This document shows, in pieces, positions 1 to 64,000 of a stretch of DNA of 64,000 bases (position 1 is the first letter of the stretch; the number at the start of each line of letters is the position of its first letter). The DNA comes from Phosphitispora fastidiosa (GTDB lineage: Bacteria > Bacillota > Thermincolia > Thermincolales > UBA2595), in assembly GCF_019008365.1 (NCBI RefSeq), contig NZ_JAHHUL010000019.1:1-64000 (forward strand). The letters are read 5' to 3'. The position numbers were made by a program, and so were the translations under genes. The notes below the pieces were generated by a model. The model did no database searches. It saw only the letters and a list, made by a program, of their open reading frames with translations, and had not been told where the DNA came from.

Positions 1-72
1 AACCTTATTTTACCACAATTGAGAACGAAAGGGAACTGGTGTTCGGGGAAAATATTCAGAACGGCGATTCAT

Positions 73-95
73 CTCACCACCTGAAGAGGTGGGAG
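73..95. other. Short hairpin
   Basis: CTCACCACCT and AGGTGGGAG pair around a GAAG loop, with one bulged A. No T-run follows, so it is not an obvious terminator. No coding frame in bases 1-180 looks real. It could be the end of an upstream element cut by the window edge. Confidence 0.4.
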
Positions 96-134
96 TCTCC
101 TCGCCGCATAGGATAAAAATATTCTGCATCATTC

Positions 135-178
135 TTCCTCCTGTGGTCAATAATACTATTGTTTGACCAAAGGAGGAA
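135..178 (+). promoter_or_regulatory. Hairpin burying the ribosome site of the first gene
   Basis: Bases 135-150 (TTCCTCCTGTGGTCAA) pair with 163-178 (TTGACCAAAGGAGGAA), 15 of 16 positions, around a 12-base loop. The 3' arm holds the AAAGGAGG ribosome site of the gene starting at 184, and the 5' arm is a perfect anti-Shine-Dalgarno. TTTTT follows at 179-183, so the same structure could also work as a terminator or attenuator. Confidence 0.6.
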
Positions 179-183
179 TTTTT

Positions 184-1215
184 ATGAAGAGGATAAATCA
201 TAGGCTGCCTGTTATGGTTTCCCGAATATTTGTCAGCACATTAATGGCCGCCCTGGCGGTCTTTTTTTTACATAATGGCGGGATGGGGGCGGCATTTGTA
301 AAAGGGTCCGCAGGAGCAATGCCTTTTTTTAAAGGGCCCGGAGAAGCGGCACCCCTCTTAAAAGGGCCCGGGGCAGCGGTTCTGGTAAAAGTACCGCCAG
401 AGGAGGGGCACTGGCTGAAGACGGCGGATGACGGCTGGTATGTTCCGGCGATACAGGGGATAAAAGGCAGCCGGGGGAATAAAGTAACTCCGCTTGTACC
501 TATAAAGGAGGCGGCGATGCCAACTGTGGTGCATCTGGAAGCGGCCCAAACAGCTCTAAACTGCTCTGCTGACACCCTCAACATTATGTACATCTGGACT
601 GATGAAGATAAATTGAAAGTAGTCTCGGTAACGACTTTTAACCGGGAGACGAAACAGGCATCCATAGTGGTAATCCCACTTTATACGGCAACCGATACTA
701 ATGAGACAATTGAACTCAACAGGGACTACCGTACAATTGGGGACCTGTACAGGGAAAACGGGCGTGAGGGTGTCAGGCGGTTTTTGGAACAAAAACTGGG
801 CCTCGAGATAAGCAATTTTGTCCATGTGAACCAGACAGCTCTGGAAAAACTGAGTGACGTCATCGGGATAATAGAAGTTAATGGGCGCAGGTCAAGCATG
901 CTGGAGGCATTTGAGCAGACTACAGCAGGGCTCCGGACTGATGACAGGGATATTGTCAGTGCAGTGGCCTGTAAACTTGTGCAGCCCCGGATACTGACCA
1001 GGGTTCCCGAATTCCTGAGGATATTCAGCCGTGATATGACAACGAATTTTACCACAGGGGAAATGCTGGCGGTTTTTTACCTGAGCAGGCAGATGGAACT
1101 TCAGGAGATGCGTAAAACTGCCCTGGCGGGATATGAGTATGAGTCTCCCGGGTCAAAATACCTTTTTGTGTCGGAACAGACCTGGAAAAACATTATCTAT
1201 GAGATGACTCAGTGA
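184..1215 (+). CDS. LCP-like membrane protein, probably degenerate
   Basis: A 343-residue protein; the start at 184 is chosen because AAAGGAGGAATTTTT precedes it. A hydrophobic segment lies at about residues 11-32. Residues 36-70 form a ten-residue repeat with lysines at 40, 50 and 60, twice reading KGPG. From about residue 125 the order of segments follows the LytR-CpsA-Psr (LCP) fold: a strand pair, a GDLYRENG helix like the LCP GGIELT region, then FVHVNQTALEKLSDVIG matching the FENIIDVIGG segment of the LCP protein at 3225. Where that protein has SIPRDT, this one has VIPLYT, losing the Arg and Asp used for phosphate binding. LCP enzymes attach polymers to peptidoglycan; this one is probably inactive or binding-only. 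The family link is by eye and moderate. Confidence 0.55.
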   Translation: MKRINHRLPVMVSRIFVSTLMAALAVFFLHNGGMGAAFVKGSAGAMPFFKGPGEAAPLLKGPGAAVLVKVPPEEGHWLKTADDGWYVPAIQGIKGSRGNKVTPLVPIKEAAMPTVVHLEAAQTALNCSADTLNIMYIWTDEDKLKVVSVTTFNRETKQASIVVIPLYTATDTNETIELNRDYRTIGDLYRENGREGVRRFLEQKLGLEISNFVHVNQTALEKLSDVIGIIEVNGRRSSMLEAFEQTTAGLRTDDRDIVSAVACKLVQPRILTRVPEFLRIFSRDMTTNFTTGEMLAVFYLSRQMELQEMRKTALAGYEYESPGSKYLFVSEQTWKNIIYEMTQ

Positions 1216-1284
1216 GGCATCCGGAAGCAGCACAGCTCCTAATATATATTTATTTGCTGAAAAATGAAGCCGGCAGAAAAGGAA

Positions 1285-1655
1285 ATAGGTGACCGTTTCT
1301 CGAAGTTATAAGGGTACTTTCCAAACGACATTAAGCTCCCGGAAATGACCGGAATGAATATGGTGAGCTATTGTACCGGATTTTCGCACTGACGCCGGAT
1401 AAATCTAACCTTATTCCTGGCGAAGCCACGGACTAAACCGCCAATTCGGCCTCCTGCCTCAATGGCGGCTTCACCATCCATGGTTCCGGTCCGTGGCTTC
1501 GCTTAGCGGAACTGCGGTAATATTTATCACGGCGTCAGTGCAAGAAAAATCTTGTACAACATCTCCCCATATTCTACGGTCATTTCCAGAAGCTAACCGC
1601 GTATGGGAAGATATCCAGTTCAAGGCGATAAGCCTTGAACCATAAAGGAAAAAAT
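1285..1655. repeat. About 370-bp imperfect long inverted repeat (MITE-like)
   Basis: This fills the 470-base gap between the LCP-like gene and the next gene. The two halves are mutual reverse complements with small gaps. The inner arms GCGAAGCCACGGAC (1420-1433) and GTCCGTGGCTTCGC (1489-1502) match perfectly; CACTGACGCCG (1387-1397) pairs with CGGCGTCAGTG (1530-1540); GGAAATGACCG near 1341 pairs with CGGTCATTTCC near 1578. The match decays outward to about 1285 and 1655. A smaller hairpin, CCGCCA/TGGCGG, sits in the centre. No coding frame is evident. A decayed non-autonomous mobile element or a transcript end folding into a long hairpin are both possible. Confidence 0.65.
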
Positions 1656-1685
1656 AATTTCCGCACATAATGAGGGGGAACGGTT

Positions 1686-1934
1686 ATGTTTGGCAAAAAA
1701 GCGGTGATCATTGGAGCGGTATTGGTTCTGACACTAGCGGGTTTTGTGCTGGGCCAGGCTGTGAATGCAGCTATTGGCAGTCCGGGGGACCAGAATGACC
1801 CTTTGGTTACCAAGAGTTATGTAGATATAGAAGCAGGTAAGCTGCAGGTTCAAATTGATGAACTGACAAATGAGGCTGATACCCTTAGAGGTGAGATAGC
1901 GGGTCTGAGAAGTGAAATTGATAAGCTTAAATAG
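1686..1934 (+). CDS. Small secreted coiled-coil protein
   Basis: An 82-residue protein with an N-terminal signal/anchor segment (about residues 4-26), a short linker, a DPLVTKSYVD motif at about 38-47, and then a helix of heptads (leucines in LQVQIDELTNEADTLRG and on to the C-terminus). The same linker, motif and coil open the SLH protein just downstream, so this looks like the anchorless paralogue of that unit. It follows TGAGGGGG at 1670-1677 and ends 19 bases before the next start, so the two are probably cotranscribed. It is likely extracellular and may oligomerise with its neighbour. No function is known to me. Confidence 0.75.
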   Translation: MFGKKAVIIGAVLVLTLAGFVLGQAVNAAIGSPGDQNDPLVTKSYVDIEAGKLQVQIDELTNEADTLRGEIAGLRSEIDKLK

Positions 1935-1953
1935 AAATTGCGGAGTGATATTA

Positions 1954-2733
1954 ATGCGAAATAAGTTTAGATACCTGATTCTGCTGCCAGTGTTACTGGG
2001 GTTTCTTGCTGCTCAGGCGGTAAGCGCCGGCTCCGGACCGCCGGGAAGCAGTTCAAACCCGGTGATAACAAAGAGCTATGCTGATAAGGTATTAAAACCG
2101 GTGCAGGAGCGGGTTATTGCCCTGCAGACAGAACTGCAGTCTCTCAGGGGTGAAGCCTCTGATTTAAGAACTGCGTTGGCTCGTTTGAATGGGCCCATGT
2201 TTTCCGATGTGCCTGCTGAGCACTGGGCATTAGGTGATATAGAGTATATGGTGGACAGAGGCATAATCAACGGAATGGGTGACGGCACATTTGCCCCAGG
2301 CAGTGCGGCGCGCCGGTCTGAAGTTGCCGCGATGCTGGTTAAGGCCCTGGACCTGCCGGTGGCAGGGGCTGAGGTGAACTTTAAGGACGTCAGCGCCGGA
2401 CACTGGGCCTATGGATACATAGCGGCAGCCCAGAAGGCGGGCATTATCTCCGGGTTCCCCGGTGGAGAGTTTAAGCCTAATGATAATGTGACCAGGGCCC
2501 AGATGGCTATAATGCTGGAAAGGGCATACGGGCTGGAGAAAAGCGGCGCTACCGCCGGTTTTAAGGACGTGCGCACTGATTACTGGGCATATAATGCGGT
2601 GCTGTCACTGGCTGATAACGGTATCAGCAGGGGGTATCCCGATGGGACCTTCCGTCCCGCGATATCTGTAAGCAGGGCGGAAGTTGCTGTGCTGCTGGCA
2701 AAGGCTATGGACCCGGACCGGAGGGCGAAGTGA
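1954..2733 (+). CDS. SLH-domain surface protein with N-terminal coiled coil
   Basis: A 259-residue secreted protein. The start at 1954 follows GGAGTG and opens a clean signal peptide ending near AVSAG. After it come the NPVITKSYAD motif and a coiled coil (about residues 40-75), as in the gene upstream. Three S-layer homology domains follow at about 79-135, 140-195 and 200-255, each with the FxDVxxxxWA opening and the GxGDGTFxPxxxxxRxE close. SLH domains bind pyruvylated secondary wall polymer, fitting csaB at 4262. Short proteins of this kind carry little besides the anchor and coil, so a structural or docking role at the wall is likely. An all-purine heptamer array begins five bases after the stop. 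Confidence 0.9.
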   Translation: MRNKFRYLILLPVLLGFLAAQAVSAGSGPPGSSSNPVITKSYADKVLKPVQERVIALQTELQSLRGEASDLRTALARLNGPMFSDVPAEHWALGDIEYMVDRGIINGMGDGTFAPGSAARRSEVAAMLVKALDLPVAGAEVNFKDVSAGHWAYGYIAAAQKAGIISGFPGGEFKPNDNVTRAQMAIMLERAYGLEKSGATAGFKDVRTDYWAYNAVLSLADNGISRGYPDGTFRPAISVSRAEVAVLLAKAMDPDRRAK

Positions 2734-2737
2734 AAAA

Positions 2738-3030
<293 letters not shown>

Positions 3031-3224
3031 AAAGGGATAATGAATAAGATAAAAGGCGGAAGATTGGTTGGTGCCCTGGTGGTTCGTTGCTGCCGGGGTT
3101 TTTCATATACGATAAAAAAAGGAAACAGGCGGATTTTGCCGAATACTGACTCTGGGAATCGGAATTGCGGGAATGAAATTAATTGGGATTAATGGGGAAT
3201 GACATTTAGGAAGGACATCAGACT

Positions 3225-4262
3225 ATGCAGGATTTTCGCAGCTTTGATCAGGAAGCTTATTCCAGGGATGCCAGAGTGCGGCACCTGAAGCTCAGGAGGG
3301 TAAGAAAGCGCCGGTTGTTTCTGACCACTTTGCTATTAGCAGCAGTTATGACCCTGGGAGTCTATGCCTATCAGGCGGACCTGTGGAGCGTGGCTGCAGA
3401 AATGTACTATAACAGCAGGGCGGTTGCCGGGGGAGCAGAGGCGCCGGTCATTGCAGAAACAAAATGGCTGAATGTGCTGCTGATTGGTGTGGACCAGCGG
3501 AAAAACGAACCGGCCAGGTCTGACACGCTTATGGTGGCAATGTTTAACACAGAAGAGAAGAAGGTTTGCGTAGTATCCATTCCCAGGGATACCAGGGTTA
3601 AGATAGATGGCCTGGAGCACGCGACCCGGATTAACCACGCCCATTCCAACGGCGGGATTGAGCTGACCCGGAAGACAGTGGAAGAGTTTCTGGGGATACC
3701 GATACACAATTATGTGGAAACTAATTTTGACGGTTTTGAAAACATAATTGACGTTATTGGCGGGGTAAACCTGGAGGTTGAAAAAAATATGTATTATCCA
3801 CCTGAGGGAATTGATGTCAATAAAGGTTACCAGCGTCTTGACGGACATGATGCCCTGGGATATGTCAGGTACAGGAGCGATGGTGGGGGGGACCTGCCTA
3901 GAATCGAGCGCCAGCACAAGTTTTTGGCGGCACTCACTGAGGAGGTTTTAAAACCGGGCACCCTGTTAAAAATACCTGATATTGCGGGTGAACTGCGCAG
4001 TAATGTGAAAACGGATCTCCCTGTAAGGGAAATTATTATGCTGGCGGGGCGGTTTAAAAATGCCGGTGCGGAAAATATGAAGTTTGTCAATATTCCGGGA
4101 AGCCCCAAATATATAAACAGCGCCAGTTATTACGTTGTTGATGAAGCAGAGCTTCAGGTTTTCATGGATGAACTTATTGCCGGAGCTGCCGGTGAAAATA
4201 ACCTGAATAATGATGTGAATATTAATGAAGGAAAAGTTTTACCGGAAAGGGACCAAAATTGA
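3225..4262 (+). CDS. LytR-CpsA-Psr (LCP) family cell-wall polymer ligase
   Basis: A 345-residue protein with a basic cytoplasmic head (RHLKLRRVRKRR), one membrane segment at about residues 29-49 and an extracellular LCP domain from about 84. Key LCP features are present: LLIGVDQR, RSDTLMV, the SIPRDT phosphate-binding loop, RINHAHSNGG, FENIIDVIGGV and YVRYRSDGGGDLPRIERQ with its arginines. LCP enzymes move wall polymers from undecaprenyl carriers onto peptidoglycan or, in some species, onto protein. Its stop overlaps the csaB start by one base (TGATG), so the two are translated together, and the likely substrate is the pyruvylated polymer that SLH proteins bind. AGGAAGG at 3209-3215 supports the start. 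Confidence 0.93.
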   Translation: MQDFRSFDQEAYSRDARVRHLKLRRVRKRRLFLTTLLLAAVMTLGVYAYQADLWSVAAEMYYNSRAVAGGAEAPVIAETKWLNVLLIGVDQRKNEPARSDTLMVAMFNTEEKKVCVVSIPRDTRVKIDGLEHATRINHAHSNGGIELTRKTVEEFLGIPIHNYVETNFDGFENIIDVIGGVNLEVEKNMYYPPEGIDVNKGYQRLDGHDALGYVRYRSDGGGDLPRIERQHKFLAALTEEVLKPGTLLKIPDIAGELRSNVKTDLPVREIIMLAGRFKNAGAENMKFVNIPGSPKYINSASYYVVDEAELQVFMDELIAGAAGENNLNNDVNINEGKVLPERDQN

Positions 4263-5356
4263 TGAAAACTGTAGTGATATCCGGTTATTACGGGTATGAA
4301 AACACAGGTGATGAAGCGCTCCTGGCTTCTATTATAAAGGCACTCAAAGCAGAGATGCCGGGTGTACATATAGTTGTATTATCATTCAGGCCGGAAGAGA
4401 CTGCCAGGCGCTATGGTGTGGAGGCTGTCAACAGGCTGGGCCTGTCTCAGATTTTCTCAGCATTAAGGCGTGCCGACCTTCTCATAAGCGGAGGCGGCAG
4501 TCTGCTGCAGGATGTGACGGGACCGCTGACCATACCGTATTACCTGGGTATTGTCGCTTTGGCCAAACTGCTGGGAAAGCCGGTCATGTTTTATGCCCAG
4601 GGGATAGGTCCGGTCAATGGCAGTATCGGTAAGCTGCTGATCAGGCTGATAGGCAGCAGGGTGGATATGATTACACTGCGGGATGAGGCTTCGGCGAGCC
4701 TGCTGCGGCAGATCGGGGTGAGGCGGCCGCCGGTTGAGGTTACGGCTGACCCGGTGTTTGCCATGGAGCCGGAAGCGTGTGCCATTAGTGAGGAAGTATT
4801 CAGGGCGCTGGGAATACCGGTATCTGCCGGACCGGTTGTGGGAATATTTATCCGGGAATGGCAGGGGCAGAAGGGGTACAAGGAGGCTGTGGCCGGGTTT
4901 GCCGATACCATGCTGGCAAAAGGGAGGCAGGTTATATTTGTGCCCATGCAGTACCCTGCTGATGTGGCCCCGGCAAGGGAAATTGCCGGGATGATGGATA
5001 ATAAGCCGGTACTGATAGAAGAAGCCTTGGGTTTTTCCCGGATTACAGAGCTGGTTAAGGCAATGGATGTGGTTGTGGGGATGAGGCTCCATGCCCTGAT
5101 AATTGCTGCTTCCTGTGCCGCGCCGATGGCCGGGCTCAGTTATGACCCTAAGGTAACTGATTTCCTCAGAAGTATTGGACAGCCGGTCCTGGAAGATCTG
5201 GAGAGTATTACTGGTGGACAGCTTGTGGAGGAAGTGGAGAAAGTATTCGATAACAGGGAAACTATCAGGAAAAAGCTGCAGGATATCAGGAAGGAACTGC
5301 GGCAAAAAGCACTGAGGAACAGTGAGATAGCAATACGGCTGATAGAGAATAGATAG
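4262..5356 (+). CDS. csaB: Polysaccharide pyruvyl transferase CsaB
   Basis: A 364-residue cytoplasmic enzyme of the polysaccharide pyruvyl transferase family, which adds pyruvate ketals to the secondary wall polymer and so creates the ligand for SLH domains. The N-terminus SGYYGYENTGDEALLASII is the CsaB signature; LISGGGSLLQD, FYAQGIGP and VVGMRLHALIIAAS are the further conserved blocks (the last with the usual H near residue 278). The ATG at 4262 is preferred over TTG at 4259. Three SLH proteins in the window are its natural beneficiaries. A terminator follows at 5385. Confidence 0.95.
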   Translation: MKTVVISGYYGYENTGDEALLASIIKALKAEMPGVHIVVLSFRPEETARRYGVEAVNRLGLSQIFSALRRADLLISGGGSLLQDVTGPLTIPYYLGIVALAKLLGKPVMFYAQGIGPVNGSIGKLLIRLIGSRVDMITLRDEASASLLRQIGVRRPPVEVTADPVFAMEPEACAISEEVFRALGIPVSAGPVVGIFIREWQGQKGYKEAVAGFADTMLAKGRQVIFVPMQYPADVAPAREIAGMMDNKPVLIEEALGFSRITELVKAMDVVVGMRLHALIIAASCAAPMAGLSYDPKVTDFLRSIGQPVLEDLESITGGQLVEEVEKVFDNRETIRKKLQDIRKELRQKALRNSEIAIRLIENR

Positions 5357-5384
5357 TAGAGGAGAAAAATTTTGCTTCGGAAGT

Positions 5385-5441
5385 AAAAGGCTGTAAACCT
5401 GCCGGGAACCAGTCCTGGGTAGGGATGCAGCCTTTTCTTTT
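5385..5441 (+). terminator. Rho-independent terminator after csaB
   Basis: AAAAGGCTG (from 5386) and CAGCCTTTTCTTTT (from 5428) close a stem, with an inner pairing of CCTGCC and GGTAGG, followed by a T-rich tract. It ends the surface-anchoring operon. Confidence 0.75.
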
Positions 5442-5578
5442 GGCAAAAAGTGAAAAATAATTAAAGAAAAAATTCTTTCCTACCCCGTTAAACCGACACA
5501 TACCCCCGAATAAGTATGAATATAAAAACAGAGGGAGATTACTGAAACATTCCCTAAATATTGGTTGTCCGAAAGCTG

Positions 5579-5608
5579 TTGACTAGTGGGTCGGGAATTA
5601 GGTATAAT
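5579..5608 (+). promoter_or_regulatory. Sigma-A promoter of the S-layer gene
   Basis: TTGACT (5579-5584), an 18-base spacer and a perfect TATAAT (5603-5608). Transcription would start near 5615, giving a leader of about 325 bases. Confidence 0.75.
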
Positions 5609-5733
5609 TAATTCAGGTTTGTGGCACAATAATCCTTTTGAGTTAATGTAGTCCCAGTGCAGGAAGGGAACAGCAGCAGGCCTAAATCAAACCAGAACAA
5701 ATAGTGACAAAAAAATAAAAAAATTCCGCTTTA

Positions 5734-5763
5734 TTGAAGGAAAACTTATCCAGTATGTAGAAT
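5734..5763 (+). promoter_or_regulatory. Possible second S-layer promoter
   Basis: TTGAAG (5734-5739), 18 bases, TAGAAT (5758-5763). Tandem promoters are common for S-layer genes, but this one is weaker than the upstream match. Confidence 0.35.
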
Positions 5764-5800
5764 GAAAACGAATGGGCTAAAATTATGCAGCTTAAAATTT

Positions 5801-5820
5801 CTAAAGGTATAAACCTTTAG
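5801..5820 (+). promoter_or_regulatory. Perfect leader hairpin
   Basis: CTAAAGGT and ACCTTTAG form an 8-bp stem with an ATAA loop, not followed by a T-run, inside the transcribed leader. It is more likely a message-stabilising element than a terminator. Confidence 0.5.
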
Positions 5821-5941
5821 TATTATTGGTTCTAGATAAGTATCTCTTGAAGGGGGTGTTGCAACAAAAGATAGGTGAATAGGCGGATTTTTTATTGGTT
5901 TCAAAAGAAAGAGAAAATAAGCAAAGGGGGATTTTAGAAGA

Positions 5942-8554
5942 ATGAGAAAGTTTAAAAGAATGATTGCTCTCGTAACTGTAGCTCTGTTCGTTCTCGCATT
6001 CGCAGCTCCTGCCGGAGCAGCCACCTTCTCAGATGTAAGTGGTGCATCATCCGACAGTGTCTACAGACTTAATGCTCTTGGAATTATTGACGGTTATCCC
6101 GATGGCACCTTTAAGCCTGAAGGAAACATAACCCGTGCTGAATTTGCAAAAATTGCTATGGCTGCTGCAGGTAACTCCAGCAGTGCAGATTTCCTGAAAA
6201 ATGCTACCTCCAAGTTTTCCGATGTTAAGGCTGGCGAATGGTACACCGGCTGGGTTAACCTGGCTGCAAGCCTTGGTTACATTCAGGGATATCCCGATGG
6301 CACCTTCAAGCCTAACGCCAACATCACTTATGCTGAGTGCGTAACCATCCTGGTTCGTCTCCTTGGCTACAGTGACAAGCTCCCCGGCGAATGGCCGACT
6401 GAGTACCTGGTAAAAGCTGCTGAGCTTGGTATTACTGATGATGTTGCCTTCTCAGCTAATGTTCCTGCTACCCGTGGCGACATTGCCATAATGACTTCTG
6501 AGACTCTTGATCAGAACGTTGTAGTTTGGGATAAAGATGTTGATGACTTTGCATTCAAGAAAGATGCAGATGACAACACCTTCACACTGTTAGCTGACAA
6601 ATTTGACGGCGCAGTTTATGATGAAGAAGATTACAAGGTTACTGCATGGGAAGTTGATTCCGATGGTCAGTTTGTAATCACAATTGAAGGCGAAGACAAT
6701 CCGTTCACTTCCGCAGTTGAAGAAGGCTTTGCCAACAAGGATGTCACACTGGCTGAAAATGCCGTTGTTGACGGCGGAATGGCTGTTCCGTACCTGACCA
6801 ACCACCTTATTAACTTCATCTACAATTCAGATGATGAAGAAGCTACATACGTTGATGTAGTATCAACCAAAGTTAAGTCTGACGATGTAGATGATGATGG
6901 CGCTAAACTGAAAGTCAACGGTACTTCTTACAAGTTTGCTGATGGCTGCTATCTTACAACAGCACCTACAGGTACTGCTACTGACGACATTAATTTTGAG
7001 CTGGAATACACTGATGAATCAGCCGGCGTATTAAATGATTTCTATGATGTATATCTCGATGCAGATGGTAAGATTTATTTTGCAGTTGAGAAAACAGCAT
7101 CCGGAAGTCCTAAGATGGTTGAAGAACTTGAGTCTGACAACACCCTGAATTACATGGACAGCGGCAGTGTTGACCTTGACCAGGACGATGTACTGGTACT
7201 TAAGGATGGCAAATATGCTGATGTAGACGATCTGAAAGCTACTGATATTGTCTATGTAACTGAAGATAACTATGGTCTTGATGTATTTGTAGATGCATAT
7301 TCACTCAGCAAGTCCGGCGAATTCGAAGCTGGTATGAGTACTGTAAATCCTGGTGATGCATACTTTGAGCAAGCTAGGATTGACGGCAAGAAGTATGACC
7401 TGGATGCAGATATGCTTCTCTCAACTGATGATGGCGACAATTGGGATGACCTCAGTGGTACAGGTAGCGACTTCTTTGATGATATCTATGATGAAGAAAT
7501 TCAGTTTGCCCTTGACAGGAAAGGTGACATTGCCTTTATCCTGACCGATGCTGAAAGTGAAAGCAAAAACATCTATGGTATTGTTGACAAGGTTCTTGAT
7601 AAAGACTTGGATAATTTCATCACAAGCATTAAGATTATGAAGTCTGATGGTGCTACTGTTTCCTACACTGTTGAAACTGCTGATGTAGAATTAACTTATA
7701 GTACTTCGATTGAGTCCTATTCTGCAGATACTGTAGTATTTGACGGTGCTGCTGTTAAGTTCCAGCTGAATGACAGTGGTAACATTGATGACCTTGAAGT
7801 GCTTGACGACCAGGCTAACAGTATTACTGATGGTGCAAAAGACCTGAAGAAACTGTATATCGATGGTTCTTGGTACTATGTAAATAATGACACCATAGTT
7901 CTTAACGGACCTACAGATGAAGATCCTGACGTAGTCAGCACAAGTAGTCTGCTTAGCGATGCTGAAGACCTTGAGTCAGGCGAAGAGATTCTCTGCTGGG
8001 CTAAGGTAGATGGCAACAAGGTTGAGTATGTAATGATTGTTGGCGCTACAGTTGAAGGTACCGCAGAAGACATGGCTATGGTTATCGATACCTACTACTA
8101 TGATGGTGATGAGTGGGCAATCGTTGACATTCGCGGTGAAGAAGCTAAATACGAAATAGACGGTACTGTACCTAGTGAAGATACTCTTGTTGAGTACTCC
8201 TTAGCTGGTAGCAAGATTTCACTTGATGTTGGTGATTCTTACGTACCGACTACCTCCGGCAACGTTTACGGTGAGATAACGGATGTTGACACAACTAATA
8301 ATGCGATCGAAGTTGCTAATACAAAGTGGTACGATATCGATGCTGACACCTACATCTACGATATGACTGAAAGTGATCCTGTTTACGTAGATGGCATTGA
8401 CGGTATTGATGAGGGTGACGCCGTATTCGTAGTACCTGTAACTGGCGATGATGACCGCAAAGGTGTTGCCAATGTGATATTCATTGTAGATACAGATGAC
8501 TATACTGGCTATACCTTTAGTAAAACAAGTGCAGCTACTGTAAATCCAATTTAA
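5942..8554 (+). CDS. Major S-layer protein with N-terminal SLH domains
   Basis: An 870-residue secreted protein. A signal peptide ends at about residue 26 (APAGA, then ATFSD). Two clear SLH domains (about 29-77 and 92-145, both with GYPDGTFKP) and a weaker third (about 147-192) anchor it to pyruvylated wall polymer. The remaining ~670 residues are strongly acidic, rich in Asp, Val, Ser, Thr and Tyr, and look like repeated beta-sandwich modules with no enzyme motif. Strong promoter, long leader, isolated transcription unit and strong terminator all suit very high expression. The immediately downstream glycan genes suggest it is the glycosylated S-layer subunit; many Ser/Thr are available, but no site can be named. 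Confidence 0.9.
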   Translation: MRKFKRMIALVTVALFVLAFAAPAGAATFSDVSGASSDSVYRLNALGIIDGYPDGTFKPEGNITRAEFAKIAMAAAGNSSSADFLKNATSKFSDVKAGEWYTGWVNLAASLGYIQGYPDGTFKPNANITYAECVTILVRLLGYSDKLPGEWPTEYLVKAAELGITDDVAFSANVPATRGDIAIMTSETLDQNVVVWDKDVDDFAFKKDADDNTFTLLADKFDGAVYDEEDYKVTAWEVDSDGQFVITIEGEDNPFTSAVEEGFANKDVTLAENAVVDGGMAVPYLTNHLINFIYNSDDEEATYVDVVSTKVKSDDVDDDGAKLKVNGTSYKFADGCYLTTAPTGTATDDINFELEYTDESAGVLNDFYDVYLDADGKIYFAVEKTASGSPKMVEELESDNTLNYMDSGSVDLDQDDVLVLKDGKYADVDDLKATDIVYVTEDNYGLDVFVDAYSLSKSGEFEAGMSTVNPGDAYFEQARIDGKKYDLDADMLLSTDDGDNWDDLSGTGSDFFDDIYDEEIQFALDRKGDIAFILTDAESESKNIYGIVDKVLDKDLDNFITSIKIMKSDGATVSYTVETADVELTYSTSIESYSADTVVFDGAAVKFQLNDSGNIDDLEVLDDQANSITDGAKDLKKLYIDGSWYYVNNDTIVLNGPTDEDPDVVSTSSLLSDAEDLESGEEILCWAKVDGNKVEYVMIVGATVEGTAEDMAMVIDTYYYDGDEWAIVDIRGEEAKYEIDGTVPSEDTLVEYSLAGSKISLDVGDSYVPTTSGNVYGEITDVDTTNNAIEVANTKWYDIDADTYIYDMTESDPVYVDGIDGIDEGDAVFVVPVTGDDDRKGVANVIFIVDTDDYTGYTFSKTSAATVNPI

Positions 8555-8568
8555 TTTAAAAAGTAAAA

Positions 8569-8605
8569 AAAAGAAGGACCGGGTTAACCCGGTCCTTCTT
8601 TTTTC
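8569..8605 (+). terminator. Strong S-layer gene terminator
   Basis: A perfect 30-base palindrome at 8571-8600 (arm AAGAAGGACCGGGTT) is followed by TTTT and preceded by a run of A, so it can terminate in both directions. Confidence 0.93.
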
Positions 8606-8789
8606 CATTACTAATACATAAACTTCCACAACAAAGGAAAGGCAAGAAATGGAGGGCCTAAAATTTACTTTTGCTAAAATGCAAATAAAGAAGGTGTTTT
8701 AGGAGGAATTTCGACACAAAGTGTGGAAAACTCATTAAGTTTAAAGCATTCCGGTGAACTACATTGAAAATATCGGAGGATGAAACAAA

Positions 8790-10883
8790 ATGAAACGGAA
8801 AAGCGCCTGGGATAACGAAAATAAATTAGCCTTTTATGCACTAATTGGGATATTATTTATAGCACCTTTTTTTCAGGGGCTATTTTTTGATAAGGCCATG
8901 CATGTTGCTGAAATTGCTGTGGCTCTTGTTTTTGCCTGGTGCGTATTTAATGAGGGGTCAAAGGGGTTAAAGATAAAATTTGATGTCCTTGACACAGGTG
9001 TGGTATTGGTTTTAGTAGCCCATATAATAGCAACTTTTGCTGCTGTTAAGTTATCAACCGCTATTAAAACAGACATGGAATTTGCCGTATACCTTATGGC
9101 TTACCTGATTGTCATCAGGTCGGCGGTCAGTTTACCAAAGGTCAAGCAGTTAATGACTGTAGTTTATTTGTCAGGGGTAATTGTAGCCATAGTTGGGCTT
9201 GCTGCTTACGGTGGGGTCAAGATTACTGATGGTGTTCTGGCTGGTCGGATAGCCTCAACATTTCAGTATCCTAACTCTCTAGGGGCATACCTGGGAGCAA
9301 TAGGTCTAATTGGGTGTTACCTGTTTCTTACCGAACCTGGGATAAGTTATCGTATGGCCCTGGCTGCATCCAATATTTTTGTTTTTACGGCATTGTTTGG
9401 GACTGCATCCCGGGGAACATTTGTCGTTTTACCGTTTGCTTATCTGGTGTTTATATTTCTTCAGCCCGGTGGCTATAAAATCCTGGCATTTGGTGCACTG
9501 ACAATTAATTTTCTTTTGGGAGGAGCAACTGCATTTGTACTTAATGGGCTCGTGAGTAAACCACTGATATGGGTTTATGTAATAATGTTCTGCGTGATTA
9601 ATGTTATGGCTAATATTGGCGTTGAGCGGCTGCTATCACTAGGAAGGAATGGAAGTTTCAAAATTGCTCCTAAATACGCAGCCTTTATTTTAGTTGGCAT
9701 CCTTATAGTCGGCATTCTTGGAGGTTTTAATGTTTTGGGGCAGGCCGAGGGTCTTAAAAGAATCACAGATATAAGCCTTGAGGACAGGAACATTGTTGAA
9801 CGGGGTTACTTCTACGGTGATGCGTTAAAAATAATTAAGGAGCATCCTATAATTGGTGTAGGGGGCGGAGGATGGTCTTCAATTTATAGAGAATACCAGA
9901 GTTATGGATATATTTCTAAACAGGCACACAACTTTTACCTGCAGACTTGGGTTGAGGCAGGTATTCTTGGGATATTTTCATTAGGGTTGATTATTATTGG
10001 AGTTATTGTCACGTATAGTAGGGTTTATAGAGGGAAGAAGCCGGAAGGGGTTCTTCTGGCAACAACGGTACTGGCTGCTCTTATGATAATAGGAATGGAA
10101 AGCGCTGTGGATTTTACTATGGCATTTGGTGCTGTGAGCCTGATTGTCTGGACGTTTTTTGGTATATTAAAAGGTTTGGCAAGGCATGGTGAGGTCCTGC
10201 AAAACGGTAAAGAAACTGTTCAGGGCGGCCGTGACAAATTAATGCGCTTTAGTGTGATCGCAGTCCCGTTATTGGTTGCTACCCTGTCGTTTTCTTTTTT
10301 ACTAAGTATTATTTATAATGAGAAATCCATTGCAGCCCTTAAGGATAAAGATTATGATGCCAGGTTTAACTACCTAAAAAAGGCAACTATACTTAACCCG
10401 TTCGATGCCGATCATTATGCTAACTTGGCGGCTATGGACAGGGCCAGGTTTAAGGTCGAAAAAAAGCCGGAACAAATCAATTCTGCGCTGACATATGCGG
10501 ACAAATCAATAGCCAGAAATAAAGGGAGTTATGTTTTCAGAGTGGAAAAGGTGAATATTCTTCTGGCTCAGCAAGATTTTAATGGCGCTGTACGGGAAGC
10601 CGAGATAGCCTCTCGGCTTGAACCTTGGTCTCAGGATAGTTACGACCTCCTCGGGTATGTTTACCTATCGGCAGGGAACCATTACCTTAATAAGGGGGAC
10701 AATGAAAAGGCCGAAGCCTATCTGAAAAAGGCAGCAGAGATGCCAAAAGTAGTCAACTACAAGATGAAAACCATCACTGAAGAGGAAAGGAAACTTTGGG
10801 TTGCCACCCCACACCTGAGCTTCAGTAAGCGCTTGCAGCAGTATTCAGCTCAGGCGGTGGTAGCTTTGAGAAAGTTGTCGTGA
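8790..10883 (+). CDS. O-antigen ligase/polymerase family protein with C-terminal TPR
   Basis: A 697-residue membrane protein with about 11-12 transmembrane segments in residues 15-500, a large loop holding HPIIGVGGGGW at about 351, and a soluble C-terminus (about 525-690) with TPR-like helices (KKATILNPFDADHYANLA; EAEIASRLEPWSQDSYDLLG). WaaL/Wzy_C proteins transfer lipid-linked glycans onto acceptors; in Geobacillus S-layer glycosylation a relative (WsaB) is the oligosaccharide:protein transferase. Its place right after the S-layer gene makes that role the best guess; polymerase is the alternative. A paralogue with the same layout lies at 35857. GGAGG precedes the ATG. Confidence 0.85.
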   Translation: MKRKSAWDNENKLAFYALIGILFIAPFFQGLFFDKAMHVAEIAVALVFAWCVFNEGSKGLKIKFDVLDTGVVLVLVAHIIATFAAVKLSTAIKTDMEFAVYLMAYLIVIRSAVSLPKVKQLMTVVYLSGVIVAIVGLAAYGGVKITDGVLAGRIASTFQYPNSLGAYLGAIGLIGCYLFLTEPGISYRMALAASNIFVFTALFGTASRGTFVVLPFAYLVFIFLQPGGYKILAFGALTINFLLGGATAFVLNGLVSKPLIWVYVIMFCVINVMANIGVERLLSLGRNGSFKIAPKYAAFILVGILIVGILGGFNVLGQAEGLKRITDISLEDRNIVERGYFYGDALKIIKEHPIIGVGGGGWSSIYREYQSYGYISKQAHNFYLQTWVEAGILGIFSLGLIIIGVIVTYSRVYRGKKPEGVLLATTVLAALMIIGMESAVDFTMAFGAVSLIVWTFFGILKGLARHGEVLQNGKETVQGGRDKLMRFSVIAVPLLVATLSFSFLLSIIYNEKSIAALKDKDYDARFNYLKKATILNPFDADHYANLAAMDRARFKVEKKPEQINSALTYADKSIARNKGSYVFRVEKVNILLAQQDFNGAVREAEIASRLEPWSQDSYDLLGYVYLSAGNHYLNKGDNEKAEAYLKKAAEMPKVVNYKMKTITEEERKLWVATPHLSFSKRLQQYSAQAVVALRKLS

Positions 10884-11072
10884 AACCAATTAGAGGACTG
10901 CAACAATTGGCATTATTATTGAACTGTTTCTAATTGGTACAAATATGGGAAGGAACAATATTTCCCGGTCATAATATCACGAATCAGGGAGGAATTTTAC
11001 CTCTGAAGTAGAAAATTAATAAAGTTACCTATAAATTAGCGAAAAATTACCCCCTTAGGGGAGGACTTGGCA

Positions 11073-12440
11073 ATGTGGCTTTCAGATAGAAAAACTGGAC
11101 GTTCTATAGTTATGATGATTATAGATGTCCTGATTATAAATATTGGCATAATCCTGGCTTATCTGATAAGGTTTAATTTCACTCTGCCACCCTATAACTT
11201 TGAGCCTTATCTGCAATTATTTTTTTGGATATCACTGGGAAGCCTCTTTTTCTTTAATATGTATCAGTTATATTCGGTGTCGCCCAGGACCAAGTGGGAT
11301 AATCAGTTTTACTCAATAGTTCTGGCGGTATCCCTGACATTAATGCTGAGCATTTCACTTACATATATCAGCGCTAATTATGCCTTCCCACGATCTGTAT
11401 TTCTGCTGAGTGGATTAATCCAGGTTATTCTACTAACAATATGGCGTTATTTTCTGTGGAGAGCAGCTAAGAAATCCCTGGGGGTGCAGAAGGCAGTAAT
11501 AATCGGTAATGGGCCAGAAACTCTGGAAATGGCAGAGCGGTTTGCCGAGTTTTCTGAGAGTCATATTGAGATAATTGGGATAATATCAGAAAAAGATTCA
11601 TTTACAGAAACCGGCAGTGAAAAATTTAGAGTGGTGGGCAGTTTAGATGAGTATGAACAGGTAATAAACAGTATTGTCTGTGATGTTGTTATTATCACCC
11701 CGTCTCTTGATGCCGTATTAAAAGAAAAAATAGTATGTCTCTGCTATTCATCCGGGAAAGAGGCCTTTTTAATCCCTGCTTTATATGAGGTTCTTCTTGT
11801 AAAAGCGGACTTAAATCTGATAGATGATATTCCGGTGTTTGGAGTAAAGAATAGTAATGGGGAAAGTATTTTTGTAAAGAGAATTTTGGATTTGTTTGTG
11901 GCAGCAGCTGCTTTTGTGATTACCCTGCCAGTAATGGCCTTGATAGGCCTGATCATTAAAGTGGATTCTCCCGGGCCAATTATTTATCAACAGGAACGAG
12001 TCACCAAGGGTGGCAAACTCTTTACTTTGTATAAATTCCGCACCATGGTGCAGGATGCAGAGCAGGGTACGGGTCCGGTATTTGCATGTGAAGATGACCA
12101 GCGGGCCACCAGGGTAGGCAGAATTCTCCGGCTGTCCAGGTTGGATGAACTGCCCCAGTTGGTCAACGTAATCAGGGGCGATATGAGTATGGTTGGCCCC
12201 AGGCCGGAGCGACCGTTTTTTGTGGAACAGTATGTGAAGGAAATCTATGGCTATGAGAACAGACACCGAATAAAACCAGGCATCACAGGGATAGCACAAA
12301 TAGCCGGGAAGTACAATACCGGGCCGCGAGAGAAGTTAGTTTTTGACCTGCTTTACGCTAAGAGGAATAATATTTTGGTGGACCTGCAGATACTGCTGCA
12401 GACGGTGAAGGTTTTGTTTATGAGGGATAAGGCATCGTAA
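11073..12440 (+). CDS. Undecaprenyl-phosphate sugar-1-phosphate transferase
   Basis: A 455-residue polyprenol-phosphate hexose-1-phosphate transferase (WbaP/WcaJ/WsaP type) that starts a repeat unit on undecaprenyl phosphate. Four N-terminal membrane helices (about 10-130), a Rossmann-like middle region and a membrane-bound catalytic C-terminus with FVKRILDLFVAAAA, LYKFRTMVQDAE, SRLDELPQLVNVIRGDMSMV, GPRPERPFFVEQ and RIKPGITGIAQ. The ATG at 11073 is preferred to TTG at 11067 because AGGGGAGG ends around 11064. In an slg-like locus the usual substrate is UDP-galactose, and galE is present at 57235. A second initiator is at 53810. The 183-base gap upstream shows no clear promoter. Confidence 0.92.
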   Translation: MWLSDRKTGRSIVMMIIDVLIINIGIILAYLIRFNFTLPPYNFEPYLQLFFWISLGSLFFFNMYQLYSVSPRTKWDNQFYSIVLAVSLTLMLSISLTYISANYAFPRSVFLLSGLIQVILLTIWRYFLWRAAKKSLGVQKAVIIGNGPETLEMAERFAEFSESHIEIIGIISEKDSFTETGSEKFRVVGSLDEYEQVINSIVCDVVIITPSLDAVLKEKIVCLCYSSGKEAFLIPALYEVLLVKADLNLIDDIPVFGVKNSNGESIFVKRILDLFVAAAAFVITLPVMALIGLIIKVDSPGPIIYQQERVTKGGKLFTLYKFRTMVQDAEQGTGPVFACEDDQRATRVGRILRLSRLDELPQLVNVIRGDMSMVGPRPERPFFVEQYVKEIYGYENRHRIKPGITGIAQIAGKYNTGPREKLVFDLLYAKRNNILVDLQILLQTVKVLFMRDKAS

Positions 12441-12470
12441 TAAAAAAAATTTAAGCAGGGATAAGGTTTA

Positions 12471-14279
12471 ATGAGTGATGTATTTGGATATGTAAGTGAA
12501 TTATTCAGAAAAGGCCTGCGAATTTTGAGGGCTTACGGAGTGCTTTACTTTCTCCGGAGAACTTTCAAATTTTTTAAAAGGTATAAATGGCGCAGCTTTT
12601 TAGCTCCGGAAGATTTAAATTCTCAGTACCAAAAGTGGCTTGAGAAAAACGATGAAGGTGTAGGGACAAAGGGGATTGCCGGGGATGAAAGAACTGCCCG
12701 AGAAAATGAACTTCTTCCGTTGATAAGTATTGTGATATTGTTATCAAAGTTTGATAAAGATTCTCTAAAACTTACGGTGGACTCCATATTAAGACAGGAT
12801 GCAGAACAATGGGTTCTGTTAGTCGTTGATGACGGGTCTTCCGTACCTGATGCCAAGGAATACCTGACTGAATTGTCTGGTGGAGATAACCGTATTGTGA
12901 TTGTTAATAACGGGACAGGTGAGGACTTAGGCCTTGTTCTCAAGAGAGTAGTAAATAATTTAAAGTCCGAGTATGTTTTACTGCTTGAAGATAACGGTGT
13001 TTTAAGGTCTGATGCTATAGGGTGTTTTGCCAGGGAAGCGAGTGAATCAAATTATCCTAGTGTGATCTATGGTGATGAAGATACCCTGGATAATAGAACC
13101 AGAATACGCTTAAATCCTGCTTTTAAACCGGGATGGTCTCCCAACCTGCTATATTCCTTTAATTATGTGGGATCTCCGGTTATCGTCAGGAAAGAGTTGC
13201 TTAAGGAAGTTGGAGGATTCCGGCAGGCTTACGACGGATGTCTTAATTATGAACTGCTCCTGAGATTGACTGACTACAAATTAGATGTGAGAAGAATTCC
13301 CCGGGTATTATTCAGTAAAGTAAAAAAGGATAATTGGAGAGACGAAGTAGAAGCAAAAGACATTCAGGAGTCCAGGGCTGTCCGGGAGACTCTTTTTAGA
13401 AAAGGGTATGACTCTAGGGTTACCTATAGCAAGGTCACAGATACCTTTACTTATCGACTGAATATCATGAATGTGGAGCCGGTTTCAATCATAATCCCGA
13501 CAAAAAATAATGCAGAAGTGCTGCGCAGGTGCCTGGAAAGCATTCAGAAGAAGTCTACTTACAGTAATTATGAAATAATAGTTATAGATAACGGCAGTAC
13601 TGAAGAAGACACCCTGAATTACCTGAACTCACTTGAAGGCATGAGGGGTTTTAGGGTCTTAAGATATCCCGGTGAATTCAACTATCCGGACATAAACAAT
13701 TTTGGGGCATCCGAAGCGCTAGGTAGTTACTTGGTATTTTTAAATGATGACACTGAGGTTATTTCTGCCGACTGGATGGAGGCTTTGCTGGAACACAGTC
13801 AGATGCCTGAGGTTGGGGCTGTGGGGGCGTTACTGCTGTTCCCCGGTGGGTTGATACAACATGCGGGGGTTGTCATCGGTATGAGAGGCAGCGCTTCACA
13901 TGCTTTCTATAAATGTGATGGGAATTCAACCAGCTACATGAATTTGGCCTGCTGCGTCAGAAATGTCTCTGCCGTAACAGCTGCGTGTTTGATGATAGAA
14001 AAAACCAAGTTCAACAGGGTCGGAGGGTTTAACACATCATTTCGGGTTGCCATGAATGACATTGACCTGTGTATCAGACTGCTTAGCGCAGGATTTTATA
14101 ATATATATACCCCGCATGCCAGGCTGCTGCATCATGAATCCCTGACAAGGGGAGAATTCGTGAATGAAGAGGAAATTAAACTGTTCACATCTGTTCACAG
14201 AGAGTTTTTGGAAAGAGGAGACCCTTATTATCACCCGGCATTAAGCCTGGAGCGAAACGATTATTCTCTGGCGGTGTAG
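12471..14279 (+). CDS. Two-domain family 2 glycosyltransferase
   Basis: A 602-residue protein with two GT2 modules in tandem. The first (about 85-300) has LLVVDDGSS and the IYGDEDTLDNRTRIRLNP block, followed by FKPGWSPNLLYSFNYVG; where a typical GT-A enzyme has its DxD the residues are LLEDNG. The second (about 340-580) has VSIIIPTKNN, IIVIDNGST, FLNDDTEV (DxD-like) and NDIDLCIRLL. The N-terminal 50 residues are basic and hydrophobic and may lie on the membrane. Tandem GT2 proteins often add alternating residues; the sugar cannot be read from sequence. One base separates it from the next gene. Confidence 0.88.
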   Translation: MSDVFGYVSELFRKGLRILRAYGVLYFLRRTFKFFKRYKWRSFLAPEDLNSQYQKWLEKNDEGVGTKGIAGDERTARENELLPLISIVILLSKFDKDSLKLTVDSILRQDAEQWVLLVVDDGSSVPDAKEYLTELSGGDNRIVIVNNGTGEDLGLVLKRVVNNLKSEYVLLLEDNGVLRSDAIGCFAREASESNYPSVIYGDEDTLDNRTRIRLNPAFKPGWSPNLLYSFNYVGSPVIVRKELLKEVGGFRQAYDGCLNYELLLRLTDYKLDVRRIPRVLFSKVKKDNWRDEVEAKDIQESRAVRETLFRKGYDSRVTYSKVTDTFTYRLNIMNVEPVSIIIPTKNNAEVLRRCLESIQKKSTYSNYEIIVIDNGSTEEDTLNYLNSLEGMRGFRVLRYPGEFNYPDINNFGASEALGSYLVFLNDDTEVISADWMEALLEHSQMPEVGAVGALLLFPGGLIQHAGVVIGMRGSASHAFYKCDGNSTSYMNLACCVRNVSAVTAACLMIEKTKFNRVGGFNTSFRVAMNDIDLCIRLLSAGFYNIYTPHARLLHHESLTRGEFVNEEEIKLFTSVHREFLERGDPYYHPALSLERNDYSLAV

Positions 14280-14280
14280 T

Positions 14281-15432
14281 ATGAAGATACTTGAAATCAT
14301 AACTCTGGGTGAAATTGGTGGGGCTCAGAATGTTCTTGTTGATCTGGTTAAAGGATTTACAGAACGTTTTGATGCTGAGGTTGATGTGGTTTTTGGGGAA
14401 GGTAATTATTTAACCGAAGCCTTACCAAGTAATTTTAGAGGTGAAATAATACAGCTTCCTTATTTAAAAAGAAGTATTAATTTGAAAAATGACATTAAAA
14501 CCCTCCTTTTTTTAAACAGGTTATGTCAAAACAAGAACTACGACATAGTTCACTGCCATAGTTCTAAAGCGGCTTGGCTGGGCAGGTTAGCGGGGCGGAC
14601 AGCCGGTATCCGGAGAGTTTGCGTTACGGTACACGGTCTTTCTTATGTATCCGGGGATTCACCTGTCAAGAAACTAATTTATAAAAATATTGAGAGAATA
14701 CTTTTGCCTTTAAAATCAGAATATGTTTTTGTTTCTACTGATGATATGTATGGCATGAATTCTCTTGGCGTTAGTCAAGAGAAGTGTAAAGTAATACCTA
14801 ATGGGCGAGCGGTTCCTACAAAGCCGGACAAAGGTTTGCGGGAGTTATTGGGGATTGATGGTGCTGTGCCCTTGGTATGTATGGTAGGGCGGCTTTCGTT
14901 TCAGAAGAATCCGATGTTATTTATCAAAATTGCACAACAGGTTTTGCAGAAATGGCCAAAGGAACAGGCAACCCCACACTTTGTTCTGGTTGGGGATGGG
15001 CCCTTGAGACAGGAATGCCAGGCTTATCTCAATGTAGAGGCAATAACTGGCAATGTGCATTTAACAGGAGATTTGGAAAATGCCGGTCAGTACTTTTGGG
15101 ATACTGACATTGCATTACTTACTTCAAATTATGAATCCTGCCCACTGGTTATTATAGAAGCAATGGCAACCGGAACTCCTGTGGTTGCAAGTAATGTAAT
15201 AGGTACCCGGCATATAATTAACCATGGGGAGGATGGCTATCTGTTTTCTCTTGATCAGGAAGGGAAAGCTGCTGAACATATAATGCAATTATTGCTAGAC
15301 AGAGAGTTAGCAGAAAATGTGGGTAATAAAGCTAAAGTCAGCTATGGCAGAAAGTATGTGATTGAGAGAATGGTGGATGATTATGCAGATTATTTCGGTC
15401 TAAAGCCGAAATCCGGAGAGGATATACAATGA
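14281..15432 (+). CDS. Family 4 glycosyltransferase
   Basis: A 383-residue GT-B enzyme. The N-terminus LGEIGGAQNVLVDLVKG is the usual GT4 glycine-rich donor loop, HCHSSKAAWLGRLAG follows, VGRLSFQKNP opens the C-terminal domain, and the ExxxxxxxE motif is ESCPLVIIE at about residue 284, then MATGTPVVASNVIG. It retains the sugar configuration and works in the cytoplasm on a lipid-linked acceptor. It begins one base after the previous stop and overlaps the next gene by four bases (ATGA), so coupling is tight. Confidence 0.9.
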   Translation: MKILEIITLGEIGGAQNVLVDLVKGFTERFDAEVDVVFGEGNYLTEALPSNFRGEIIQLPYLKRSINLKNDIKTLLFLNRLCQNKNYDIVHCHSSKAAWLGRLAGRTAGIRRVCVTVHGLSYVSGDSPVKKLIYKNIERILLPLKSEYVFVSTDDMYGMNSLGVSQEKCKVIPNGRAVPTKPDKGLRELLGIDGAVPLVCMVGRLSFQKNPMLFIKIAQQVLQKWPKEQATPHFVLVGDGPLRQECQAYLNVEAITGNVHLTGDLENAGQYFWDTDIALLTSNYESCPLVIIEAMATGTPVVASNVIGTRHIINHGEDGYLFSLDQEGKAAEHIMQLLLDRELAENVGNKAKVSYGRKYVIERMVDDYADYFGLKPKSGEDIQ

Positions 15433-16694
15433 CTTCCGGTGAGAAAAAATTTGACGCTATTGTCTGCCTGTCACAAATTGATTGGGATTTTCTATGGCAG
15501 CGGACTCAGGAAATAATGAGCCAGTTCGCGGCGATGGGGTATCCGGTGTTGTTTGTTGAGAATACAGGGGTACGCATTCCGAATATCAAAGATGCACCCC
15601 GGGTCTGGCAAAGGTTGAAAAAGATTATTCGGCCGGCCAAGGGAACTAATTTATCTGAAAGTCACAATAATATTAAGGTATTGAGTCCAATGGCCCTGCC
15701 TTTCCCATACTCCCGGTCAGCTTGGAAATTGAACAGTGCACTGATTCGTCGGGAAATTGCACGGTTTAGCAGGAACACGGGAGTTCCAGTAAAAAGAATT
15801 TTGCTATGGTCATACATGACGACACCACTGGCAGTGCACCTGGCTGAAAGTGTGTCATGGGCAGGTGTTGTGGTTGATTTGGTCAGTGATCCATGTAAGG
15901 TTCCGGGCGCTGAGCGCATTGTGCCTTACCACCGGAAGATGCTGCAAAAGGCAAACGTGATTTTCTGTGCCTCGGTTCCTGTGGTGAATAATGCGAAAAA
16001 CCACATTGGAAAGTCAGATCACAATAAGATTAAGCTGTTTGAAGACGGGTTTTCCACCAGATTGTTAGATATGGTAGAAAAGGATAAGAAACGTAGTGCA
16101 TTACCAGATAAAACAACGGTCAGTGATGATAAACCGTTTGCTGCGTACATAGGTGGCGTTAATAATAAAATATGGTGGGATGCAGTTGCCGTGATGGCGA
16201 GGGCATTTCCTGATATCCGCTTTATATTTGCCGGGCCAAAACTATTAACCGGGTTCCAAAGGAATGCTGGGCAATTACATGAAGCTGATTTGCCCTGTGA
16301 TGGAGCGGGCAGAAATGTTACCTGGCATCCACCTTTTAAGGAATATCAGCAGTTAGGGAGCTTTTTAACGGGGTGCTGTGCCGGGCTGATTCCATATGTG
16401 CCTACACCTTATGTTGCTGAAATGCGGCCTGCCAAGATAAATGAGTATCTGGTCATGGGGCTGCCGATAGTGGGGACAAGAATGCCGGAACTGGAGCGCC
16501 TGGCTGTGGACCATGGGTCGGGGATTGTATACCTTGCGGATAATGTGGATGAATTTGCGGAAAAGTTGCGAGAGGCATTGGATGAGGATTGTGAGAACCT
16601 GAGGGAGAAACGGATGCAGGTTGCCTGTAGCCGTTCATGGGAGAGAGTTTGTTCCATGATTGAAGATGACTTAATGATGCACTTGAGCAAATAA
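15429..16694 (+). CDS. TuaH-like glycosyltransferase
   Basis: A 421-residue GT-B-type protein. The opening FDAIVCLSQIDWDFLWQRTQ and the end block YVAEMRPAKINEYLVMGLPI resemble the teichuronic-acid transferase TuaH and related capsule enzymes. A short insertion rich in Lys/Asp sits around residue 218. The start overlaps the preceding gene by ATGA. Local GC is still high here (35 of 60 bases at 16441-16500) and drops sharply just after the stop, where the AT-rich cassette begins. Confidence 0.8.
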   Translation: MTSGEKKFDAIVCLSQIDWDFLWQRTQEIMSQFAAMGYPVLFVENTGVRIPNIKDAPRVWQRLKKIIRPAKGTNLSESHNNIKVLSPMALPFPYSRSAWKLNSALIRREIARFSRNTGVPVKRILLWSYMTTPLAVHLAESVSWAGVVVDLVSDPCKVPGAERIVPYHRKMLQKANVIFCASVPVVNNAKNHIGKSDHNKIKLFEDGFSTRLLDMVEKDKKRSALPDKTTVSDDKPFAAYIGGVNNKIWWDAVAVMARAFPDIRFIFAGPKLLTGFQRNAGQLHEADLPCDGAGRNVTWHPPFKEYQQLGSFLTGCCAGLIPYVPTPYVAEMRPAKINEYLVMGLPIVGTRMPELERLAVDHGSGIVYLADNVDEFAEKLREALDEDCENLREKRMQVACSRSWERVCSMIEDDLMMHLSK

Positions 16695-16736
16695 GAGGTA
16701 TTTAAACCTTGTGCTTTGGAGGAGTAATGAAATTAC

Positions 16737-18044
16737 ATGAACAAATCTATTACTGAGAAGGCAAAGCACATTGTGTTAAGGGGAATTTTTAAAACCGGGA
16801 TGGCGCTAAGACCTATTTTAGATAAAATACTCCCGAAGTTACTGAAGAATAAATTAGGGAGTTTAAACTCTTGGATAATTAAGACCACCTTTTCTTCACG
16901 TAATTTCAAAGTCAATAATAATATTGATAAAAATTTAAGGGCAGGAATCAATCTAATCGGTTACGTCCGGGCTGAGATGGGAATTGGCGAATCATGCCGT
17001 GTTGCGGCGAAAGCAATCGAAACGACCGGAATACCTTTTGGAATAGTAAATGTTTCTGTGGGGAACCCGGCCAGAATGAATGATTTATCATGGCGGCACA
17101 GAGAAATAGCATCACCTTTATACAATACCAATTTGATAGTCATTAATGCTGAACAAATTCCTATTGTATATACCCACCTTGGGCCAAGCAAGTTTGACGG
17201 ATGTTACAATATTGGCTATTGGGCCTGGGAGCTGCCTGATTTTCCTAATGAGTGGTGTAATAGTTTTAATATGGTTCAGGAAGTATGGGTACCTTCAAAA
17301 TTTGTTTTAGAGTCAGTTTCTCTTAAATCCCCGGTACCGGTTATCAGAATACCTCATGCCATAGAAGTAACTTATCCCCATAATATTAATCGCAGCTTTT
17401 TTGGCTTGCCCGATAATCAATTTTTATTTCTTGCAATGTTTGATACTCATAGTACCCAGGCGAGAAAAAACCCAGAGGCTGTGATTGAAGCATTCAGATT
17501 TGCTTTTAGTAAAAATGGCGGTTCTGTGGGTCTGGTTTTAAAAATAAATAACTCAAAAAGCTGTCCGGAAGAAATTGATAAGATCAAAGAGTTGATTAAG
17601 GGATACAGTAACATATACCTTATTGACGAAATCTTTAGCCGTGAAATAGCTAATGCTTTGATGAATGCAGTTGACTGCTTTGTATCTCTACATAGGGCGG
17701 AAGGGTTTGGCCTTATTATGGCGGAAGCTATGTACCTGGGTAAACCGGTTATTGGAACCAATTGGTCAGGAAATACGGATTTTATGGATAGTACAAATTC
17801 CTGTATGGTGGAGTATAAAATAATTAATGTTGGTAATGATTTCGGGCCATATAAATCTTATCAGGTTTGGGCTGACCCTGATATTGAGCAGGCAGCAAAG
17901 TATATGTTAAGGCTTGTTTCCGACCAGGAATGGCGGGAAAAGATTGCAAAAAAAGGACAAGAAAATATTCATAAAAATTTTTCTCCAAAAGTTGTGGGGC
18001 AAATGATTCAGAATCGTTTGAAACGGTTAGGATTGTTGAATTAG
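16737..18044 (+). CDS. Family 4 glycosyltransferase
   Basis: A 435-residue GT-B enzyme with NLIGYVRAEMGIGESCRVAAKAI as the donor-domain start (about residues 71-93), IGYWAWELPDFP in the middle and the ExxxxxxxE motif EGFGLIMAE at about 322, followed by MYLGKPVIGTNWSGN. Proteins of this subtype are common beside Wzm/Wzt exporters. GGAGGAG (16718-16724) serves this start, though an out-of-frame ATG at 16727 lies closer and opens a nine-codon frame that ends inside this gene. First gene of the AT-rich cassette. Confidence 0.87.
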   Translation: MNKSITEKAKHIVLRGIFKTGMALRPILDKILPKLLKNKLGSLNSWIIKTTFSSRNFKVNNNIDKNLRAGINLIGYVRAEMGIGESCRVAAKAIETTGIPFGIVNVSVGNPARMNDLSWRHREIASPLYNTNLIVINAEQIPIVYTHLGPSKFDGCYNIGYWAWELPDFPNEWCNSFNMVQEVWVPSKFVLESVSLKSPVPVIRIPHAIEVTYPHNINRSFFGLPDNQFLFLAMFDTHSTQARKNPEAVIEAFRFAFSKNGGSVGLVLKINNSKSCPEEIDKIKELIKGYSNIYLIDEIFSREIANALMNAVDCFVSLHRAEGFGLIMAEAMYLGKPVIGTNWSGNTDFMDSTNSCMVEYKIINVGNDFGPYKSYQVWADPDIEQAAKYMLRLVSDQEWREKIAKKGQENIHKNFSPKVVGQMIQNRLKRLGLLN

Positions 18045-18077
18045 TTGTTTTGGAGATGCTAGTGAAAGGTTGAAGCT

Positions 18078-18854
18078 ATGTTAGGCACGATAAAAGAAAT
18101 AATTACTTATAGAGAAATGCTAAAAAACATGGTTATCAAGGAGTTGCGACAAAGATATAAGGGGTCAATATTGGGATTCCTTTGGACGTTCCTGAATCCT
18201 TTTTTAATGCTGGTTGTCTACAGTCTGGTGTTTTCCACTATCATGAGGATTGATATGGATAATTATTCCTATTTTTTATTTGCAGGTTTGCTACCCTGGA
18301 TGTTTTTTTCAAACTCTATTTTAATTAGTGCTGGCGTAGTAGTTCAAAATTCAAACCTAATAAAGAAGATATATTTCCCACGTGAGATTTTGCCTATATC
18401 TGTAACTTTGTCAGGATTGGTAAACTACATTCTGAGTTTTATAATATTAATACCGGCCATGTTGATTTTTAAAATTCAACCTACCGAGGCTATAATAGCA
18501 TTACCTATCGTAGTAATTATACAACTGGTTATGGTCATGGGTTTTTCTTTGTGGATTGCTGGTTTGAACGTCTATTTCCGTGATTTAGAGCATATTCTAT
18601 CAGTATTTTTAATGGCGTGGTTTTATTTAACTCCAATAATTTATCCTTTAAAAATGATACCCGAAAAATATTTAATGCTAATTAATTTGAACCCTGTTGC
18701 GCCCGTTATGATAGCTTATCAGGATATCCTATATTATGGTGTTTTTCCTAAATGGACTCACTTAGGCTATGATTTATTATTTTCAGTAATTTTGCTATTT
18801 ACCGGATTAGTAGTTTACGCACGATTAAAACGAAATTTTGCGGAAGAAATTTGA
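18078..18854 (+). CDS. wzm: ABC-2 polysaccharide export permease (Wzm/TagG type)
   Basis: A 258-residue integral membrane protein with six predicted helices. VIKELRQRYKGSILGFLWTF and the LNPFLMLVVYSLVF segment near residue 45 are the family opening, FSNSILISAGVVVQNSNLI and IKKIYFPREILPIS the conserved cytoplasmic region. It forms the channel that moves lipid-linked glycan across the membrane. Its stop overlaps an upstream possible start of the ATPase gene. A second permease is at 40107. Confidence 0.93.
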   Translation: MLGTIKEIITYREMLKNMVIKELRQRYKGSILGFLWTFLNPFLMLVVYSLVFSTIMRIDMDNYSYFLFAGLLPWMFFSNSILISAGVVVQNSNLIKKIYFPREILPISVTLSGLVNYILSFIILIPAMLIFKIQPTEAIIALPIVVIIQLVMVMGFSLWIAGLNVYFRDLEHILSVFLMAWFYLTPIIYPLKMIPEKYLMLINLNPVAPVMIAYQDILYYGVFPKWTHLGYDLLFSVILLFTGLVVYARLKRNFAEEI

Positions 18855-18871
18855 TTAACAGTGGTGGTTTT

Positions 18872-20134
18872 ATGGCTGTAATAGAAGTAAAAAATCTCTG
18901 GAAGAAATATCGGTTATATCACGAAAAAAGGCCTTCTCTTAAAGAGACGGTTTTATTCAAAGGAAGAGGCCGATGGGAAGATTTTTGGGTATTAAAAAAT
19001 ATTAACCTGGAAATTGAAAAAGGAACGACTGTAGGTTTAATAGGTGAAAATGGGTCTGGGAAGAGTACATTACTTAAACTATTAACCAAAATTATTTATC
19101 CAAATGAAGGAGAACTTAATATTAAAGGCCGTGTATCAAGTTTGTTGGAACTAGGTGCTGGATTTCATCCTGACTTTACCGGTAGAGAAAATATTTATTT
19201 TAATTCTTCTATTTTTGGACTTACCAAGAAGGAAATTGATAAAAGAGTTGATGATATAATCAGTTTTTCGGAATTGAGAGATTTTATTGACAATCCGGTA
19301 CGTAGTTATTCATCTGGTATGTATATGAGACTGGCTTTTGCTACTGCGATTAATGTTGATCCTGATATTTTGCTTATAGACGAGGTATTAGCTGTTGGGG
19401 ATGCAGCTTTTCAGAAAAAATGCTTTAACCGGATTAAAGACTTCAAAAACCAGAAAAAAACTATTGTTTTTGTTTCCCATGACCACAGTATTGTTGAAAA
19501 GCTTTGTAATAAAGCTGCTTGGTTGCATAATGGTGAATTAAAATTTTTTGGTGATACAAAGGAAGCAGTAAACTTATATTTGGATTGTTTATCAAGTAAA
19601 CAGGAAAAGCGAATGGCAGTTGAACACGATTCTGAACCGGAAATAGTTGAGCATAATGAAACAACAGTTAACATTGATAATGTTAGAAAAGGACCTGAAC
19701 GATGGGGTAGTGGGGAAATCATGATAACAGATGTTAAAATGTTTGGTATAGAACGAAGAGAAAAATACTTTTTTGAAACTGGGGAGCCTATGGAGGTTGC
19801 AATTCATTATAGAGTACAACGAATGGTTAATAATCCTGTTTTTGGGGTGGGATTTTTTCGGAATGATGGGTTGCAGTGTTATGGTACAAATACCTTTATT
19901 GACAAAATCAATACTGATGATTTGCAACTAGAGGGTGTTATAAAGTTTCAGGCTGATTCTATGAATTTATTAGAGGGTAAATACTATCTTGATGTTGCAG
20001 TACACGACGACCATGGTTGGGCTTATGATTACATAGTCAGAAGATGTACTTTTGAAGTAGCTTCCAGAACAATAGATGCCGGAGTAGCCAGGATACCACA
20101 CAAATGGATAATAAATAACTTAGAGGTGCTTTAA
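18872..20134 (+). CDS. wzt: ABC exporter ATPase with C-terminal glycan-binding domain (Wzt)
   Basis: A 420-residue protein. Residues 1-240 form an ABC ATPase: Walker A GENGSGKSTLLK, the LLELGAGFHPDFTGREN block typical of O-antigen/teichoic exporters, signature YSSGMYMRLAFA, Walker B ILLIDEVLAVGD and the switch VSHDH. Residues ~280-420 match the Wzt C-terminal beta-sandwich that recognises the finished, capped chain end. ATG at 18872 is preferred over TTG at 18851 because GTGGTGG precedes it. The stop shares one base with the methyltransferase start. Confidence 0.93.
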   Translation: MAVIEVKNLWKKYRLYHEKRPSLKETVLFKGRGRWEDFWVLKNINLEIEKGTTVGLIGENGSGKSTLLKLLTKIIYPNEGELNIKGRVSSLLELGAGFHPDFTGRENIYFNSSIFGLTKKEIDKRVDDIISFSELRDFIDNPVRSYSSGMYMRLAFATAINVDPDILLIDEVLAVGDAAFQKKCFNRIKDFKNQKKTIVFVSHDHSIVEKLCNKAAWLHNGELKFFGDTKEAVNLYLDCLSSKQEKRMAVEHDSEPEIVEHNETTVNIDNVRKGPERWGSGEIMITDVKMFGIERREKYFFETGEPMEVAIHYRVQRMVNNPVFGVGFFRNDGLQCYGTNTFIDKINTDDLQLEGVIKFQADSMNLLEGKYYLDVAVHDDHGWAYDYIVRRCTFEVASRTIDAGVARIPHKWIINNLEVL

Positions 20135-21327
20135 TGAAAGACGTCAATCCAAATGTTAAAAGTATTGTTAATTTAATAAAGAAGAATTTGCCTGACACTT
20201 TTAATAGTAATGGCAGCAGCGCTGAAACAGAAGGTGTTTACGATACATCGGAACTTATAAAGGCCGCTAAAGCGTATAATGATACATGGCATTATGAGCT
20301 CCATAGACCCTTGGTTTCTAATAGAAAGTTTGTCGGAAAGATAATTGTCTTTTTTAAAAAAGTTATTCGTAGAATTCTTCATCCATGGTTAACGAAGCCC
20401 TTATTTGAAGATCAGATTAGGTTTAATAGTTCAGTAACTTGGGCATTAAACGAAATCAAAGAAAATTTAGAGAGTATTAACAGAGATATGATAGAAATAA
20501 AACAGGAGAAAGACTCCTCAAAGAATTTGATTAATGAGATGACAACAAATATTAATAAGTTGAAAGTAGAAATGACTAATAAACTCGAAAAGACTTTGAA
20601 CTGTATTAAACCAATTACAGAACAAATCAGAGATGTAAATGAGTTACAGGACTTTGATTACTTACTATTTGAAAATAGATTTAGAGGTGAACGTTCAGAC
20701 ATAAAAAAAAGACAGACCATTTATCTAAAGTACTTTTCGAATCAAGAGAATGTATTTGATATCGGGTGTGGCAGAGGTGAATTTGTTGAACTTTTAAAGG
20801 AACATAAGATATCAGTTCAAGGAATAGATGTAAATGAAGACATGGTGGCACTTTGCCAAAGTTTAAATTTACCTGTCACTAAAGCAGAGGCCTTAAATTA
20901 TTTGGAAGAACTTCCCGATAATTCTGTAGGAGGCATCTTTTTGGGGCAAGTTGTTGAACATCTAAAACCAAGGGACTTGATAGAGATTATAAAATTAGCT
21001 TATCAAAAATTAAGACATGGGGCTTGTCTAATTGCAGAAACGCCCAATCCCCTAACTTTGGGTATATTTAGCAGCTTCTTTTACCAGGATATTACTCACT
21101 ATCAACCGGTACATCCAGAAACTTTGAAATTTATTTTTGAAACTTCGGGGTTTAAGCCTCTCGATGTTATATTTCTTTCTCCTTTCCCAGAAGAGTCCAA
21201 GCTTGAGTTATTAGTGGATAACGAGAATTTATCAGAAACGGAAAAGTTAAACAAAAATATTGAAAAATTAAACAGTTTGTTATTTAATAGTCAAGATTAT
21301 GCCGTGGTTGGCTGGAAACAAGCTTGA
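20134..21327 (+). CDS. Coiled-coil SAM methyltransferase, likely chain terminator
   Basis: A 397-residue protein. Residues ~55-85 are basic and amphipathic (KIIVFFKKVIRRILHPW), residues ~97-170 are heptad-rich coiled coil, and residues ~200-330 are a class I methyltransferase with FDIGCGRGEF (motif I, ~208), QGIDVNED (motif II) and GQVVEHLKP. In E. coli O8/O9a the WbdD protein couples a methyltransferase to a coiled-coil ruler that caps the chain, and Wzt reads the cap. Direct coupling to wzt (TAATG overlap) and the same part list suggest the same logic here, although there is no kinase domain as in WbdD. The C-terminal ~60 residues have no clear assignment. Confidence 0.82.
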   Translation: MKDVNPNVKSIVNLIKKNLPDTFNSNGSSAETEGVYDTSELIKAAKAYNDTWHYELHRPLVSNRKFVGKIIVFFKKVIRRILHPWLTKPLFEDQIRFNSSVTWALNEIKENLESINRDMIEIKQEKDSSKNLINEMTTNINKLKVEMTNKLEKTLNCIKPITEQIRDVNELQDFDYLLFENRFRGERSDIKKRQTIYLKYFSNQENVFDIGCGRGEFVELLKEHKISVQGIDVNEDMVALCQSLNLPVTKAEALNYLEELPDNSVGGIFLGQVVEHLKPRDLIEIIKLAYQKLRHGACLIAETPNPLTLGIFSSFFYQDITHYQPVHPETLKFIFETSGFKPLDVIFLSPFPEESKLELLVDNENLSETEKLNKNIEKLNSLLFNSQDYAVVGWKQA

Positions 21328-21340
21328 AAGAGGTGTCACA

Positions 21341-22393
21341 GTGAAAAAGAATAAGAGGGTGGTAATATGTACTGCTCAGGTTCCCTTTGTAAGTGGGGGT
21401 GCGGAACTCCATGTTGAAGCACTAAATAGAGAGCTTTTAAAAAGAGGTTTTAATTCAACTATCGTACGTGTTCCATTTAAGTGGTATCCTAAGGTGGAAA
21501 TAATGAAGCATGCTTTTGCATGGCGGTTATTGGATTTAAGCGAAAGCAATGGGATGAAGATTGATTTAGTAATACCGACAAAATTTCCATCGTACGGGAT
21601 AAAGCATGAAAACAAAGTAACCTGGTTAATTCATCAGTTTCGGCAAATCTACGACCTTTACGGGACCCAGTATTCAGATTTTACCAATGATCCTGAGGAT
21701 ATTGAAATAAGGGATATGATTATAAGGTTTGATAACAGAACTCTTTCAGAATCTAAAAAGATTTTCACCAATGCCCAAAATACTGCAGATAGACTGAAAA
21801 AATATAACGGTATACAAGGACAAGCTCTCTACCATCCACCACAGCATGTTGGTAATTACTATTGCGGTGAATATGGGAAGTATGTTCTTTCCATTGGACG
21901 ACTTGATTCTATAAAAAGGGTCGATGTGTTGATTAATGCTATGAAATACGTGAAAAGTGATATACAGTGTCTAATTGGCGGGATTGGTCCTGATAAAGAA
22001 AAACTGGAAAAAATGGTTTACAAAAATAAGTTAGAGCATAGGGTGAAATTTTTAGGCTTTGTGGATGATAAAGATTTGATAGATTTATATGCTAATTGCC
22101 TTGCAGTATATTATGCCCCTTTTGATGAAGATTATGGTTATGTAACTTTGGAGGCTTTTCTTTCTAAGAAACCGGTTATAACCACTTACGATGCCGGGGG
22201 GGTTTTGGAGTTTGTTGAAGACGAAGTTAATGGTTTTGTTACCGAAGGTAATCCAAAAGAAATAGCTTATAAGATAGATTATTTGGTTGGTCATAAAAGT
22301 ATTTGTATGGAGTATGGCCACAATGGTTGGAAGAAAGCATCCCCAATTAGTTGGGATGTAGTAATTGATAAATTAACTTCAACAATTAGATAA
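21341..22393 (+). CDS. Family 4 glycosyltransferase
   Basis: A 350-residue GT-B enzyme beginning KKNKRVVICTAQVPFVSGGA with the glycine-rich loop; SIGRLDSIKRVDVLI opens the donor domain and the ExxxxxxxE motif is EDYGYVTLE near residue 265, then FLSKKPVITTYDAGG. The GTG at 21341 is chosen because GAAAGAGGTG precedes it; an earlier in-frame ATG at 21299 would run 29 bases back into the methyltransferase gene. TTGGAGG at the 3' end provides the ribosome site for the next gene. Confidence 0.88.
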   Translation: MKKNKRVVICTAQVPFVSGGAELHVEALNRELLKRGFNSTIVRVPFKWYPKVEIMKHAFAWRLLDLSESNGMKIDLVIPTKFPSYGIKHENKVTWLIHQFRQIYDLYGTQYSDFTNDPEDIEIRDMIIRFDNRTLSESKKIFTNAQNTADRLKKYNGIQGQALYHPPQHVGNYYCGEYGKYVLSIGRLDSIKRVDVLINAMKYVKSDIQCLIGGIGPDKEKLEKMVYKNKLEHRVKFLGFVDDKDLIDLYANCLAVYYAPFDEDYGYVTLEAFLSKKPVITTYDAGGVLEFVEDEVNGFVTEGNPKEIAYKIDYLVGHKSICMEYGHNGWKKASPISWDVVIDKLTSTIR

Positions 22394-22405
22394 TTGGAGG
22401 TGCAA

Positions 22406-23749
22406 ATGAAAGTAGCTTACTTCTCCCCTTTAAACCCCCAAAAGTCAGGTATTTCCGACTATAGTGAAGAACTTTTATTACATTTAAAAAAGTACCTGGA
22501 TATTCATCTTTTTATAGATGGCTTTAAGCTCAGTAACAAAGTTATCAAAGAGAAATTTCCAATCTTTAACATTAAGGAGTTTGAATATCAACACGCTAAG
22601 AACAAATACAAAGCTTGTATCTATCATATTGGAAACAACCATCAGTTTCATGAGAACATCTATTTACATGCTTTAAAGTATGCTGGAATTGTTATCATGC
22701 ATGACTATGCAATCCACCATTTGATGGCAGGGATGCTGCTGCAAAAAGGTAAAACGGCAGAGTATTTAGAAGAAATTAGATACAATAATGGTGAAGAAGG
22801 TGCAAAAGAGGCACAAAAGTCTTTAAAGGGTGAAATTGCGCCACTTTGGGAAACATCTTCAATTGATTATCCTATGAACAAAAGGATAATTAATTCTGCA
22901 AGGGGGATTATTGTACATTCCAAGTTTGTACAAAGGTTAATTAATAAGATTCGGCCAGACGTACCGATTAGGGTCATTCCACACCATTGCGCAAATATTT
23001 TGGAAAATCCGGATGAAGCGAAAGCAGTTGCCCGGAAAATACTTGGAGTAGATATAAAAACCATTGTTTTGGCTTCATTTGGTCATATCGTTCCGGCTAA
23101 ACGTATTGATACGGTACTAAGGGCACTTAAAAGGCTGAGTAATGAATATCCTGATTTCATTTATTACCTTATAGGTGAGCAGGCAAAAGGATATAACTTA
23201 AAGAGCCTGGTAAAGGAATTGGGTCTTTCAAATAAAGTAATATTTACAGGATATACGGATTTAGGTACATTTAAGGAGTACATGAAAGCCACAGACATAT
23301 GCATAAACTTGCGTTATCCTATTCAAGGAGAGACTTCGGGCAGTTTGCTACGACTTATGGGGATGGGAAAACCTGTAGTAGTTTCGAATGTCGGCTCGTT
23401 TGCCGAACTGCCTTTGGGTACTGTTGAAAAAATTGATGTCGATGACACTGAAGAGGATCAGCTTGTACAGGTGTTGAGAAAATTTTTTAAAAACTTATCT
23501 TTGATTCAAGAGGTTGGAGAAAAGGCTCTAGGTTATGTTAAGAGTAACTGTTCATTGGAAAACTCAGCCTTTAGATACAGCAACTTTGTTGAAGAGGTTG
23601 TAAATATACAGGGAGAGCTTGAAACAATATCAGCACAAAAAATTATAAGGGAAATCGCCAAGGACATGGCTCAAATAGGAGTGATTAAGTATAATAATGA
23701 TCTAATTTATAAATTCGCTAATTTGTTAAACGAAATTGGGATAACTTAG
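22406..23749 (+). CDS. Family 4 glycosyltransferase
   Basis: A 447-residue protein starting KVAYFSPLNPQKSGISDYSE, a common GT4 opening in capsule clusters. VLASFGHIVPAKRIDTVLRA marks the donor domain. In the usual ExxxxxxxE position it has ETSGSLLRLMGMGKPVVVSN, so the second Glu is replaced by Leu, as in several relatives of this subtype. The last ~60 residues form an extra helical tail. GGAGG (22396-22400) sets the ATG at 22406. Confidence 0.83.
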   Translation: MKVAYFSPLNPQKSGISDYSEELLLHLKKYLDIHLFIDGFKLSNKVIKEKFPIFNIKEFEYQHAKNKYKACIYHIGNNHQFHENIYLHALKYAGIVIMHDYAIHHLMAGMLLQKGKTAEYLEEIRYNNGEEGAKEAQKSLKGEIAPLWETSSIDYPMNKRIINSARGIIVHSKFVQRLINKIRPDVPIRVIPHHCANILENPDEAKAVARKILGVDIKTIVLASFGHIVPAKRIDTVLRALKRLSNEYPDFIYYLIGEQAKGYNLKSLVKELGLSNKVIFTGYTDLGTFKEYMKATDICINLRYPIQGETSGSLLRLMGMGKPVVVSNVGSFAELPLGTVEKIDVDDTEEDQLVQVLRKFFKNLSLIQEVGEKALGYVKSNCSLENSAFRYSNFVEEVVNIQGELETISAQKIIREIAKDMAQIGVIKYNNDLIYKFANLLNEIGIT

Positions 23750-23865
23750 TTTGTTGGCTTAACCATGATTTGGTAATATTTAGAAAGCATGTGCGCAATA
23801 TTTATAAAACTTTATATTATTTACTGATTCCGTAATTTACTAAAGCAAATTTTGAGGTGAATCTA

Positions 23866-25911
23866 TTGAGCAAAGTAAAAAAGTTACTTATAGCAGTAAT
23901 GGTTTTTGCATTTTTTTTAAAAATCGGCATTTCCCTTTATATGAAGTCACCATGGATATTTGCCGATGAAGTCATTTATTTTAAGCAAGCGCAACTTATT
24001 TTTGAAAATTTTAATTTCCTCTATACTACGGAGTTTGCTCAAACATATCCTTTTGCATATTCTTTAATTATTTCACCAGCATTTTTATTAAAAGATCCCA
24101 ATGATGTTTATCATGCTATGTTAATAATAAATGCGCTATTATCAACCCTAAGTAGTGTGGTGGCATTTTTGCTTATTCGGAAATTTATAAAAAACGAATA
24201 TAAGGCAGTGGCAATTGCATTTATAATTGCATTTATACCTGCTATTTTTATTTATACATTCACTTTAATGAGTGAAAATCTATATAACCTTCTGTTTTTA
24301 TTATCTATTTACTTAGTTTATGTTTCTTTTGAAACCGAGAAGAAAATATATTGGGCTTCTACCGGATTAATAATTGCTCTGTCAATCTTGACAAGAATGT
24401 TTGCTTTAATACTAATACCAGCGATATTAATTAGTGTTTTGGCTTATTTCATCCATAATCTAGAAAACATTAAAAAGGCAATTCCTAATATTATCTGCTT
24501 ATTTATTGGGTTAGTAATAGGTTTATTGCCTAAATTTGTACAGGCAAATACTCAAGTTACCGGATATAATAATAGGATTTACTTAGATAACTTATTAAGT
24601 ATGTTTAGTAATACTGAAAATTTTGAACTTATGATGAAACTAATTCTTAATGAAATTAATTACCTATTCATTTCGAGCCTTGGAATTTTATTTGTTGCCA
24701 CGTTATATATAATCATTTCTGCATTTAAAAAGAACACTGGTAGCAATGAAAAAGGTGTGATGATATATTTCATATCAAGTGTAATTTTTTCAATAGTACT
24801 AACGGTTGCCCATATGTATATAGCTGCCTCAAATCCTAGTCACAGCGAGCATTTATCTTATTTTGTTTTTGGAAGATATATCGAACCGCTTGTGCCAGTT
24901 CTGTTTATATTTGGATTTATTGGTTTGGAAAAGCTGAATCTTAAGTCTAAAATATTCCTAGTGTTAAGTTGTCTTCTTATTTTTTTTATTATCATTTTTA
25001 CATTCCCTAAAAGCCATTATAAATTTCCGAATATGTTTAGTTTATGGTTTACACAAGTTAATTTGCGTTTTTTATCAATAGCGGTTTTTGCTTATATATT
25101 ATCTGTCACTGTTCTGCTATCAAATATAAGATTCAGATATAAAGTTGTTCCGACTTTAATTATATTATTTTTATTTAACTTTGCCCCCTTGTTCAAAATA
25201 GTTAAAAGTTCATCTAATGCAAGAGAATTTATTGTTGCTTCGTGGTTTTATGAAAACAAAATATATGATAAAAAAATATATATTGATGAGCAGCGATATC
25301 ATCCCACCCAGTATTTTGGAACGTTATTTTGGGCTAGAAGAAATTCGGTTCATGTTCTTAGTTTGAAGGAAATTAAAGATTATAAAAATGGATTTTTTAT
25401 AACTACCGAACTTCTACCATATAAAATTGTAAGAAGTGAGAAGGATTATAAGTTATATAATTTAGCTGGTAATCTTGTTTCGGACAATCTAAAGGAATAT
25501 ATTAATTTTGGCGAAAATGATGAAAATGCTCATTTTGAAGGATTTTATGGTTCGGAACATAATAGTAAATTTAGCTTTAGATGGACGAATGGGAGTGCAA
25601 AAATACTTTTTCCAGTGAAAAGCCGTAATGTAAATTACGAACTTCAATTTAGAGCCAGTAGCAGGCCTGACATTACACCTTCGGATATGGGGATATTTGT
25701 AAACGGGCAACCAATTAGCCGGATTAAAACCGTTAAAGGAATTCATACCTACACTATTAAAATAAGTAAGGGGATTATTAAAAAAATACCAGACGAGTAT
25801 TTTGAGCTTTCAATCTTCAATAAACCTTTTAATCCAAAAGAGTTAGATATTAGCCAAGATAACCGTGATTTAGGCTTGGCGTTTGATTGGATATCTCTAA
25901 AAGAAGATTGA
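23866..25911 (+). CDS. GT-C type membrane glycosyltransferase (PMT/ArnT-like)
   Basis: A 681-residue membrane protein. After the first helix comes PWIFADEVIYFKQA, the acidic DE motif of the first periplasmic loop in GT-C enzymes that use polyprenyl-phosphate sugars. About 11-12 helices reach residue ~450; the rest (~450-681) is a soluble outer domain with beta strands and PDITPSDMGIFVNGQPI. TTG at 23866 is preferred to GTG at 23857 since GAGG (23854-23857) would otherwise overlap the start. With the flippase-like and polyprenyl-P-sugar synthase genes at 26701 and 27688 it forms a decoration module acting on the outer face. Very AT-rich. Confidence 0.8.
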   Translation: MSKVKKLLIAVMVFAFFLKIGISLYMKSPWIFADEVIYFKQAQLIFENFNFLYTTEFAQTYPFAYSLIISPAFLLKDPNDVYHAMLIINALLSTLSSVVAFLLIRKFIKNEYKAVAIAFIIAFIPAIFIYTFTLMSENLYNLLFLLSIYLVYVSFETEKKIYWASTGLIIALSILTRMFALILIPAILISVLAYFIHNLENIKKAIPNIICLFIGLVIGLLPKFVQANTQVTGYNNRIYLDNLLSMFSNTENFELMMKLILNEINYLFISSLGILFVATLYIIISAFKKNTGSNEKGVMIYFISSVIFSIVLTVAHMYIAASNPSHSEHLSYFVFGRYIEPLVPVLFIFGFIGLEKLNLKSKIFLVLSCLLIFFIIIFTFPKSHYKFPNMFSLWFTQVNLRFLSIAVFAYILSVTVLLSNIRFRYKVVPTLIILFLFNFAPLFKIVKSSSNAREFIVASWFYENKIYDKKIYIDEQRYHPTQYFGTLFWARRNSVHVLSLKEIKDYKNGFFITTELLPYKIVRSEKDYKLYNLAGNLVSDNLKEYINFGENDENAHFEGFYGSEHNSKFSFRWTNGSAKILFPVKSRNVNYELQFRASSRPDITPSDMGIFVNGQPISRIKTVKGIHTYTIKISKGIIKKIPDEYFELSIFNKPFNPKELDISQDNRDLGLAFDWISLKED

Positions 25912-25965
25912 AGAACAAAGCTGTTTCCCGTAATTAATCTATAATTTTTGAAAAGAGGTTATCCG

Positions 25966-26694
25966 ATGAACATAAAAAATACACAACCCAGTTTATTAAA
26001 TGCGTTAACAATAAGAAATAGTTTTAACCATTATAATCAGTGGATATATAATAAAATTAAAAAATTTCTTGGGGAAAAGATTATGGATGTTGGTTCTGGA
26101 ACAGGGAACCTTGTTGAGTTGTTTCTTCCTCATTCTGACTACGTTTTATGCACAGACCTGTTTCCGGAAAATATTGATTATATGAAAAACAGATTTAAAA
26201 ACAACAAAAATGTTGGGTATATATTAGGTGATTTTGTTGAAACAGACTTATGCCTTGAAGACTATTTATTGGATACAATTTCATGTATTAATGTTCTGGA
26301 ACATATAGAAGAGGATTATAAGGCGTTAGAAATTATGAAAAACATTTTACAGCCCCATGGGAGAATAATATTACTTGTTCCTGCTTTTCAGTTCTTGTAC
26401 GGCACTATGGATATAGCATCGGGTCACCATAGAAGATATGATTCCGGGGTCTTAATAAAATTTGCAGAGGAACTCCATTTAAAAATTTTGGATAATTTTT
26501 ATTTTAACATTTTTGGAATCATTCCTTGGTATATCAATGGTAAGCTTTTAAAAAAAAACAAACCTTATTCTGAAACACTGGGCCAAAAAAAAATTGGCCT
26601 ATATAATAAAGTAGTGCCTGTGCTTGAAAAACTAGATGAATTTAATCCCTTTCCAATAGGTATTTCTGAAATAATTGTTTTACAAAAGGATTGA
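25966..26694 (+). CDS. Class I SAM-dependent methyltransferase
   Basis: A 242-residue protein with IMDVGSGTGNLVELF (motif I, ~37-51), LCTDLFPENIDYM (motif II) and ISCINVLEHIEEDYKAL. The YGTMDIASGHHRRYD segment is typical of methyltransferases found beside GT2 and GT-C genes in archaea and bacteria. The ATG at 25966 follows AAGAGGTT. Its target, a glycan or lipid carrier, cannot be told. It sits inside the decoration module, seven bases before the next gene. Confidence 0.85.
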   Translation: MNIKNTQPSLLNALTIRNSFNHYNQWIYNKIKKFLGEKIMDVGSGTGNLVELFLPHSDYVLCTDLFPENIDYMKNRFKNNKNVGYILGDFVETDLCLEDYLLDTISCINVLEHIEEDYKALEIMKNILQPHGRIILLVPAFQFLYGTMDIASGHHRRYDSGVLIKFAEELHLKILDNFYFNIFGIIPWYINGKLLKKNKPYSETLGQKKIGLYNKVVPVLEKLDEFNPFPIGISEIIVLQKD

Positions 26695-26700
26695 TTATTT

Positions 26701-27687
26701 TTGAAATTTAAAAAAATACTGCCTGTTATATTAACAGTTTTTATATTTAGTTTTTTCTTCCACTTTATCAGTTTTAGTCAGCTGATTATTATGTTTGAAA
26801 AGCTGTCCTGGATATCAGTTGTTACTGCTGCAACTTTATATTTCATAAGCAATTACTTCCGCGCAGAAAGGTTCCGCCTTTTATCCGGGCAACCAATAAG
26901 TATAGTTCAAATGCTGCGGATTGTATTTTTCTATGGGTTCTACAATAAGGTGCTACCCTTTAGAACTGGAGAGATTTCATATGTTTTTCTAATGAAAAGG
27001 TCTAATAATTCCACTTATACTGAAAGCTTGTCTGCGCTTTTGATAACACGTATATACGATATTTTATCAGCTTTTTTTTTATTGCTTATAGCTCTCTTTT
27101 TCGCCCGCAAAGTAGTCTCATTTTTCCATCCGTCTTTAATTGCCGGTTTACTGTTAGTGATTGTTGTCATTTTATTGAACTTACCTTTTATATTTAAAAT
27201 TATTGAATCAATATTCCATAGGGCTCTGATATCTGGCCGATTTGGAATAAGTTCAGAAAAACTGCAGAATTACAATAATAGAATTAAATTTTTAATTGAC
27301 TGGTTTACAAAAGCGAATAATTCCAGAGTCATGATAAAATTAATAGTATCGTCTTTTTTAATGTGGCTCAGTCTTTATGGAACATTTTTTGTACTCATGG
27401 GCCAACTAGGTTTTCACTTACCGTTTAGCAGGGTGGTTATTGGATCAGTGTTCGCAAATTTTTCTAATTTATTGCCGGTTAGCGGGGTAGGTGGGTTTGG
27501 GACAATGGAGGCAGGATGGGCAGTAGGGTTTACTTTGCTTGGCGTAAATCGCAATGATGCAATAGCCACAGGTATTGTCGTTAATTTATTTATTTTTTTG
27601 TGTACAGTTGGTTTTGCTTTAGTTGCTTTATTAATTGTTATTTACACAAAAAGATATTTGCATAGTTCTGATAAGGAGGAAATGTAA
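26701..27687 (+). CDS. Flippase-like membrane protein (LPG synthase TM family)
   Basis: A 328-residue protein with about eight helices matching the UPF0104/lysylphosphatidylglycerol synthase transmembrane family: SNYFRAERFRLLSGQP, FRTGEISYVFLMKRS and NLLPVSGVGGFGTMEAGW are the recurring blocks. Members next to glycosyltransferases are proposed to move lipid carriers. TTG start, weak ribosome site (AAAGGATT). Flanked by a GT-C enzyme and a polyprenyl-P-sugar synthase, it is the best candidate to flip the lipid-linked sugar between them; this is inference. Confidence 0.82.
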   Translation: MKFKKILPVILTVFIFSFFFHFISFSQLIIMFEKLSWISVVTAATLYFISNYFRAERFRLLSGQPISIVQMLRIVFFYGFYNKVLPFRTGEISYVFLMKRSNNSTYTESLSALLITRIYDILSAFFLLLIALFFARKVVSFFHPSLIAGLLLVIVVILLNLPFIFKIIESIFHRALISGRFGISSEKLQNYNNRIKFLIDWFTKANNSRVMIKLIVSSFLMWLSLYGTFFVLMGQLGFHLPFSRVVIGSVFANFSNLLPVSGVGGFGTMEAGWAVGFTLLGVNRNDAIATGIVVNLFIFLCTVGFALVALLIVIYTKRYLHSSDKEEM

Positions 27688-28689
27688 ATGAAACTAATTG
27701 TTCAAATTCCATGTCTGAATGAAGAAAAAACCCTGCCGGTTACCGTCGGTGATATTCCCCGCAGTATCCCTGGGATAGATGAGCTCGAAATTTTAATAAT
27801 CGATGATGGTTCCACTGACCGAACAGTTGAAGTTGCTAAGGAATGTGGTGTCAATCATATTGTAAAAATACCACAGACAAAAGGACTGGCTAATGGCTTT
27901 AAGGCTGGCATAGATGCATGTCTAAGATTGGGAGCCGATATAATTGTTAATACTGACGGTGACAACCAGTATAAAGGGCAGGATATTCCAAAGCTGATTC
28001 AGCCTATCCTTGAACACCAGGCCGAAATGATTATAGGTGACCGGCAGATAGATACAATTGACCATTTTTCTCACACAAAAAAATTTTTACAAAAGTTTGG
28101 CAGTTGGGTAGTTAGGCTTGCATCTGCAACAGATGTTCCTGATACAACGAGTGGTTTTCGTGCTTACAGCAGGGAAGTGGCATTGAAAATTAATGTTCTA
28201 TCAGAATTCACATATACACTGGAAACTATTATTCAGGCCGGACAAAAAAACATAACTATTTCCCATGTCCCTATCGGTACCAATGAAAAGCTTCGCGAAT
28301 CCAGGCTATTCAAGGGGATTAGAGAATATGTTAGTAGGTCTATTATCACTATTGTTCGCATCTATACTATGTACAGGCCCTTGAAGGTATTTATGAGGTT
28401 GGGGGCTATACTTTTTGGCTTGGGTTTTTTATTGGGACTGAGATATTTATATTTTATGGTAACTGAATCAGGTGAAGGTCATATTCAGTCATTAATTCTA
28501 ACAGCTATACTAATTGTCATGGGTTTTCAGATATGGGTTTTCGGGCTCTTAGCAGATTTGATTTCTGCAAATCGTAAGTTGAATGAAGAGACTTTGTATA
28601 GAGTACGGAAATTAGAATTGGATAGTTATACTTTGAAGGAGACATTAGAAATGGTGGCTGCCTCAATGGATAAAACAACCAATGATTAA
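27688..28689 (+). CDS. Polyprenyl-phosphate sugar synthase-like GT2 (DPM1/GtrB type)
   Basis: A 333-residue protein: VQIPCLNEEKTLPVTVGDIP opening, LIIDDGSTDRT, the NTDGDNQYKG catalytic block, GDRQIDT and TTSGFRAYS. Two helices follow at about 230-250 and 265-290, then a short cytoplasmic tail. Enzymes of this type load one sugar from a nucleotide donor on polyprenyl phosphate for a GT-C enzyme to use outside. AAGGAGG ahead of the ATG; the start follows the preceding stop directly (TAAATG). End of the AT-rich cassette. Confidence 0.9.
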   Translation: MKLIVQIPCLNEEKTLPVTVGDIPRSIPGIDELEILIIDDGSTDRTVEVAKECGVNHIVKIPQTKGLANGFKAGIDACLRLGADIIVNTDGDNQYKGQDIPKLIQPILEHQAEMIIGDRQIDTIDHFSHTKKFLQKFGSWVVRLASATDVPDTTSGFRAYSREVALKINVLSEFTYTLETIIQAGQKNITISHVPIGTNEKLRESRLFKGIREYVSRSIITIVRIYTMYRPLKVFMRLGAILFGLGFLLGLRYLYFMVTESGEGHIQSLILTAILIVMGFQIWVFGLLADLISANRKLNEETLYRVRKLELDSYTLKETLEMVAASMDKTTND

Positions 28690-28782
28690 TCGAAATCTTA
28701 AAAGAAGAGGGAAATATTTTTTTGTCTCATAGTAAGAGCGGAGGAACAGTCTGAGCGGTTTATAGTAAGGCAGGAGATATAT

Positions 28783-29640
28783 ATGAAACTCTTAATTACA
28801 GGTTCTAAAGGAATGCTTGGTCATGCTTTGGCTAACGATTTATCAAAAGAGCATTACGTTTCTGGGCTAGACCTGCCAAATCTTGATATTAGTGAACTGG
28901 GAAATCTTCGAAAGGCCGTATTTTCTTATGAGCTAGACTTAATCATCAACGCAGCTGCCTACACCGATGTCGACGGCTGTGAAACAAACGAAGACCATGC
29001 TTTTATCGTAAACGCTACTGGTCCCCGTAATTTGGCTGTTGTGGCTAACGAACTCAACATTCCCCTTGTCCATATCAGCACAGACTACATCTTTGACGGG
29101 ACAAGCGCCATTCCCTATAAAGAATCAGATACACCCAATCCTCAAAGTATATACGGCAAATCAAAATTATTAGGTGAACAGCTTATCCGGGAATTGTGCA
29201 GCAAGCATTACATAATCCGTACCTCCTGGCTTTACGGTGAGCATGGCAAAAACTTTGTTGCTACCATACTGCGTTTGGCACAGGAACGCGACGAACTTGG
29301 CGTAGTCAATGACCAGACCGGGTCCCCGACATATACAGTGGATTTAGCCCAAGCTATCGCCAAAATTATTACAGAACCGGACTACGGTACTTACCACATT
29401 ACCAACAGCGGCACCTGCACCTGGTATGAATTCACTCTTGAGATATTCAGACAGGCCGGCATCAGGGGGGGAAGGGTTAACCCTATCACCACAGAGGAAC
29501 TAAACAGGCCCGCACCACGTCCCGTATATTCGGTTTTAGATAACAGCAAATGGCTTGCAATAGGGGGAACCCCTCTTCGTCATTATAAAGAGGCTTTAAG
29601 TGAGTATCTTAATTTGCTCACCAAGGAGGAAAAGAAATGA
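28783..29640 (+). CDS. rmlD: dTDP-4-dehydrorhamnose reductase
   Basis: A 285-residue short-chain reductase doing the last step of dTDP-L-rhamnose synthesis. GSKGMLGHALANDLS (NADPH loop), INAAAYTDVDGCE, STDYIFDGT and the catalytic YGKSK are present, as is the RTSWLYGEHGKNFVATILRL block of RmlD. Full usual length. It heads the order rmlD-A-C-B, with the next gene overlapping by four bases. Base composition rises from AT-rich to near 50% GC within its first 300 bases. Confidence 0.96.
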   Translation: MKLLITGSKGMLGHALANDLSKEHYVSGLDLPNLDISELGNLRKAVFSYELDLIINAAAYTDVDGCETNEDHAFIVNATGPRNLAVVANELNIPLVHISTDYIFDGTSAIPYKESDTPNPQSIYGKSKLLGEQLIRELCSKHYIIRTSWLYGEHGKNFVATILRLAQERDELGVVNDQTGSPTYTVDLAQAIAKIITEPDYGTYHITNSGTCTWYEFTLEIFRQAGIRGGRVNPITTEELNRPAPRPVYSVLDNSKWLAIGGTPLRHYKEALSEYLNLLTKEEKK

Positions 29641-30362
29641 AAGGCATAGTACTTGCGGGGGGGACAGGTTCAAGGCTTTTTCCGCTGACGAAAGTGACTA
29701 ATAAACACCTGCTTCCAGTCGGTCAGTATCCCATGATTTATCATCCGATTTTCAAACTAAGAAATGCCGGTATCAAAGAAATTCTTATTGTTACCGGCAA
29801 AGACCACATGGGAGATGTGGTCAACCTGCTGGGCAGCGGGTACGACTTCGGAATGGAGTTTACCTACCGTGTTCAGGATCAACCCGGGGGAATTGCCCAG
29901 GCCCTGGGACTGGCTGAACAGTTTGTCGGGGATGATTTGTGTACTGTCATTCTGGGGGACAATATTTTTGCTGATGAGATAACAGACAGTGTCAGGGATT
30001 TTAAAGCACAGAGAAAAGGAGCTAAAATACTCCTGAAACAGGTGGAAGACCCTCAGCGTTACGGGGTGGCCGAACTGCAGGGCTCGAATATCCTATCAAT
30101 TGAAGAAAAACCCCAGGTTCCCAAAAGCAGCTACTGTGTTACTGGAATATACATGTATGATTCCCGGGTATTTAATATAATAAAGACATTAAAACCTTCC
30201 GAACGGAGTGAGCTCGAAATAACTGATGTAAATAATGCTTATATACAGGAAGGCACACTCACTTACGGGGTTTTTGATGGTTGGTGGACAGACGCCGGTA
30301 CCTTTGAGTCTTTGTTAAAAGCCAATGAATTGGCTGACGGGCTTAAGCTTACAAGGGACTAA
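29637..30362 (+). CDS. rmlA: Short-form glucose-1-phosphate thymidylyltransferase
   Basis: A 241-residue sugar nucleotidyltransferase. VLAGGTGSRLFPLTKVTNKH is the NTP loop, LLPVGQYPMIYHPI follows, and ILGDNIFADE carries the metal aspartate; FDGWWTDAGTFESLLKAN closes it. Classical RmlA is about 290 residues; this short form lacks the C-terminal ~50. With rmlD, rmlC and rmlB adjacent, dTDP-glucose is the expected product. Confidence 0.9.
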   Translation: MKGIVLAGGTGSRLFPLTKVTNKHLLPVGQYPMIYHPIFKLRNAGIKEILIVTGKDHMGDVVNLLGSGYDFGMEFTYRVQDQPGGIAQALGLAEQFVGDDLCTVILGDNIFADEITDSVRDFKAQRKGAKILLKQVEDPQRYGVAELQGSNILSIEEKPQVPKSSYCVTGIYMYDSRVFNIIKTLKPSERSELEITDVNNAYIQEGTLTYGVFDGWWTDAGTFESLLKANELADGLKLTRD

Positions 30363-30400
30363 GACAATGCCGGATACTATTAAGTATAGGGGTGAATTTT

Positions 30401-30862
30401 ATGAACCTCATAGATGGTGTAAAGACAAAAAACCTCAGGGTCATCCCCGATGAGCGCGGCCGTCTCATGGAAATGCTGCGCTGTGATGACGAACTGTTTG
30501 CCGGATTTGGCCAGGCCTATATGACTACTGCTTATCCCGGCGTCGTCAAGGGGTGGCATTACCATAAAAAACAGTTGGACAACTTTGTTGTTGTCAAGGG
30601 GATGATGAAAGTTGTCCTCTTTGACAGCAGGGAGGATTCACCGACCAAAGGAGAGGTCAATGAATTCTTTATGGGTACGCATAATCCCATCCTGTTGCAG
30701 ATTCCCACTTATGTATATCACGGTTTCAAATGTATCAGTGATGAGGAAGCCATGGTGGTAAATTTCCCTACTAAACCATACAACTACAATGAGCCGGATG
30801 AATTCCGCGTGCATCCTCATGATAACGACATTCCCTATGACTGGACCAGAAAGGACGGGTAA
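30401..30862 (+). CDS. rmlC: dTDP-4-dehydrorhamnose 3,5-epimerase family cupin
   Basis: A 153-residue cupin; ordinary RmlC is about 180. VIPDERGRLMEMLR and VVKGWHYHKKQLDNFVVVKG hold the catalytic His and the Lys, and FPTKPYNYNEPDEFRVHPHD with NDIPYDW correspond to the C-terminal RmlC block. The ATG at 30401 follows AGGGGTG. Being short and divergent, it could be a 3-epimerase rather than a 3,5-epimerase, but the three partner genes favour the rhamnose route. Confidence 0.82.
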   Translation: MNLIDGVKTKNLRVIPDERGRLMEMLRCDDELFAGFGQAYMTTAYPGVVKGWHYHKKQLDNFVVVKGMMKVVLFDSREDSPTKGEVNEFFMGTHNPILLQIPTYVYHGFKCISDEEAMVVNFPTKPYNYNEPDEFRVHPHDNDIPYDWTRKDG

Positions 30863-30863
30863 A

Positions 30864-31832
30864 ATGAACGGCAAAACACTTCTGGTCACCGGAGGGGCAG
30901 GCTTTATCGGGTCAAATTTTATTCTGTATATGTTTAACAGATATCCTGATGTAAAAATCATTAATCTTGATTTACTCACTTATGCAGGCAACCTGGAGAA
31001 CCTCAAAGATATTGCGGATAACCCCAGTTACACCTTTGTCAAAGGCGATATTGCCGACACCGGGGTTGTTAACAGGGTTGTACCGGGAGCTAATTATATT
31101 GTCAATTTCGCTGCCGAATCTCATGTGGACCGCAGCATCGAGGACCCGCTCGTTTTCATTAAGACAAATGTGATGGGGACCCAAGTTCTGCTTGATGCTG
31201 CCAAAAAGCACGGTGTGGAGCGGTATCTGCAGGTTTCCACCGATGAAGTTTACGGATCCCTGGGGCCAACCGGATATTTTACTGAAGAAACCCCGATTGC
31301 CCCAAACAGCCCGTATTCTGCCAGCAAAGCAGGCGCCGATATGCTAGTCAGGGCTTATTATGAGACTTACGGTCTGCCGGTACTTATCACCCGCTGCTCA
31401 AATAATTATGGTCCCTACCAGTTTCCCGAGAAGCTAATCCCATTTTTCATCAAGAAACTGCTGAACGGCCAAAAGGTGCCCGTATATGGTGACGGGTTAA
31501 ATGTCCGGGACTGGCTGTATGTTGAGGACCACTGTTCTGCAATTGATATGGTCCTGCAAAAGGGCATGGTTGGTGAGGTATATAATATTGGTGGTAATAA
31601 TGAAAAGACCAATATGGAGATAACGAAACTCATCTTACAAGGCCTTGGGAAACCCGAGACTATGATAGAATATGTCAAAGACAGACTAGGCCATGACCGC
31701 AGGTATGCCATTGATTCAGGAAAGATTAAAAGTAAACTGGGGTGGCAGCCAGCAACATCTTTTGAGGATGGCATAGCAATGACAATAAAGTGGTATCTCG
31801 ATAACAGGGATTGGTGGGAGAAAATAGGTTGA
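30864..31832 (+). CDS. rmlB: dTDP-glucose 4,6-dehydratase
   Basis: A 322-residue extended short-chain dehydrogenase. LLVTGGAGFIGSNFILYM (NAD loop), AAESHVDRSI, STDEVYGSLG with the catalytic DE pair, and YSASK. NNYGPYQFPEKLIPFFI and VRDWLYVEDHC complete the family pattern. The ATG at 30864, two bases after the rmlC stop and following AAAGGACGGG, is chosen over an ATG 75 bases upstream inside rmlC. Its stop lies inside the -35 box of the mazEF promoter. Confidence 0.96.
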   Translation: MNGKTLLVTGGAGFIGSNFILYMFNRYPDVKIINLDLLTYAGNLENLKDIADNPSYTFVKGDIADTGVVNRVVPGANYIVNFAAESHVDRSIEDPLVFIKTNVMGTQVLLDAAKKHGVERYLQVSTDEVYGSLGPTGYFTEETPIAPNSPYSASKAGADMLVRAYYETYGLPVLITRCSNNYGPYQFPEKLIPFFIKKLLNGQKVPVYGDGLNVRDWLYVEDHCSAIDMVLQKGMVGEVYNIGGNNEKTNMEITKLILQGLGKPETMIEYVKDRLGHDRRYAIDSGKIKSKLGWQPATSFEDGIAMTIKWYLDNRDWWEKIG

Positions 31833-31857
31833 CCGATGTATATACTTTGTATATACT
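31829..31857 (+). promoter_or_regulatory. mazEF promoter with twin operator
   Basis: TTGACC (31829-31834), 17 bases, TATACT (31852-31857). Two identical self-palindromic boxes GTATATAC lie at 31838-31845 and 31849-31856, one in the spacer and one over the -10, 11 bases apart. This suits autorepression by MazE. The -35 box overlaps the rmlB stop codon. Confidence 0.75.
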
Positions 31858-31880
31858 AAGCTTAAAGGGAGGTGTGTTCA

Positions 31881-32123
31881 ATGTATACCACTATTCACAG
31901 GTGGGGTAACAGTCAGGCAGTTCGTTTACCTAAAGGTATATTAGAGATAGCTTCCTTACGTGAGAATGATCAGGTAGAAATTACGGCAGAACACGATTGT
32001 ATTATCATCAGGCGGGCCAAGAAAAAGCATTTAACAATAGAGGAACGATTCGAAGGATATTCAGGTGATTATCAATGTAAAGAACTGGATAGCGGCAAAC
32101 CGGTTGGAAATGAGGTCTGGTAA
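31881..32123 (+). CDS. mazE: MazE-type antitoxin
   Basis: An 80-residue AbrB-fold protein: YTTIHRWGNSQAVRLPKGIL is the swapped-hairpin DNA-binding part, and the C-terminal 35 residues (IEERFEGYSGDYQC onward) are the flexible tail that wraps MazF. It neutralises the toxin and should repress its own promoter. GGGAGGTG (31867-31874) sets the ATG at 31881. The stop overlaps the mazF start by one base. Confidence 0.93.
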   Translation: MYTTIHRWGNSQAVRLPKGILEIASLRENDQVEITAEHDCIIIRRAKKKHLTIEERFEGYSGDYQCKELDSGKPVGNEVW

Positions 32124-32467
32124 TGCCGTATATACCGGAGCAGGGAGATATAATTATTCTGAATTTTAACCCACAAGCAGGACACGAACAGAAGGGTAAC
32201 AGACCGGCATTAGTGGTTAGCAATAAGACCTTTAACAGGCGTACCCGTATTGCTGTGGTTTGTCCGATCACAAATACGGATCGTGGGTTCCCTCTACATA
32301 TATCCCTTGATGATAGGACTTTAACAACCGGTGTGGTTATGTGTGAACAGGTTAAGTCACTTGATATAAGCGCAAGAAATGCAGTTTTTAAGGAGAAGGC
32401 TCCTTTAGACATTGTTGAAGAAGTGACAGATGTAATTGTTGGATTTTTTGAAGGGCATTCTAAATGA
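32123..32467 (+). CDS. mazF: MazF/PemK-type endoribonuclease toxin
   Basis: A 114-residue toxin. IPEQGDIIILNFNPQAGHEQ, KGNRPALVVSN, AVVCPITNTDRGFPLHI and VVMCEQVKSLDI are the family blocks, including the catalytic Arg and the Thr in PIT. It cuts RNA at a short motif when freed from MazE. Full length, with a terminator right behind it; the pair is a separate transcription unit between the rml genes and the FN3-SLH gene. Confidence 0.94.
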   Translation: MPYIPEQGDIIILNFNPQAGHEQKGNRPALVVSNKTFNRRTRIAVVCPITNTDRGFPLHISLDDRTLTTGVVMCEQVKSLDISARNAVFKEKAPLDIVEEVTDVIVGFFEGHSK

Positions 32468-32473
32468 TAACAG

Positions 32474-32501
32474 GCGCTTGCTTAAACAGCAAGCGCTTTT
32501 T
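32474..32501 (+). terminator. Terminator after mazF
   Basis: GCGCTTGCT (32474-32482) and AGCAAGCGC (32488-32496) form a perfect 9-bp stem with a five-base loop, followed by TTTTT. The 220 bases after it up to the next gene hold no clear feature apart from an AT-rich stretch. Confidence 0.92.
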
Positions 32502-32724
32502 GCTTCCTGCTGCTGCCCGATTCTCCCAAAACACTACAAATTCCCCCTTTCTTTTTGTTTGCTTTCCTGTAATCGATATAGATATAATTTTGCTAGGAAT
32601 ATAATGGAAGGGAGGGAAACAATAGTAATAATTAGTTGTTGGGGCAGATAATATGTGAATGATAGTAGAAAATAGATAACACAGTGCGGGTCGGCATATG
32701 TGTTAAAAAGTGGAGGCGGTCTGC

Positions 32725-35202
32725 TTGTTTATTAGGTTACCAGAAAAAGGGTTACCCCAGAGGTTTTATACCGGTACAGTACTGCTGCTGTTTTTAATGT
32801 GTGTCAGCTGCCTTTTCCCGGCAGCAGCCCTGGCAGCCATAGCGACGCCGGCTGGTGTGGATGCAGATGTGACCGGTGATACCTCAGTCCGGCTGAGTTG
32901 GAGTTCTGTCAGCGGGGCCACAGGTTACAAGGTCTACAAAAGTGAAAACGGCACTACGTTTTCCGAGGCCGGAGAAGTTTCCGGAACTACAACTTCTTAT
33001 ACTGCGGAAAATCTGGTGCGCTACCGGACCTATTATTTTGCGGTTACAGCCCTGAAGGATCAGGAGGAGTCAACCCGAACCACAGTCAAGGTTCTTTTGG
33101 ATGACGGGCGGCCAACAGACCCGACAAATTTAAAACTCAACGGATCACAGACGGCAAATGCCATACCGTTAATTTGGACCGGGTCGCGTGATGACAGTAA
33201 TATCGTAAAATACAAGTTGTATTCTAAAAAGCAAAATGAAACCGAATATAAACTGCTGGCAACTACAGAGTCAAGCCAGTATACAGCACAAAACCTTCTT
33301 CCCAAGACTTCGTACTTCTTTTATGTGTATGCTGTTGACGGAGCGGGAAACATTTCGGCCAACCCTACCAATACCCTCATTGTGGACACCCTGGCTGCGG
33401 TCGTTGATACCCAAAAACCGGCTGCCCCCAGGATATGGGCAGCTGCAGTAAGTACCAGTAAAGTAAAAATTACCTGGTCAGGGGCTTCGGACAATGTGGG
33501 GGTTACCGGATATGACCTGTACCGGGCAGTGGGGAGCGGAGGCTTTTCCCGGATTGCCGGGCCGAGTTCCTCACCTTGCTATGACGACAGCCTGAGTTCC
33601 AATAAGACCTACAAGTATTATATCAAGGCAAAGGATGCGGCCGGAAATATATCTGATGCCAGTAACACTGTAACCGTAATTACGAATGGTGACACAACAA
33701 AGCCTTCAGTACCCAAGAATTTCAGCTATTCAATGGTAAGTGATTCGGAGGTCAAGCTATCATGGGGGGCTGCCACAGACAATAAAGGAGTAACCGGCTA
33801 CAAGATTTACCGGGCTGTAGACTCAGGAAGTTATGCCTATTTAGGCGCAACTTCGGGGACATCATACAATAATAAGGGGTTAAGTGATAACAGGGAATAC
33901 AAGTACTACGTAACTGCATATGACGCTGCAGGCAATGAATCGGACCGTACCGGTATTATTACAATAAACGGAGATACTGAAGCAGTAGAAAAGACTATTG
34001 ATGAAGACAGGGACAGTTATGTGATTCTGGAAGATATTATGAGAATTGATGTACCTTCTGAGGCGATAACCAAAGATACCACTTTCAGGCTGGAAACAGG
34101 AAGTTTCGGTGAATACTCCAATTCGGGCTACAAGACAATTGGTCTGCCGGTGAAGGTTACGGCAAAGGCGGGAAGCTCAAAAGTTACCAGCTTCCGGGAT
34201 GAAATAAAAATTACCATGTATTATACTTCATCGCAGTTAGGGAGCGCCAAAAGCAGCAAGCTGTGTATTTATTACTGGGATGAGGCCAACGATGTCTGGG
34301 CTCCCCTGGAGACTACGGTATCTTCTTCTTCCAAAAAGGCGACAGCCAAGACCGACCACCTGACTGTTTTTGCACTCCTCGCCGATACCTCGGAACCGGA
34401 TAAACCAACCCTGAAAAATTCCTCTGCGACTGACAGGAGGATTATTAATCTGTCCGGGAACGCTGAGGAATACGCTGAAGTGGAAATAGAGTTAAACGGG
34501 GATGAATATGAGACTACTGCCAACGGGAAAGGCTCCTTCAGCCTTGAAGTGATGCTGAAAAAGGGAACCAATACTATTCAGCTGCGAGCTACAGATGCAG
34601 TCGGTAACCGGAGCAGCTGGTCCAAAGAATACACTATTCGCTGCTCCCCCGATCACAGCGCAAAAGATATTTCGGGACACTGGGCTGAGTTTAACATCCA
34701 AAAGGGCCTGGAAACGGGTATCATCAATGGCTATAAGGATGGCACCTTCAAACCGGACCGGACTGTCACCAGGGCGGAATTCTGCAAGCTGGTGGTCCTG
34801 GCCCTTGGGCAAAAGCCGGTCAGCAGCCCGCGCCTAGCGTTCAGGGACAGGGGGTCAATCCCTGACTGGGCAGAGGGATATATTGCCAGAGCAGTGGATA
34901 AGGGGTTGATTGACGGGTATACTGACGACACCTTCAGAGCGAACCGCCAGATCACCAGGGAAGAAATGGCAGTTATTCTGATTCGGGCAGCCGGCCTTGA
35001 GGACGAGGCCGAAGATGCCCGGAATGACAAGCTTAGTTTCCGTGATGCGTCCAAGATACAGAAATGGGCCCGGGGCGCTGTGGTGATCGCCGTGGATAAG
35101 GAAATTATCAGCGGGTATCCCAATGATAATTTTGGTCCCGGAAGGTATGCCAGCAGGGCAGAAGCTGTGACCATGCTGCTGAAGGCAGAAAAGATACTGT
35201 AA
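32725..35202 (+). CDS. Multidomain FN3-SLH surface protein
   Basis: An 825-residue secreted protein. TTG at 32725 follows GTGGAGGCGG and starts a signal peptide ending near ALAAIA. Four fibronectin type III-like domains (about 35-125, 130-225, 230-320, 325-415) have the TGYKVYRA-like strand and YKYYIKAKDAAGN-like strand in turn. A ZU5-like or related beta region lies around 430-550 and an Ig-like fold with GTNTIQLRATDAVGNRS near 620-640. Three SLH domains at about 650-820 anchor it to the wall. No catalytic motif is visible; a glycan-binding, adhesion or structural role is likely. GC-richer than the S-layer gene. Confidence 0.9.
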   Translation: MFIRLPEKGLPQRFYTGTVLLLFLMCVSCLFPAAALAAIATPAGVDADVTGDTSVRLSWSSVSGATGYKVYKSENGTTFSEAGEVSGTTTSYTAENLVRYRTYYFAVTALKDQEESTRTTVKVLLDDGRPTDPTNLKLNGSQTANAIPLIWTGSRDDSNIVKYKLYSKKQNETEYKLLATTESSQYTAQNLLPKTSYFFYVYAVDGAGNISANPTNTLIVDTLAAVVDTQKPAAPRIWAAAVSTSKVKITWSGASDNVGVTGYDLYRAVGSGGFSRIAGPSSSPCYDDSLSSNKTYKYYIKAKDAAGNISDASNTVTVITNGDTTKPSVPKNFSYSMVSDSEVKLSWGAATDNKGVTGYKIYRAVDSGSYAYLGATSGTSYNNKGLSDNREYKYYVTAYDAAGNESDRTGIITINGDTEAVEKTIDEDRDSYVILEDIMRIDVPSEAITKDTTFRLETGSFGEYSNSGYKTIGLPVKVTAKAGSSKVTSFRDEIKITMYYTSSQLGSAKSSKLCIYYWDEANDVWAPLETTVSSSSKKATAKTDHLTVFALLADTSEPDKPTLKNSSATDRRIINLSGNAEEYAEVEIELNGDEYETTANGKGSFSLEVMLKKGTNTIQLRATDAVGNRSSWSKEYTIRCSPDHSAKDISGHWAEFNIQKGLETGIINGYKDGTFKPDRTVTRAEFCKLVVLALGQKPVSSPRLAFRDRGSIPDWAEGYIARAVDKGLIDGYTDDTFRANRQITREEMAVILIRAAGLEDEAEDARNDKLSFRDASKIQKWARGAVVIAVDKEIISGYPNDNFGPGRYASRAEAVTMLLKAEKIL

Positions 35203-35219
35203 AATAATTTTCTATTGAT

Positions 35220-35253
35220 TTTAAAGAAGGTCTCTTAAAGAGGCCTTCTTTAA
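35220..35253 (+). terminator. Terminator after FN3-SLH gene
   Basis: AAAGAAGGTCTCTT and AAGAGGCCTTCTTT (35223-35251) form a near-perfect stem with almost no loop, preceded by T/A-rich and followed by TAAT. The U-tract is within the stem end. Confidence 0.75.
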
Positions 35254-35322
35254 TACTTAAGGTTAGCGTAAATAATAATCTTACTTTGAAAGCAGCACAA
35301 ATTTAATTAATACAATAGGCAT

Positions 35323-35351
35323 TTGTCGATATTGTGTTTTTATGGTAAAAT
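35323..35351 (+). promoter_or_regulatory. Toxin promoter
   Basis: TTGTCG (35323-35328), 17 bases, TAAAAT (35346-35351). It lies just upstream of the inverted repeat that begins at 35358. Confidence 0.5.
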
Positions 35352-35415
35352 TTAGTTGTACAACTGCATAAGTGCGGGTGGGCGGCCAATCCCTCATAGA
35401 AAGGGGGTGAGGCCA

Positions 35416-35529
35416 GTGACAATTTTCGAGGCAATATATCTAATGCTATCCTTTGGGATGTATACTCTGGGTGTTGCGTCACTGATTATTTCACTGATTG
35501 TCTTAGTATACTACATAAGAAAAAAGTAG
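35416..35529 (+). CDS. Hol_Tox-like type I toxin (37 residues)
   Basis: A 37-residue single-helix membrane peptide: MTIFEAIYLMLSFGMYTLGV, then a hydrophobic helix and the basic end RKK. This pattern (FEA..LMLSFG, ending in lysines) is that of the putative holin-like toxins related to TxpA/BsrG of type I toxin-antitoxin pairs. GTG start with a strong AAGGGGGTGAGG site. The stop codon lies in the left arm of a hairpin (35514-35563) that is a good terminator for the antisense strand. Expected action: insertion into the cell membrane when its antisense RNA is lost. Confidence 0.8.
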   Translation: MTIFEAIYLMLSFGMYTLGVASLIISLIVLVYYIRKK

Positions 35530-35563
35530 TCCCACCTGCAAAGTGTACTACTTCTTTCTTATG
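35514..35563. terminator. Bidirectional terminator at toxin 3' end
   Basis: The CATAAGA segment with AGTAGT pairs with ACTACT and CTTATG across a 16-base loop. Read on the minus strand it gives AGTAGT...ACTACTTTTTTC, a hairpin followed by a U-run, ending the antisense RNA; on the + strand it ends the toxin message less convincingly. The two 3' ends would overlap. Confidence 0.6.
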
Positions 35564-35640
35564 CTAACCGACCGCTCACTTGCGGTAGTTGTACGTGCTA
35601 GGGTGCTGGTAACACCTAGTTAATTTATGCTCAATTTGTA
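35514..35640 (-). ncRNA. Antisense antitoxin RNA
   Basis: A minus-strand promoter, TTGTAA - 18 - TATAAT, lies at 35675 down to 35646 (the + strand reads TTACAA at 35670 and ATTATA at 35646). Transcription would start near 35639 and stop in the hairpin at 35514, giving about 125 bases that overlap the 3' end of the toxin message. CTAGGGTG/CACCTAG (35598-35619) can fold into a stem. This matches the TxpA/RatA arrangement. The remaining bases 35676-35856 before the next gene show no clear feature. Confidence 0.55.
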
Positions 35641-35856
35641 CCCTTATTATACAACGGGTACACGATAAATTACAATACTTCCCTTTTAAAATTATTATCT
35701 AAAATTAATAGTATCATCCAGCAGCCGGTCTACTTTTTTACACGGTTCTTTTTCAGTTGTGAGAAGTCTATAGAGAGGGAGGATTTTACCGGATTTAGTC
35801 GAACCATATAGATTAACACAATAATACCACTACATATCATATTCAGGAGGACAAGT

Positions 35857-37983
35857 ATGGCTGCAAAGAAGAAACCTGTGACTGATGAAAACAAGAAGAA
35901 GAAATTCGTGACTGATGCTAATCTGAAGATTATATTCTACCTGGTCCTGCCGCTGCTGCTGCTGCCCCCATTTTACAGGGGACTTTTTTTCGATTACGAG
36001 GCAGACCTTGCTCACATGTACACTGCTTTAGTGCTTGGAGCATATGTGTTTGTTCGCAAGGATTATATTAAGCTGCCGCGAAACCTGATGGATTACGCCT
36101 GGATTGGACTTGCAGCTGCATACATAATCTCCAGCTACGTCGCCTTTAACCAGAGGGCCGCCATGGAAGGAGCCCTAAGAGTATTTAATTTCTTCGTTAT
36201 TTACTGGCTTCTTGCATATACGGTGACCAATCTCAGGGAAATCAAAACTGCCCTGTCGGTGCTTTTTGCCGCCGGGGTCGGAGTGGCCTTTGCCGGGCTG
36301 GGTACGGCATATGGTACTTTTGCCTTTAACGGAGCTTATGATAAAGGGTTGATACTTTCCACACTCCAGTATCACAATGCAGCCGCCATTTTCCTGATAG
36401 GGTGCGGGATAATCGGGTTTTACCTGGCGGCCTCGCTTGATAAGGTGTGGATGCGGGTTCTGGCAGGCGGCCTGAATTATATTATAATTGCCACTGCTTA
36501 TGGTGCCGGATCCAGAGGGGCCATGCTGGTGGCTCCAATAGGGCTGCTCCTTCTGATAATTGGAATGCCAAAGGAATACCGCTTCCGGACTTTTATGGGT
36601 TTCCTGGCAGTCTTAATTCCTTTTGTGATTACGGCAAAACAGGTATTAAGTTTTGAAACTCATAGTGAGGTCTATTACTGGTCATGGCTGCTGGGCGGAT
36701 TTGTTATTGGCTGCGGCTGCCAGTACCTTGTAGAGAAGATTGCGGACTTTTCTGCTGTCACACGTAAGCAAATAATTGCCGCCGGGGGTATCGGAATAAC
36801 GGTGGTTTCGGTAGGGTTGATCCTTTTTATGGGGCCAAAAATTATGCCTGCTTCTATTGCCAGCAGGCTGTCCAATTTCAGCCTGCAGGACCTGAGTGTT
36901 GTGGAGAGGTTTTATTTTTACCGTGATGCTTTCGAAGTTGTCAAGGACTATCCTGTCCTTGGTGTTGGGGGTGGCGGCTGGAATTCTGCATATACCTCTT
37001 ACCAGTCCCTGCTGTACTATACTACCGAAGTACACAGTCACCCGCTGCAGGTTTGGGTGGAGACAGGGACGCTGGGTTTTCTGTTTTATGTATTAATCTG
37101 GATTGGCCTGATGATTACGTTATACAGGATTATGAGAAAAGTGGAGTCACCCGAATACCGTGCCGCTGCATGGGTTTCAGGGGTGGCAGCTTTGACGGTG
37201 TCCATGCACAGTGTAATTGATTTCTCGCTCTCCCTTGGAGCCGTAGCTATCCTGATGTGGGCTCTGGTTGGTCTGACAAGGGGAGTTGAGCGACTGGGAA
37301 CAAAAGAGGGGAATAAAGGAAAAACGATAGCCGGGCCAATAGTCCGAAAAGCCGCCGGAATCATACTGGCAGGTGTTTTCCTGGTAATATCAGGCAGTCT
37401 GTCCATTGCAGCTTACACGGAAAGACAGGCAGGCGATGCTTACAATTCGGGAAATGTGCAGCAGGCTATAGATCTGTTTGAAAAGGCCAAAAAATATGAT
37501 CCGGTTAACTATAATTACCCTATGTACCTGGCGCAAATATATAATTATCAGGCCTACCAGCAGAAAAATATTCAGCTGACCAGGACGGCGGTGGAGAATG
37601 CCAAAAAGGCGGCAGAACTCAACAAAAAGAATGCCCAGCCCTTATGGGCCATGGCAGAGACCTACCTGGGCGCTCAGATGCCTATTGAAGCTGCGGCGGC
37701 TGCGGAAGAGGCTGTTCAGGCAGTGCCGTGGCGGCAGGATGCATATAATAATCTGGCACGCGTTTATTTATCTTCCGGAAATTACCTGATTCAGATGGGG
37801 CAGCAGGATAATGCCCGGACAGTCCTGGAAAAGGCGCTGACGATACCGGAAATGATTGACAGGCAGGTTGCCAAGCTTGGTCCGGAGGAGCGCAAGGCAT
37901 GGAGACACGGCCCGATTCCCGCTGTTGATAAAAATATCACTGAGGCAATGGAACAGGCAGAACAGATGCTAAGCGGGATATAA
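35857..37983 (+). CDS. O-antigen ligase/polymerase family protein with C-terminal TPR
   Basis: A 708-residue paralogue of the protein at 8790. After a Lys-rich head (AAKKKPVTDENKKKK) come about 12 helices; PPFYRGLFFDYEADLAHMYT matches PFFQGLFFDKAMHVAEI of the paralogue. The loop motif PVLGVGGGGWNSAYTSYQS is at about 366-384 and SHPLQVWVETGTLGF follows. TPR-like helices occupy about 530-680 (AIDLFEKAKKYDPVNYNYPM; AEEAVQAVPWRQDAYNNLAR). Likely transfers or polymerises the glycan of the second export system, or glycosylates a different surface protein. AGGAGG lies seven bases before the ATG. Confidence 0.85.
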   Translation: MAAKKKPVTDENKKKKFVTDANLKIIFYLVLPLLLLPPFYRGLFFDYEADLAHMYTALVLGAYVFVRKDYIKLPRNLMDYAWIGLAAAYIISSYVAFNQRAAMEGALRVFNFFVIYWLLAYTVTNLREIKTALSVLFAAGVGVAFAGLGTAYGTFAFNGAYDKGLILSTLQYHNAAAIFLIGCGIIGFYLAASLDKVWMRVLAGGLNYIIIATAYGAGSRGAMLVAPIGLLLLIIGMPKEYRFRTFMGFLAVLIPFVITAKQVLSFETHSEVYYWSWLLGGFVIGCGCQYLVEKIADFSAVTRKQIIAAGGIGITVVSVGLILFMGPKIMPASIASRLSNFSLQDLSVVERFYFYRDAFEVVKDYPVLGVGGGGWNSAYTSYQSLLYYTTEVHSHPLQVWVETGTLGFLFYVLIWIGLMITLYRIMRKVESPEYRAAAWVSGVAALTVSMHSVIDFSLSLGAVAILMWALVGLTRGVERLGTKEGNKGKTIAGPIVRKAAGIILAGVFLVISGSLSIAAYTERQAGDAYNSGNVQQAIDLFEKAKKYDPVNYNYPMYLAQIYNYQAYQQKNIQLTRTAVENAKKAAELNKKNAQPLWAMAETYLGAQMPIEAAAAAEEAVQAVPWRQDAYNNLARVYLSSGNYLIQMGQQDNARTVLEKALTIPEMIDRQVAKLGPEERKAWRHGPIPAVDKNITEAMEQAEQMLSGI

Positions 37984-37994
37984 CTAAATGAACG

Positions 37995-38024
37995 ACAACC
38001 CCCGGCCAAAGGTCCGGGGGTATT
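37995..38024 (+). terminator. GC-rich hairpin after ligase gene
   Basis: ACCCCCGGCC and GGTCCGGGGGT pair around AAA with one mismatch. Only a short TATT follows, so termination is probable but may be partial. The next 160 bases hold nothing else clear. Confidence 0.6.
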
Positions 38025-38187
38025 CTATGAGAATAAAGGACCAATAGAGGCAGCTTTTGAGATGGGATGGTAAGAAGGGAAACAGGAATAAATAGGAAAC
38101 AGGCAATTGGCGAAAAAGAAGGAATTCTGGGGCGTTTTCCCGAATAAAAACTAACGAAAATAGTTATTCCCTAGGAGATGATATTTT

Positions 38188-39273
38188 TTGAAAAAGGCCT
38201 TAATTACCGGAATCACTGGGCAGGATGGCGCCTATCTGGCAGAGTTCCTTTTGCATAAGGGTTATCAGGTACATGGTGTCAAGAGAAGGTCATCTCTTTT
38301 CAATACTGACAGGATTGACCACCTTTATCAGGACCTGCATGAGGATAATGTTAATTTCTTTCTTCACTATGGCGACCTGACTGATTCCACTAATTTGATC
38401 AGGATTGTTCAGGAAGTGCAGCCTGATGAAATATATAATCTGGCTGCTCAGAGCCATGTGCAGGTATCTTTTGAGACCCCTGAATATACCGCAAATGCAG
38501 ATGGCCTGGGGACTCTAAGGGTTCTGGAAGCAATCCGGATCCTGGGACTGGCGGAAAAGACCCGTTACTACCAAGCTTCAACAAGCGAACTTTACGGTAA
38601 AGTACAGGAAATTCCCCAAACGGAAAAGACCCCTTTTTATCCGCGCAGCCCTTATGCGGCAGCGAAGTTGTATTCCTACTGGATTACGGTAAACTACCGT
38701 GAGGCTTATAACTTGTTTGCCTGTAACGGGATTCTTTTTAACCATGAGTCACCTTTACGGGGAGAAACCTTTGTGACCAGGAAGATAACCAGGGCTATAG
38801 CACGGATTAAGCTGGAGCTGCAGGACAAAATCTACCTGGGTAACCTGAATGCAAAGAGGGACTGGGGCTTTGCGGGAGACTATGTGGAGGCAATGTGGCT
38901 GATGCTGCAGCAAGACAGCCCCGAGGATTTTGTTATTGCCACCGGGGAGACCCGTTCAGTCAAAGAGTTTGTTGAACTGGCCTTTGCTGAAGTTGGAATA
39001 GATATTGAATGGCAGGGTGAGGGAGTACAGGAGAAGGGTATAGATAAATCCACGGGTAAGGCGCTGGTGGAAGTTGACCCGAGGTACTTCAGACCCACTG
39101 AAGTAGAAATACTATTGGGTGATCCCACAAAAGCCAGAGAAAAGCTGGGCTGGAAGCCTCGAACAAGCTTTGCGGAACTGGTGAAAATGATGGTTGCAGC
39201 CGACCTGGAAGAGGCGAAAAGAGATTTGTTCTGCAGAAATGAAGGTTTTAAGGTGAACAGGTATTATGAGTGA
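38188..39273 (+). CDS. gmd: GDP-mannose 4,6-dehydratase
   Basis: A 361-residue extended short-chain dehydrogenase converting GDP-mannose to the 4-keto-6-deoxy sugar. [19 protein letters not shown] is the family NADP loop; [36 protein letters not shown] and YAAAK (catalytic) follow, with [22 protein letters not shown] start behind AGGAGATG. With fcl at 47475 and manC at 63059 it completes a GDP-L-fucose route, although GDP-rhamnose-type products cannot be ruled out. Confidence 0.96.
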
Positions 39274-39294
39274 TCAGGTTTTCCCATGAAATGG

Positions 39295-39323
39295 TTGACT
39301 TAGCCGTGAAATAAGAGTAAAAT
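39295..39323 (+). promoter_or_regulatory. Promoter of the winged-helix gene
   Basis: TTGACT (39295-39300), 17 bases, TAAAAT (39318-39323). Confidence 0.65.
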
Positions 39324-39355
39324 AATTACTCAGAAGAAGATGGTTATTTTACTCT
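39314..39355 (+). promoter_or_regulatory. 12-bp inverted repeat over the -10 box
   Basis: AGAGTAAAATAA (39314-39325) and TTATTTTACTCT (39344-39355) are perfect reverse complements, 18 bases apart. The left arm covers the -10 box and the right arm is followed by ATTTTG. It could be an autorepressor operator or an attenuator. Confidence 0.55.
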
Positions 39356-39376
39356 ATTTTGTGTGGTGTAAATTGT

Positions 39377-39913
39377 TTGTTAGAATCGTTGATAACGTCA
39401 AAAACCAGAATAAAACTGCTGCTGAAGTTTTTCCTTAACCCCGAAAACCAGGCCTATCTAAGAGGCCTGGCGGAGGAATTGGGAGAATCTACGAATGCCA
39501 TAAGGGTGGAATTAAACCGCCTTACTGAAGCCGGTCTGCTTGAGAGTACTACCAGCGGGAGGACCAAGCTATATCGTGCCAATCAGAAACACTCCCTGTT
39601 TCCGGACCTCCACAGTGTAGTGAAAAAATATTTGGGCATTGATAAGGTACAAGCCATCCTAAATGATATGGGTAAGGTGGAGCTTGCCTTCATAACAGGT
39701 GATTATGCTCAGGGAAGGGATTCCGGGATAATTGACCTGGTATTGGTGGGGAAGATAGACAAGGCTTATATTCAACACATTGTGGAGAAAGCGGAAGATA
39801 TAATTAAACGGAAAATCAGGGTCCTGGTCCTGAACCGGGGAGAGTATCAGCGGCTTAAAGATAAACTGCAGTCTGAGAAGGCGTTGGTTATTTGGGAAGA
39901 AACGGTTCTCTAA
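39377..39913 (+). CDS. Winged-helix protein with nucleotidyltransferase-like C-terminus
   Basis: About 178 residues, start uncertain (TTG at 39377 or GTG at 39359; neither has a strong ribosome site). Residues ~1-80 form a winged helix of the ArsR/MarR class: SKTRIKLLLKFFLNPENQAY, then LAEELGESTNAIRVELNRLT and a SGRTKLYRAN wing. Residues ~95-178 (VELAFITGDYAQGRDSGIID, VLVGKIDKAYI) resemble a nucleotidyltransferase fold, but the DxD metal site is not clear. Such proteins are often found in polysaccharide clusters of Clostridia and deltaproteobacteria and probably regulate them. It may bind the palindrome at 39314. Confidence 0.75.
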   Translation: MLESLITSKTRIKLLLKFFLNPENQAYLRGLAEELGESTNAIRVELNRLTEAGLLESTTSGRTKLYRANQKHSLFPDLHSVVKKYLGIDKVQAILNDMGKVELAFITGDYAQGRDSGIIDLVLVGKIDKAYIQHIVEKAEDIIKRKIRVLVLNRGEYQRLKDKLQSEKALVIWEETVL

Positions 39914-39922
39914 ATTAAGAGC

Positions 39923-40091
39923 TTGACAATTTAAATAACTATGAAGATATTAATCTGAAGAAAGCCAGGCTGAACCGGCTTCTGGAAACATCCGATTTTT
40001 CGTTTTGAAAAGGCTGACCTGGCTGATCGTGAAGAAATAGCCAGGATTTTTGTTATTTGCACCGAGTTATTGCGAAGTATAAGAATAAATG
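39923..40091 (+). pseudogene. Possible decayed small gene
   Basis: Bases from 39923 read NLNNYEDINLKKARLNRLLE before a stop, and from 40006 another frame reads EKADLADREEIARIFVIC and on to RSIRING before TGA. Both look like real protein, and together they suggest one short helical gene broken by a frameshift. TTGACA stands at 39924. Low certainty; the only unassigned stretch between the winged-helix gene and the second exporter. Confidence 0.3.
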
Positions 40092-40106
40092 GGTGAAATG
40101 TGAATT

Positions 40107-40943
40107 ATGAGTGATAAGTCTTCAGAATTTGAAATTATTATAGAGCCAGGCAAAGGGTTTGAACAATATTGGAAGGACCTTTGGCGATACAGGGAACTGT
40201 TCTATTTCCTTGCCTGGCGTGACATACTGGTGCGCTACAAGCAGACGGTTATAGGTGTTGCCTGGAGTGTAATCAGGCCGCTTTTGACGATGATAGTATT
40301 TACTGTGGTTTTCGGCAAACTGGCAAAGATGCCGTCAGAGGGTGTACCATATCCTATTCTTGTTTATGCGGCAATGCTGCCATGGCAATTTTTTGCTAAT
40401 TCTCTTAGCGAGAGTAGTAATTCTCTGATAGTTAATGCAAACATGCTTTCCAAGGTTTATTTTCCCAGATTGATTATACCTGCGAGTACTGTCATAGTCA
40501 GTATGGTGGATTTTCTGATTTCCTTCGTCATACTTGCAGTATTGATGATATGGTATAAGTTTGTTCCTGACATTCGGATATTGGCTCTGCCAGTGTTTTT
40601 ACTGCTGGCTCTGACAGCATCATTGGGTTTTGGTTTGTGGCTGGCTGCTTTAAACGTAAAATATCGAGATTTCCGCTATATTGTACCATTTATTGTTCAG
40701 TTTGGATTGTATATTTCTCCTGTTGGATTTAGCAGTAGTATAGTGCCTGATCAGTGGAGACTGTTATATTCGATAAATCCGATGGTAGGAGTTATTGACG
40801 GTTTTCGGTGGGCAATATTAGGAAGCAATGTCGATTTCTACTGGCCAGGCCTTCTTTTATCAATTGGATTAACGGTGTTAATATTTGCTTCGGGGTTAAG
40901 GTATTTTAGAAAGACAGAACGGTCTTTTGCTGATGTAATATAG
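40107..40943 (+). CDS. wzm: ABC-2 polysaccharide export permease (second system)
   Basis: A 278-residue permease with six helices. After a 20-residue head come YRELFYFLAWRDILVRYKQT and VIGVAWSVIRPLLTMIVFT, the family opening; LAKMPSEGVPYPILVYAAML and LSKVYFPRLIIPAST are further conserved parts. Closer to the RfbA/KpsM-type O-antigen permeases than the one at 18078. Coupled with the ATPase gene 76 bases downstream. Confidence 0.94.
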   Translation: MSDKSSEFEIIIEPGKGFEQYWKDLWRYRELFYFLAWRDILVRYKQTVIGVAWSVIRPLLTMIVFTVVFGKLAKMPSEGVPYPILVYAAMLPWQFFANSLSESSNSLIVNANMLSKVYFPRLIIPASTVIVSMVDFLISFVILAVLMIWYKFVPDIRILALPVFLLLALTASLGFGLWLAALNVKYRDFRYIVPFIVQFGLYISPVGFSSSIVPDQWRLLYSINPMVGVIDGFRWAILGSNVDFYWPGLLLSIGLTVLIFASGLRYFRKTERSFADVI

Positions 40944-41019
40944 TATTTTAGCACAATGAAAATTGTTGCAATTCCATGAATCGGAAATAACGTTGACTAC
41001 TTAAGGTAAGGTATTATAT

Positions 41020-42303
41020 ATGAGTACAATAATTGAAGTTGAAAATTTAGGGAAAAAGTATATTTTGCGGCACCAAAAACAAGAACGTTACTCAGCTTTA
41101 AGGGACGTAGTGGCTGAAGGTGCCAAGAAATGGTGGAATAAGATACTTAATCCTTTTGCCGGGTTAGATAATAAATCCACCATAGAAGAGTTTTGGGCTC
41201 TTAGAGATGTTTCTTTTAAAATCGATCAGGGGGACCGTGTTGGTATAATTGGGAGGAACGGTGCAGGAAAGTCAACCTTGCTAAAAATTTTAAGCCGTAT
41301 TACAGACCCAACTACCGGTCGTATACTGTTAAAAGGCAGGGTGGCCAGCCTGCTGGAAGTTGGAACAGGGTTTCATCCGGAACTCACAGGCAGGGAAAAC
41401 ATTTATTTAAACGGTGCAATCCTCGGAATGAGTAAGAATGAGATTAAAAGGAAGTTTGACGAAATCGTTGCGTTCGCTGAAGTCGAGAAGTTTCTTGATA
41501 CTCCTGTTAAGAGGTATTCCTCAGGGATGTATGTTAGGCTGGCATTTGCCGTAGCCGCCCACTTGGAACCTGAGATACTTGTGGTTGATGAGGTGCTTGC
41601 TGTTGGTGATGCGCAGTTTCAAAAAAAATGCCTGGGTAAAATGGAGGAAGTGGGTAAAGAAGGCAGGACCGTCTTGTTTGTCAGTCACAATATGGCGGCA
41701 GTAAAGAATTTATGTACATCCTCAATATTGCTTACGCAAGGGCAAGTGGAATATATTGGTGAGACACAAACGGCAATCAACAATTACTTGAAGATGTCAC
41801 CTTCTATTGAGTCTCCCAAAGAGTATTTAGCAAATAACAAGGAGTTAGGGGTAGTTTTTAAAAATATTGAGTTTCTAGACGATGATGGAGACGTCATTTC
41901 TTGTCCCCAAGTTGGTTTGCCAATGTCGTTCAGGATGTCGTTTAAATTGGCTGAATCATATGATAATGTTTTGGTTTCAATTGGAGTAGAAACCTCAAAC
42001 GATTTGCGTACTTGTGTTTTTCATTCGAAAATTTCCGGAGCACAACTTAAGTTGGTTTCTCCTCGTACCAGTATTGTTTGTAGGTTGCCTAAATTGAATA
42101 TATTTCCAGGGCGTTATTTATTGTCAATTAAGGTAATGTCAGGTGATAAAATGATTTTTTGGTTACCGTATGTTGTTGAAATGGTAATAGAAGATGGAGA
42201 TTTTTTCGATACTGGTCGCCTCCCCGAAAGAGATTGGGGCGGATTATTTTTAGCAGAACATAATTGGACAGCTATTCATAAAACCAAGGAGGACTCCTTA
42301 TGA
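41020..42303 (+). CDS. wzt: ABC exporter ATPase with C-terminal glycan-binding domain (second Wzt)
   Basis: A 427-residue protein. The ABC part (about 1-255) has Walker A GRNGAGKSTLLK, LLEVGTGFHPELTGREN, signature YSSGMYVRLAFA, Walker B ILVVDEVLAVGD and VSHN. The C-terminal ~150 residues are a Wzt-type beta domain. Composition breaks inside the gene: 34 of 60 bases are G/C at 41341-41400 but 18 of 60 at 41821-41880, just where the ATPase part ends. The stop overlaps the next start (ATGA). This suggests that the specificity domain was acquired with the cassette behind it. Confidence 0.93.
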   Translation: MSTIIEVENLGKKYILRHQKQERYSALRDVVAEGAKKWWNKILNPFAGLDNKSTIEEFWALRDVSFKIDQGDRVGIIGRNGAGKSTLLKILSRITDPTTGRILLKGRVASLLEVGTGFHPELTGRENIYLNGAILGMSKNEIKRKFDEIVAFAEVEKFLDTPVKRYSSGMYVRLAFAVAAHLEPEILVVDEVLAVGDAQFQKKCLGKMEEVGKEGRTVLFVSHNMAAVKNLCTSSILLTQGQVEYIGETQTAINNYLKMSPSIESPKEYLANNKELGVVFKNIEFLDDDGDVISCPQVGLPMSFRMSFKLAESYDNVLVSIGVETSNDLRTCVFHSKISGAQLKLVSPRTSIVCRLPKLNIFPGRYLLSIKVMSGDKMIFWLPYVVEMVIEDGDFFDTGRLPERDWGGLFLAEHNWTAIHKTKEDSL

Positions 42304-43340
42304 ACAAAAAATTAAAGATTCTTTGTCATGGAAGTTGCTGGCCAACCAATATTGGGAATGCATTTGTGCAACTTGGGATGATGAATTATTTAAAAAGAGC
42401 TTTAGGAGAAAAAGCTGAAGTTTATCACTATGGTAGCCTTTCTACATTTCTTTTTTGGAAAAATGGATATCCCCAAAATGATTTAAATATTAGTAATATT
42501 TCTAAATTCGATTATATAATCATTGGTGGAATGACTCAATGTGTTGATTATTATAAGTCTGTACAATTAATTTTGAAAAACTTTGTTAAGATTGGAACTA
42601 AAATAATCATTTCAGGTGGAGGAGGACAGGACTATAATCAAAAAGAAATTGAAGAAGTTAGAGGTTTAATGAAGCAAATCCCTATTTATGCTTTTATTTC
42701 CAGGGATACTTATTCCTTTGAAGAATATGGCGATTTGGCTGAAAAAAGTTTTGACGGGATCGACAGTGCATTTTTTGTAGGAGATAATTTTATTCCGATC
42801 CCTTTAGATATTTCTGATTTTAATGTGATTAACTTTGATTCTTTAGAGGAACCTGTCATATTTAACACATCTAATAATGAAGACCAAGGGGCACCACGGA
42901 AGATGGGGTTAAAGAAATATACTTTTGATTTATTAAAAACTATATTAAAGAAAAATTATGAGCTTGCTGTCCCATCACGTTTGGATATGGAAGGACGTAA
43001 AGTCATAAGAACTCACCATGCGGCGTGGCCTACAGAAATAAATGAAAACATGTATAAAGGCATGAATACGTTAATATCAGATATTCCAACAGATTATTTA
43101 ACGCTATACTCACAAGTTCATACTGTATATTCAGATAGAGTTCATGCTTGTGTAGCAGCTCTAGCGTTTGGAAACCGTGCCATGTTGTTTGGCAAAGAAA
43201 ACCCCAGAATAAGGATGTTTGAACGAATTGGAGCAGGGGGAATTTTAAAAGGGCCGGTTCAGGTGGATATGAATAGCTTGGAAGAAAATAAAACTCACCA
43301 AGTTAATTTTCTTAAAGAAATTTTTACTGAGGAGTATTAA
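42300..43340 (+). CDS. Polysaccharide pyruvyl transferase family protein
   Basis: A 346-residue protein. It has LCHGSCWPTNIGNAFVQLG (matching the CsaB GYYGYENTGDEA region), FDYIIIGGMTQCVDYY, ISGGGGQDY and VYSDRVHACVAALAFGNRA (matching the GMRLHALIIAAS block with its His). It is divergent from csaB at 4262 and likely transfers pyruvate or a related group to the glycan exported by the second system. AT-rich; ATGA overlap with wzt, and the next start follows its stop directly. Confidence 0.78.
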   Translation: MNKKLKILCHGSCWPTNIGNAFVQLGMMNYLKRALGEKAEVYHYGSLSTFLFWKNGYPQNDLNISNISKFDYIIIGGMTQCVDYYKSVQLILKNFVKIGTKIIISGGGGQDYNQKEIEEVRGLMKQIPIYAFISRDTYSFEEYGDLAEKSFDGIDSAFFVGDNFIPIPLDISDFNVINFDSLEEPVIFNTSNNEDQGAPRKMGLKKYTFDLLKTILKKNYELAVPSRLDMEGRKVIRTHHAAWPTEINENMYKGMNTLISDIPTDYLTLYSQVHTVYSDRVHACVAALAFGNRAMLFGKENPRIRMFERIGAGGILKGPVQVDMNSLEENKTHQVNFLKEIFTEEY

Positions 43341-44054
43341 ATGCAGCAGCAAATTATTTGGGAGGAACTAAGTAAAGGCAAAACATTAGACGAACTTCTT
43401 GATATTTTTAATAACCGAAATTCATTTCAAGTAGAGTTTGCTGCTTTGCTTAACGGGTTATTTGACAAGGACAGAACCTGCTTGACAGCTATTGAAGTGG
43501 GATCTTCATTTGGGGTTACGTCTGCTCACCTTGATAAGCGATTCAATATTTCGTTATTAGATTTGGACTTAAATGCGTTAAATTTAGCGGAAAAATTATT
43601 TGGCTTTCTGGGTAAAGAAGTAAACACATACCATTTGGATATGTTTAAACTTGGCAATATTACAGGTGAATTTGATTTATTATTTAATTCAGGCGTCCTG
43701 GAGCATTTTAATTTTGATGAACGTGTAAAAATACTGACGGAAATGAAGAAGAAGCTTAACCCCGGTGGTAGAATAGTGATTGCTATACCTAATCACTATT
43801 CCTTACCTTATAGGTTAGGTTATCTATATCTCAATTTAGTTAATAGATGGCCATATCCAGAAGAATATAAAATTTATGATTTTAGCAGTGAAGTTAAGCA
43901 GATTGATGGGCTAAGGCAAACAGTCCGACTGCATATAAACAAGGCCAGTATTTATGATTTCCTTCCACTTCCTCTGAAATTGATCCTTCAGGCGGTTGGA
44001 AAATTGGTTGTTTTTGAAGGTTACCTTTCTGTTGTTGTTCTAGAAAATGTTTAA
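43341..44054 (+). CDS. Class I SAM-dependent methyltransferase
   Basis: A 237-residue protein: IEVGSSFGVTSAHLDKRFN (motif I region, slightly unusual), LLDLDLNALNLAEKLF (motif II), FNSGVLEHFNFDERVKIL and LNPGGRIVIAIPNHYSLPY. The start directly follows the preceding stop (TAAATG). It may methylate a sugar or cap the chain of the second export system, paralleling the coiled-coil methyltransferase at 20134, but it has no coiled coil. Confidence 0.83.
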   Translation: MQQQIIWEELSKGKTLDELLDIFNNRNSFQVEFAALLNGLFDKDRTCLTAIEVGSSFGVTSAHLDKRFNISLLDLDLNALNLAEKLFGFLGKEVNTYHLDMFKLGNITGEFDLLFNSGVLEHFNFDERVKILTEMKKKLNPGGRIVIAIPNHYSLPYRLGYLYLNLVNRWPYPEEYKIYDFSSEVKQIDGLRQTVRLHINKASIYDFLPLPLKLILQAVGKLVVFEGYLSVVVLENV

Positions 44055-44074
44055 TATTTTGGAGTGTACATAAA

Positions 44075-45001
44075 ATGTCTAAACAGCCCCTGGTATCTAT
44101 TGTTTTACCTACCTATAACGGCGAACGTTACCTGGCACAGTCTATAGAAAGTTGTCTATCCCAGACTTACTTGAACTGGGAGTTAATAATTGTGGATGAT
44201 GCTTCCACTGACAATACTCCAAACATAATACTAAGATATGTGAACAGTGATACTCGTATTTTTTACAAAAAACATAATACCAACCGCAAGCTGCCTGCTG
44301 CGTTAAACACCGGGTTTAAAACCGCAAGAGGGACTTACCTGACATGGACCTCTGATGATAATTGCTACTGTCGGGAAGCAATAGCTACTATGGTGGAGTA
44401 TTTAGAATGTAACCCGAATACAGATATGGTATATGCAGATTATAATATCATTGATGATAGGAGTAATATGCTGGAGTATGTCAGGGTAGGGATGCCCGAA
44501 GATTTATGGAAAGCTAATTGTGTTGGAGCTTGTTTTCTTTATAAACGAATAATCTATGATAAACTTGGTGGTTATGCAGAAGAATTGTTTCTTGCAGAGG
44601 ATTATGATTATTGGTTGAGAGCTTCCATTGCGTTTAAATTGGAGCCACTTCATCAGCTGTTATACCTATACAGGGTGCATGGTAGTTCCCTAACCAGTAA
44701 AGAGAGAAAAGGTAGTATATTATTGGCTACAGAAAAGACACTGAGACACCACTTGCTTCATAATTCAATTCCCCCAGTCTTAATAGCTAAGGGATATTTT
44801 GGACTTGCCAACATTGCGAAAGAGACTAATGAAAGGCTCAAGGGATGCAAGTATATGTTATTGGCATTAAAAAATGCACCGGGTTCTTCTATTAATAATC
44901 TGGTGACCCAGGAACGAAGGCTGTTAAGTGAGCTATTGGTCGGCAAGAAGATTACTCATGGTATTTTTAGACTGTACAAACAATTCAAAAACGACCAATG
45001 A
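44075..45001 (+). CDS. Family 2 glycosyltransferase
   Basis: A 308-residue GT-A enzyme. VSIVLPTYNGERYLAQSIES opens it, WELIIVDDASTDNT follows, and WTSDDNCY is the DxD-bearing block; LAEDYDYWLRAS and LYRVHGSSLTS are typical of the C-terminal half. Membrane segments are absent. Part of the AT-rich cassette; TTTTGGAG sits ahead of the start at a somewhat long distance. Confidence 0.88.
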   Translation: MSKQPLVSIVLPTYNGERYLAQSIESCLSQTYLNWELIIVDDASTDNTPNIILRYVNSDTRIFYKKHNTNRKLPAALNTGFKTARGTYLTWTSDDNCYCREAIATMVEYLECNPNTDMVYADYNIIDDRSNMLEYVRVGMPEDLWKANCVGACFLYKRIIYDKLGGYAEELFLAEDYDYWLRASIAFKLEPLHQLLYLYRVHGSSLTSKERKGSILLATEKTLRHHLLHNSIPPVLIAKGYFGLANIAKETNERLKGCKYMLLALKNAPGSSINNLVTQERRLLSELLVGKKITHGIFRLYKQFKNDQ

Positions 45002-45048
45002 CTTGAGCGGTGTTTTTGAGGGTAATTAATTGATGTGGATGTGTGGTA

Positions 45049-46215
45049 ATGAAAAAATTTCTAAAAAAAAATTTGCCTCAGCCCATTATTAGGTGGATCC
45101 AGGATAGAAAAAAGAAATATAGATTTTACCAAAACATAAACGCTGATTTAGCTGCAAGCAGCCAAAAGAGGGTTCTTATTTCTTATATAACGGAGCCGTT
45201 TGAAGCTGATTTATCGTGCAGCCAACACACTAATGTTCATGAATGCGCCCAAATAATAAAAATATTTATAAATATGGGATACTGTGTTGATGTCATTCAT
45301 TGCCAGGATAAAGAAAATTTACCTTATATATTAAACAAAAAGTATCATGTTATTTTTGGATTTGGTAACGCTTTTTATGAAGCAGGTCTCCATAATCATC
45401 AGGCAAAAAAAGTAATATATCTAACAGAATCTCATCCGGACTTTTCAATTATGCGAGAAAGAGAAAGGCTAGATTATTTTTACAAAAGACATGGTAAAAG
45501 GACCGGCTTTACTCGTTCTCATTTATTTTATAAGAAGGAATATATAGATGCAGCCGACTATGGAATTCTGCTTGGAAGTAAAACTACTTCCGAGACTTAC
45601 CCATCTTTAAATAAGAGATTATTTATAACAACCCCGACGGGATTAATCAACAAGGATTACTTATATGAGGAGAGAGATTACTATAAATCGAGGAAAAACT
45701 TTGTCTGGTTTGGCTCTTATGGTGCGATCCATAAAGGGTTGGATATTCTTATTGATGTATTTAATGGTTTACAGGAATGTAATTTATATATATGCGGACT
45801 TTACCCGTCAGAAGAGAGATTGTTTTCAATTAATAATATAAATGTAAAAAACGTTGGATTTGTGGACGTGAATTCTTGTCATTTTATAGATTTGATGAAC
45901 AAATGCAGTTTTGTTATATTGCCTTCTTGCTCCGAGGGTATGTCAACCTCAGTCTTAACATGTATGAATCATGGTCTTATTCCTATTGTAACAAGAGAAA
46001 CTGGAATAGATCTCAAAGAATTTGGTGTTTATCTTGATGATTACAGGGTTGAATATGTTACAGAGGTCGTCAGGGGATATTCTTGTTTAGGTGTAGAAGA
46101 ATTAAGCATTCAGCATAAGAAGGTGTACGACTATTCACGGGAAATCTTTAATATACGGGAATATACCATGCGCCTTTCAGCTATTTTACAAAAATTACTC
46201 CAATATGAGGATTAA
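45049..46215 (+). CDS. Putative GT-B glycosyltransferase
   Basis: A 388-residue protein with a basic head (KKFLKKNLPQPIIRWIQDRK), a middle with VIFGFGNAFYEAGLHNHQAK and a donor domain: FVWFGSYGAIHKGLDILIDV, then CSEGMSTSVLTCMNHGLIPI. In the ExxxxxxxE position the second Glu is Thr, so donor binding may differ from ordinary GT4. ATG at 45049 preferred to GTG at 45043; the ribosome site is weak. AT-rich. Confidence 0.75.
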   Translation: MKKFLKKNLPQPIIRWIQDRKKKYRFYQNINADLAASSQKRVLISYITEPFEADLSCSQHTNVHECAQIIKIFINMGYCVDVIHCQDKENLPYILNKKYHVIFGFGNAFYEAGLHNHQAKKVIYLTESHPDFSIMRERERLDYFYKRHGKRTGFTRSHLFYKKEYIDAADYGILLGSKTTSETYPSLNKRLFITTPTGLINKDYLYEERDYYKSRKNFVWFGSYGAIHKGLDILIDVFNGLQECNLYICGLYPSEERLFSINNINVKNVGFVDVNSCHFIDLMNKCSFVILPSCSEGMSTSVLTCMNHGLIPIVTRETGIDLKEFGVYLDDYRVEYVTEVVRGYSCLGVEELSIQHKKVYDYSREIFNIREYTMRLSAILQKLLQYED

Positions 46216-46219
46216 GACT

Positions 46220-47470
46220 ATGAATGTTTTACATTTGTCAACTAGTGCAATTTCACAGAGTGCAGCTTACCGCATTCACAAAGGACTTCTGAGTTCGGGG
46301 CTGAATTCGAAGATTCTTGTTGCCGGAAATTCTATAGATGATCCTACTGTGTTGAAGCCATTACACCAACATGAAAAAATCCTAAATTTTATAAGACATA
46401 AGCTTGAAACGTTACCTTTAAAGTTTTATCCCGATCGTTGCAGTTTTCCATTTTCCGCTGCTATTATACCGGACAATGTCTCTAGTTATATATCAAATAT
46501 TAATCCAAGTTTAGTTCACTTACATTGGATTTGCGGAGGTTTTTTAAGGATAGAATCCTTGAAAAAAATAAACAGACCTATTATTTGGACTCTGCATGAC
46601 AGTTGGGCATTTACCGGGGGTTGTCATCTTCCTTTTGATTGTGTTAGATACAGGGATGGGTGTAAGAAATGCCCTATTCTTAATAGTTCCAAAGAAAAGG
46701 ATATTTCCAGCAGGGTAATGGAGCGTAAACAAAGGGCATGGAAGTCGATAAACCTGACAATTGTTACACCCAGCAAATGGCTTGGGGAATGTGCAAGATC
46801 GAGTATGTTATTTAAAAACAACAGAATTGAAACAATACCCAACGGAATAGACACCGGTGTTTTTAAACCTATAGGTCGCGAAGTCGCCAGAGAAATTCTT
46901 TCTTTACCCTTAGACAAAAAACTACTTCTTTTTGGCGCAGTTAATAGTACCAGAGATCCCAACAAAGGCTTTCAGTTTTTACAACAGGCTTTACAAAAAA
47001 TGAATAGCAGTGGCTGGGGCGACATAGCTCAAGCGCTAGTTTTTGGTGGTCTCGAACCTGCAAACCGTCTGGAAATAGGGTTAAAAACAACATTCTTAGG
47101 CAGGCTGCAAGACGACATCAGCCTTGCCCTGCTGTATTCCGCTGCAGATGTCTTTGTTGCTCCATCTATCCAGGAAAACCTGCCCAACACTGTTATGGAA
47201 GCCCTTGCTTGCGGGACGCCGTGTGTGGCCTTCAACATCGGAGGTATGCCTGATATGATAGAACATCAGCGAAACGGGTATCTGGCCCGGCCTTTTGAGG
47301 CAGACGACCTGGCCCGTGGGATTGCCTGGGCGCTTGAAGACAACAGCCGGCGGGAGGCACTGTCACACCGCGCCAGGGAAAAAGTTGAGCAGGAATTTGA
47401 TATTAAGCTAATTGCGGGAAAATACCATGAGCTTTATAGGGAAATTTTAAGCCGGAAACAGGGTGGATGA
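46220..47470 (+). CDS. Family 4 glycosyltransferase with internal composition break
   Basis: A 416-residue GT-B enzyme: [55 protein letters not shown] (WcaC/GT4 subtype), [13 protein letters not shown] and [20 protein letters not shown] with ExxxxxxxE. The ATG at 46220 follows GAGGATT. The 5' two-thirds is AT-rich (19 of 60 G/C at 46381-46440) and the last third GC-rich (39 of 60 at 47281-47340). The gene is intact, so a homologous exchange near 47.0-47.1 kb is the likely cause. Confidence 0.9.
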
Positions 47471-47474
47471 TCAC

Positions 47475-48413
47475 ATGCAAAAACAATCCAAAATCTATAT
47501 AGCCGGCCATAACGGACTCGTTGGTTCGGCCATCAAAAGAAAACTTGAAAAATCCGGTTATCACAACCTGGTGTGCCGGACAAGCGCTGAACTCGACTTA
47601 AGAAACCAGGTTGCAGTTGAGGAATTCTTTGCCCATGAGGGGCCGGAATTCGTTTTCCTTGCTGCTGCCAAAGTTGGCGGCATCTATGCCAACAATACCT
47701 ACCCGGCTGAGTTTATTTATGACAATCTGGTCATTGAGGCTAATATAATCCATGCTGCTTACCGGCATAGGGTCAGAAAATTGCTCTTCCTGGGGAGTTC
47801 CTGTATTTATCCCAAGTTTGCCCCCCAGCCCATGAAAGAGGAGCACCTGCTTACCGGACTGCTGGAACCCACCAATGAGCCTTATGCCATCGCCAAGATT
47901 GCCGGGATCAAAATGTGTGAATCCTACAACCGGCAGTACGGGACTAACTATATATCTGTAATGCCCACAAATCTCTATGGCCCCAATGACAGCTTTGACC
48001 CAGAGAACTCCCATGTGCTTCCGGCTCTGATACGCAGGCTCCATGAGGCCAAAATCGCAGCCAGGCCTGTTGTCGAAATATGGGGTACAGGCAGCCCCAG
48101 GAGGGAATTTCTTTATGTTGATGATCTGGCCGATGCCTGTATTTTCCTTATGGAAAATTACTCTTACAAAGAGATCGGTTCATTTGTCAATATTGGCACA
48201 GGACAGGACCTGACCATCAGGGAACTGGCTGAACTTATCAAAGGTGTTGTGGGCTATTATGGCGAATTAAGGTTTAATACTGAGAAACCTGATGGTACGC
48301 CCCGAAAACTTCTGGATGTATCCCGGATGCGGTCACTGGGCTGGGAGGCAGGGACTCAGCTTGAGGATGGATTAAGAATGGCTTATGAGTGGTTTAAGTC
48401 ACAGGGAGGATAA
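47475..48413 (+). CDS. fcl: GDP-L-fucose synthase
   Basis: A 312-residue epimerase-reductase making GDP-L-fucose from the Gmd product. [56 protein letters not shown] and the catalytic YAIAK are all present, then [20 protein letters not shown]. The ATG at 47475 follows GGGTGG; GTG at 47463 would overlap the upstream gene. Composition is GC-rich like the downstream block. Confidence 0.96.
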
Positions 48414-48414
48414 G

Positions 48415-49233
48415 ATGCAGAACAATCAACAGCCTCTGGTCTCTATAATCACAGTGACTTTAAACAGTGAGAGGCATTTGGAAGATACCATCAGGAGTGT
48501 AATCAATCAGACATACCCAAATATTGAGTATGTAATCATTGACGGCGGTTCCACCGACAGGACACCGGACATTATCAGGAAATACGGGAAAAACATTGCC
48601 AGGTGGATAAGCGAACCTGATAAGGGTATTTATGATGCCATGAATAAGGGGATCAAAATGAGTACCGGTGAATTTATCGGCATTATCAATTCTGACGACT
48701 GGTATGAGCCGGATACCGTGGAAACGGTAGTCACGGAAGCTCTTAAGCGCCCTGAGGGAGAGGTATTTCACGGTAACCTGATGATGTGCTCCCCTGAAGG
48801 GGATAAAATATTTTTATACAAACCTGACCCTGGTTTTAAAAATATCTGGCATGATATGACCATTCTGCATCCTACCTGTTTTGTCAGGAAAAGCACCTAT
48901 GAGAAACACGGCCTGTTTAGTGACCGGTACAGGATTGTTGCAGATTACGATTTAATGCTCCGGTTGTATAAAACAGGAGTGAGATTCCAATATATTGACA
49001 GGATACTGGCCAACCAGCGTACCGGCGGAATAAGCTGTACCCGGGACAGGGATGCCATTATAGAAAACAGGAAAATTGTAATCAACCACGGTCTTTCTCC
49101 TGTTACGGCCTATTATGATATGTTTTTTAAACTGGCCAAACGAAGGATTCATAAGTTTCTGGAAAGACACAACATGAAAGCGGTTATTGATTTCAAGAAA
49201 AGGTTTCAGAAACGGAAATACTACAGGCAGTAA
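48415..49233 (+). CDS. Family 2 glycosyltransferase
   Basis: A 272-residue GT-A enzyme of the WcaA type: VSIITVTLNSERHLEDTIRS, YVIIDGGSTDRTPDII, SEPDKGIYDAMNKGI and IGIINSDDWYEPD (DxD). The ATG at 48415 follows GGGAGGA and lies one base after the fcl stop, so it is coupled to it. Confidence 0.92.
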   Translation: MQNNQQPLVSIITVTLNSERHLEDTIRSVINQTYPNIEYVIIDGGSTDRTPDIIRKYGKNIARWISEPDKGIYDAMNKGIKMSTGEFIGIINSDDWYEPDTVETVVTEALKRPEGEVFHGNLMMCSPEGDKIFLYKPDPGFKNIWHDMTILHPTCFVRKSTYEKHGLFSDRYRIVADYDLMLRLYKTGVRFQYIDRILANQRTGGISCTRDRDAIIENRKIVINHGLSPVTAYYDMFFKLAKRRIHKFLERHNMKAVIDFKKRFQKRKYYRQ

Positions 49234-49246
49234 GCTGGGTGATGAT

Positions 49247-50167
49247 ATGGATCTGTCAATTATTCTGGTGAATTATAATACAGGAGAACTCCTGCGAGAC
49301 TGCCTGGAATCCCTGTATGCCAATAAGCCCGGGGTGCAATGTGAAGTCATTGTATCTGATAACGGCTCCACTGATGGCAGCCTGGAGATGCTTGCAGAGG
49401 AGTACCCACAGGTCAGGGTTATCGCTAATGGGGACAACCTGGGGTTTGCCGCAGCCAACAATAAAGCCATCAATCAATGCCGGGGAAAATATATTTTGCT
49501 GCTCAACAGCGATACTCTGGTAATTGACAGGGATTCATTTGACAATATGGTTAATTATATGGAGGCACATCCTGATACCGGAGTCCTGGGCTGTATGCTG
49601 TTAAACGGTGACCATTCATTACAGCTCTCACACGGGAAATTTCCCACAATTGTCACTGAATTTCATCAGAAGGCCCTCAATTTTATGTTTTCCGGGAAAA
49701 TAGCGCCTTTCTATGGTAAGATTGCGGCAGATTACCGGGAGGAACATCCGGTAGATTGGGTGACCGGGGCGTGTCTGATGGTGCGCCGGGAGGCGGCTCA
49801 ACAGGCCGGGCTTTTGGATGAAGAGTTTTTTATGTATTTTGAAGATGTTGACTGGTGCCGGCGGATAAATAGCTGTGGGTGGCGAGTCATTTATTATCCC
49901 GGAGCTAGGGTGGTTCACCTGCTGGGAGGGAGCGCTCCCAAACAGCAGAATATCTCGGTGATATACAAGGAGAGCCAGCTCCGGTACTACTGCAAACACA
50001 GGGGCAGGGCGGAGCTTAACCTGCTGCGGGTGATTCAGGTGGGTAAACATCTGGCCCTGTTGATGAAACTTAAACTCTGCGGCCTGATTGCCGGTAAGGA
50101 TGTATCCGGTGATTCCAAAAGGATCATCGGAGTTATCAGGGTTTTTTGGGGCAAATCGATACAATAA
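49247..50167 (+). CDS. Rhamnosyltransferase-like family 2 glycosyltransferase
   Basis: A 306-residue protein close to the WbbL pattern: LSIILVNYNTGELLRDCLES, VIVSDNGSTDGSLEML, NLGFAAANNKAIN, LLLNSDTLV, GACLMVRREAAQQAGLLDEE and FEDVDWCRRI. WbbL enzymes usually move L-rhamnose from dTDP-rhamnose, which the rml genes here supply. The ATG at 49247 lies 14 bases after the previous stop behind GGGTGATG. Confidence 0.88.
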   Translation: MDLSIILVNYNTGELLRDCLESLYANKPGVQCEVIVSDNGSTDGSLEMLAEEYPQVRVIANGDNLGFAAANNKAINQCRGKYILLLNSDTLVIDRDSFDNMVNYMEAHPDTGVLGCMLLNGDHSLQLSHGKFPTIVTEFHQKALNFMFSGKIAPFYGKIAADYREEHPVDWVTGACLMVRREAAQQAGLLDEEFFMYFEDVDWCRRINSCGWRVIYYPGARVVHLLGGSAPKQQNISVIYKESQLRYYCKHRGRAELNLLRVIQVGKHLALLMKLKLCGLIAGKDVSGDSKRIIGVIRVFWGKSIQ

Positions 50168-50208
50168 TTATCTGAGATACAATAATCATCTTAAGGTTGT
50201 GTTTGCTC

Positions 50209-51573
50209 ATGTACGCTCAAACTGACAAGAACTTATACAGGTTTTTTGTGGTAGTGGCTGCCTTTATGCTGGTATTCCCCAAAGCCGGTGATACCATAAA
50301 CGGAATCCCCCTTACGGCAGCTAACATGCTCCTAGGGATATTGATTTTATGGGTGATTTCTAAGAGGGTACGGCTGGAAATTCCCATTACTGATAGGGTA
50401 TACCTGCTGTACATGAGTCTGGTCCTGCTGATACCATGGGCATTTTCTGCAGGAAACATTACTGCCTATGTTAAGACAGTAATGCCGCTCTTTGTTTCAC
50501 TGGCGGTTTATTATTGGGTTAAACCGGTGACACAGGCTCTGGTTACCAACAGGAGGCGCTTGGATATCCTGATGAGAGTGCTGGCAGTTTCTGTTATTGT
50601 CATTGTTCTCTATGGAGCTGCCCAGAAGCTCTTCGGCCATTATGAAACTATCATCCCGGGAATTACCATGTCATTTTCTGATGCCGGGATTCCCGATGTA
50701 TTTTACCAGAAAAAGAACCTTGTTGGTTTACCCGGATTTTCAGAAACTGTTCACAAAGTAACTTCCACATATCAGAATGGGAACTTGTTTGGCGCTGTCC
50801 TGGTAATGCTTATGTTTCCGATAACGGCAGCATTTCTGCACGCCAGGGACCTGAATGATAAAATCATATATGGGACCGCCACAGTCCTGGCTTTTGCCAT
50901 AATTCCTTTTACCCTTGCCCGCAGTGCTCTCTTTGGCGCTCTAATCGGCGCCGGGATGCTTTTTTTAATGCAGCGGGACAGAAGGAATAAGATAATCTTG
51001 GTTTTCCTGGTGCTGCTGATGTTTGCTGTGACTCTGCCCAGCCCTTTTATGAGAACAAGGATGATTATGTCGTTCTTCGACCCATCAATGAACGGGCGGA
51101 TAGAGCGGATGGTTACTGTCAGCAGCCTTGTTTCTGAGCCTGTTTCTCAAGCCGGGGCGGAAGAAAACAACAATTTAATTGAACCGGGAAAAGTTGTATC
51201 CAGACTCTTTGGATTTGGGTTTGCCGGGGAGGGGGCCAAAAAGGTTAAGAGTTTTTGGGATCTTTATACTGAAAATATGTATTTCACTTCCTATATTTTC
51301 ACCGGTCTGGCAGGTGTATTGCTTTTTGCCGCTGTAGTTGGCCGGTCACTTTTCGTTATTTTTCAATATCTAAGAAACGGACTTGCTCGGATTAATATCT
51401 TAACCGGCCTGGCAGCCGGGGTATTCTGCGGTCTGGCGGCATTTTTGTGCCAGGCATTTATAGAAGGCCCGCTGAGCCTGCCGCCAACTGGGTTTGTTTT
51501 CTGGTTTCTGCTAGGCCTGGGACATTCGGTGGTGAATTTGGAATTTAGAAACAGTTGGGTTGTGAGGATTTAA
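50209..51573 (+). CDS. O-antigen ligase/polymerase family protein without TPR
   Basis: A 454-residue membrane protein with about 11 helices. PKAGDTINGIPLTAANMLLG near the N-terminus, STYQNGNLFGAVLVMLMFPI in the middle and the loop FGFGFAGEGAKKVKSFWDLY match the Wzy/WaaL topology. It ends shortly after the last helix, so no TPR domain. Of the three such proteins, this plain one is the best candidate for a Wzy-type polymerase. ATG at 50209 taken over TTG at 50197. Confidence 0.82.
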   Translation: MYAQTDKNLYRFFVVVAAFMLVFPKAGDTINGIPLTAANMLLGILILWVISKRVRLEIPITDRVYLLYMSLVLLIPWAFSAGNITAYVKTVMPLFVSLAVYYWVKPVTQALVTNRRRLDILMRVLAVSVIVIVLYGAAQKLFGHYETIIPGITMSFSDAGIPDVFYQKKNLVGLPGFSETVHKVTSTYQNGNLFGAVLVMLMFPITAAFLHARDLNDKIIYGTATVLAFAIIPFTLARSALFGALIGAGMLFLMQRDRRNKIILVFLVLLMFAVTLPSPFMRTRMIMSFFDPSMNGRIERMVTVSSLVSEPVSQAGAEENNNLIEPGKVVSRLFGFGFAGEGAKKVKSFWDLYTENMYFTSYIFTGLAGVLLFAAVVGRSLFVIFQYLRNGLARINILTGLAAGVFCGLAAFLCQAFIEGPLSLPPTGFVFWFLLGLGHSVVNLEFRNSWVVRI

Positions 51574-51575
51574 TT

Positions 51576-52685
51576 ATGCGGATAGTTATTGATGCCAGGA
51601 TGATAACAGAAGCCATGCACGGTATAGCGAGGTACACCTATAATCTGGCAGACCGGCTGACCCGTATAGACCAGGAAAATGAATATATCCTGCTGACCGG
51701 CGGTGACTCCCTGGCAGAATTTGCGGCAGGCAGGTCCAACTGCCGGCTGGAACGTATTGGTTCAAAGTTTATCTCTGTGGCTGAACAGGTGGAACTGCCT
51801 CGCGTATTAAGGAGGTTAAAGGCAGATCTTTTTCACAGCCCGTCGTTTATAGCCCCCCTGTTTTGTCCCTGCAGGCTGATCATGACAGTTCACGATGTGA
51901 ACCACATGGTATTTCCCCAATATTACGGCAGGATACATCAGCTATACTACAGGCATATTGTCAGGCCTTCAGTCCAGAAGGCTCAAAAAGTACTGACAGT
52001 ATCCCAGTTTTCCCGCAATGAAATCATAAAATTTTTAGGCGTTTCGCCCGAAAAAATGATTGTAACATATAACGGTATTGATAGTGCATTTAAAGTGATT
52101 GATAAACCTGGTGTCCTGGAAGGTGTCAGGCGCAGGTACAAGCTTCCCCCTGAGTTTGTTTTATATGTAGGGAATAGGAAGCCACATAAAAATGTGGAGC
52201 GGCTGATAGCGGCATTTTCCAAAGTCAGGACAGATTGCAGTCTGGTATTGACCGGGGCGGCCGACAGACAGCTGAGCGGCCTGGCAGCAGACATGGGGCT
52301 GACAGGCAGGGTAGTATTTGCCGGTGCTGTAGCCGAGGACGATCTTCCTGTTTTGTATAACCTGGCCGGACTCTTTGTTTTCCCTTCGCTTTATGAGGGT
52401 TTTGGCCTTCCGCCGCTGGAGGCAATGGCCTGTGGGACCCCTGTTGTCACTTCAAACCGGTCCTCATTGCCGGAAGTAGCCGGAGAGGCTGCCATTTTGG
52501 TTGACCCTTACAGTCCCGGGGAACTGACCGCTGCTATTGAAAGGGTTCTGCAAGATGAGAGTTTATACAGCCAGATGAGAGAAAAAGGCCTGGTACAGGC
52601 AGCAAAGTTTTCCTGGGAGGATACCGCCAGGCAGACCCTGGAGGTTTATGAAGAAGTTCTGAAGGGGGGCGGACATCAGCTATGA
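51576..52685 (+). CDS. Family 4 glycosyltransferase
   Basis: A 369-residue GT-B enzyme resembling mannosyltransferase WbdB-like proteins: [60 protein letters not shown] and the motif [23 protein letters not shown] at 51576, two bases after the preceding stop, behind TGAGGA. Stop overlaps the next start (ATGA). A GDP-mannose donor would suit the manC gene, but this is inference. Confidence 0.9.
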
Positions 52686-53788
52686 AAGTTGCCATAGTCC
52701 ACGAATGGCTGGCCAACATGGGCGGTTCCGAAAAAGTTGTCCTGGCCTTTAAGGAGCTATTCCCCGATGCCCCTATATATACCACTGTGTACAATCCGGA
52801 TAAGGTTGATTCGGCCTTTCATAACATGGATATCCGGACCTCCTTTATCCAGAAACTGCCGCGGGGCAGGACTGCCTACCAGTCTTACCTGCCGCTGATG
52901 CCTACTGCAGTTGAACAGTTTGACCTCAGCGGCTATGATGTGGTCCTCAGCAGCAGCCATGCAGTGGCTAAAGGTGTGCTCACAGGGGCCAATACCCTGC
53001 ACATCACTTACTGCCATACACCCATGCGTTATGCCTGGGATTTCTACCATGAGTACCTGAACGGGCCGGGGGTGGGCCGGGTCAAGAAAATGCTGATCCC
53101 CTGGCTGATGAACTATATTCGCATGTGGGACAGGCTTTCTGCTGACCGGGTTGACTATTTCATAGCCAACTCCGGCAATGTGGCCGGGCGGATCAGGAAG
53201 CATTACCGCAGGGAAACAACGGTAATTTACCCGCCGGTGGATACTGAGTATTTTACTCCTGCTGATGAAATCGGGGATTACTATTTCATTGTTTCCCGTT
53301 TGATACCTTACAAGAGGATTGACCTTGCCGTCGCAGCCTTCACCCGGTTGGGGTTACCCCTCAAAATAGCCGGAGACGGCCCGGAGCGGAAGAGACTGGA
53401 GGAGATAGCCGGACCCAGTGTGGAGTTTCTGGGCCGGGTTTCTGATGCCGAAATGAAGAAACTATATGCGGAGTGCAAGGCCTTCATTTTTCCCGGGGAA
53501 GAGGACTTTGGCATAACTCCGGTGGAGGCCCAGGCTGCCGGCAGGCCCGTTATTGCCTATGGCGCAGGCGGCTGTCTGGAAACTGTCGTTTCCGGAGTAA
53601 CGGGAGAGTTTTTTCAGTCCCAGACGGCAGATGCCCTGGCTGAGGTTGTCACCGGGTTTGACCCGGGCAGATACCAAACCGGGTTAATCCGTCAGCATGC
53701 TCTCAGTTTTGACCGGGAATTATTTAAAAAACGCATTTATATTTTTGTTGAAAATAGATACAGGGATTTTATAAAAAATGGCAGATAG
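52682..53788 (+). CDS. Family 4 glycosyltransferase
   Basis: A 368-residue protein of the WbaZ-like subtype: IVHEWLANMGGSEKVVLAFK opens it, YCHTPMRYAWDFYHEYL and VIYPPVDTEYFTPA follow, then FIVSRLIPYKRIDLAVAAFT and EDFGITPVEAQAAGRPVIAY. The start overlaps the gene before it by four bases. Members of this subtype often transfer mannose or a deoxyhexose. Confidence 0.9.
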   Translation: MKVAIVHEWLANMGGSEKVVLAFKELFPDAPIYTTVYNPDKVDSAFHNMDIRTSFIQKLPRGRTAYQSYLPLMPTAVEQFDLSGYDVVLSSSHAVAKGVLTGANTLHITYCHTPMRYAWDFYHEYLNGPGVGRVKKMLIPWLMNYIRMWDRLSADRVDYFIANSGNVAGRIRKHYRRETTVIYPPVDTEYFTPADEIGDYYFIVSRLIPYKRIDLAVAAFTRLGLPLKIAGDGPERKRLEEIAGPSVEFLGRVSDAEMKKLYAECKAFIFPGEEDFGITPVEAQAAGRPVIAYGAGGCLETVVSGVTGEFFQSQTADALAEVVTGFDPGRYQTGLIRQHALSFDRELFKKRIYIFVENRYRDFIKNGR

Positions 53789-53809
53789 TTGTTTTTGGGG
53801 GAGATAGCT

Positions 53810-55201
53810 TTGCTTAAAAAGTACCAGCGGTTTTTCAACCTGATAATATTTGCCCTTGACGGGCTTGTGCTGACAACATCATATTTTGCCGCTTATGTCT
53901 TTAAGTGGGGATTCTATCCGATCAGCCAGATGGACTACCTGTACCTTAAAGCTCCCTTATGGATGATTCCCCTGGTGCTCACGGTATACTTCTTTATGGA
54001 AGTATATTCACCCATGCGGAGCCGGATGCTCCGTAAGGAAATGCTGCTGGTCATGCGGTCTCATGCAGTAGGGATGATACTTATTTATGGCCTGCTTTAC
54101 CTGACCAAAATGTACATTTACTCCCGGGTAGTGCTGTTTACCTTTGGGGTTGTTTCACTGGCGCTGATACTCATGGACCGTTTCATCATGCGCCGGGTGC
54201 TGCGTTACCTGCGTTCCATCGGCTATAACCAGAAACATTTGCTGATTGTGGGAGCTGGGACGGTAGGGCTGGAATTTGCCCAAAAGGCCATGGCCCACAA
54301 AGAATTTGGCTACAATGTAGTGGGGTTTTTGGATGACGATAGGGATAAGAAGGGCAGTGAGGTCCTCAGCCGTAAGGTTTTGGGGGACTGCGCCATACTG
54401 CCGGAACTGCTTGCTTCCAAGAGCGTGGATGAGGTTATTATTGCTTTGCCCCTGAGCGCTTATCAAAAATACCACGGTATTGTGAATGTGTGTGAAAAAG
54501 CCGGAGTAAGGGTGCGCATTATCCCGGACTACTTCGACTATCTCCCGGGGCGGCCCAAGGTGGAGGAATTTGATGAAATCCCCCTGCTCAATATCCGCCA
54601 CGTCCCCCTGGATGATCCCTTTAACAGGTTTATTAAAAGACTGTTTGATGTTGTGGTATCTCTGACGGCAATAATAATTACCCTGCCGCTGATGGTAATC
54701 ATAACAGCCGGAGTTGCCCTGACCTCCCGCGGGCCCATCCTCTTTAAGCAGGAGCGGGTGGGGCTGAACAACAGGCCCTTCAATATGTATAAATTTCGCT
54801 CCATGCGTGTTGCTGAGGATTCATCCTCAGATACCGGATGGACGACTGCAGATGACCCGCGCAGGACTTGGTTCGGGGCCTTCATCCGGAAAACCAGCCT
54901 TGATGAGCTGCCGCAGTTTTTCAATGTCCTGCTGGGGGACATGAGTGTTGTCGGGCCAAGGCCGGAGCGTCCCTTTTTCGTGGAGCAGTTCAGGGACGAA
55001 GTTCCTAAATACATGGTTAAACACCAGGTGAAGCCGGGTATCACCGGATGGGCTCAGGTCAACGGCTGGCGGGGGGATACCTCGATAGAAAAACGCATTG
55101 AGTGTGATGTCTATTACATTGAAAACTGGGATTTATTGTTCGATATCAAGATAATGCTGTTAACTGTTGTAAAGGGATTGGTTAACAGAAATGCATATTA
55201 G
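53810..55201 (+). CDS. Undecaprenyl-phosphate sugar-1-phosphate transferase (second initiator)
   Basis: A 463-residue enzyme of the WcaJ class: four N-terminal helices, a CoA-binding-like region with HLLIVGAGTVGLEFAQ, and a catalytic end with NRFIKRLFDVVVSLTAI, MYKFRSMRVAEDSS, TSLDELPQFFNVLLGDMSVV, GPRPERPFFVEQ and VKPGITGWAQVNGWRGDTS. The last block is the WcaJ (glucose-1-phosphate) form, unlike ITGIAQIAG in the enzyme at 11073. TTG at 53810 follows GGGGGAG. Starts the second glycan. Confidence 0.93.
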   Translation: MLKKYQRFFNLIIFALDGLVLTTSYFAAYVFKWGFYPISQMDYLYLKAPLWMIPLVLTVYFFMEVYSPMRSRMLRKEMLLVMRSHAVGMILIYGLLYLTKMYIYSRVVLFTFGVVSLALILMDRFIMRRVLRYLRSIGYNQKHLLIVGAGTVGLEFAQKAMAHKEFGYNVVGFLDDDRDKKGSEVLSRKVLGDCAILPELLASKSVDEVIIALPLSAYQKYHGIVNVCEKAGVRVRIIPDYFDYLPGRPKVEEFDEIPLLNIRHVPLDDPFNRFIKRLFDVVVSLTAIIITLPLMVIITAGVALTSRGPILFKQERVGLNNRPFNMYKFRSMRVAEDSSSDTGWTTADDPRRTWFGAFIRKTSLDELPQFFNVLLGDMSVVGPRPERPFFVEQFRDEVPKYMVKHQVKPGITGWAQVNGWRGDTSIEKRIECDVYYIENWDLLFDIKIMLLTVVKGLVNRNAY

Positions 55202-56060
55202 CGCCCTGCAAACGACCATGACAATTAAAACCATGCGTCCGGTTCAGTGGACCAAGAACCTGATTATTTTTGCCGGGGTAATTTTCTCTGAAAAGCTGTT
55301 TGTCAGCGGCTATTTTCTTAAAGCCTTGTCTGTCTTTATTGTTTTTTGTCTGTTGTCCGGCTCTGTATATATAATTAACGACCTGGCAGATATGGAAGGA
55401 GACAGGGTCCACCCGGAAAAGAAAAACCGCCCTCTGGCAGCAGGTATGCTGAGTACCGGTTTTGGGGCGGTTTCTGCTTGTATAATTGCTGTGACGGCTA
55501 TTTCGGGAGCTTTTCTGATTAACACCGGGCTGGGCTTTCTGGCAGTAAACTACTTTGCTCTTACTCTGGGGTACAGCCTTTTTCTGAAGAATATTGCCAT
55601 AATTGATGTGCTTATAATTGCTGCAGGTTTTATCATCAGGGCTGCTGCCGGAGCAGTGGCCATTAGTGTCAGCATTTCCCCATGGCTGCTGGTATGTACC
55701 TTTCTCCTGGCGCTGTTCCTGGCATTGGCCAAGCGCAGGCATGAATTGCTTTATGACAATGTTTCCCGGCTGTGCCGGCAGAGCCTTTGCCAATACAGGC
55801 CCGGGACGCTTGACGTATTGATCCATGCTGCCGCTTTGGCCACCATTTTGGGCTATTCACTGTATACGGTCAGCCAGAATCACTCAGAATACCTTGTGGG
55901 AACCGTACCTCTGGTGGCCTTCGGTATATTCAGATACCGGTACCTGACATACCACGGGCATCTGGGGGGCAGCCCGGAAACCGCGCTGCTGGGGGACAGG
56001 CCCCTGTATCTAACGGTGTTATGCTGGGTTCTCAGTTTGCTGATAATTATTTATACATAG
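55191..56060 (+). CDS. UbiA-family prenyltransferase (DPPR synthase-like)
   Basis: A 289-residue membrane protein with eight to nine helices. MRPVQWTKNLIIFAGVIFSE, IINDLADMEGDRVHPEKKNR (the first Asp-rich motif) and PLAAGMLS are the signature of decaprenyl-phosphate phosphoribosyltransferases. The second Asp-rich motif region is replaced by LAKRRHELL, also typical of this subfamily. It would attach phosphoribose to a polyprenyl phosphate. Start overlaps the previous gene by 11 bases (ATG at 55218 is an alternative). Its stop lies in an 18-base tandem repeat. Confidence 0.85.
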   Translation: MHISALQTTMTIKTMRPVQWTKNLIIFAGVIFSEKLFVSGYFLKALSVFIVFCLLSGSVYIINDLADMEGDRVHPEKKNRPLAAGMLSTGFGAVSACIIAVTAISGAFLINTGLGFLAVNYFALTLGYSLFLKNIAIIDVLIIAAGFIIRAAAGAVAISVSISPWLLVCTFLLALFLALAKRRHELLYDNVSRLCRQSLCQYRPGTLDVLIHAAALATILGYSLYTVSQNHSEYLVGTVPLVAFGIFRYRYLTYHGHLGGSPETALLGDRPLYLTVLCWVLSLLIIIYT

Positions 56061-56100
56061 AGAAACATTTATACATAGAGAATCATTTTTATACATAAAG
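56050..56100 (+). repeat. 18-base tandem repeat at the ubiA-like stop
   Basis: TTTATACATAGAGAAACA (56050-56067), TTTATACATAGAGAATCA (56068-56085) and a shortened TTTTTATACATAAAG (56086-56100). The stop codon TAG of the preceding gene is in the first copy. Confidence 0.85.
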
Positions 56101-56111
56101 GCGGGAGACCG

Positions 56112-57194
56112 ATGAGCAGGGTTTTTGTATTAAAAACCAATCCGGAAACAGTGCTTGACGACTATGTCAGGTTGTTAAAAATGGCTGCGGTCAGCCAAAC
56201 TCTTGACCCCGGGAGAACAACAATTCTCAAAGATAACATTTCCTGGCATTTTCCCTACCTCAGCGCTAACACTACGCCGTGGCAGCTGGAAGGGGTTATT
56301 AAGGGACTTCGGGAACAGGGTTTTTCTCAGCTTACCTGTGTGCGTAACAAAACAGTGGTTACTAACCCCTTTAAGGGGGAAAAATTGAACAAGTATCAGC
56401 CTTTGCTGCAGAAGTACGGCATCCCTGTCCGGTATAATTTCAGAACTGCGGATATGAATTGGGTGAGGTATGAACCAAGGGGCGAAATGCTCGCTCTGGA
56501 CAGGATATTTCCGGAAGGCATATATATTCCTGATTATTTCATAGGTAAAAATATAGTGCATCTGCCCACAGTCAAATGCCATGCCTATACCACCACAACC
56601 GGGGCTATGAAAAATGCCTTTGGAGGGTTGCTGAATACTAAAAGGCATTATGCCCACAGTGATATCCATAAAGCCCTGGTTGACCTCCTGATGATCCAGC
56701 AGGAGATTCACTCCGGAATATTTGCAGTGATAGATGGCACTGTCTGCGGCAGCGGTTCCGGGCCGCGCACTATGAACCCGATTGAGAAGGATTATATCCT
56801 GGCCGGCGCTGACCAGGTAGCCATAGATGCCATCACAGCCAAAATGATGGGGTTTGACCCAATGAAGATACCATATATCCGGATTGCCCATGAACGCGGC
56901 CTTGGAATTGGCAGCCCTAAGGAAATTGAAGTAATCGGGGCAGATATCGAAGGGGTAAAGTTCGGATTCAGCGCCGATGCCAATCCGGCATCAGGGGTAG
57001 GCAGGCTGCTCTGGTTTGGGCCTCTGCGCCGGCTGCAGCATTTGTTTTTCCATACACCCCTGGTGTATTTGTTCATTTTGGGGTCGTTTTTATATCATGA
57101 TTACTTCTGGTGGCCTGTGAAGGGCAGAAAAAGGATGGCGCATTTGCGGGCACAGGGCCGCTGGGGGAAGCTGTTTGAAGATTACTCTGAGTAA
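56112..57194 (+). CDS. DUF362 domain protein
   Basis: A 360-residue protein: TTILKDNISWHFPYLSANTT, LREQGFSQLTCVRNKTVV, VHLPTVKCHAYTTTTGAMKN and FGGLLNTKRHYAHSDIHKAL, DGTVCGSGSGPRTMNPI and LAGADQVAIDAITAKMMGFD belong to DUF362. Some DUF362 proteins carry ferredoxin motifs; here no CxxC is seen. The C-terminal ~60 residues include a hydrophobic stretch (YLFILGSFLY) and a basic tail. It repeatedly occurs beside UbiA-like genes. Function unknown. Confidence 0.85.
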   Translation: MSRVFVLKTNPETVLDDYVRLLKMAAVSQTLDPGRTTILKDNISWHFPYLSANTTPWQLEGVIKGLREQGFSQLTCVRNKTVVTNPFKGEKLNKYQPLLQKYGIPVRYNFRTADMNWVRYEPRGEMLALDRIFPEGIYIPDYFIGKNIVHLPTVKCHAYTTTTGAMKNAFGGLLNTKRHYAHSDIHKALVDLLMIQQEIHSGIFAVIDGTVCGSGSGPRTMNPIEKDYILAGADQVAIDAITAKMMGFDPMKIPYIRIAHERGLGIGSPKEIEVIGADIEGVKFGFSADANPASGVGRLLWFGPLRRLQHLFFHTPLVYLFILGSFLYHDYFWWPVKGRKRMAHLRAQGRWGKLFEDYSE

Positions 57195-57234
57195 GGGAGC
57201 ATTCAACTTATTCTTGTCAAAGGAGGTTTTTACC

Positions 57235-58236
57235 TTGCGCGTACTCGTCACCGGCGGCGCCGGATATATAGGCAGCCATACAGTGAGGGAATTGATGCGG
57301 AATAAACATGAGGTTGTCATTCTGGACAACCTGTGCAAGGGGCATGTTGGCGCGGTGCCTGCAGGCATTTCCCTGGAACAGGGGGACATTGCTGACCGGG
57401 CGCTGGTGGATGATATCCTGCGGCGTTATGGTATCGAAGCGGTCATACATTTTGCCGCCTTCAGCCTGGTGGGGGAGTCTATGGCTGACCCGGCGCCGTA
57501 TTTCAGGAATAACACAGCAGGCAGCCTGGCCTTATTTGAGGCCATGGTGCAGCATAAAATCAACAAGGTGATTTTTTCATCAACCGCTGCCGTCTACGGC
57601 GAACCTGAACACTGGCCGATTACGGAAAACGACGCTAAGACGCCGACTAATAATTACGGCCTGTCCAAGCTGATGATAGAAGAGATTCTCAAGAGCTTTG
57701 ACCGGGCCTATGGATTAAATTATATCAGCCTGCGCTATTTTAATGCCGCCGGGGCGCACCTTTCGGGAGAAATAGGTGAAGACCATGACCCTGAGACCCA
57801 CCTGATTCCCCTGGTGCTGCAGGCTGCCCTGGGTCAGCGGGACAGCATTAAGATCTTCGGGACTGATTATCCCACGCCTGACGGGACGTGTGTCAGGGAC
57901 TACATCCATGTAACAGACCTGGCCAATGCCCATGTCCTGGCCCTGGAGTACCTGGCCCGGGAAAACGCCGCCAATATCTTTAACCTGGGCAATGGAGAAG
58001 GCTTTTCCGTCAGGCAGGTAATCGATGCAGCGCTCAGGGTGACCGGACGGGAGATAACTGTTGTGGAAGATGAGCGGCGGGCAGGCGATCCTGCCGTGCT
58101 GGTTGCCGGGTCTGACAGGATAAAAAAGGAGTTGGGGTGGAAACCGCAGTTTACGGGTATTGATACCATTGTGGATACAGCCTGGAAATGGCACCTGAAT
58201 CACCCGGCGGGGTTTGGGGACAGGAAGTGGAAATGA
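57235..58236 (+). CDS. galE: UDP-glucose 4-epimerase
   Basis: A 333-residue epimerase: VLVTGGAGYIGSHTVRELMR, FAAFSLVGESMADP, FSSTAAVYGEPEHWPITEN and the catalytic YGLSK; RYFNAAGAHLSGEIGEDHDP and GTCVRDYIHVTDLA complete it. The TTG at 57235 follows AAAGGAGG. An upstream in-frame ATG at 57175 would overlap the previous gene. Its UDP-galactose is the usual first sugar for WbaP/WsaP-type initiators, such as that at 11073. Confidence 0.96.
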   Translation: MRVLVTGGAGYIGSHTVRELMRNKHEVVILDNLCKGHVGAVPAGISLEQGDIADRALVDDILRRYGIEAVIHFAAFSLVGESMADPAPYFRNNTAGSLALFEAMVQHKINKVIFSSTAAVYGEPEHWPITENDAKTPTNNYGLSKLMIEEILKSFDRAYGLNYISLRYFNAAGAHLSGEIGEDHDPETHLIPLVLQAALGQRDSIKIFGTDYPTPDGTCVRDYIHVTDLANAHVLALEYLARENAANIFNLGNGEGFSVRQVIDAALRVTGREITVVEDERRAGDPAVLVAGSDRIKKELGWKPQFTGIDTIVDTAWKWHLNHPAGFGDRKWK

Positions 58237-58275
58237 GCAAAAAGCGGCTGTAAGGCAAATTATTCTGTATTGTAA

Positions 58276-58304
58276 TTGACCAGACTTTTTGCTATCTTTA
58301 TATG
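58276..58304 (+). promoter_or_regulatory. Promoter of the secreted TPR-like gene
   Basis: TTGACC (58276-58281), 17 bases, TATATG (58299-58304). Confidence 0.5.
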
Positions 58305-58363
58305 TGGAACTCCTTTATACTTATCTCATTATCTGATATAAATTAAACTTCGGAGGTATGATT

Positions 58364-59635
58364 ATGCGCAGGTATCTATGTATAAGTCTAATCATTTTTT
58401 TACTGCTGCCCTCCTGGTCATGGGCTGCCCAGAATAATCAGGAAGTCAGCCTGATTGACCCGCAGGTATTAAATGATGTTAAGGGGCTTCAACTGGCGGG
58501 GAAGCAGACTGTTATTACCAATAACGGTAAAAGTGTTAAGCTTACCGGGCTGTACCGCTTTCAGAACACCGGGGAAGATGTCGTGGTGTTGTTGGGACTG
58601 CCTGAGTCATTAAAAAAGCTTTCTACCGGGTTTGACACTGAGTTAAAACCGGAAAATGTGAAATTTGTTGCCGGAGGAAGTCTCCAGAAGGCGAAAACCG
58701 CGGAAAAGTCAAAAACCATTTCCGGAAAAGAGCTGAAAGGGGCCTGGATGACCTGGGAAGTTCCGGCCAAGGCCAAAACTGTCGTCGAAATCAGACTGAT
58801 TTATTCAATTGATAAGATACCTTTTGGCAGCAGTGTTCAGATTCAGTATCTTCCTGCAGCAGAGCCCAGCCCGTCGCCAAACCTGAAGAGTGTCCGGACA
58901 GTTATGGATTTGGGACCGTTCTCGCCTGCTGAGGTAACAGAATTACAGCCAGAAGGGTACAAACTGAATCCGGCTTCAGTTGTCTGGGATTCTTCTGTTA
59001 ATAGTCCTGACTCTGGAACGACCGAAGGGGAAGAGAGCTATATAATCAGACTGGACAATTCCCTGAGGACAGCTTACGCTAAATATTTTAAGGGCGAAGA
59101 CAAAAAAGCCCTGGATGAAGCGGTAAGTCTATTAGCAGCCAGAAACTTCAAAGAAGCTGCTGCCAAGCTGAAACCCTTGTCCGGGAAGCAGGGCTTTAAT
59201 GCCGAACAGAGGGAATACCTGAGTTTTGCTACTGCCGCCGTTGATTTGGGGCAAAAGGATTATCCGGCAGTTATTGATGACCTGAAGGCTGTAGACCCTG
59301 ACAAGCTGCAATTATCTGAAGACCAGACCGTATTTAAGGGTTTGTATTTTTATTATTTGACCCAAGCCTACAAAGACAGCGGCAAATTTGATGAACTTCA
59401 GGATTTGGCCGATAGAGGGCGAAAGGCCGGTCTGAGTTCGTTAATGCAAGAGTGGCTTGGCGTTACCTCAAAACGGATGCAAAATGTGGAAAACATCATG
59501 GAAGGGAAATCTCCTGACACGCCTGTCTATGGTTCCGATAATATTGACGGAATAACAGTCTGGGTTATCTTTTTAGTTGTGCTTCTGGCTGCCGGTGCAG
59601 GCGGGGCGTGGTATTCCCGAAAAAAGAAGAAGTAG
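58364..59635 (+). CDS. Secreted TPR-like protein with C-terminal anchor
   Basis: A 423-residue protein with a signal peptide (cleavage near SWAAQ), a beta-rich domain (about 25-215), helical repeats at about 225-380 (LDEAVSLLAARNFKEAAAK, FKGLYFYYLTQAYKDSGKFD) and a C-terminal helix followed by RKKKK. The topology is extracellular with one membrane tether. ATG at 58364 is preferred to 58358, which lies too near GGAGG (58352-58356). I do not recognise a family; its place between galE and an efflux operon does not reveal its job. Confidence 0.8.
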   Translation: MRRYLCISLIIFLLLPSWSWAAQNNQEVSLIDPQVLNDVKGLQLAGKQTVITNNGKSVKLTGLYRFQNTGEDVVVLLGLPESLKKLSTGFDTELKPENVKFVAGGSLQKAKTAEKSKTISGKELKGAWMTWEVPAKAKTVVEIRLIYSIDKIPFGSSVQIQYLPAAEPSPSPNLKSVRTVMDLGPFSPAEVTELQPEGYKLNPASVVWDSSVNSPDSGTTEGEESYIIRLDNSLRTAYAKYFKGEDKKALDEAVSLLAARNFKEAAAKLKPLSGKQGFNAEQREYLSFATAAVDLGQKDYPAVIDDLKAVDPDKLQLSEDQTVFKGLYFYYLTQAYKDSGKFDELQDLADRGRKAGLSSLMQEWLGVTSKRMQNVENIMEGKSPDTPVYGSDNIDGITVWVIFLVVLLAAGAGGAWYSRKKKK

Positions 59636-59644
59636 CTGTTACTT

Positions 59645-59674
59645 ACCGGGCAGGGACAACCTGTCCGGTTTTTG
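59645..59674 (+). terminator. Terminator after secreted TPR-like gene
   Basis: ACCGGGCAGG and CCTGTCCGGT form a 10-bp stem with a GACAA loop, followed by TTTTG. Confidence 0.88.
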
Positions 59675-59706
59675 CGTTTTGGCCACACGTTTTCGCCGGC
59701 TCCTTA

Positions 59707-59735
59707 TTGACAAATATAGGGCACAGAGGTATACT
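59707..59735 (+). promoter_or_regulatory. Promoter of the efflux operon
   Basis: A consensus TTGACA (59707-59712), 17 bases, TATACT (59730-59735). Confidence 0.8.
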
Positions 59736-59742
59736 GATTTTA

Positions 59743-59758
59743 GACTGACCCGTCGGTC
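59743..59758 (+). promoter_or_regulatory. TetR-type operator
   Basis: GACTGACCCGTCGGTC is an imperfect palindrome (six of eight half-site bases match) of the GACCGAC type bound by many TetR regulators. It lies just after the promoter, near the start of transcription. The TetR gene at 62146 is in the same operon, so autoregulation is likely. Confidence 0.6.
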
Positions 59759-59782
59759 GGAAAATTAATGGAGGGGAATATT

Positions 59783-60940
59783 ATGGTCTATAACAGGGTG
59801 GTCAGACTTCCGGTCTTACTGCTGATGGCCTTCGCTTTAATTTTAGCTGTCGGATGCGGGAGCAAAGACAATAAGGCCGCAGGTGAGGACAAAGCTGTAC
59901 CGGTTACGGCAATGGAGGCCACGAAGGACAATATTTCGGCAAAGACGGTGATAACCGGAAAGGTTGCCCCGTCCTCTGAAGTAATAATCGTTCCCAAGAT
60001 TGGCGGAAGGGTTGCCCAGGTATCGGTGGATATCGGTTCCAAAGTGAAAAAGGGTGACCTGCTGCTGAAAACCGATACTACTGACCTCGAGATACAGCTT
60101 ACTGCCGCGATAAATGGTCTTACTAATGCAAAGCTGACCCATGACCAAGCCGTACTTAGCCATAACAATGCTAAAGCAAATTATGAACGTATGAAGTCCC
60201 TGTTTCAGGAAGGGGCTGTATCCCAGCAGCAGCTGGAACAGGCCGAACTGCAGTATAACCTCGCAAAGGATGCTATGAGCCAGCCGGTAGCGGAAACTGC
60301 CATGAATCAGGTTGACGGCATCAGACAGCAGATTGCAGATGCCGCGATAACTTCACCCATAGATGGTGAAGTTGCCACCAGGCAGATTGACCCCGGTGAG
60401 ATGGCCGGATCGTCTGCACCGGTAATGAGTGTAGTCAATATTGACACGGTATTTGTTGAAGGGACGATAGCAGAAAGCGATATTGCCCTGGTTAAAGAGG
60501 GGCAAGAGGTGATTGTCAGGGTAGATGCGACCGGAGGCAGTTTCACGGGAAAGGTAAAGCTGCTGAGCCCTGTGGCCAATCCCCAGACAAAGGGATATTC
60601 TGTTAAGATTGAGATAGATAATACAGACCGCAAGCTTAAACCGGGGATGTTTGCTGAAATTGAACTGATAACCAAAAGCAGGGAAGGTGTTGTGGTAATT
60701 CCCAAAGAAGCCCTTGTAACCAGGGATTCCGGGAAGGTAATCTATGTGGTAAAGGGCGGCGCCGTGGAACAGCGCCAGGTGGAGACCGGGATTGAGACAG
60801 ATAAAATGACAGAGATTGTGAATGGGCTGTCAGAGGGTGAAAAATTCGTCACAGAAGGCCAACACTCACTTGCAGACAAGACTAAGGTGACCGTCACAAA
60901 TGCAAATGATACCGACAGCAGTAAAAATAATGATAATTAA
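59783..60940 (+). CDS. HlyD/RND-type efflux adaptor lipoprotein
   Basis: A 385-residue membrane fusion protein. Signal peptide with lipobox LAVGC near residue 26, a biotinyl-lipoyl half (VPKIGGRVAQVSVDIGSKVK), a helical hairpin at about 105-165, the second lipoyl half (ITSPIDGEVATRQIDPGEM), then beta-barrel and C-terminal domains (VIPKEALVTRDSGKVIYVV). Such adaptors join an inner-membrane pump to a TolC channel. The pump gene is not in this operon. GGAGGGG sets the ATG at 59783. Confidence 0.92.
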   Translation: MVYNRVVRLPVLLLMAFALILAVGCGSKDNKAAGEDKAVPVTAMEATKDNISAKTVITGKVAPSSEVIIVPKIGGRVAQVSVDIGSKVKKGDLLLKTDTTDLEIQLTAAINGLTNAKLTHDQAVLSHNNAKANYERMKSLFQEGAVSQQQLEQAELQYNLAKDAMSQPVAETAMNQVDGIRQQIADAAITSPIDGEVATRQIDPGEMAGSSAPVMSVVNIDTVFVEGTIAESDIALVKEGQEVIVRVDATGGSFTGKVKLLSPVANPQTKGYSVKIEIDNTDRKLKPGMFAEIELITKSREGVVVIPKEALVTRDSGKVIYVVKGGAVEQRQVETGIETDKMTEIVNGLSEGEKFVTEGQHSLADKTKVTVTNANDTDSSKNNDN

Positions 60941-60952
60941 GGGGGAGAGCCA

Positions 60953-62092
60953 ATGTTAAGGCAGATATTGACGAAAAAACTATTTTTAGGGTTCCTGGTT
61001 TCTGTCCTCATGCTATCGGCTTTCGGAATCAACTATGCAGTTGGTGTCGATGGACCGGAGGTTAAGACCATCAGCCTGGAGGAAGCTACCGAATTGGCCA
61101 TGCAGAACAATCCGGATATGGAGATAGAGAGCCTGGCAGTTGAGAAAGCCCAGATTGAGCATGATGGCGCCAAGGCAACAGCAAAAACACATGAAAAGAA
61201 AGAAAAAAGGGACAGAGAGCACTATTATCTTACGTATGAAGTTGGGTTGCTAAGGTGGTTCAACCCCAAGGCAAAGGAAGTTGCCCTGGTACTGGCGGAA
61301 AAAAGGCAGGATGTAAATGAAAAGAAATTGAAGCTGGATGTGGAAAAGGCCTATTATGATGTCCTCAAGGCTGAGAAAGGCCTGGAGATAGAGCGGGCTG
61401 GCCTGAAATACTTCCAGGACCAGCTGAAAATAGCCCAAACGGCCTTTAAAGTGGGCACAAAGGCAAAACTGGATGTCACCACTGCTGAAGCTGCCGTAGC
61501 CGGTTACCAGGCCGCTGTAACCCGTGCTGAAAACACCTACCGGACCTCTGTGTTGGATTTGAACCGCATTATCGGACTGGACCTGGATACACCGCTGAAA
61601 CTAACCTCAAAGTTTGCCGTGGAAAAGGCCGGGGATTCCATAAACCTGCAGGAAACTATTACCCAAGCCTTGGAAGATAATATGGGCATTCTGTCAGCCA
61701 GAAAGACCCTGGAGCTTAATCAGGTAAAGTCTGATGTGACTAAAAAGTTTTATAACCAGGGTGTAACTGTTTATGAGACCGCTGAAATTGATAAAAAGAG
61801 CGCTGAGGCGAGTGTACGCAAGGAAGAAGTTGATACAACGGCCTCTGTCCGGAAAAGTTACCTGACCCTGTTCAGCCTGGAGAAAATGATTGATTGGCAG
61901 ACCAAGGAAGTGGAAAAAGCCAGGGAAAATGCGCGGGTCTTCATGCTAAAATATGAAGCCGGACTGGCTACCGCTCTGGATGCCAGAAACGCAGCCATAG
62001 ATCTGGAGACGGCTGAACAAAACCTGACAAATACTATTTATGATTATAACTTAACCAAGAGCCAGTTTAAATACCAGCTATTCACACCCTAA
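60953..62092 (+). CDS. TolC-family outer membrane efflux protein
   Basis: A 379-residue protein with a signal peptide (to about residue 30) and two OEP repeats (about 38-215 and 230-378), each made of long helices: SLEEATELAMQNNPDMEIES opens the first, NLQETITQALEDNMGILSAR the second. The hinge strands that would form the outer membrane barrel are short. TolC channels need an outer membrane, which the rest of the window does not suggest. It may work within the thick wall or S-layer. GGGGGAG precedes the ATG. Confidence 0.85.
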   Translation: MLRQILTKKLFLGFLVSVLMLSAFGINYAVGVDGPEVKTISLEEATELAMQNNPDMEIESLAVEKAQIEHDGAKATAKTHEKKEKRDREHYYLTYEVGLLRWFNPKAKEVALVLAEKRQDVNEKKLKLDVEKAYYDVLKAEKGLEIERAGLKYFQDQLKIAQTAFKVGTKAKLDVTTAEAAVAGYQAAVTRAENTYRTSVLDLNRIIGLDLDTPLKLTSKFAVEKAGDSINLQETITQALEDNMGILSARKTLELNQVKSDVTKKFYNQGVTVYETAEIDKKSAEASVRKEEVDTTASVRKSYLTLFSLEKMIDWQTKEVEKARENARVFMLKYEAGLATALDARNAAIDLETAEQNLTNTIYDYNLTKSQFKYQLFTP

Positions 62093-62145
62093 GCAGAGAA
62101 TGTCCCCGATAAAGGCAGGCAGGATTTCAGAAAGCAGGTGAAACA

Positions 62146-62742
62146 ATGGACCGCCCGGCTGAAAAAGATAAGCGGATCAAAATTATTAGAGCAGCAGTCA
62201 AGGTGTTTTCCCGGAAGGGGTTTCATGAGGCCAGGGTTGAGGAAATAGCCCAACTGGCCGATGTTGGGAAAGGTACGGTATACGAGTATTTTTCCAGTAA
62301 AACGGAACTGTTTCAGGAGATGTTTAAAGCCGGGATTCGGTTTTACCTGGACAGCCTGATTGACGATATCAGTCCTGACCTGTCCTCTAAAGAGAAACTG
62401 TCCCGAATTGCCCTGCTTCACCTGAGGTTTGTCAGCAATTATAAGGACCTGGCGAAAGTCACCATGACGGAACATACGTACTTTAATGAGGATTTCCGCA
62501 AATGGATGTGGGAGTACCGGGCCCGAAAGCTTGAAATGCTGAAACGGATAATTGATGAAGGCATTGACAGAGGGGAATTCCGGAAAATTGATTCCCGGGC
62601 AGTTGCCCTGGTTTTTATGGGAGCGCTTGGAGCCATGTTTTCGCCGCTTATATTTTCTGAAGAGCATGAAAATGCCAAAGCTTTAATCGAACCGGCCCTG
62701 GATATCATTATGAACGGCCTTATCGCCCCTGAAGGGCAGTAA
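62146..62742 (+). CDS. TetR family regulator
   Basis: A 198-residue repressor. The N-terminal helix-turn-helix is canonical: RAAVKVFSRKGFHEARVEEI, then ADVGKGTVYEYFSSKTELF. The ligand domain (about 75-198) has a TetR C-terminal pattern of helices. It is 53 bases after the TolC-like gene and probably controls the operon through the site at 59743. Confidence 0.94.
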   Translation: MDRPAEKDKRIKIIRAAVKVFSRKGFHEARVEEIAQLADVGKGTVYEYFSSKTELFQEMFKAGIRFYLDSLIDDISPDLSSKEKLSRIALLHLRFVSNYKDLAKVTMTEHTYFNEDFRKWMWEYRARKLEMLKRIIDEGIDRGEFRKIDSRAVALVFMGALGAMFSPLIFSEEHENAKALIEPALDIIMNGLIAPEGQ

Positions 62743-63058
62743 GGTGAAAGGGGTTTCATATTTCTGACGCTGATTTTAACCTAAATAGGGGTAGATGTAT
62801 TCCCGGACGGCGGACAGACCCCGCGTTCCGGAAACCATCTGCCCCTATCTTCATCACAGCTTAATGGTTCCGGAGCAGGCAGCGCGCTCAATGACAGAAC
62901 CTTGCAGTTCCGGTAACAATTCCCGACGCAGGAAAAATGGCATCATCTGTCGAAGAACTAATATGATTTACCAAAAATAAGAAGGCAGCTAAAGGTGAAA
63001 CCTTACTTAAGGAGAAAACTGATAAAGTGAAACATAACTAAAGGAGAAGACTGATTAA
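62743..63058 (+). other. Intergenic region before manC
   Basis: 316 bases without a credible coding frame. It has a long hairpin at 62785-62848 (ATAGGGGTAGATG with CATCTGCCCCTAT, plus inner CCGGA/TCCGG) and a direct repeat at 63009-63065. No clear sigma-A promoter is visible. Confidence 0.6.
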
Positions 63059-63065
63059 GTGAAAC
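63009..63065 (+). repeat. Duplicated ribosome site and start of manC
   Basis: Two copies, 63009-63033 and 63041-63065, match in 23 of 25 bases, period 32. Each holds AAGGAGAA, then GTGAAAC. The first GTG (63027) codes only four codons, MKHN, whose stop overlaps the second ribosome site; the second GTG (63059) starts manC. Confidence 0.85.
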
Positions 63066-64000
63066 AAAAACAGCAGGTATCACATAAAATCAGTATTGTG
63101 ATTATGGCGGGGGGCAGGGGGGAACGCTTCTGGCCCCGCAGCAGGGTTGGCAGGCCCAAACAATTTGCTGACCTGACGGGAAAGGGCAGTATGCTGTACC
63201 TTACTTATAACAGGGCGCTGAAGCTGGTTCCTCCGGAACGCATTTTTGTCGTTACCGGGGCTGAGTACCGGGAGGTTACCAAAGAATGCCTTCCCGAGCT
63301 GCCACAGGAAAATATTATCATCGAACCTGAGGGAAGGAACACCGCACCCTGTATCGGACTGGCTGCAGTTACCCTGGAGCAGCGGCAGCCCGGAGCCATA
63401 ATGGCAGTCCTTCCTGCTGACCATCTGATAACAGGTGAAAATGAATTTGTCGGAGCCCTGGAGGTAGCTGCCGGGCTGGCAGAAGAGACTGGTGGGCTGG
63501 TTACCGTCGGAATCAGGCCCGACAGGCCGGAGACCGGTTATGGATATTTACGGGTAGGGAAACCAAGTTCAACAGCAGATGGAAAGACTGTTTATCGGGT
63601 TGACAGTTTTGTTGAAAAACCCGATCCGGTCAGGGCGCAGTTGTATCTCCAGGATGGCGGGTATCTCTGGAATGCGGGCATTTTTGTGTGGCAGGCCTCT
63701 GCTGTCCTTGACGAATTTAGTAACCACCTTCCCGGGATATATGCAGGGCTGCAGCAAATATGCAGTTATCTCGGTACAGAGAAATACGAGGAAGTGCTGC
63801 AGAGGATTTACCCCTGTTTAGATAAGATTTCCATAGACTACGGCATTATGGAAAAGGCAGACCGGGTTTACACCGTACCAGGTGAATTTCATTGGGATGA
63901 TGTGGGTACCTGGATGTCTCTGGAACGCGTTTTCGGGACTGACAATAATGGCAACATGTTCCGTGGGAAAGTGGTCTCCCTGAACACAGAAAACAGTATT
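63059..64000 (+). CDS. manC: Mannose-1-phosphate guanylyltransferase (partial)
   Basis: The first 314 residues; the gene runs off the window end, the family being about 350 residues in its short form. IVIMAGGRGERFWPRSRVGR and PKQFADL are the GTP loop, EPEGRNTAPCIGLAAVTL and VLPADHLI follow, then VDSFVEKPDPVRAQLYL, LWNAGIFVWQAS and FHWDDVGTWMSLERV. It makes GDP-mannose from mannose-1-phosphate for gmd at 38188. GTG at 63059, behind AAGGAGAAG 12 bases upstream. Confidence 0.95.
   Translation, partial: MKQKQQVSHKISIVIMAGGRGERFWPRSRVGRPKQFADLTGKGSMLYLTYNRALKLVPPERIFVVTGAEYREVTKECLPELPQENIIIEPEGRNTAPCIGLAAVTLEQRQPGAIMAVLPADHLITGENEFVGALEVAAGLAEETGGLVTVGIRPDRPETGYGYLRVGKPSSTADGKTVYRVDSFVEKPDPVRAQLYLQDGGYLWNAGIFVWQASAVLDEFSNHLPGIYAGLQQICSYLGTEKYEEVLQRIYPCLDKISIDYGIMEKADRVYTVPGEFHWDDVGTWMSLERVFGTDNNGNMFRGKVVSLNTENSI

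Follow-up and report, generated by a model that had tools for sequence, protein, structure and literature searches.

A predicted barrel-less TolC-like protein and its adaptor in Phosphitispora fastidiosa, a candidate RND efflux system of an apparently monoderm cell

The window analysed here, the whole stretch of 64,000 nucleotides from Phosphitispora fastidiosa, carries an operon that is fairly likely to encode two parts of an RND efflux system, an adaptor and an exit tube, in a cell lacking an outer membrane; the pump would be unlinked and co-regulated. This reading draws on gene content, on the barrel missing from the TolC-like protein in both sequence and model, on the absence of Omp85, on shared operators and on the pairing of barrel-less with barrelled proteins in the phylum, all of which were directly computed.

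The operon and an RND gene under the same operator

Table 1. Features of the adaptor-TolC-TetR operon and of its control region
Feature	Position	Strand	Basis
Terminator-like hairpin with T run, 5' of the operon	59645..59669	+	5 such sites versus 4.7 in shuffles
Promoter: -35 TTGACA, 17 bases, -10 TATACT	59707..59735	+	Also kept in class relatives
Predicted operator, 19 bases (16-base core 59743-59758)	59742..59760	+	Conserved inverted repeat directly 3' of the promoter
RND/MacA-type adaptor gene, lipobox-like N-terminus (by eye)	59768..60940	+	Profile match
TolC-like protein without a barrel, 379 aa; N-terminus resembles a signal peptide (by eye)	60953..62092	+	PF02321 match, all-helical model
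TetR-family regulator gene	62146..62742	+	PF00440, 61.7 bits

The promoter of the operon (Table 1) is the best of the 8 promoter-like sites in 59600-63100 (11/12; shuffles 4.7). As judged by eye, the adaptor more likely starts at an ATG at 59783, preceded by GGAGGGG, than at 59768. An earlier sequence-only reading had called it an HlyD-type adaptor; this is borne out by a profile search, in which it matches TIGR01730 (RND_mfp) with 216.1 bits for a cut-off of 94.9. It also carries, at residues 141-152, the RLS motif defined as the docking motif of adaptors (PMC3391258).

The same reading had placed a TetR operator just 3' of the promoter, and conservation among relatives of the class supports this putative site. 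The 16-base core is perfect, at the same place 3' of the promoter, in six further genomes of the class (G001, G002, G003, G004, G006 and G008), and the inverted repeat is in place with one mismatch at the adaptor-OEP operon of G009. The promoter of the operon that encodes the regulator thus carries a conserved inverted repeat, a trait of TetR-type autoregulation.

Among 10 genomes of the class, 15 distinct perfect sites were found, 7 of them in front of the adaptor-OEP operon and the other 8 in front of an adaptor-less RND gene, one of these 8 being known only through a divergent neighbour at a contig end. Both loci were found in 6 genomes. In 5 of these the two sites are perfect, and in G009 one is perfect and the other carries a single mismatch. 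Chance would give about 0.03 perfect matches per genome (a hand calculation that assumes equal base frequencies and counts both strands, with 13 positions fixed and 2 two-fold); the genome of P. fastidiosa has two. When up to one mismatch is allowed, 27 matches (19 distinct places) are obtained versus 17 for the reversed control pattern, and the case for the operator therefore rests on the perfect sites and on their position. Of the places with a single mismatch, only that of G009 was kept, as it lies 3' of the promoter of the right operon; the other three, two of them in G006 and the third in G008, were left out.

No pump gene was found in the operon or elsewhere in the window, nor in the regions flanking the operons of genus-mates. 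The sequence-only reading, which spoke of an adaptor and a channel without a pump, is therefore right for the operon itself but not for the genome: an unlinked RND gene, with no adaptor gene beside it, lies under the same operator (G000:C6:97975-101145). Judging from these sequences, this gene is the probable source of the pump for the adaptor and the TolC-like tube, and the TetR protein is probably the repressor of both the operon and the unlinked gene.

The adaptor and the tube might instead work with other pumps, either MacB-type permeases or an adaptor-less RND gene of a second type; the operator found at both loci would then reflect a common stress response rather than a single machine. 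For instance, the shared-operator RND pump was not found in G001, a 99% complete genome that keeps the operon and its operator. Furthermore, the second adaptor-less RND type, which could be the main user of the adaptor and tube, is present in 10/10 genomes of the class, and in the genome of P. fastidiosa a single OEP protein stands against four RND genes and seven matches to MacB_PCD. However, this alternative appears rather unlikely considering that the shared-operator RND gene has no adjoining adaptor of its own and that all 15 perfect sites belong to two operon types, adaptor-OEP and adaptor-less RND. The TolC of E. coli is shared among pumps, and the use of the tube by its own pump and by others can be compatible if the tube is shared here too.

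The missing barrel and the cell envelope

The channel of the operon had been described as a full TolC-like protein, which is wrong. It matches PF02321 (OEP) over two stretches with 93 bits (cut-off 22), and within this 187-position profile the alignment of its two repeats starts as late as positions 86 and 81. In the alignment, repeat 2 counts 38 residues versus 89 in E. coli TolC. The comparison of OEP frames also shows the barrel missing, and the structure prediction proposed in the sequence-only reading returned no barrel: the AlphaFold model (single chain, 20 sequences) is all-helical, with zero barrel strands, whereas the model of a barrelled relative, made by the same procedure as a control, shows six strands. 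The beta-strands that form the outer-membrane barrel in each repeat of the OEP/TolC superfamily are thus lacking, and the score against TIGR01844 (TolC family outer membrane protein), 61.7 bits, is under the curated cut-off of 225.15. By sequence and model, both of the beta-hairpin insertions that make the outer-membrane barrel are absent from the protein. The fold is nevertheless that of a TolC-type chain: a search with the model gave outer-membrane efflux channels as nearest, with 44 PDB matches at E<=0.001, and a TM of 0.75 by query length with 1ek9. The presence of a complete TolC in the window is ruled out by profile coverage, alignment and model. As a point against the proposed tube, the tip pattern looked for among monoderm proteins is found in both repeats of only 13/36 and in neither repeat of 10.

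The sequence-only reading hesitated between the wall/S-layer space and an outer layer as the place of this protein, and held that outer membrane genes in the genome would speak against a monoderm cell. As far as BamA is concerned, a profile search gave no Omp85 match in any of the 10 genomes of the class, that of P. fastidiosa included, versus 101/398 genomes of the phylum (100 above cut-off), and the wall/S-layer space is therefore favoured. The LCP, CsaB-type pyruvyl transferase and SLH proteins on which the monoderm view was founded are all encoded in the window. A conduit embedded in an outer membrane, as in RND tripartite systems, was not found, since neither the genome nor the rest of the class has an Omp85 match and the protein has no barrel.

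It is true that the absence of Omp85 is uninformative on layers of another kind. However, an outer layer built without Omp85 and housing the TolC-like protein is scarcely credible in view of the consistent lack of Omp85 across the class, the wall and S-layer genes of the window, a protein model devoid of any membrane-spanning barrel and the description of T. potens as Gram-positive (PMC4137172).

At least 184/398 genomes have TolC-like profile matches, at most 5 candidates being scored per genome. Among the 297 Omp85-negative genomes, such matches occur in 114/242 of those with SLH and 1/55 of those without, kinship being ignored; as SLH is so widespread (342/398 genomes of the phylum), this association may be due to shared ancestry. 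It is in line with the main reading, and would also be consistent with a channel seated in the S-layer, as proposed by Stubenrauch 2022 (PMC8809574), where the crystalline S-layer takes the place of the outer membrane and holds a hydrophilic remnant of the barrel. In that work, the model of the C. difficile protein retained a hydrophilic part of the barrel, and the protein came off together with the S-layer; the first hairpin is variable in the Omp85-negative proteins analysed here. For the protein of the window, whose model has no barrel strand at all, such seating is nonetheless quite unlikely, and 128/242 of the SLH-positive, Omp85-negative genomes have no profile match.

An OEP-family and two HlyD-family proteins were detected in surface extracts of Desulfotomaculum reducens, a Gram-positive relative, in which the authors note cell lysis (PMC4137172). 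This may support the expression of the OEP family in general, the OEP concerned being possibly barrelled or barrel-less alike.

Barrel-less and barrelled proteins across the phylum

In a six-frame search, a barrel-less protein is encoded near a barrelled one in 39/39 Omp85-positive versus 0/37 Omp85-negative sampled genomes, where "near" means on the same strand within the retrieved region (about 11 kb at most) and the class is given by the higher score of two profiles, barrelled and barrel-less, made from the sample itself. This sample (40 Omp85-positive and 33 Omp85-negative regions plus G000, G001 and G002) is hand-picked and non-random, and was chosen before the pairing was known. The paired and unpaired groups cover 18 and 25 families, respectively, and have no family in common. 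An earlier count by a greedy ORF-picker gave 34/37 versus 0/36; the six-frame search provided partners for the three exceptions and two more pairs. Some barrelled partners are cut by contig ends (e.g., L133, L135, L137), and L156, which has a barrelled protein only, was dropped. Among the matches listed, those to OEP fall in 58 genomes, of which 56 are Omp85-positive, the exceptions being G365 and G090. The genus of G365 (g134) includes other Omp85-positive members.

By the ORF-picker count, 27/34 pairs in Omp85-positive genomes are neighbouring genes. This proximity, joined to a common fold that would permit mixed trimers, could indicate that the barrel-less protein is a subunit mixing with other OEPs or aiding their assembly, with some other adaptor-linked role in monoderms. 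However, Omp85-negative genomes retain the protein with no barrelled partner nearby, and their loci mostly carry an adaptor label (32/36) and an RND label (28/36), which makes this explanation very unlikely.

Phylogenetic analyses were done on 129 of 136 OEP frames with FastTree (without the short frames and two duplicates, L018 and L019) and on 46 of these 129 by maximum likelihood. A single origin of the barrel-less group obtains 0.959 in the FastTree tree and is weak in the maximum likelihood tree (40-63), where deep support is weak. In the 129-frame tree, the barrelled G341 and G155 are placed among barrel-less sequences on long branches, and the Omp85-negative G342 falls outside the other monoderm proteins; in the maximum likelihood tree, the latter lies inside the monoderm group. 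Because of these stray placements and of the weak deep support, no direction of evolution is claimed.

Among the matches listed in a literature search, which left preprints and most subscription journals outside, none deals with paired barrel-less and barrelled OEPs. The pairing in Omp85-positive genomes did not come up in the literature searched, whereas TolC-like proteins of monoderms in which the barrel is incomplete were already known (Stubenrauch 2022).

Proposed mechanism and comparison with known systems

The trimer, its stacking and assembly, repression, transport and the place in the wall are what we infer for this system. The TolC-like protein, which keeps the helical repeats of TolC, would form a helical tube; as both hairpins are missing, this tube should need neither an outer membrane nor BAM. 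Through one operator type, the TetR protein would repress both the adaptor-TolC operon and the adaptor-less RND pump encoded on C6, and an inducer would turn on all three components (pump, adaptor and tube) at once. The pump would be linked to the tube by the lipoprotein-type adaptor, and the tube would take the substrate across the inner wall zone towards the S-layer.

More generally, barrel-less proteins would be a tunnel segment widespread in the phylum, meeting a barrelled channel in outer-membrane cells and ending in the wall/S-layer zone in monoderms. It is tentatively proposed that the efflux pumps of outer-membrane Bacillota, Caldatribacterium and relatives have four parts (pump, adaptor, barrel-less helical tunnel segment and separate barrelled channel) and that single-membrane Bacillota use the same machine minus the barrelled part. 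Barrel-less OEPs would then be left over from an outer-membrane ancestor or else represent an ancestral helical tube that later gained a barrel, and the pair would be a countable marker of diderm/monoderm transitions. The pairing predicts a four-part pump, visible in principle by structure. Furthermore, with a barrelled partner nearby in genomes with Omp85 and none in those without, gain or loss of the outer membrane could be scored gene by gene in the phylum.

Outer-membrane relatives such as Veillonella and Halanaerobiales also have genes for an adaptor, a pump and an OEP protein. In the sampled Omp85-positive loci there are two OEP genes, barrelled and barrel-less; the available text of two Veillonella papers (PMC5491611, PMC10665443) mentions TolC only.

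The closest known proteins are those of Stubenrauch 2022 (PMC8809574), i.e., TolC-like proteins of single-membrane Firmicutes devoid of BAM and having S-layer proteins, with a barrel partly omitted in the C. difficile model and genes often in one operon with adaptor and pump. The system of the window shares the absence of BAM (no Omp85), the S-layer proteins and the omission of the barrel domain; unlike these proteins, its TolC-like protein lacks both hairpins, and its pump is unlinked and traced through the shared operator. The accessible text of that study reports two putative TolC-like genes in an operon of L. gingivalis and describes no barrel-less/barrelled pair in outer-membrane relatives. 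It left as a question how a TolC-type tube assembles and functions without an outer membrane, on which a tube without a barrel, requiring neither membrane nor BAM, would bear.

Compared with E. coli AcrAB-TolC, the system shares the fold of the helical part, the RLS motif of the adaptor and a conduit gene unlinked to the pump gene. In E. coli, acrAB is also under TetR-type control. Unlike E. coli TolC, the conduit of the window has no transmembrane beta-barrel, belongs to a genome without Omp85 and is encoded together with its adaptor.

The TolC-like protein and its predicted structure

The TolC-like protein of the window is predicted, from both its sequence and its model, to lack the outer-membrane barrel, so that its earlier description as a full TolC-like protein does not hold. 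The OEP profile (187 positions) covers its two repeats from positions 86 and 81 on, the strand region being absent. In the same way, phmmer aligns its residues 102-255 and 294-376 with residues 81-232 and 322-404 of E. coli TolC, the intervening segment comprising 38 residues in the window protein versus 89 in TolC. The structure prediction proposed by the sequence-only reading, run with AlphaFold (20 aligned sequences; mean pLDDT 88.0, pTM 0.79), gives nine helices, the first of which is the signal peptide, hairpin turns near 87-94 and 266-270 and, as only strands, two of three residues (38-40 and 215-217). The control, a barrelled OEP from locus L037 (19 sequences, mean pLDDT 82.8), shows six strands (80-88, 101-113, 288-296, 300-308, 312-323 and 334-342). 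Foldseek matched the window model to 44 PDB entries at E <= 0.001, whose titles name TolC, ST50, OprM, SilC, CusC, OprN, CmeC, VceC, MtrE and NodT-type channels, TMexCD1-TOprJ1 or another efflux assembly, or, for 5azo, 5azp and 5azs, just a membrane protein of P. aeruginosa. Length differences between the orthologues fall at the first turn.

TolC-like proteins with an incomplete barrel have already been published for monoderm Firmicutes (PMC8809574). Furthermore, surface extracts of Desulfotomaculum reducens include an OEP-family protein, in a study that reports lysis too (PMC4137172). The monoderm character read from the window agrees with the genes found: LCP, CsaB-type and SLH genes all lie within it, and the check for BamA gave no match to PF01103 (Omp85), either in this genome or across all 10 of the class. 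Among 398 sampled genomes of the phylum, PF01103 is present in 101 (100 above the cut-off), SLH in 342 and the TolC-like profile, at E <= 1e-8, in at least 184. In the 297 Omp85-negative genomes, this profile matched at least 114 of 242 with SLH versus at least 1 of 55 without, counts that ignore kinship; they are in line with Stubenrauch et al., whose 12 TolC-like proteins showed a link to the S-layer (PMC8809574).

Coordinates of the operon and of other loci discussed
Feature	Location	Positions	Strand
425-aa protein	window	58358-59635	
Promoter	window	59707-59735	
Candidate operator	window	59742-59760	
Adaptor	window	59768-60940	+
TolC-like protein	window	60953-62092	+
TetR regulator	window	62146-62742	+
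RND-OEP open frame	L132 (G040:C137)	6071-8218	-
Short OEP-like protein	L011 (G004:C55)	1477-2724	
Short OEP-like protein	L016 (G009:C7)	1477-2652	
Split OEP-like gene	L012 (G004:C37)	1483-2167	-
Second adaptor-less RND type	L101 (G000:C22)	8020-11826	

Barrel-less and barrelled proteins in the phylum

A six-frame search asked for a barrelled OEP sharing the strand and the fetched stretch of the barrel-less protein, and found one in 39 of 39 cases in Omp85-positive genomes versus 0 of 37 in Omp85-negative ones; these genomes belong to 18 and 25 families, respectively, with no overlap. Both genes are direct neighbours in 27 of the 34 pairs of an earlier count. Named pairs come from Candidatus Caldatribacterium saccharofermentans, Candidatus Caldatribacterium californiense and two MAGs, one of Atribacteria and one of Bacillota. 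All six proteins of three sampled pairs are OEP in Pfam, their best OEP stretch beginning at position 1 or 2 of the profile for barrelled proteins versus 84 or 86 for barrel-less ones.

Hairpin sizes were counted as residues between conserved anchors of both repeats in one common alignment. Barrelled proteins, leaving out fragments, have at least 87 and 92 residues. The first and second hairpins measure 71-102 and 61-63 in 36 proteins from Omp85-negative loci; in 37 barrel-less proteins from Omp85-positive loci they measure 60 (36 of 37; one has 56) and 62-63. The first hairpin of the former thus holds 11-42 extra, variable residues. FastTree splits barrel-less from barrelled proteins with a support of 0.959, although two barrelled ones fall on the barrel-less side, and groups 37 monoderm-type proteins at 0.996, one standing outside. 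With 46 proteins and the barrelled ones as root, a maximum-likelihood tree shows this outline again with weak support (deep split 40-63; monoderm group, including G342, 56; monoderm and most Omp85-positive barrel-less proteins, 89). Either one copy may have lost the barrel or the other may have gained it.

Adaptor, RND and TetR labels surround 32, 28 and 29 of the 36 Omp85-negative proteins; the usual monoderm operon is therefore adaptor, RND, OEP and TetR, of which the split arrangement of the window is a local variant. Around the 37 Omp85-positive barrel-less proteins, the labels are MacB (18) and RND (8). At locus L132, adjoining a barrel-less OEP, a single open frame encodes the C-terminal portion of an RND permease and, after it, a barrelled OEP; this is either an assembly error or a fusion of pump and channel. 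In two other class genomes, short OEP-like proteins lie directly behind MacB-type permeases (L011, L016). At L012, an OEP-like gene, apparently split in two frames by eye, adjoins an ABC ATPase gene and genes rich in haem motifs. A literature search found no account of barrel-less/barrelled OEP pairs, of their split with Omp85 presence or of a two-operon regulon.

A shared candidate operator and a probable unlinked RND pump

Profile searches and a promoter scan give the order promoter, operator, adaptor, TolC-like protein and TetR regulator. Both genus-mates keep this gene order and the flanking sugar genes, and the TolC-like protein occurs in 8 of 10 class genomes (7 of the 7 at least 90% complete). 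Upstream lies a 425-aa protein with, by eye, a signal-peptide-like start and a C-terminal anchor, which has no match in Pfam or NCBIfam.

The draft genome (4.09 Mb, completeness 99.96), in which the window is part of contig C19, encodes one OEP protein, the OEP profile search revealing no second one and its third match being the adaptor. It also holds seven MacB_PCD matches and four full-length RND permeases, two adjoined by an adaptor and two without. The absence of a pump noted earlier is thus true of the operon, but not of the genome, where an unlinked adaptor-less RND gene (on contig C6) with a like operator is the probable pump. Behind the window promoter stands a 19-base repeat that class genomes G001, G002, G003 and G008 share unchanged and G004 has with one different base, so that the TetR operator first proposed there is a candidate site conserved in class relatives. 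The RND gene has a more symmetrical form, with three differences, directly behind the -10, and like forms precede its class relatives. Scanning the ten class genomes with GACYGACYNGTCGGTC gave 15 distinct perfect sites, all behind TTGACA-type promoters: seven before the adaptor-OEP operon (G000, the window's own genome, G001, G002, G003, G004, G006 and G008), the other eight before the RND gene (G000, G002, G003, G004, G005, G007, G008 and G009). The G009 operon is preceded by a site with one mismatch; in G001, which has a perfect site at the operon, no pump of the shared-operator type was found.

Against RND_permease_2, the C6 RND gene reaches 800.9 bits, under the cut-off of 1250. In two genomes (L184, G003:C33; L207, G007:C12), a squalene-cyclase-like gene lies divergently to the operator-linked RND site. 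In G007, where a contig end is 18 bases from the site, this neighbour was recognized by eye; its counterpart adjoining the G003 RND gene is 64% identical, and no match to it was found at the RND loci in five further class genomes. The pump may have a lipid-like substrate. All 10 class genomes also have another type of adaptor-less RND gene (L101 and relatives), which adjoins a TetR-labelled gene in 9 of them and perhaps uses the adaptor and conduit of the window.

Proposed working and known adaptors

Taken as a whole, the best explanation, which we hold to be reasonably probable, is an RND adaptor and a barrel-less tube working with an unlinked pump under one TetR switch. Release of TetR would raise pump, adaptor and tube at once. 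In monoderms, the wall or S-layer zone would be where the tube ends; in outer-membrane relatives, the tube would meet a barrelled channel. Both tips of the window tube show a glycine-aspartate pattern, in which they resemble the tips of TolC. Our confidence is slightly lowered because this pattern is uneven: among 36 monoderm proteins it occurs twice in 13 and nowhere in 10, and barrelled proteins also vary. At residues 141-152, the window adaptor carries the same motif, RxxxLxxxxxxS, as MacA, AcrA and MexA, in which it is described as the TolC-binding tip (PMC3391258).
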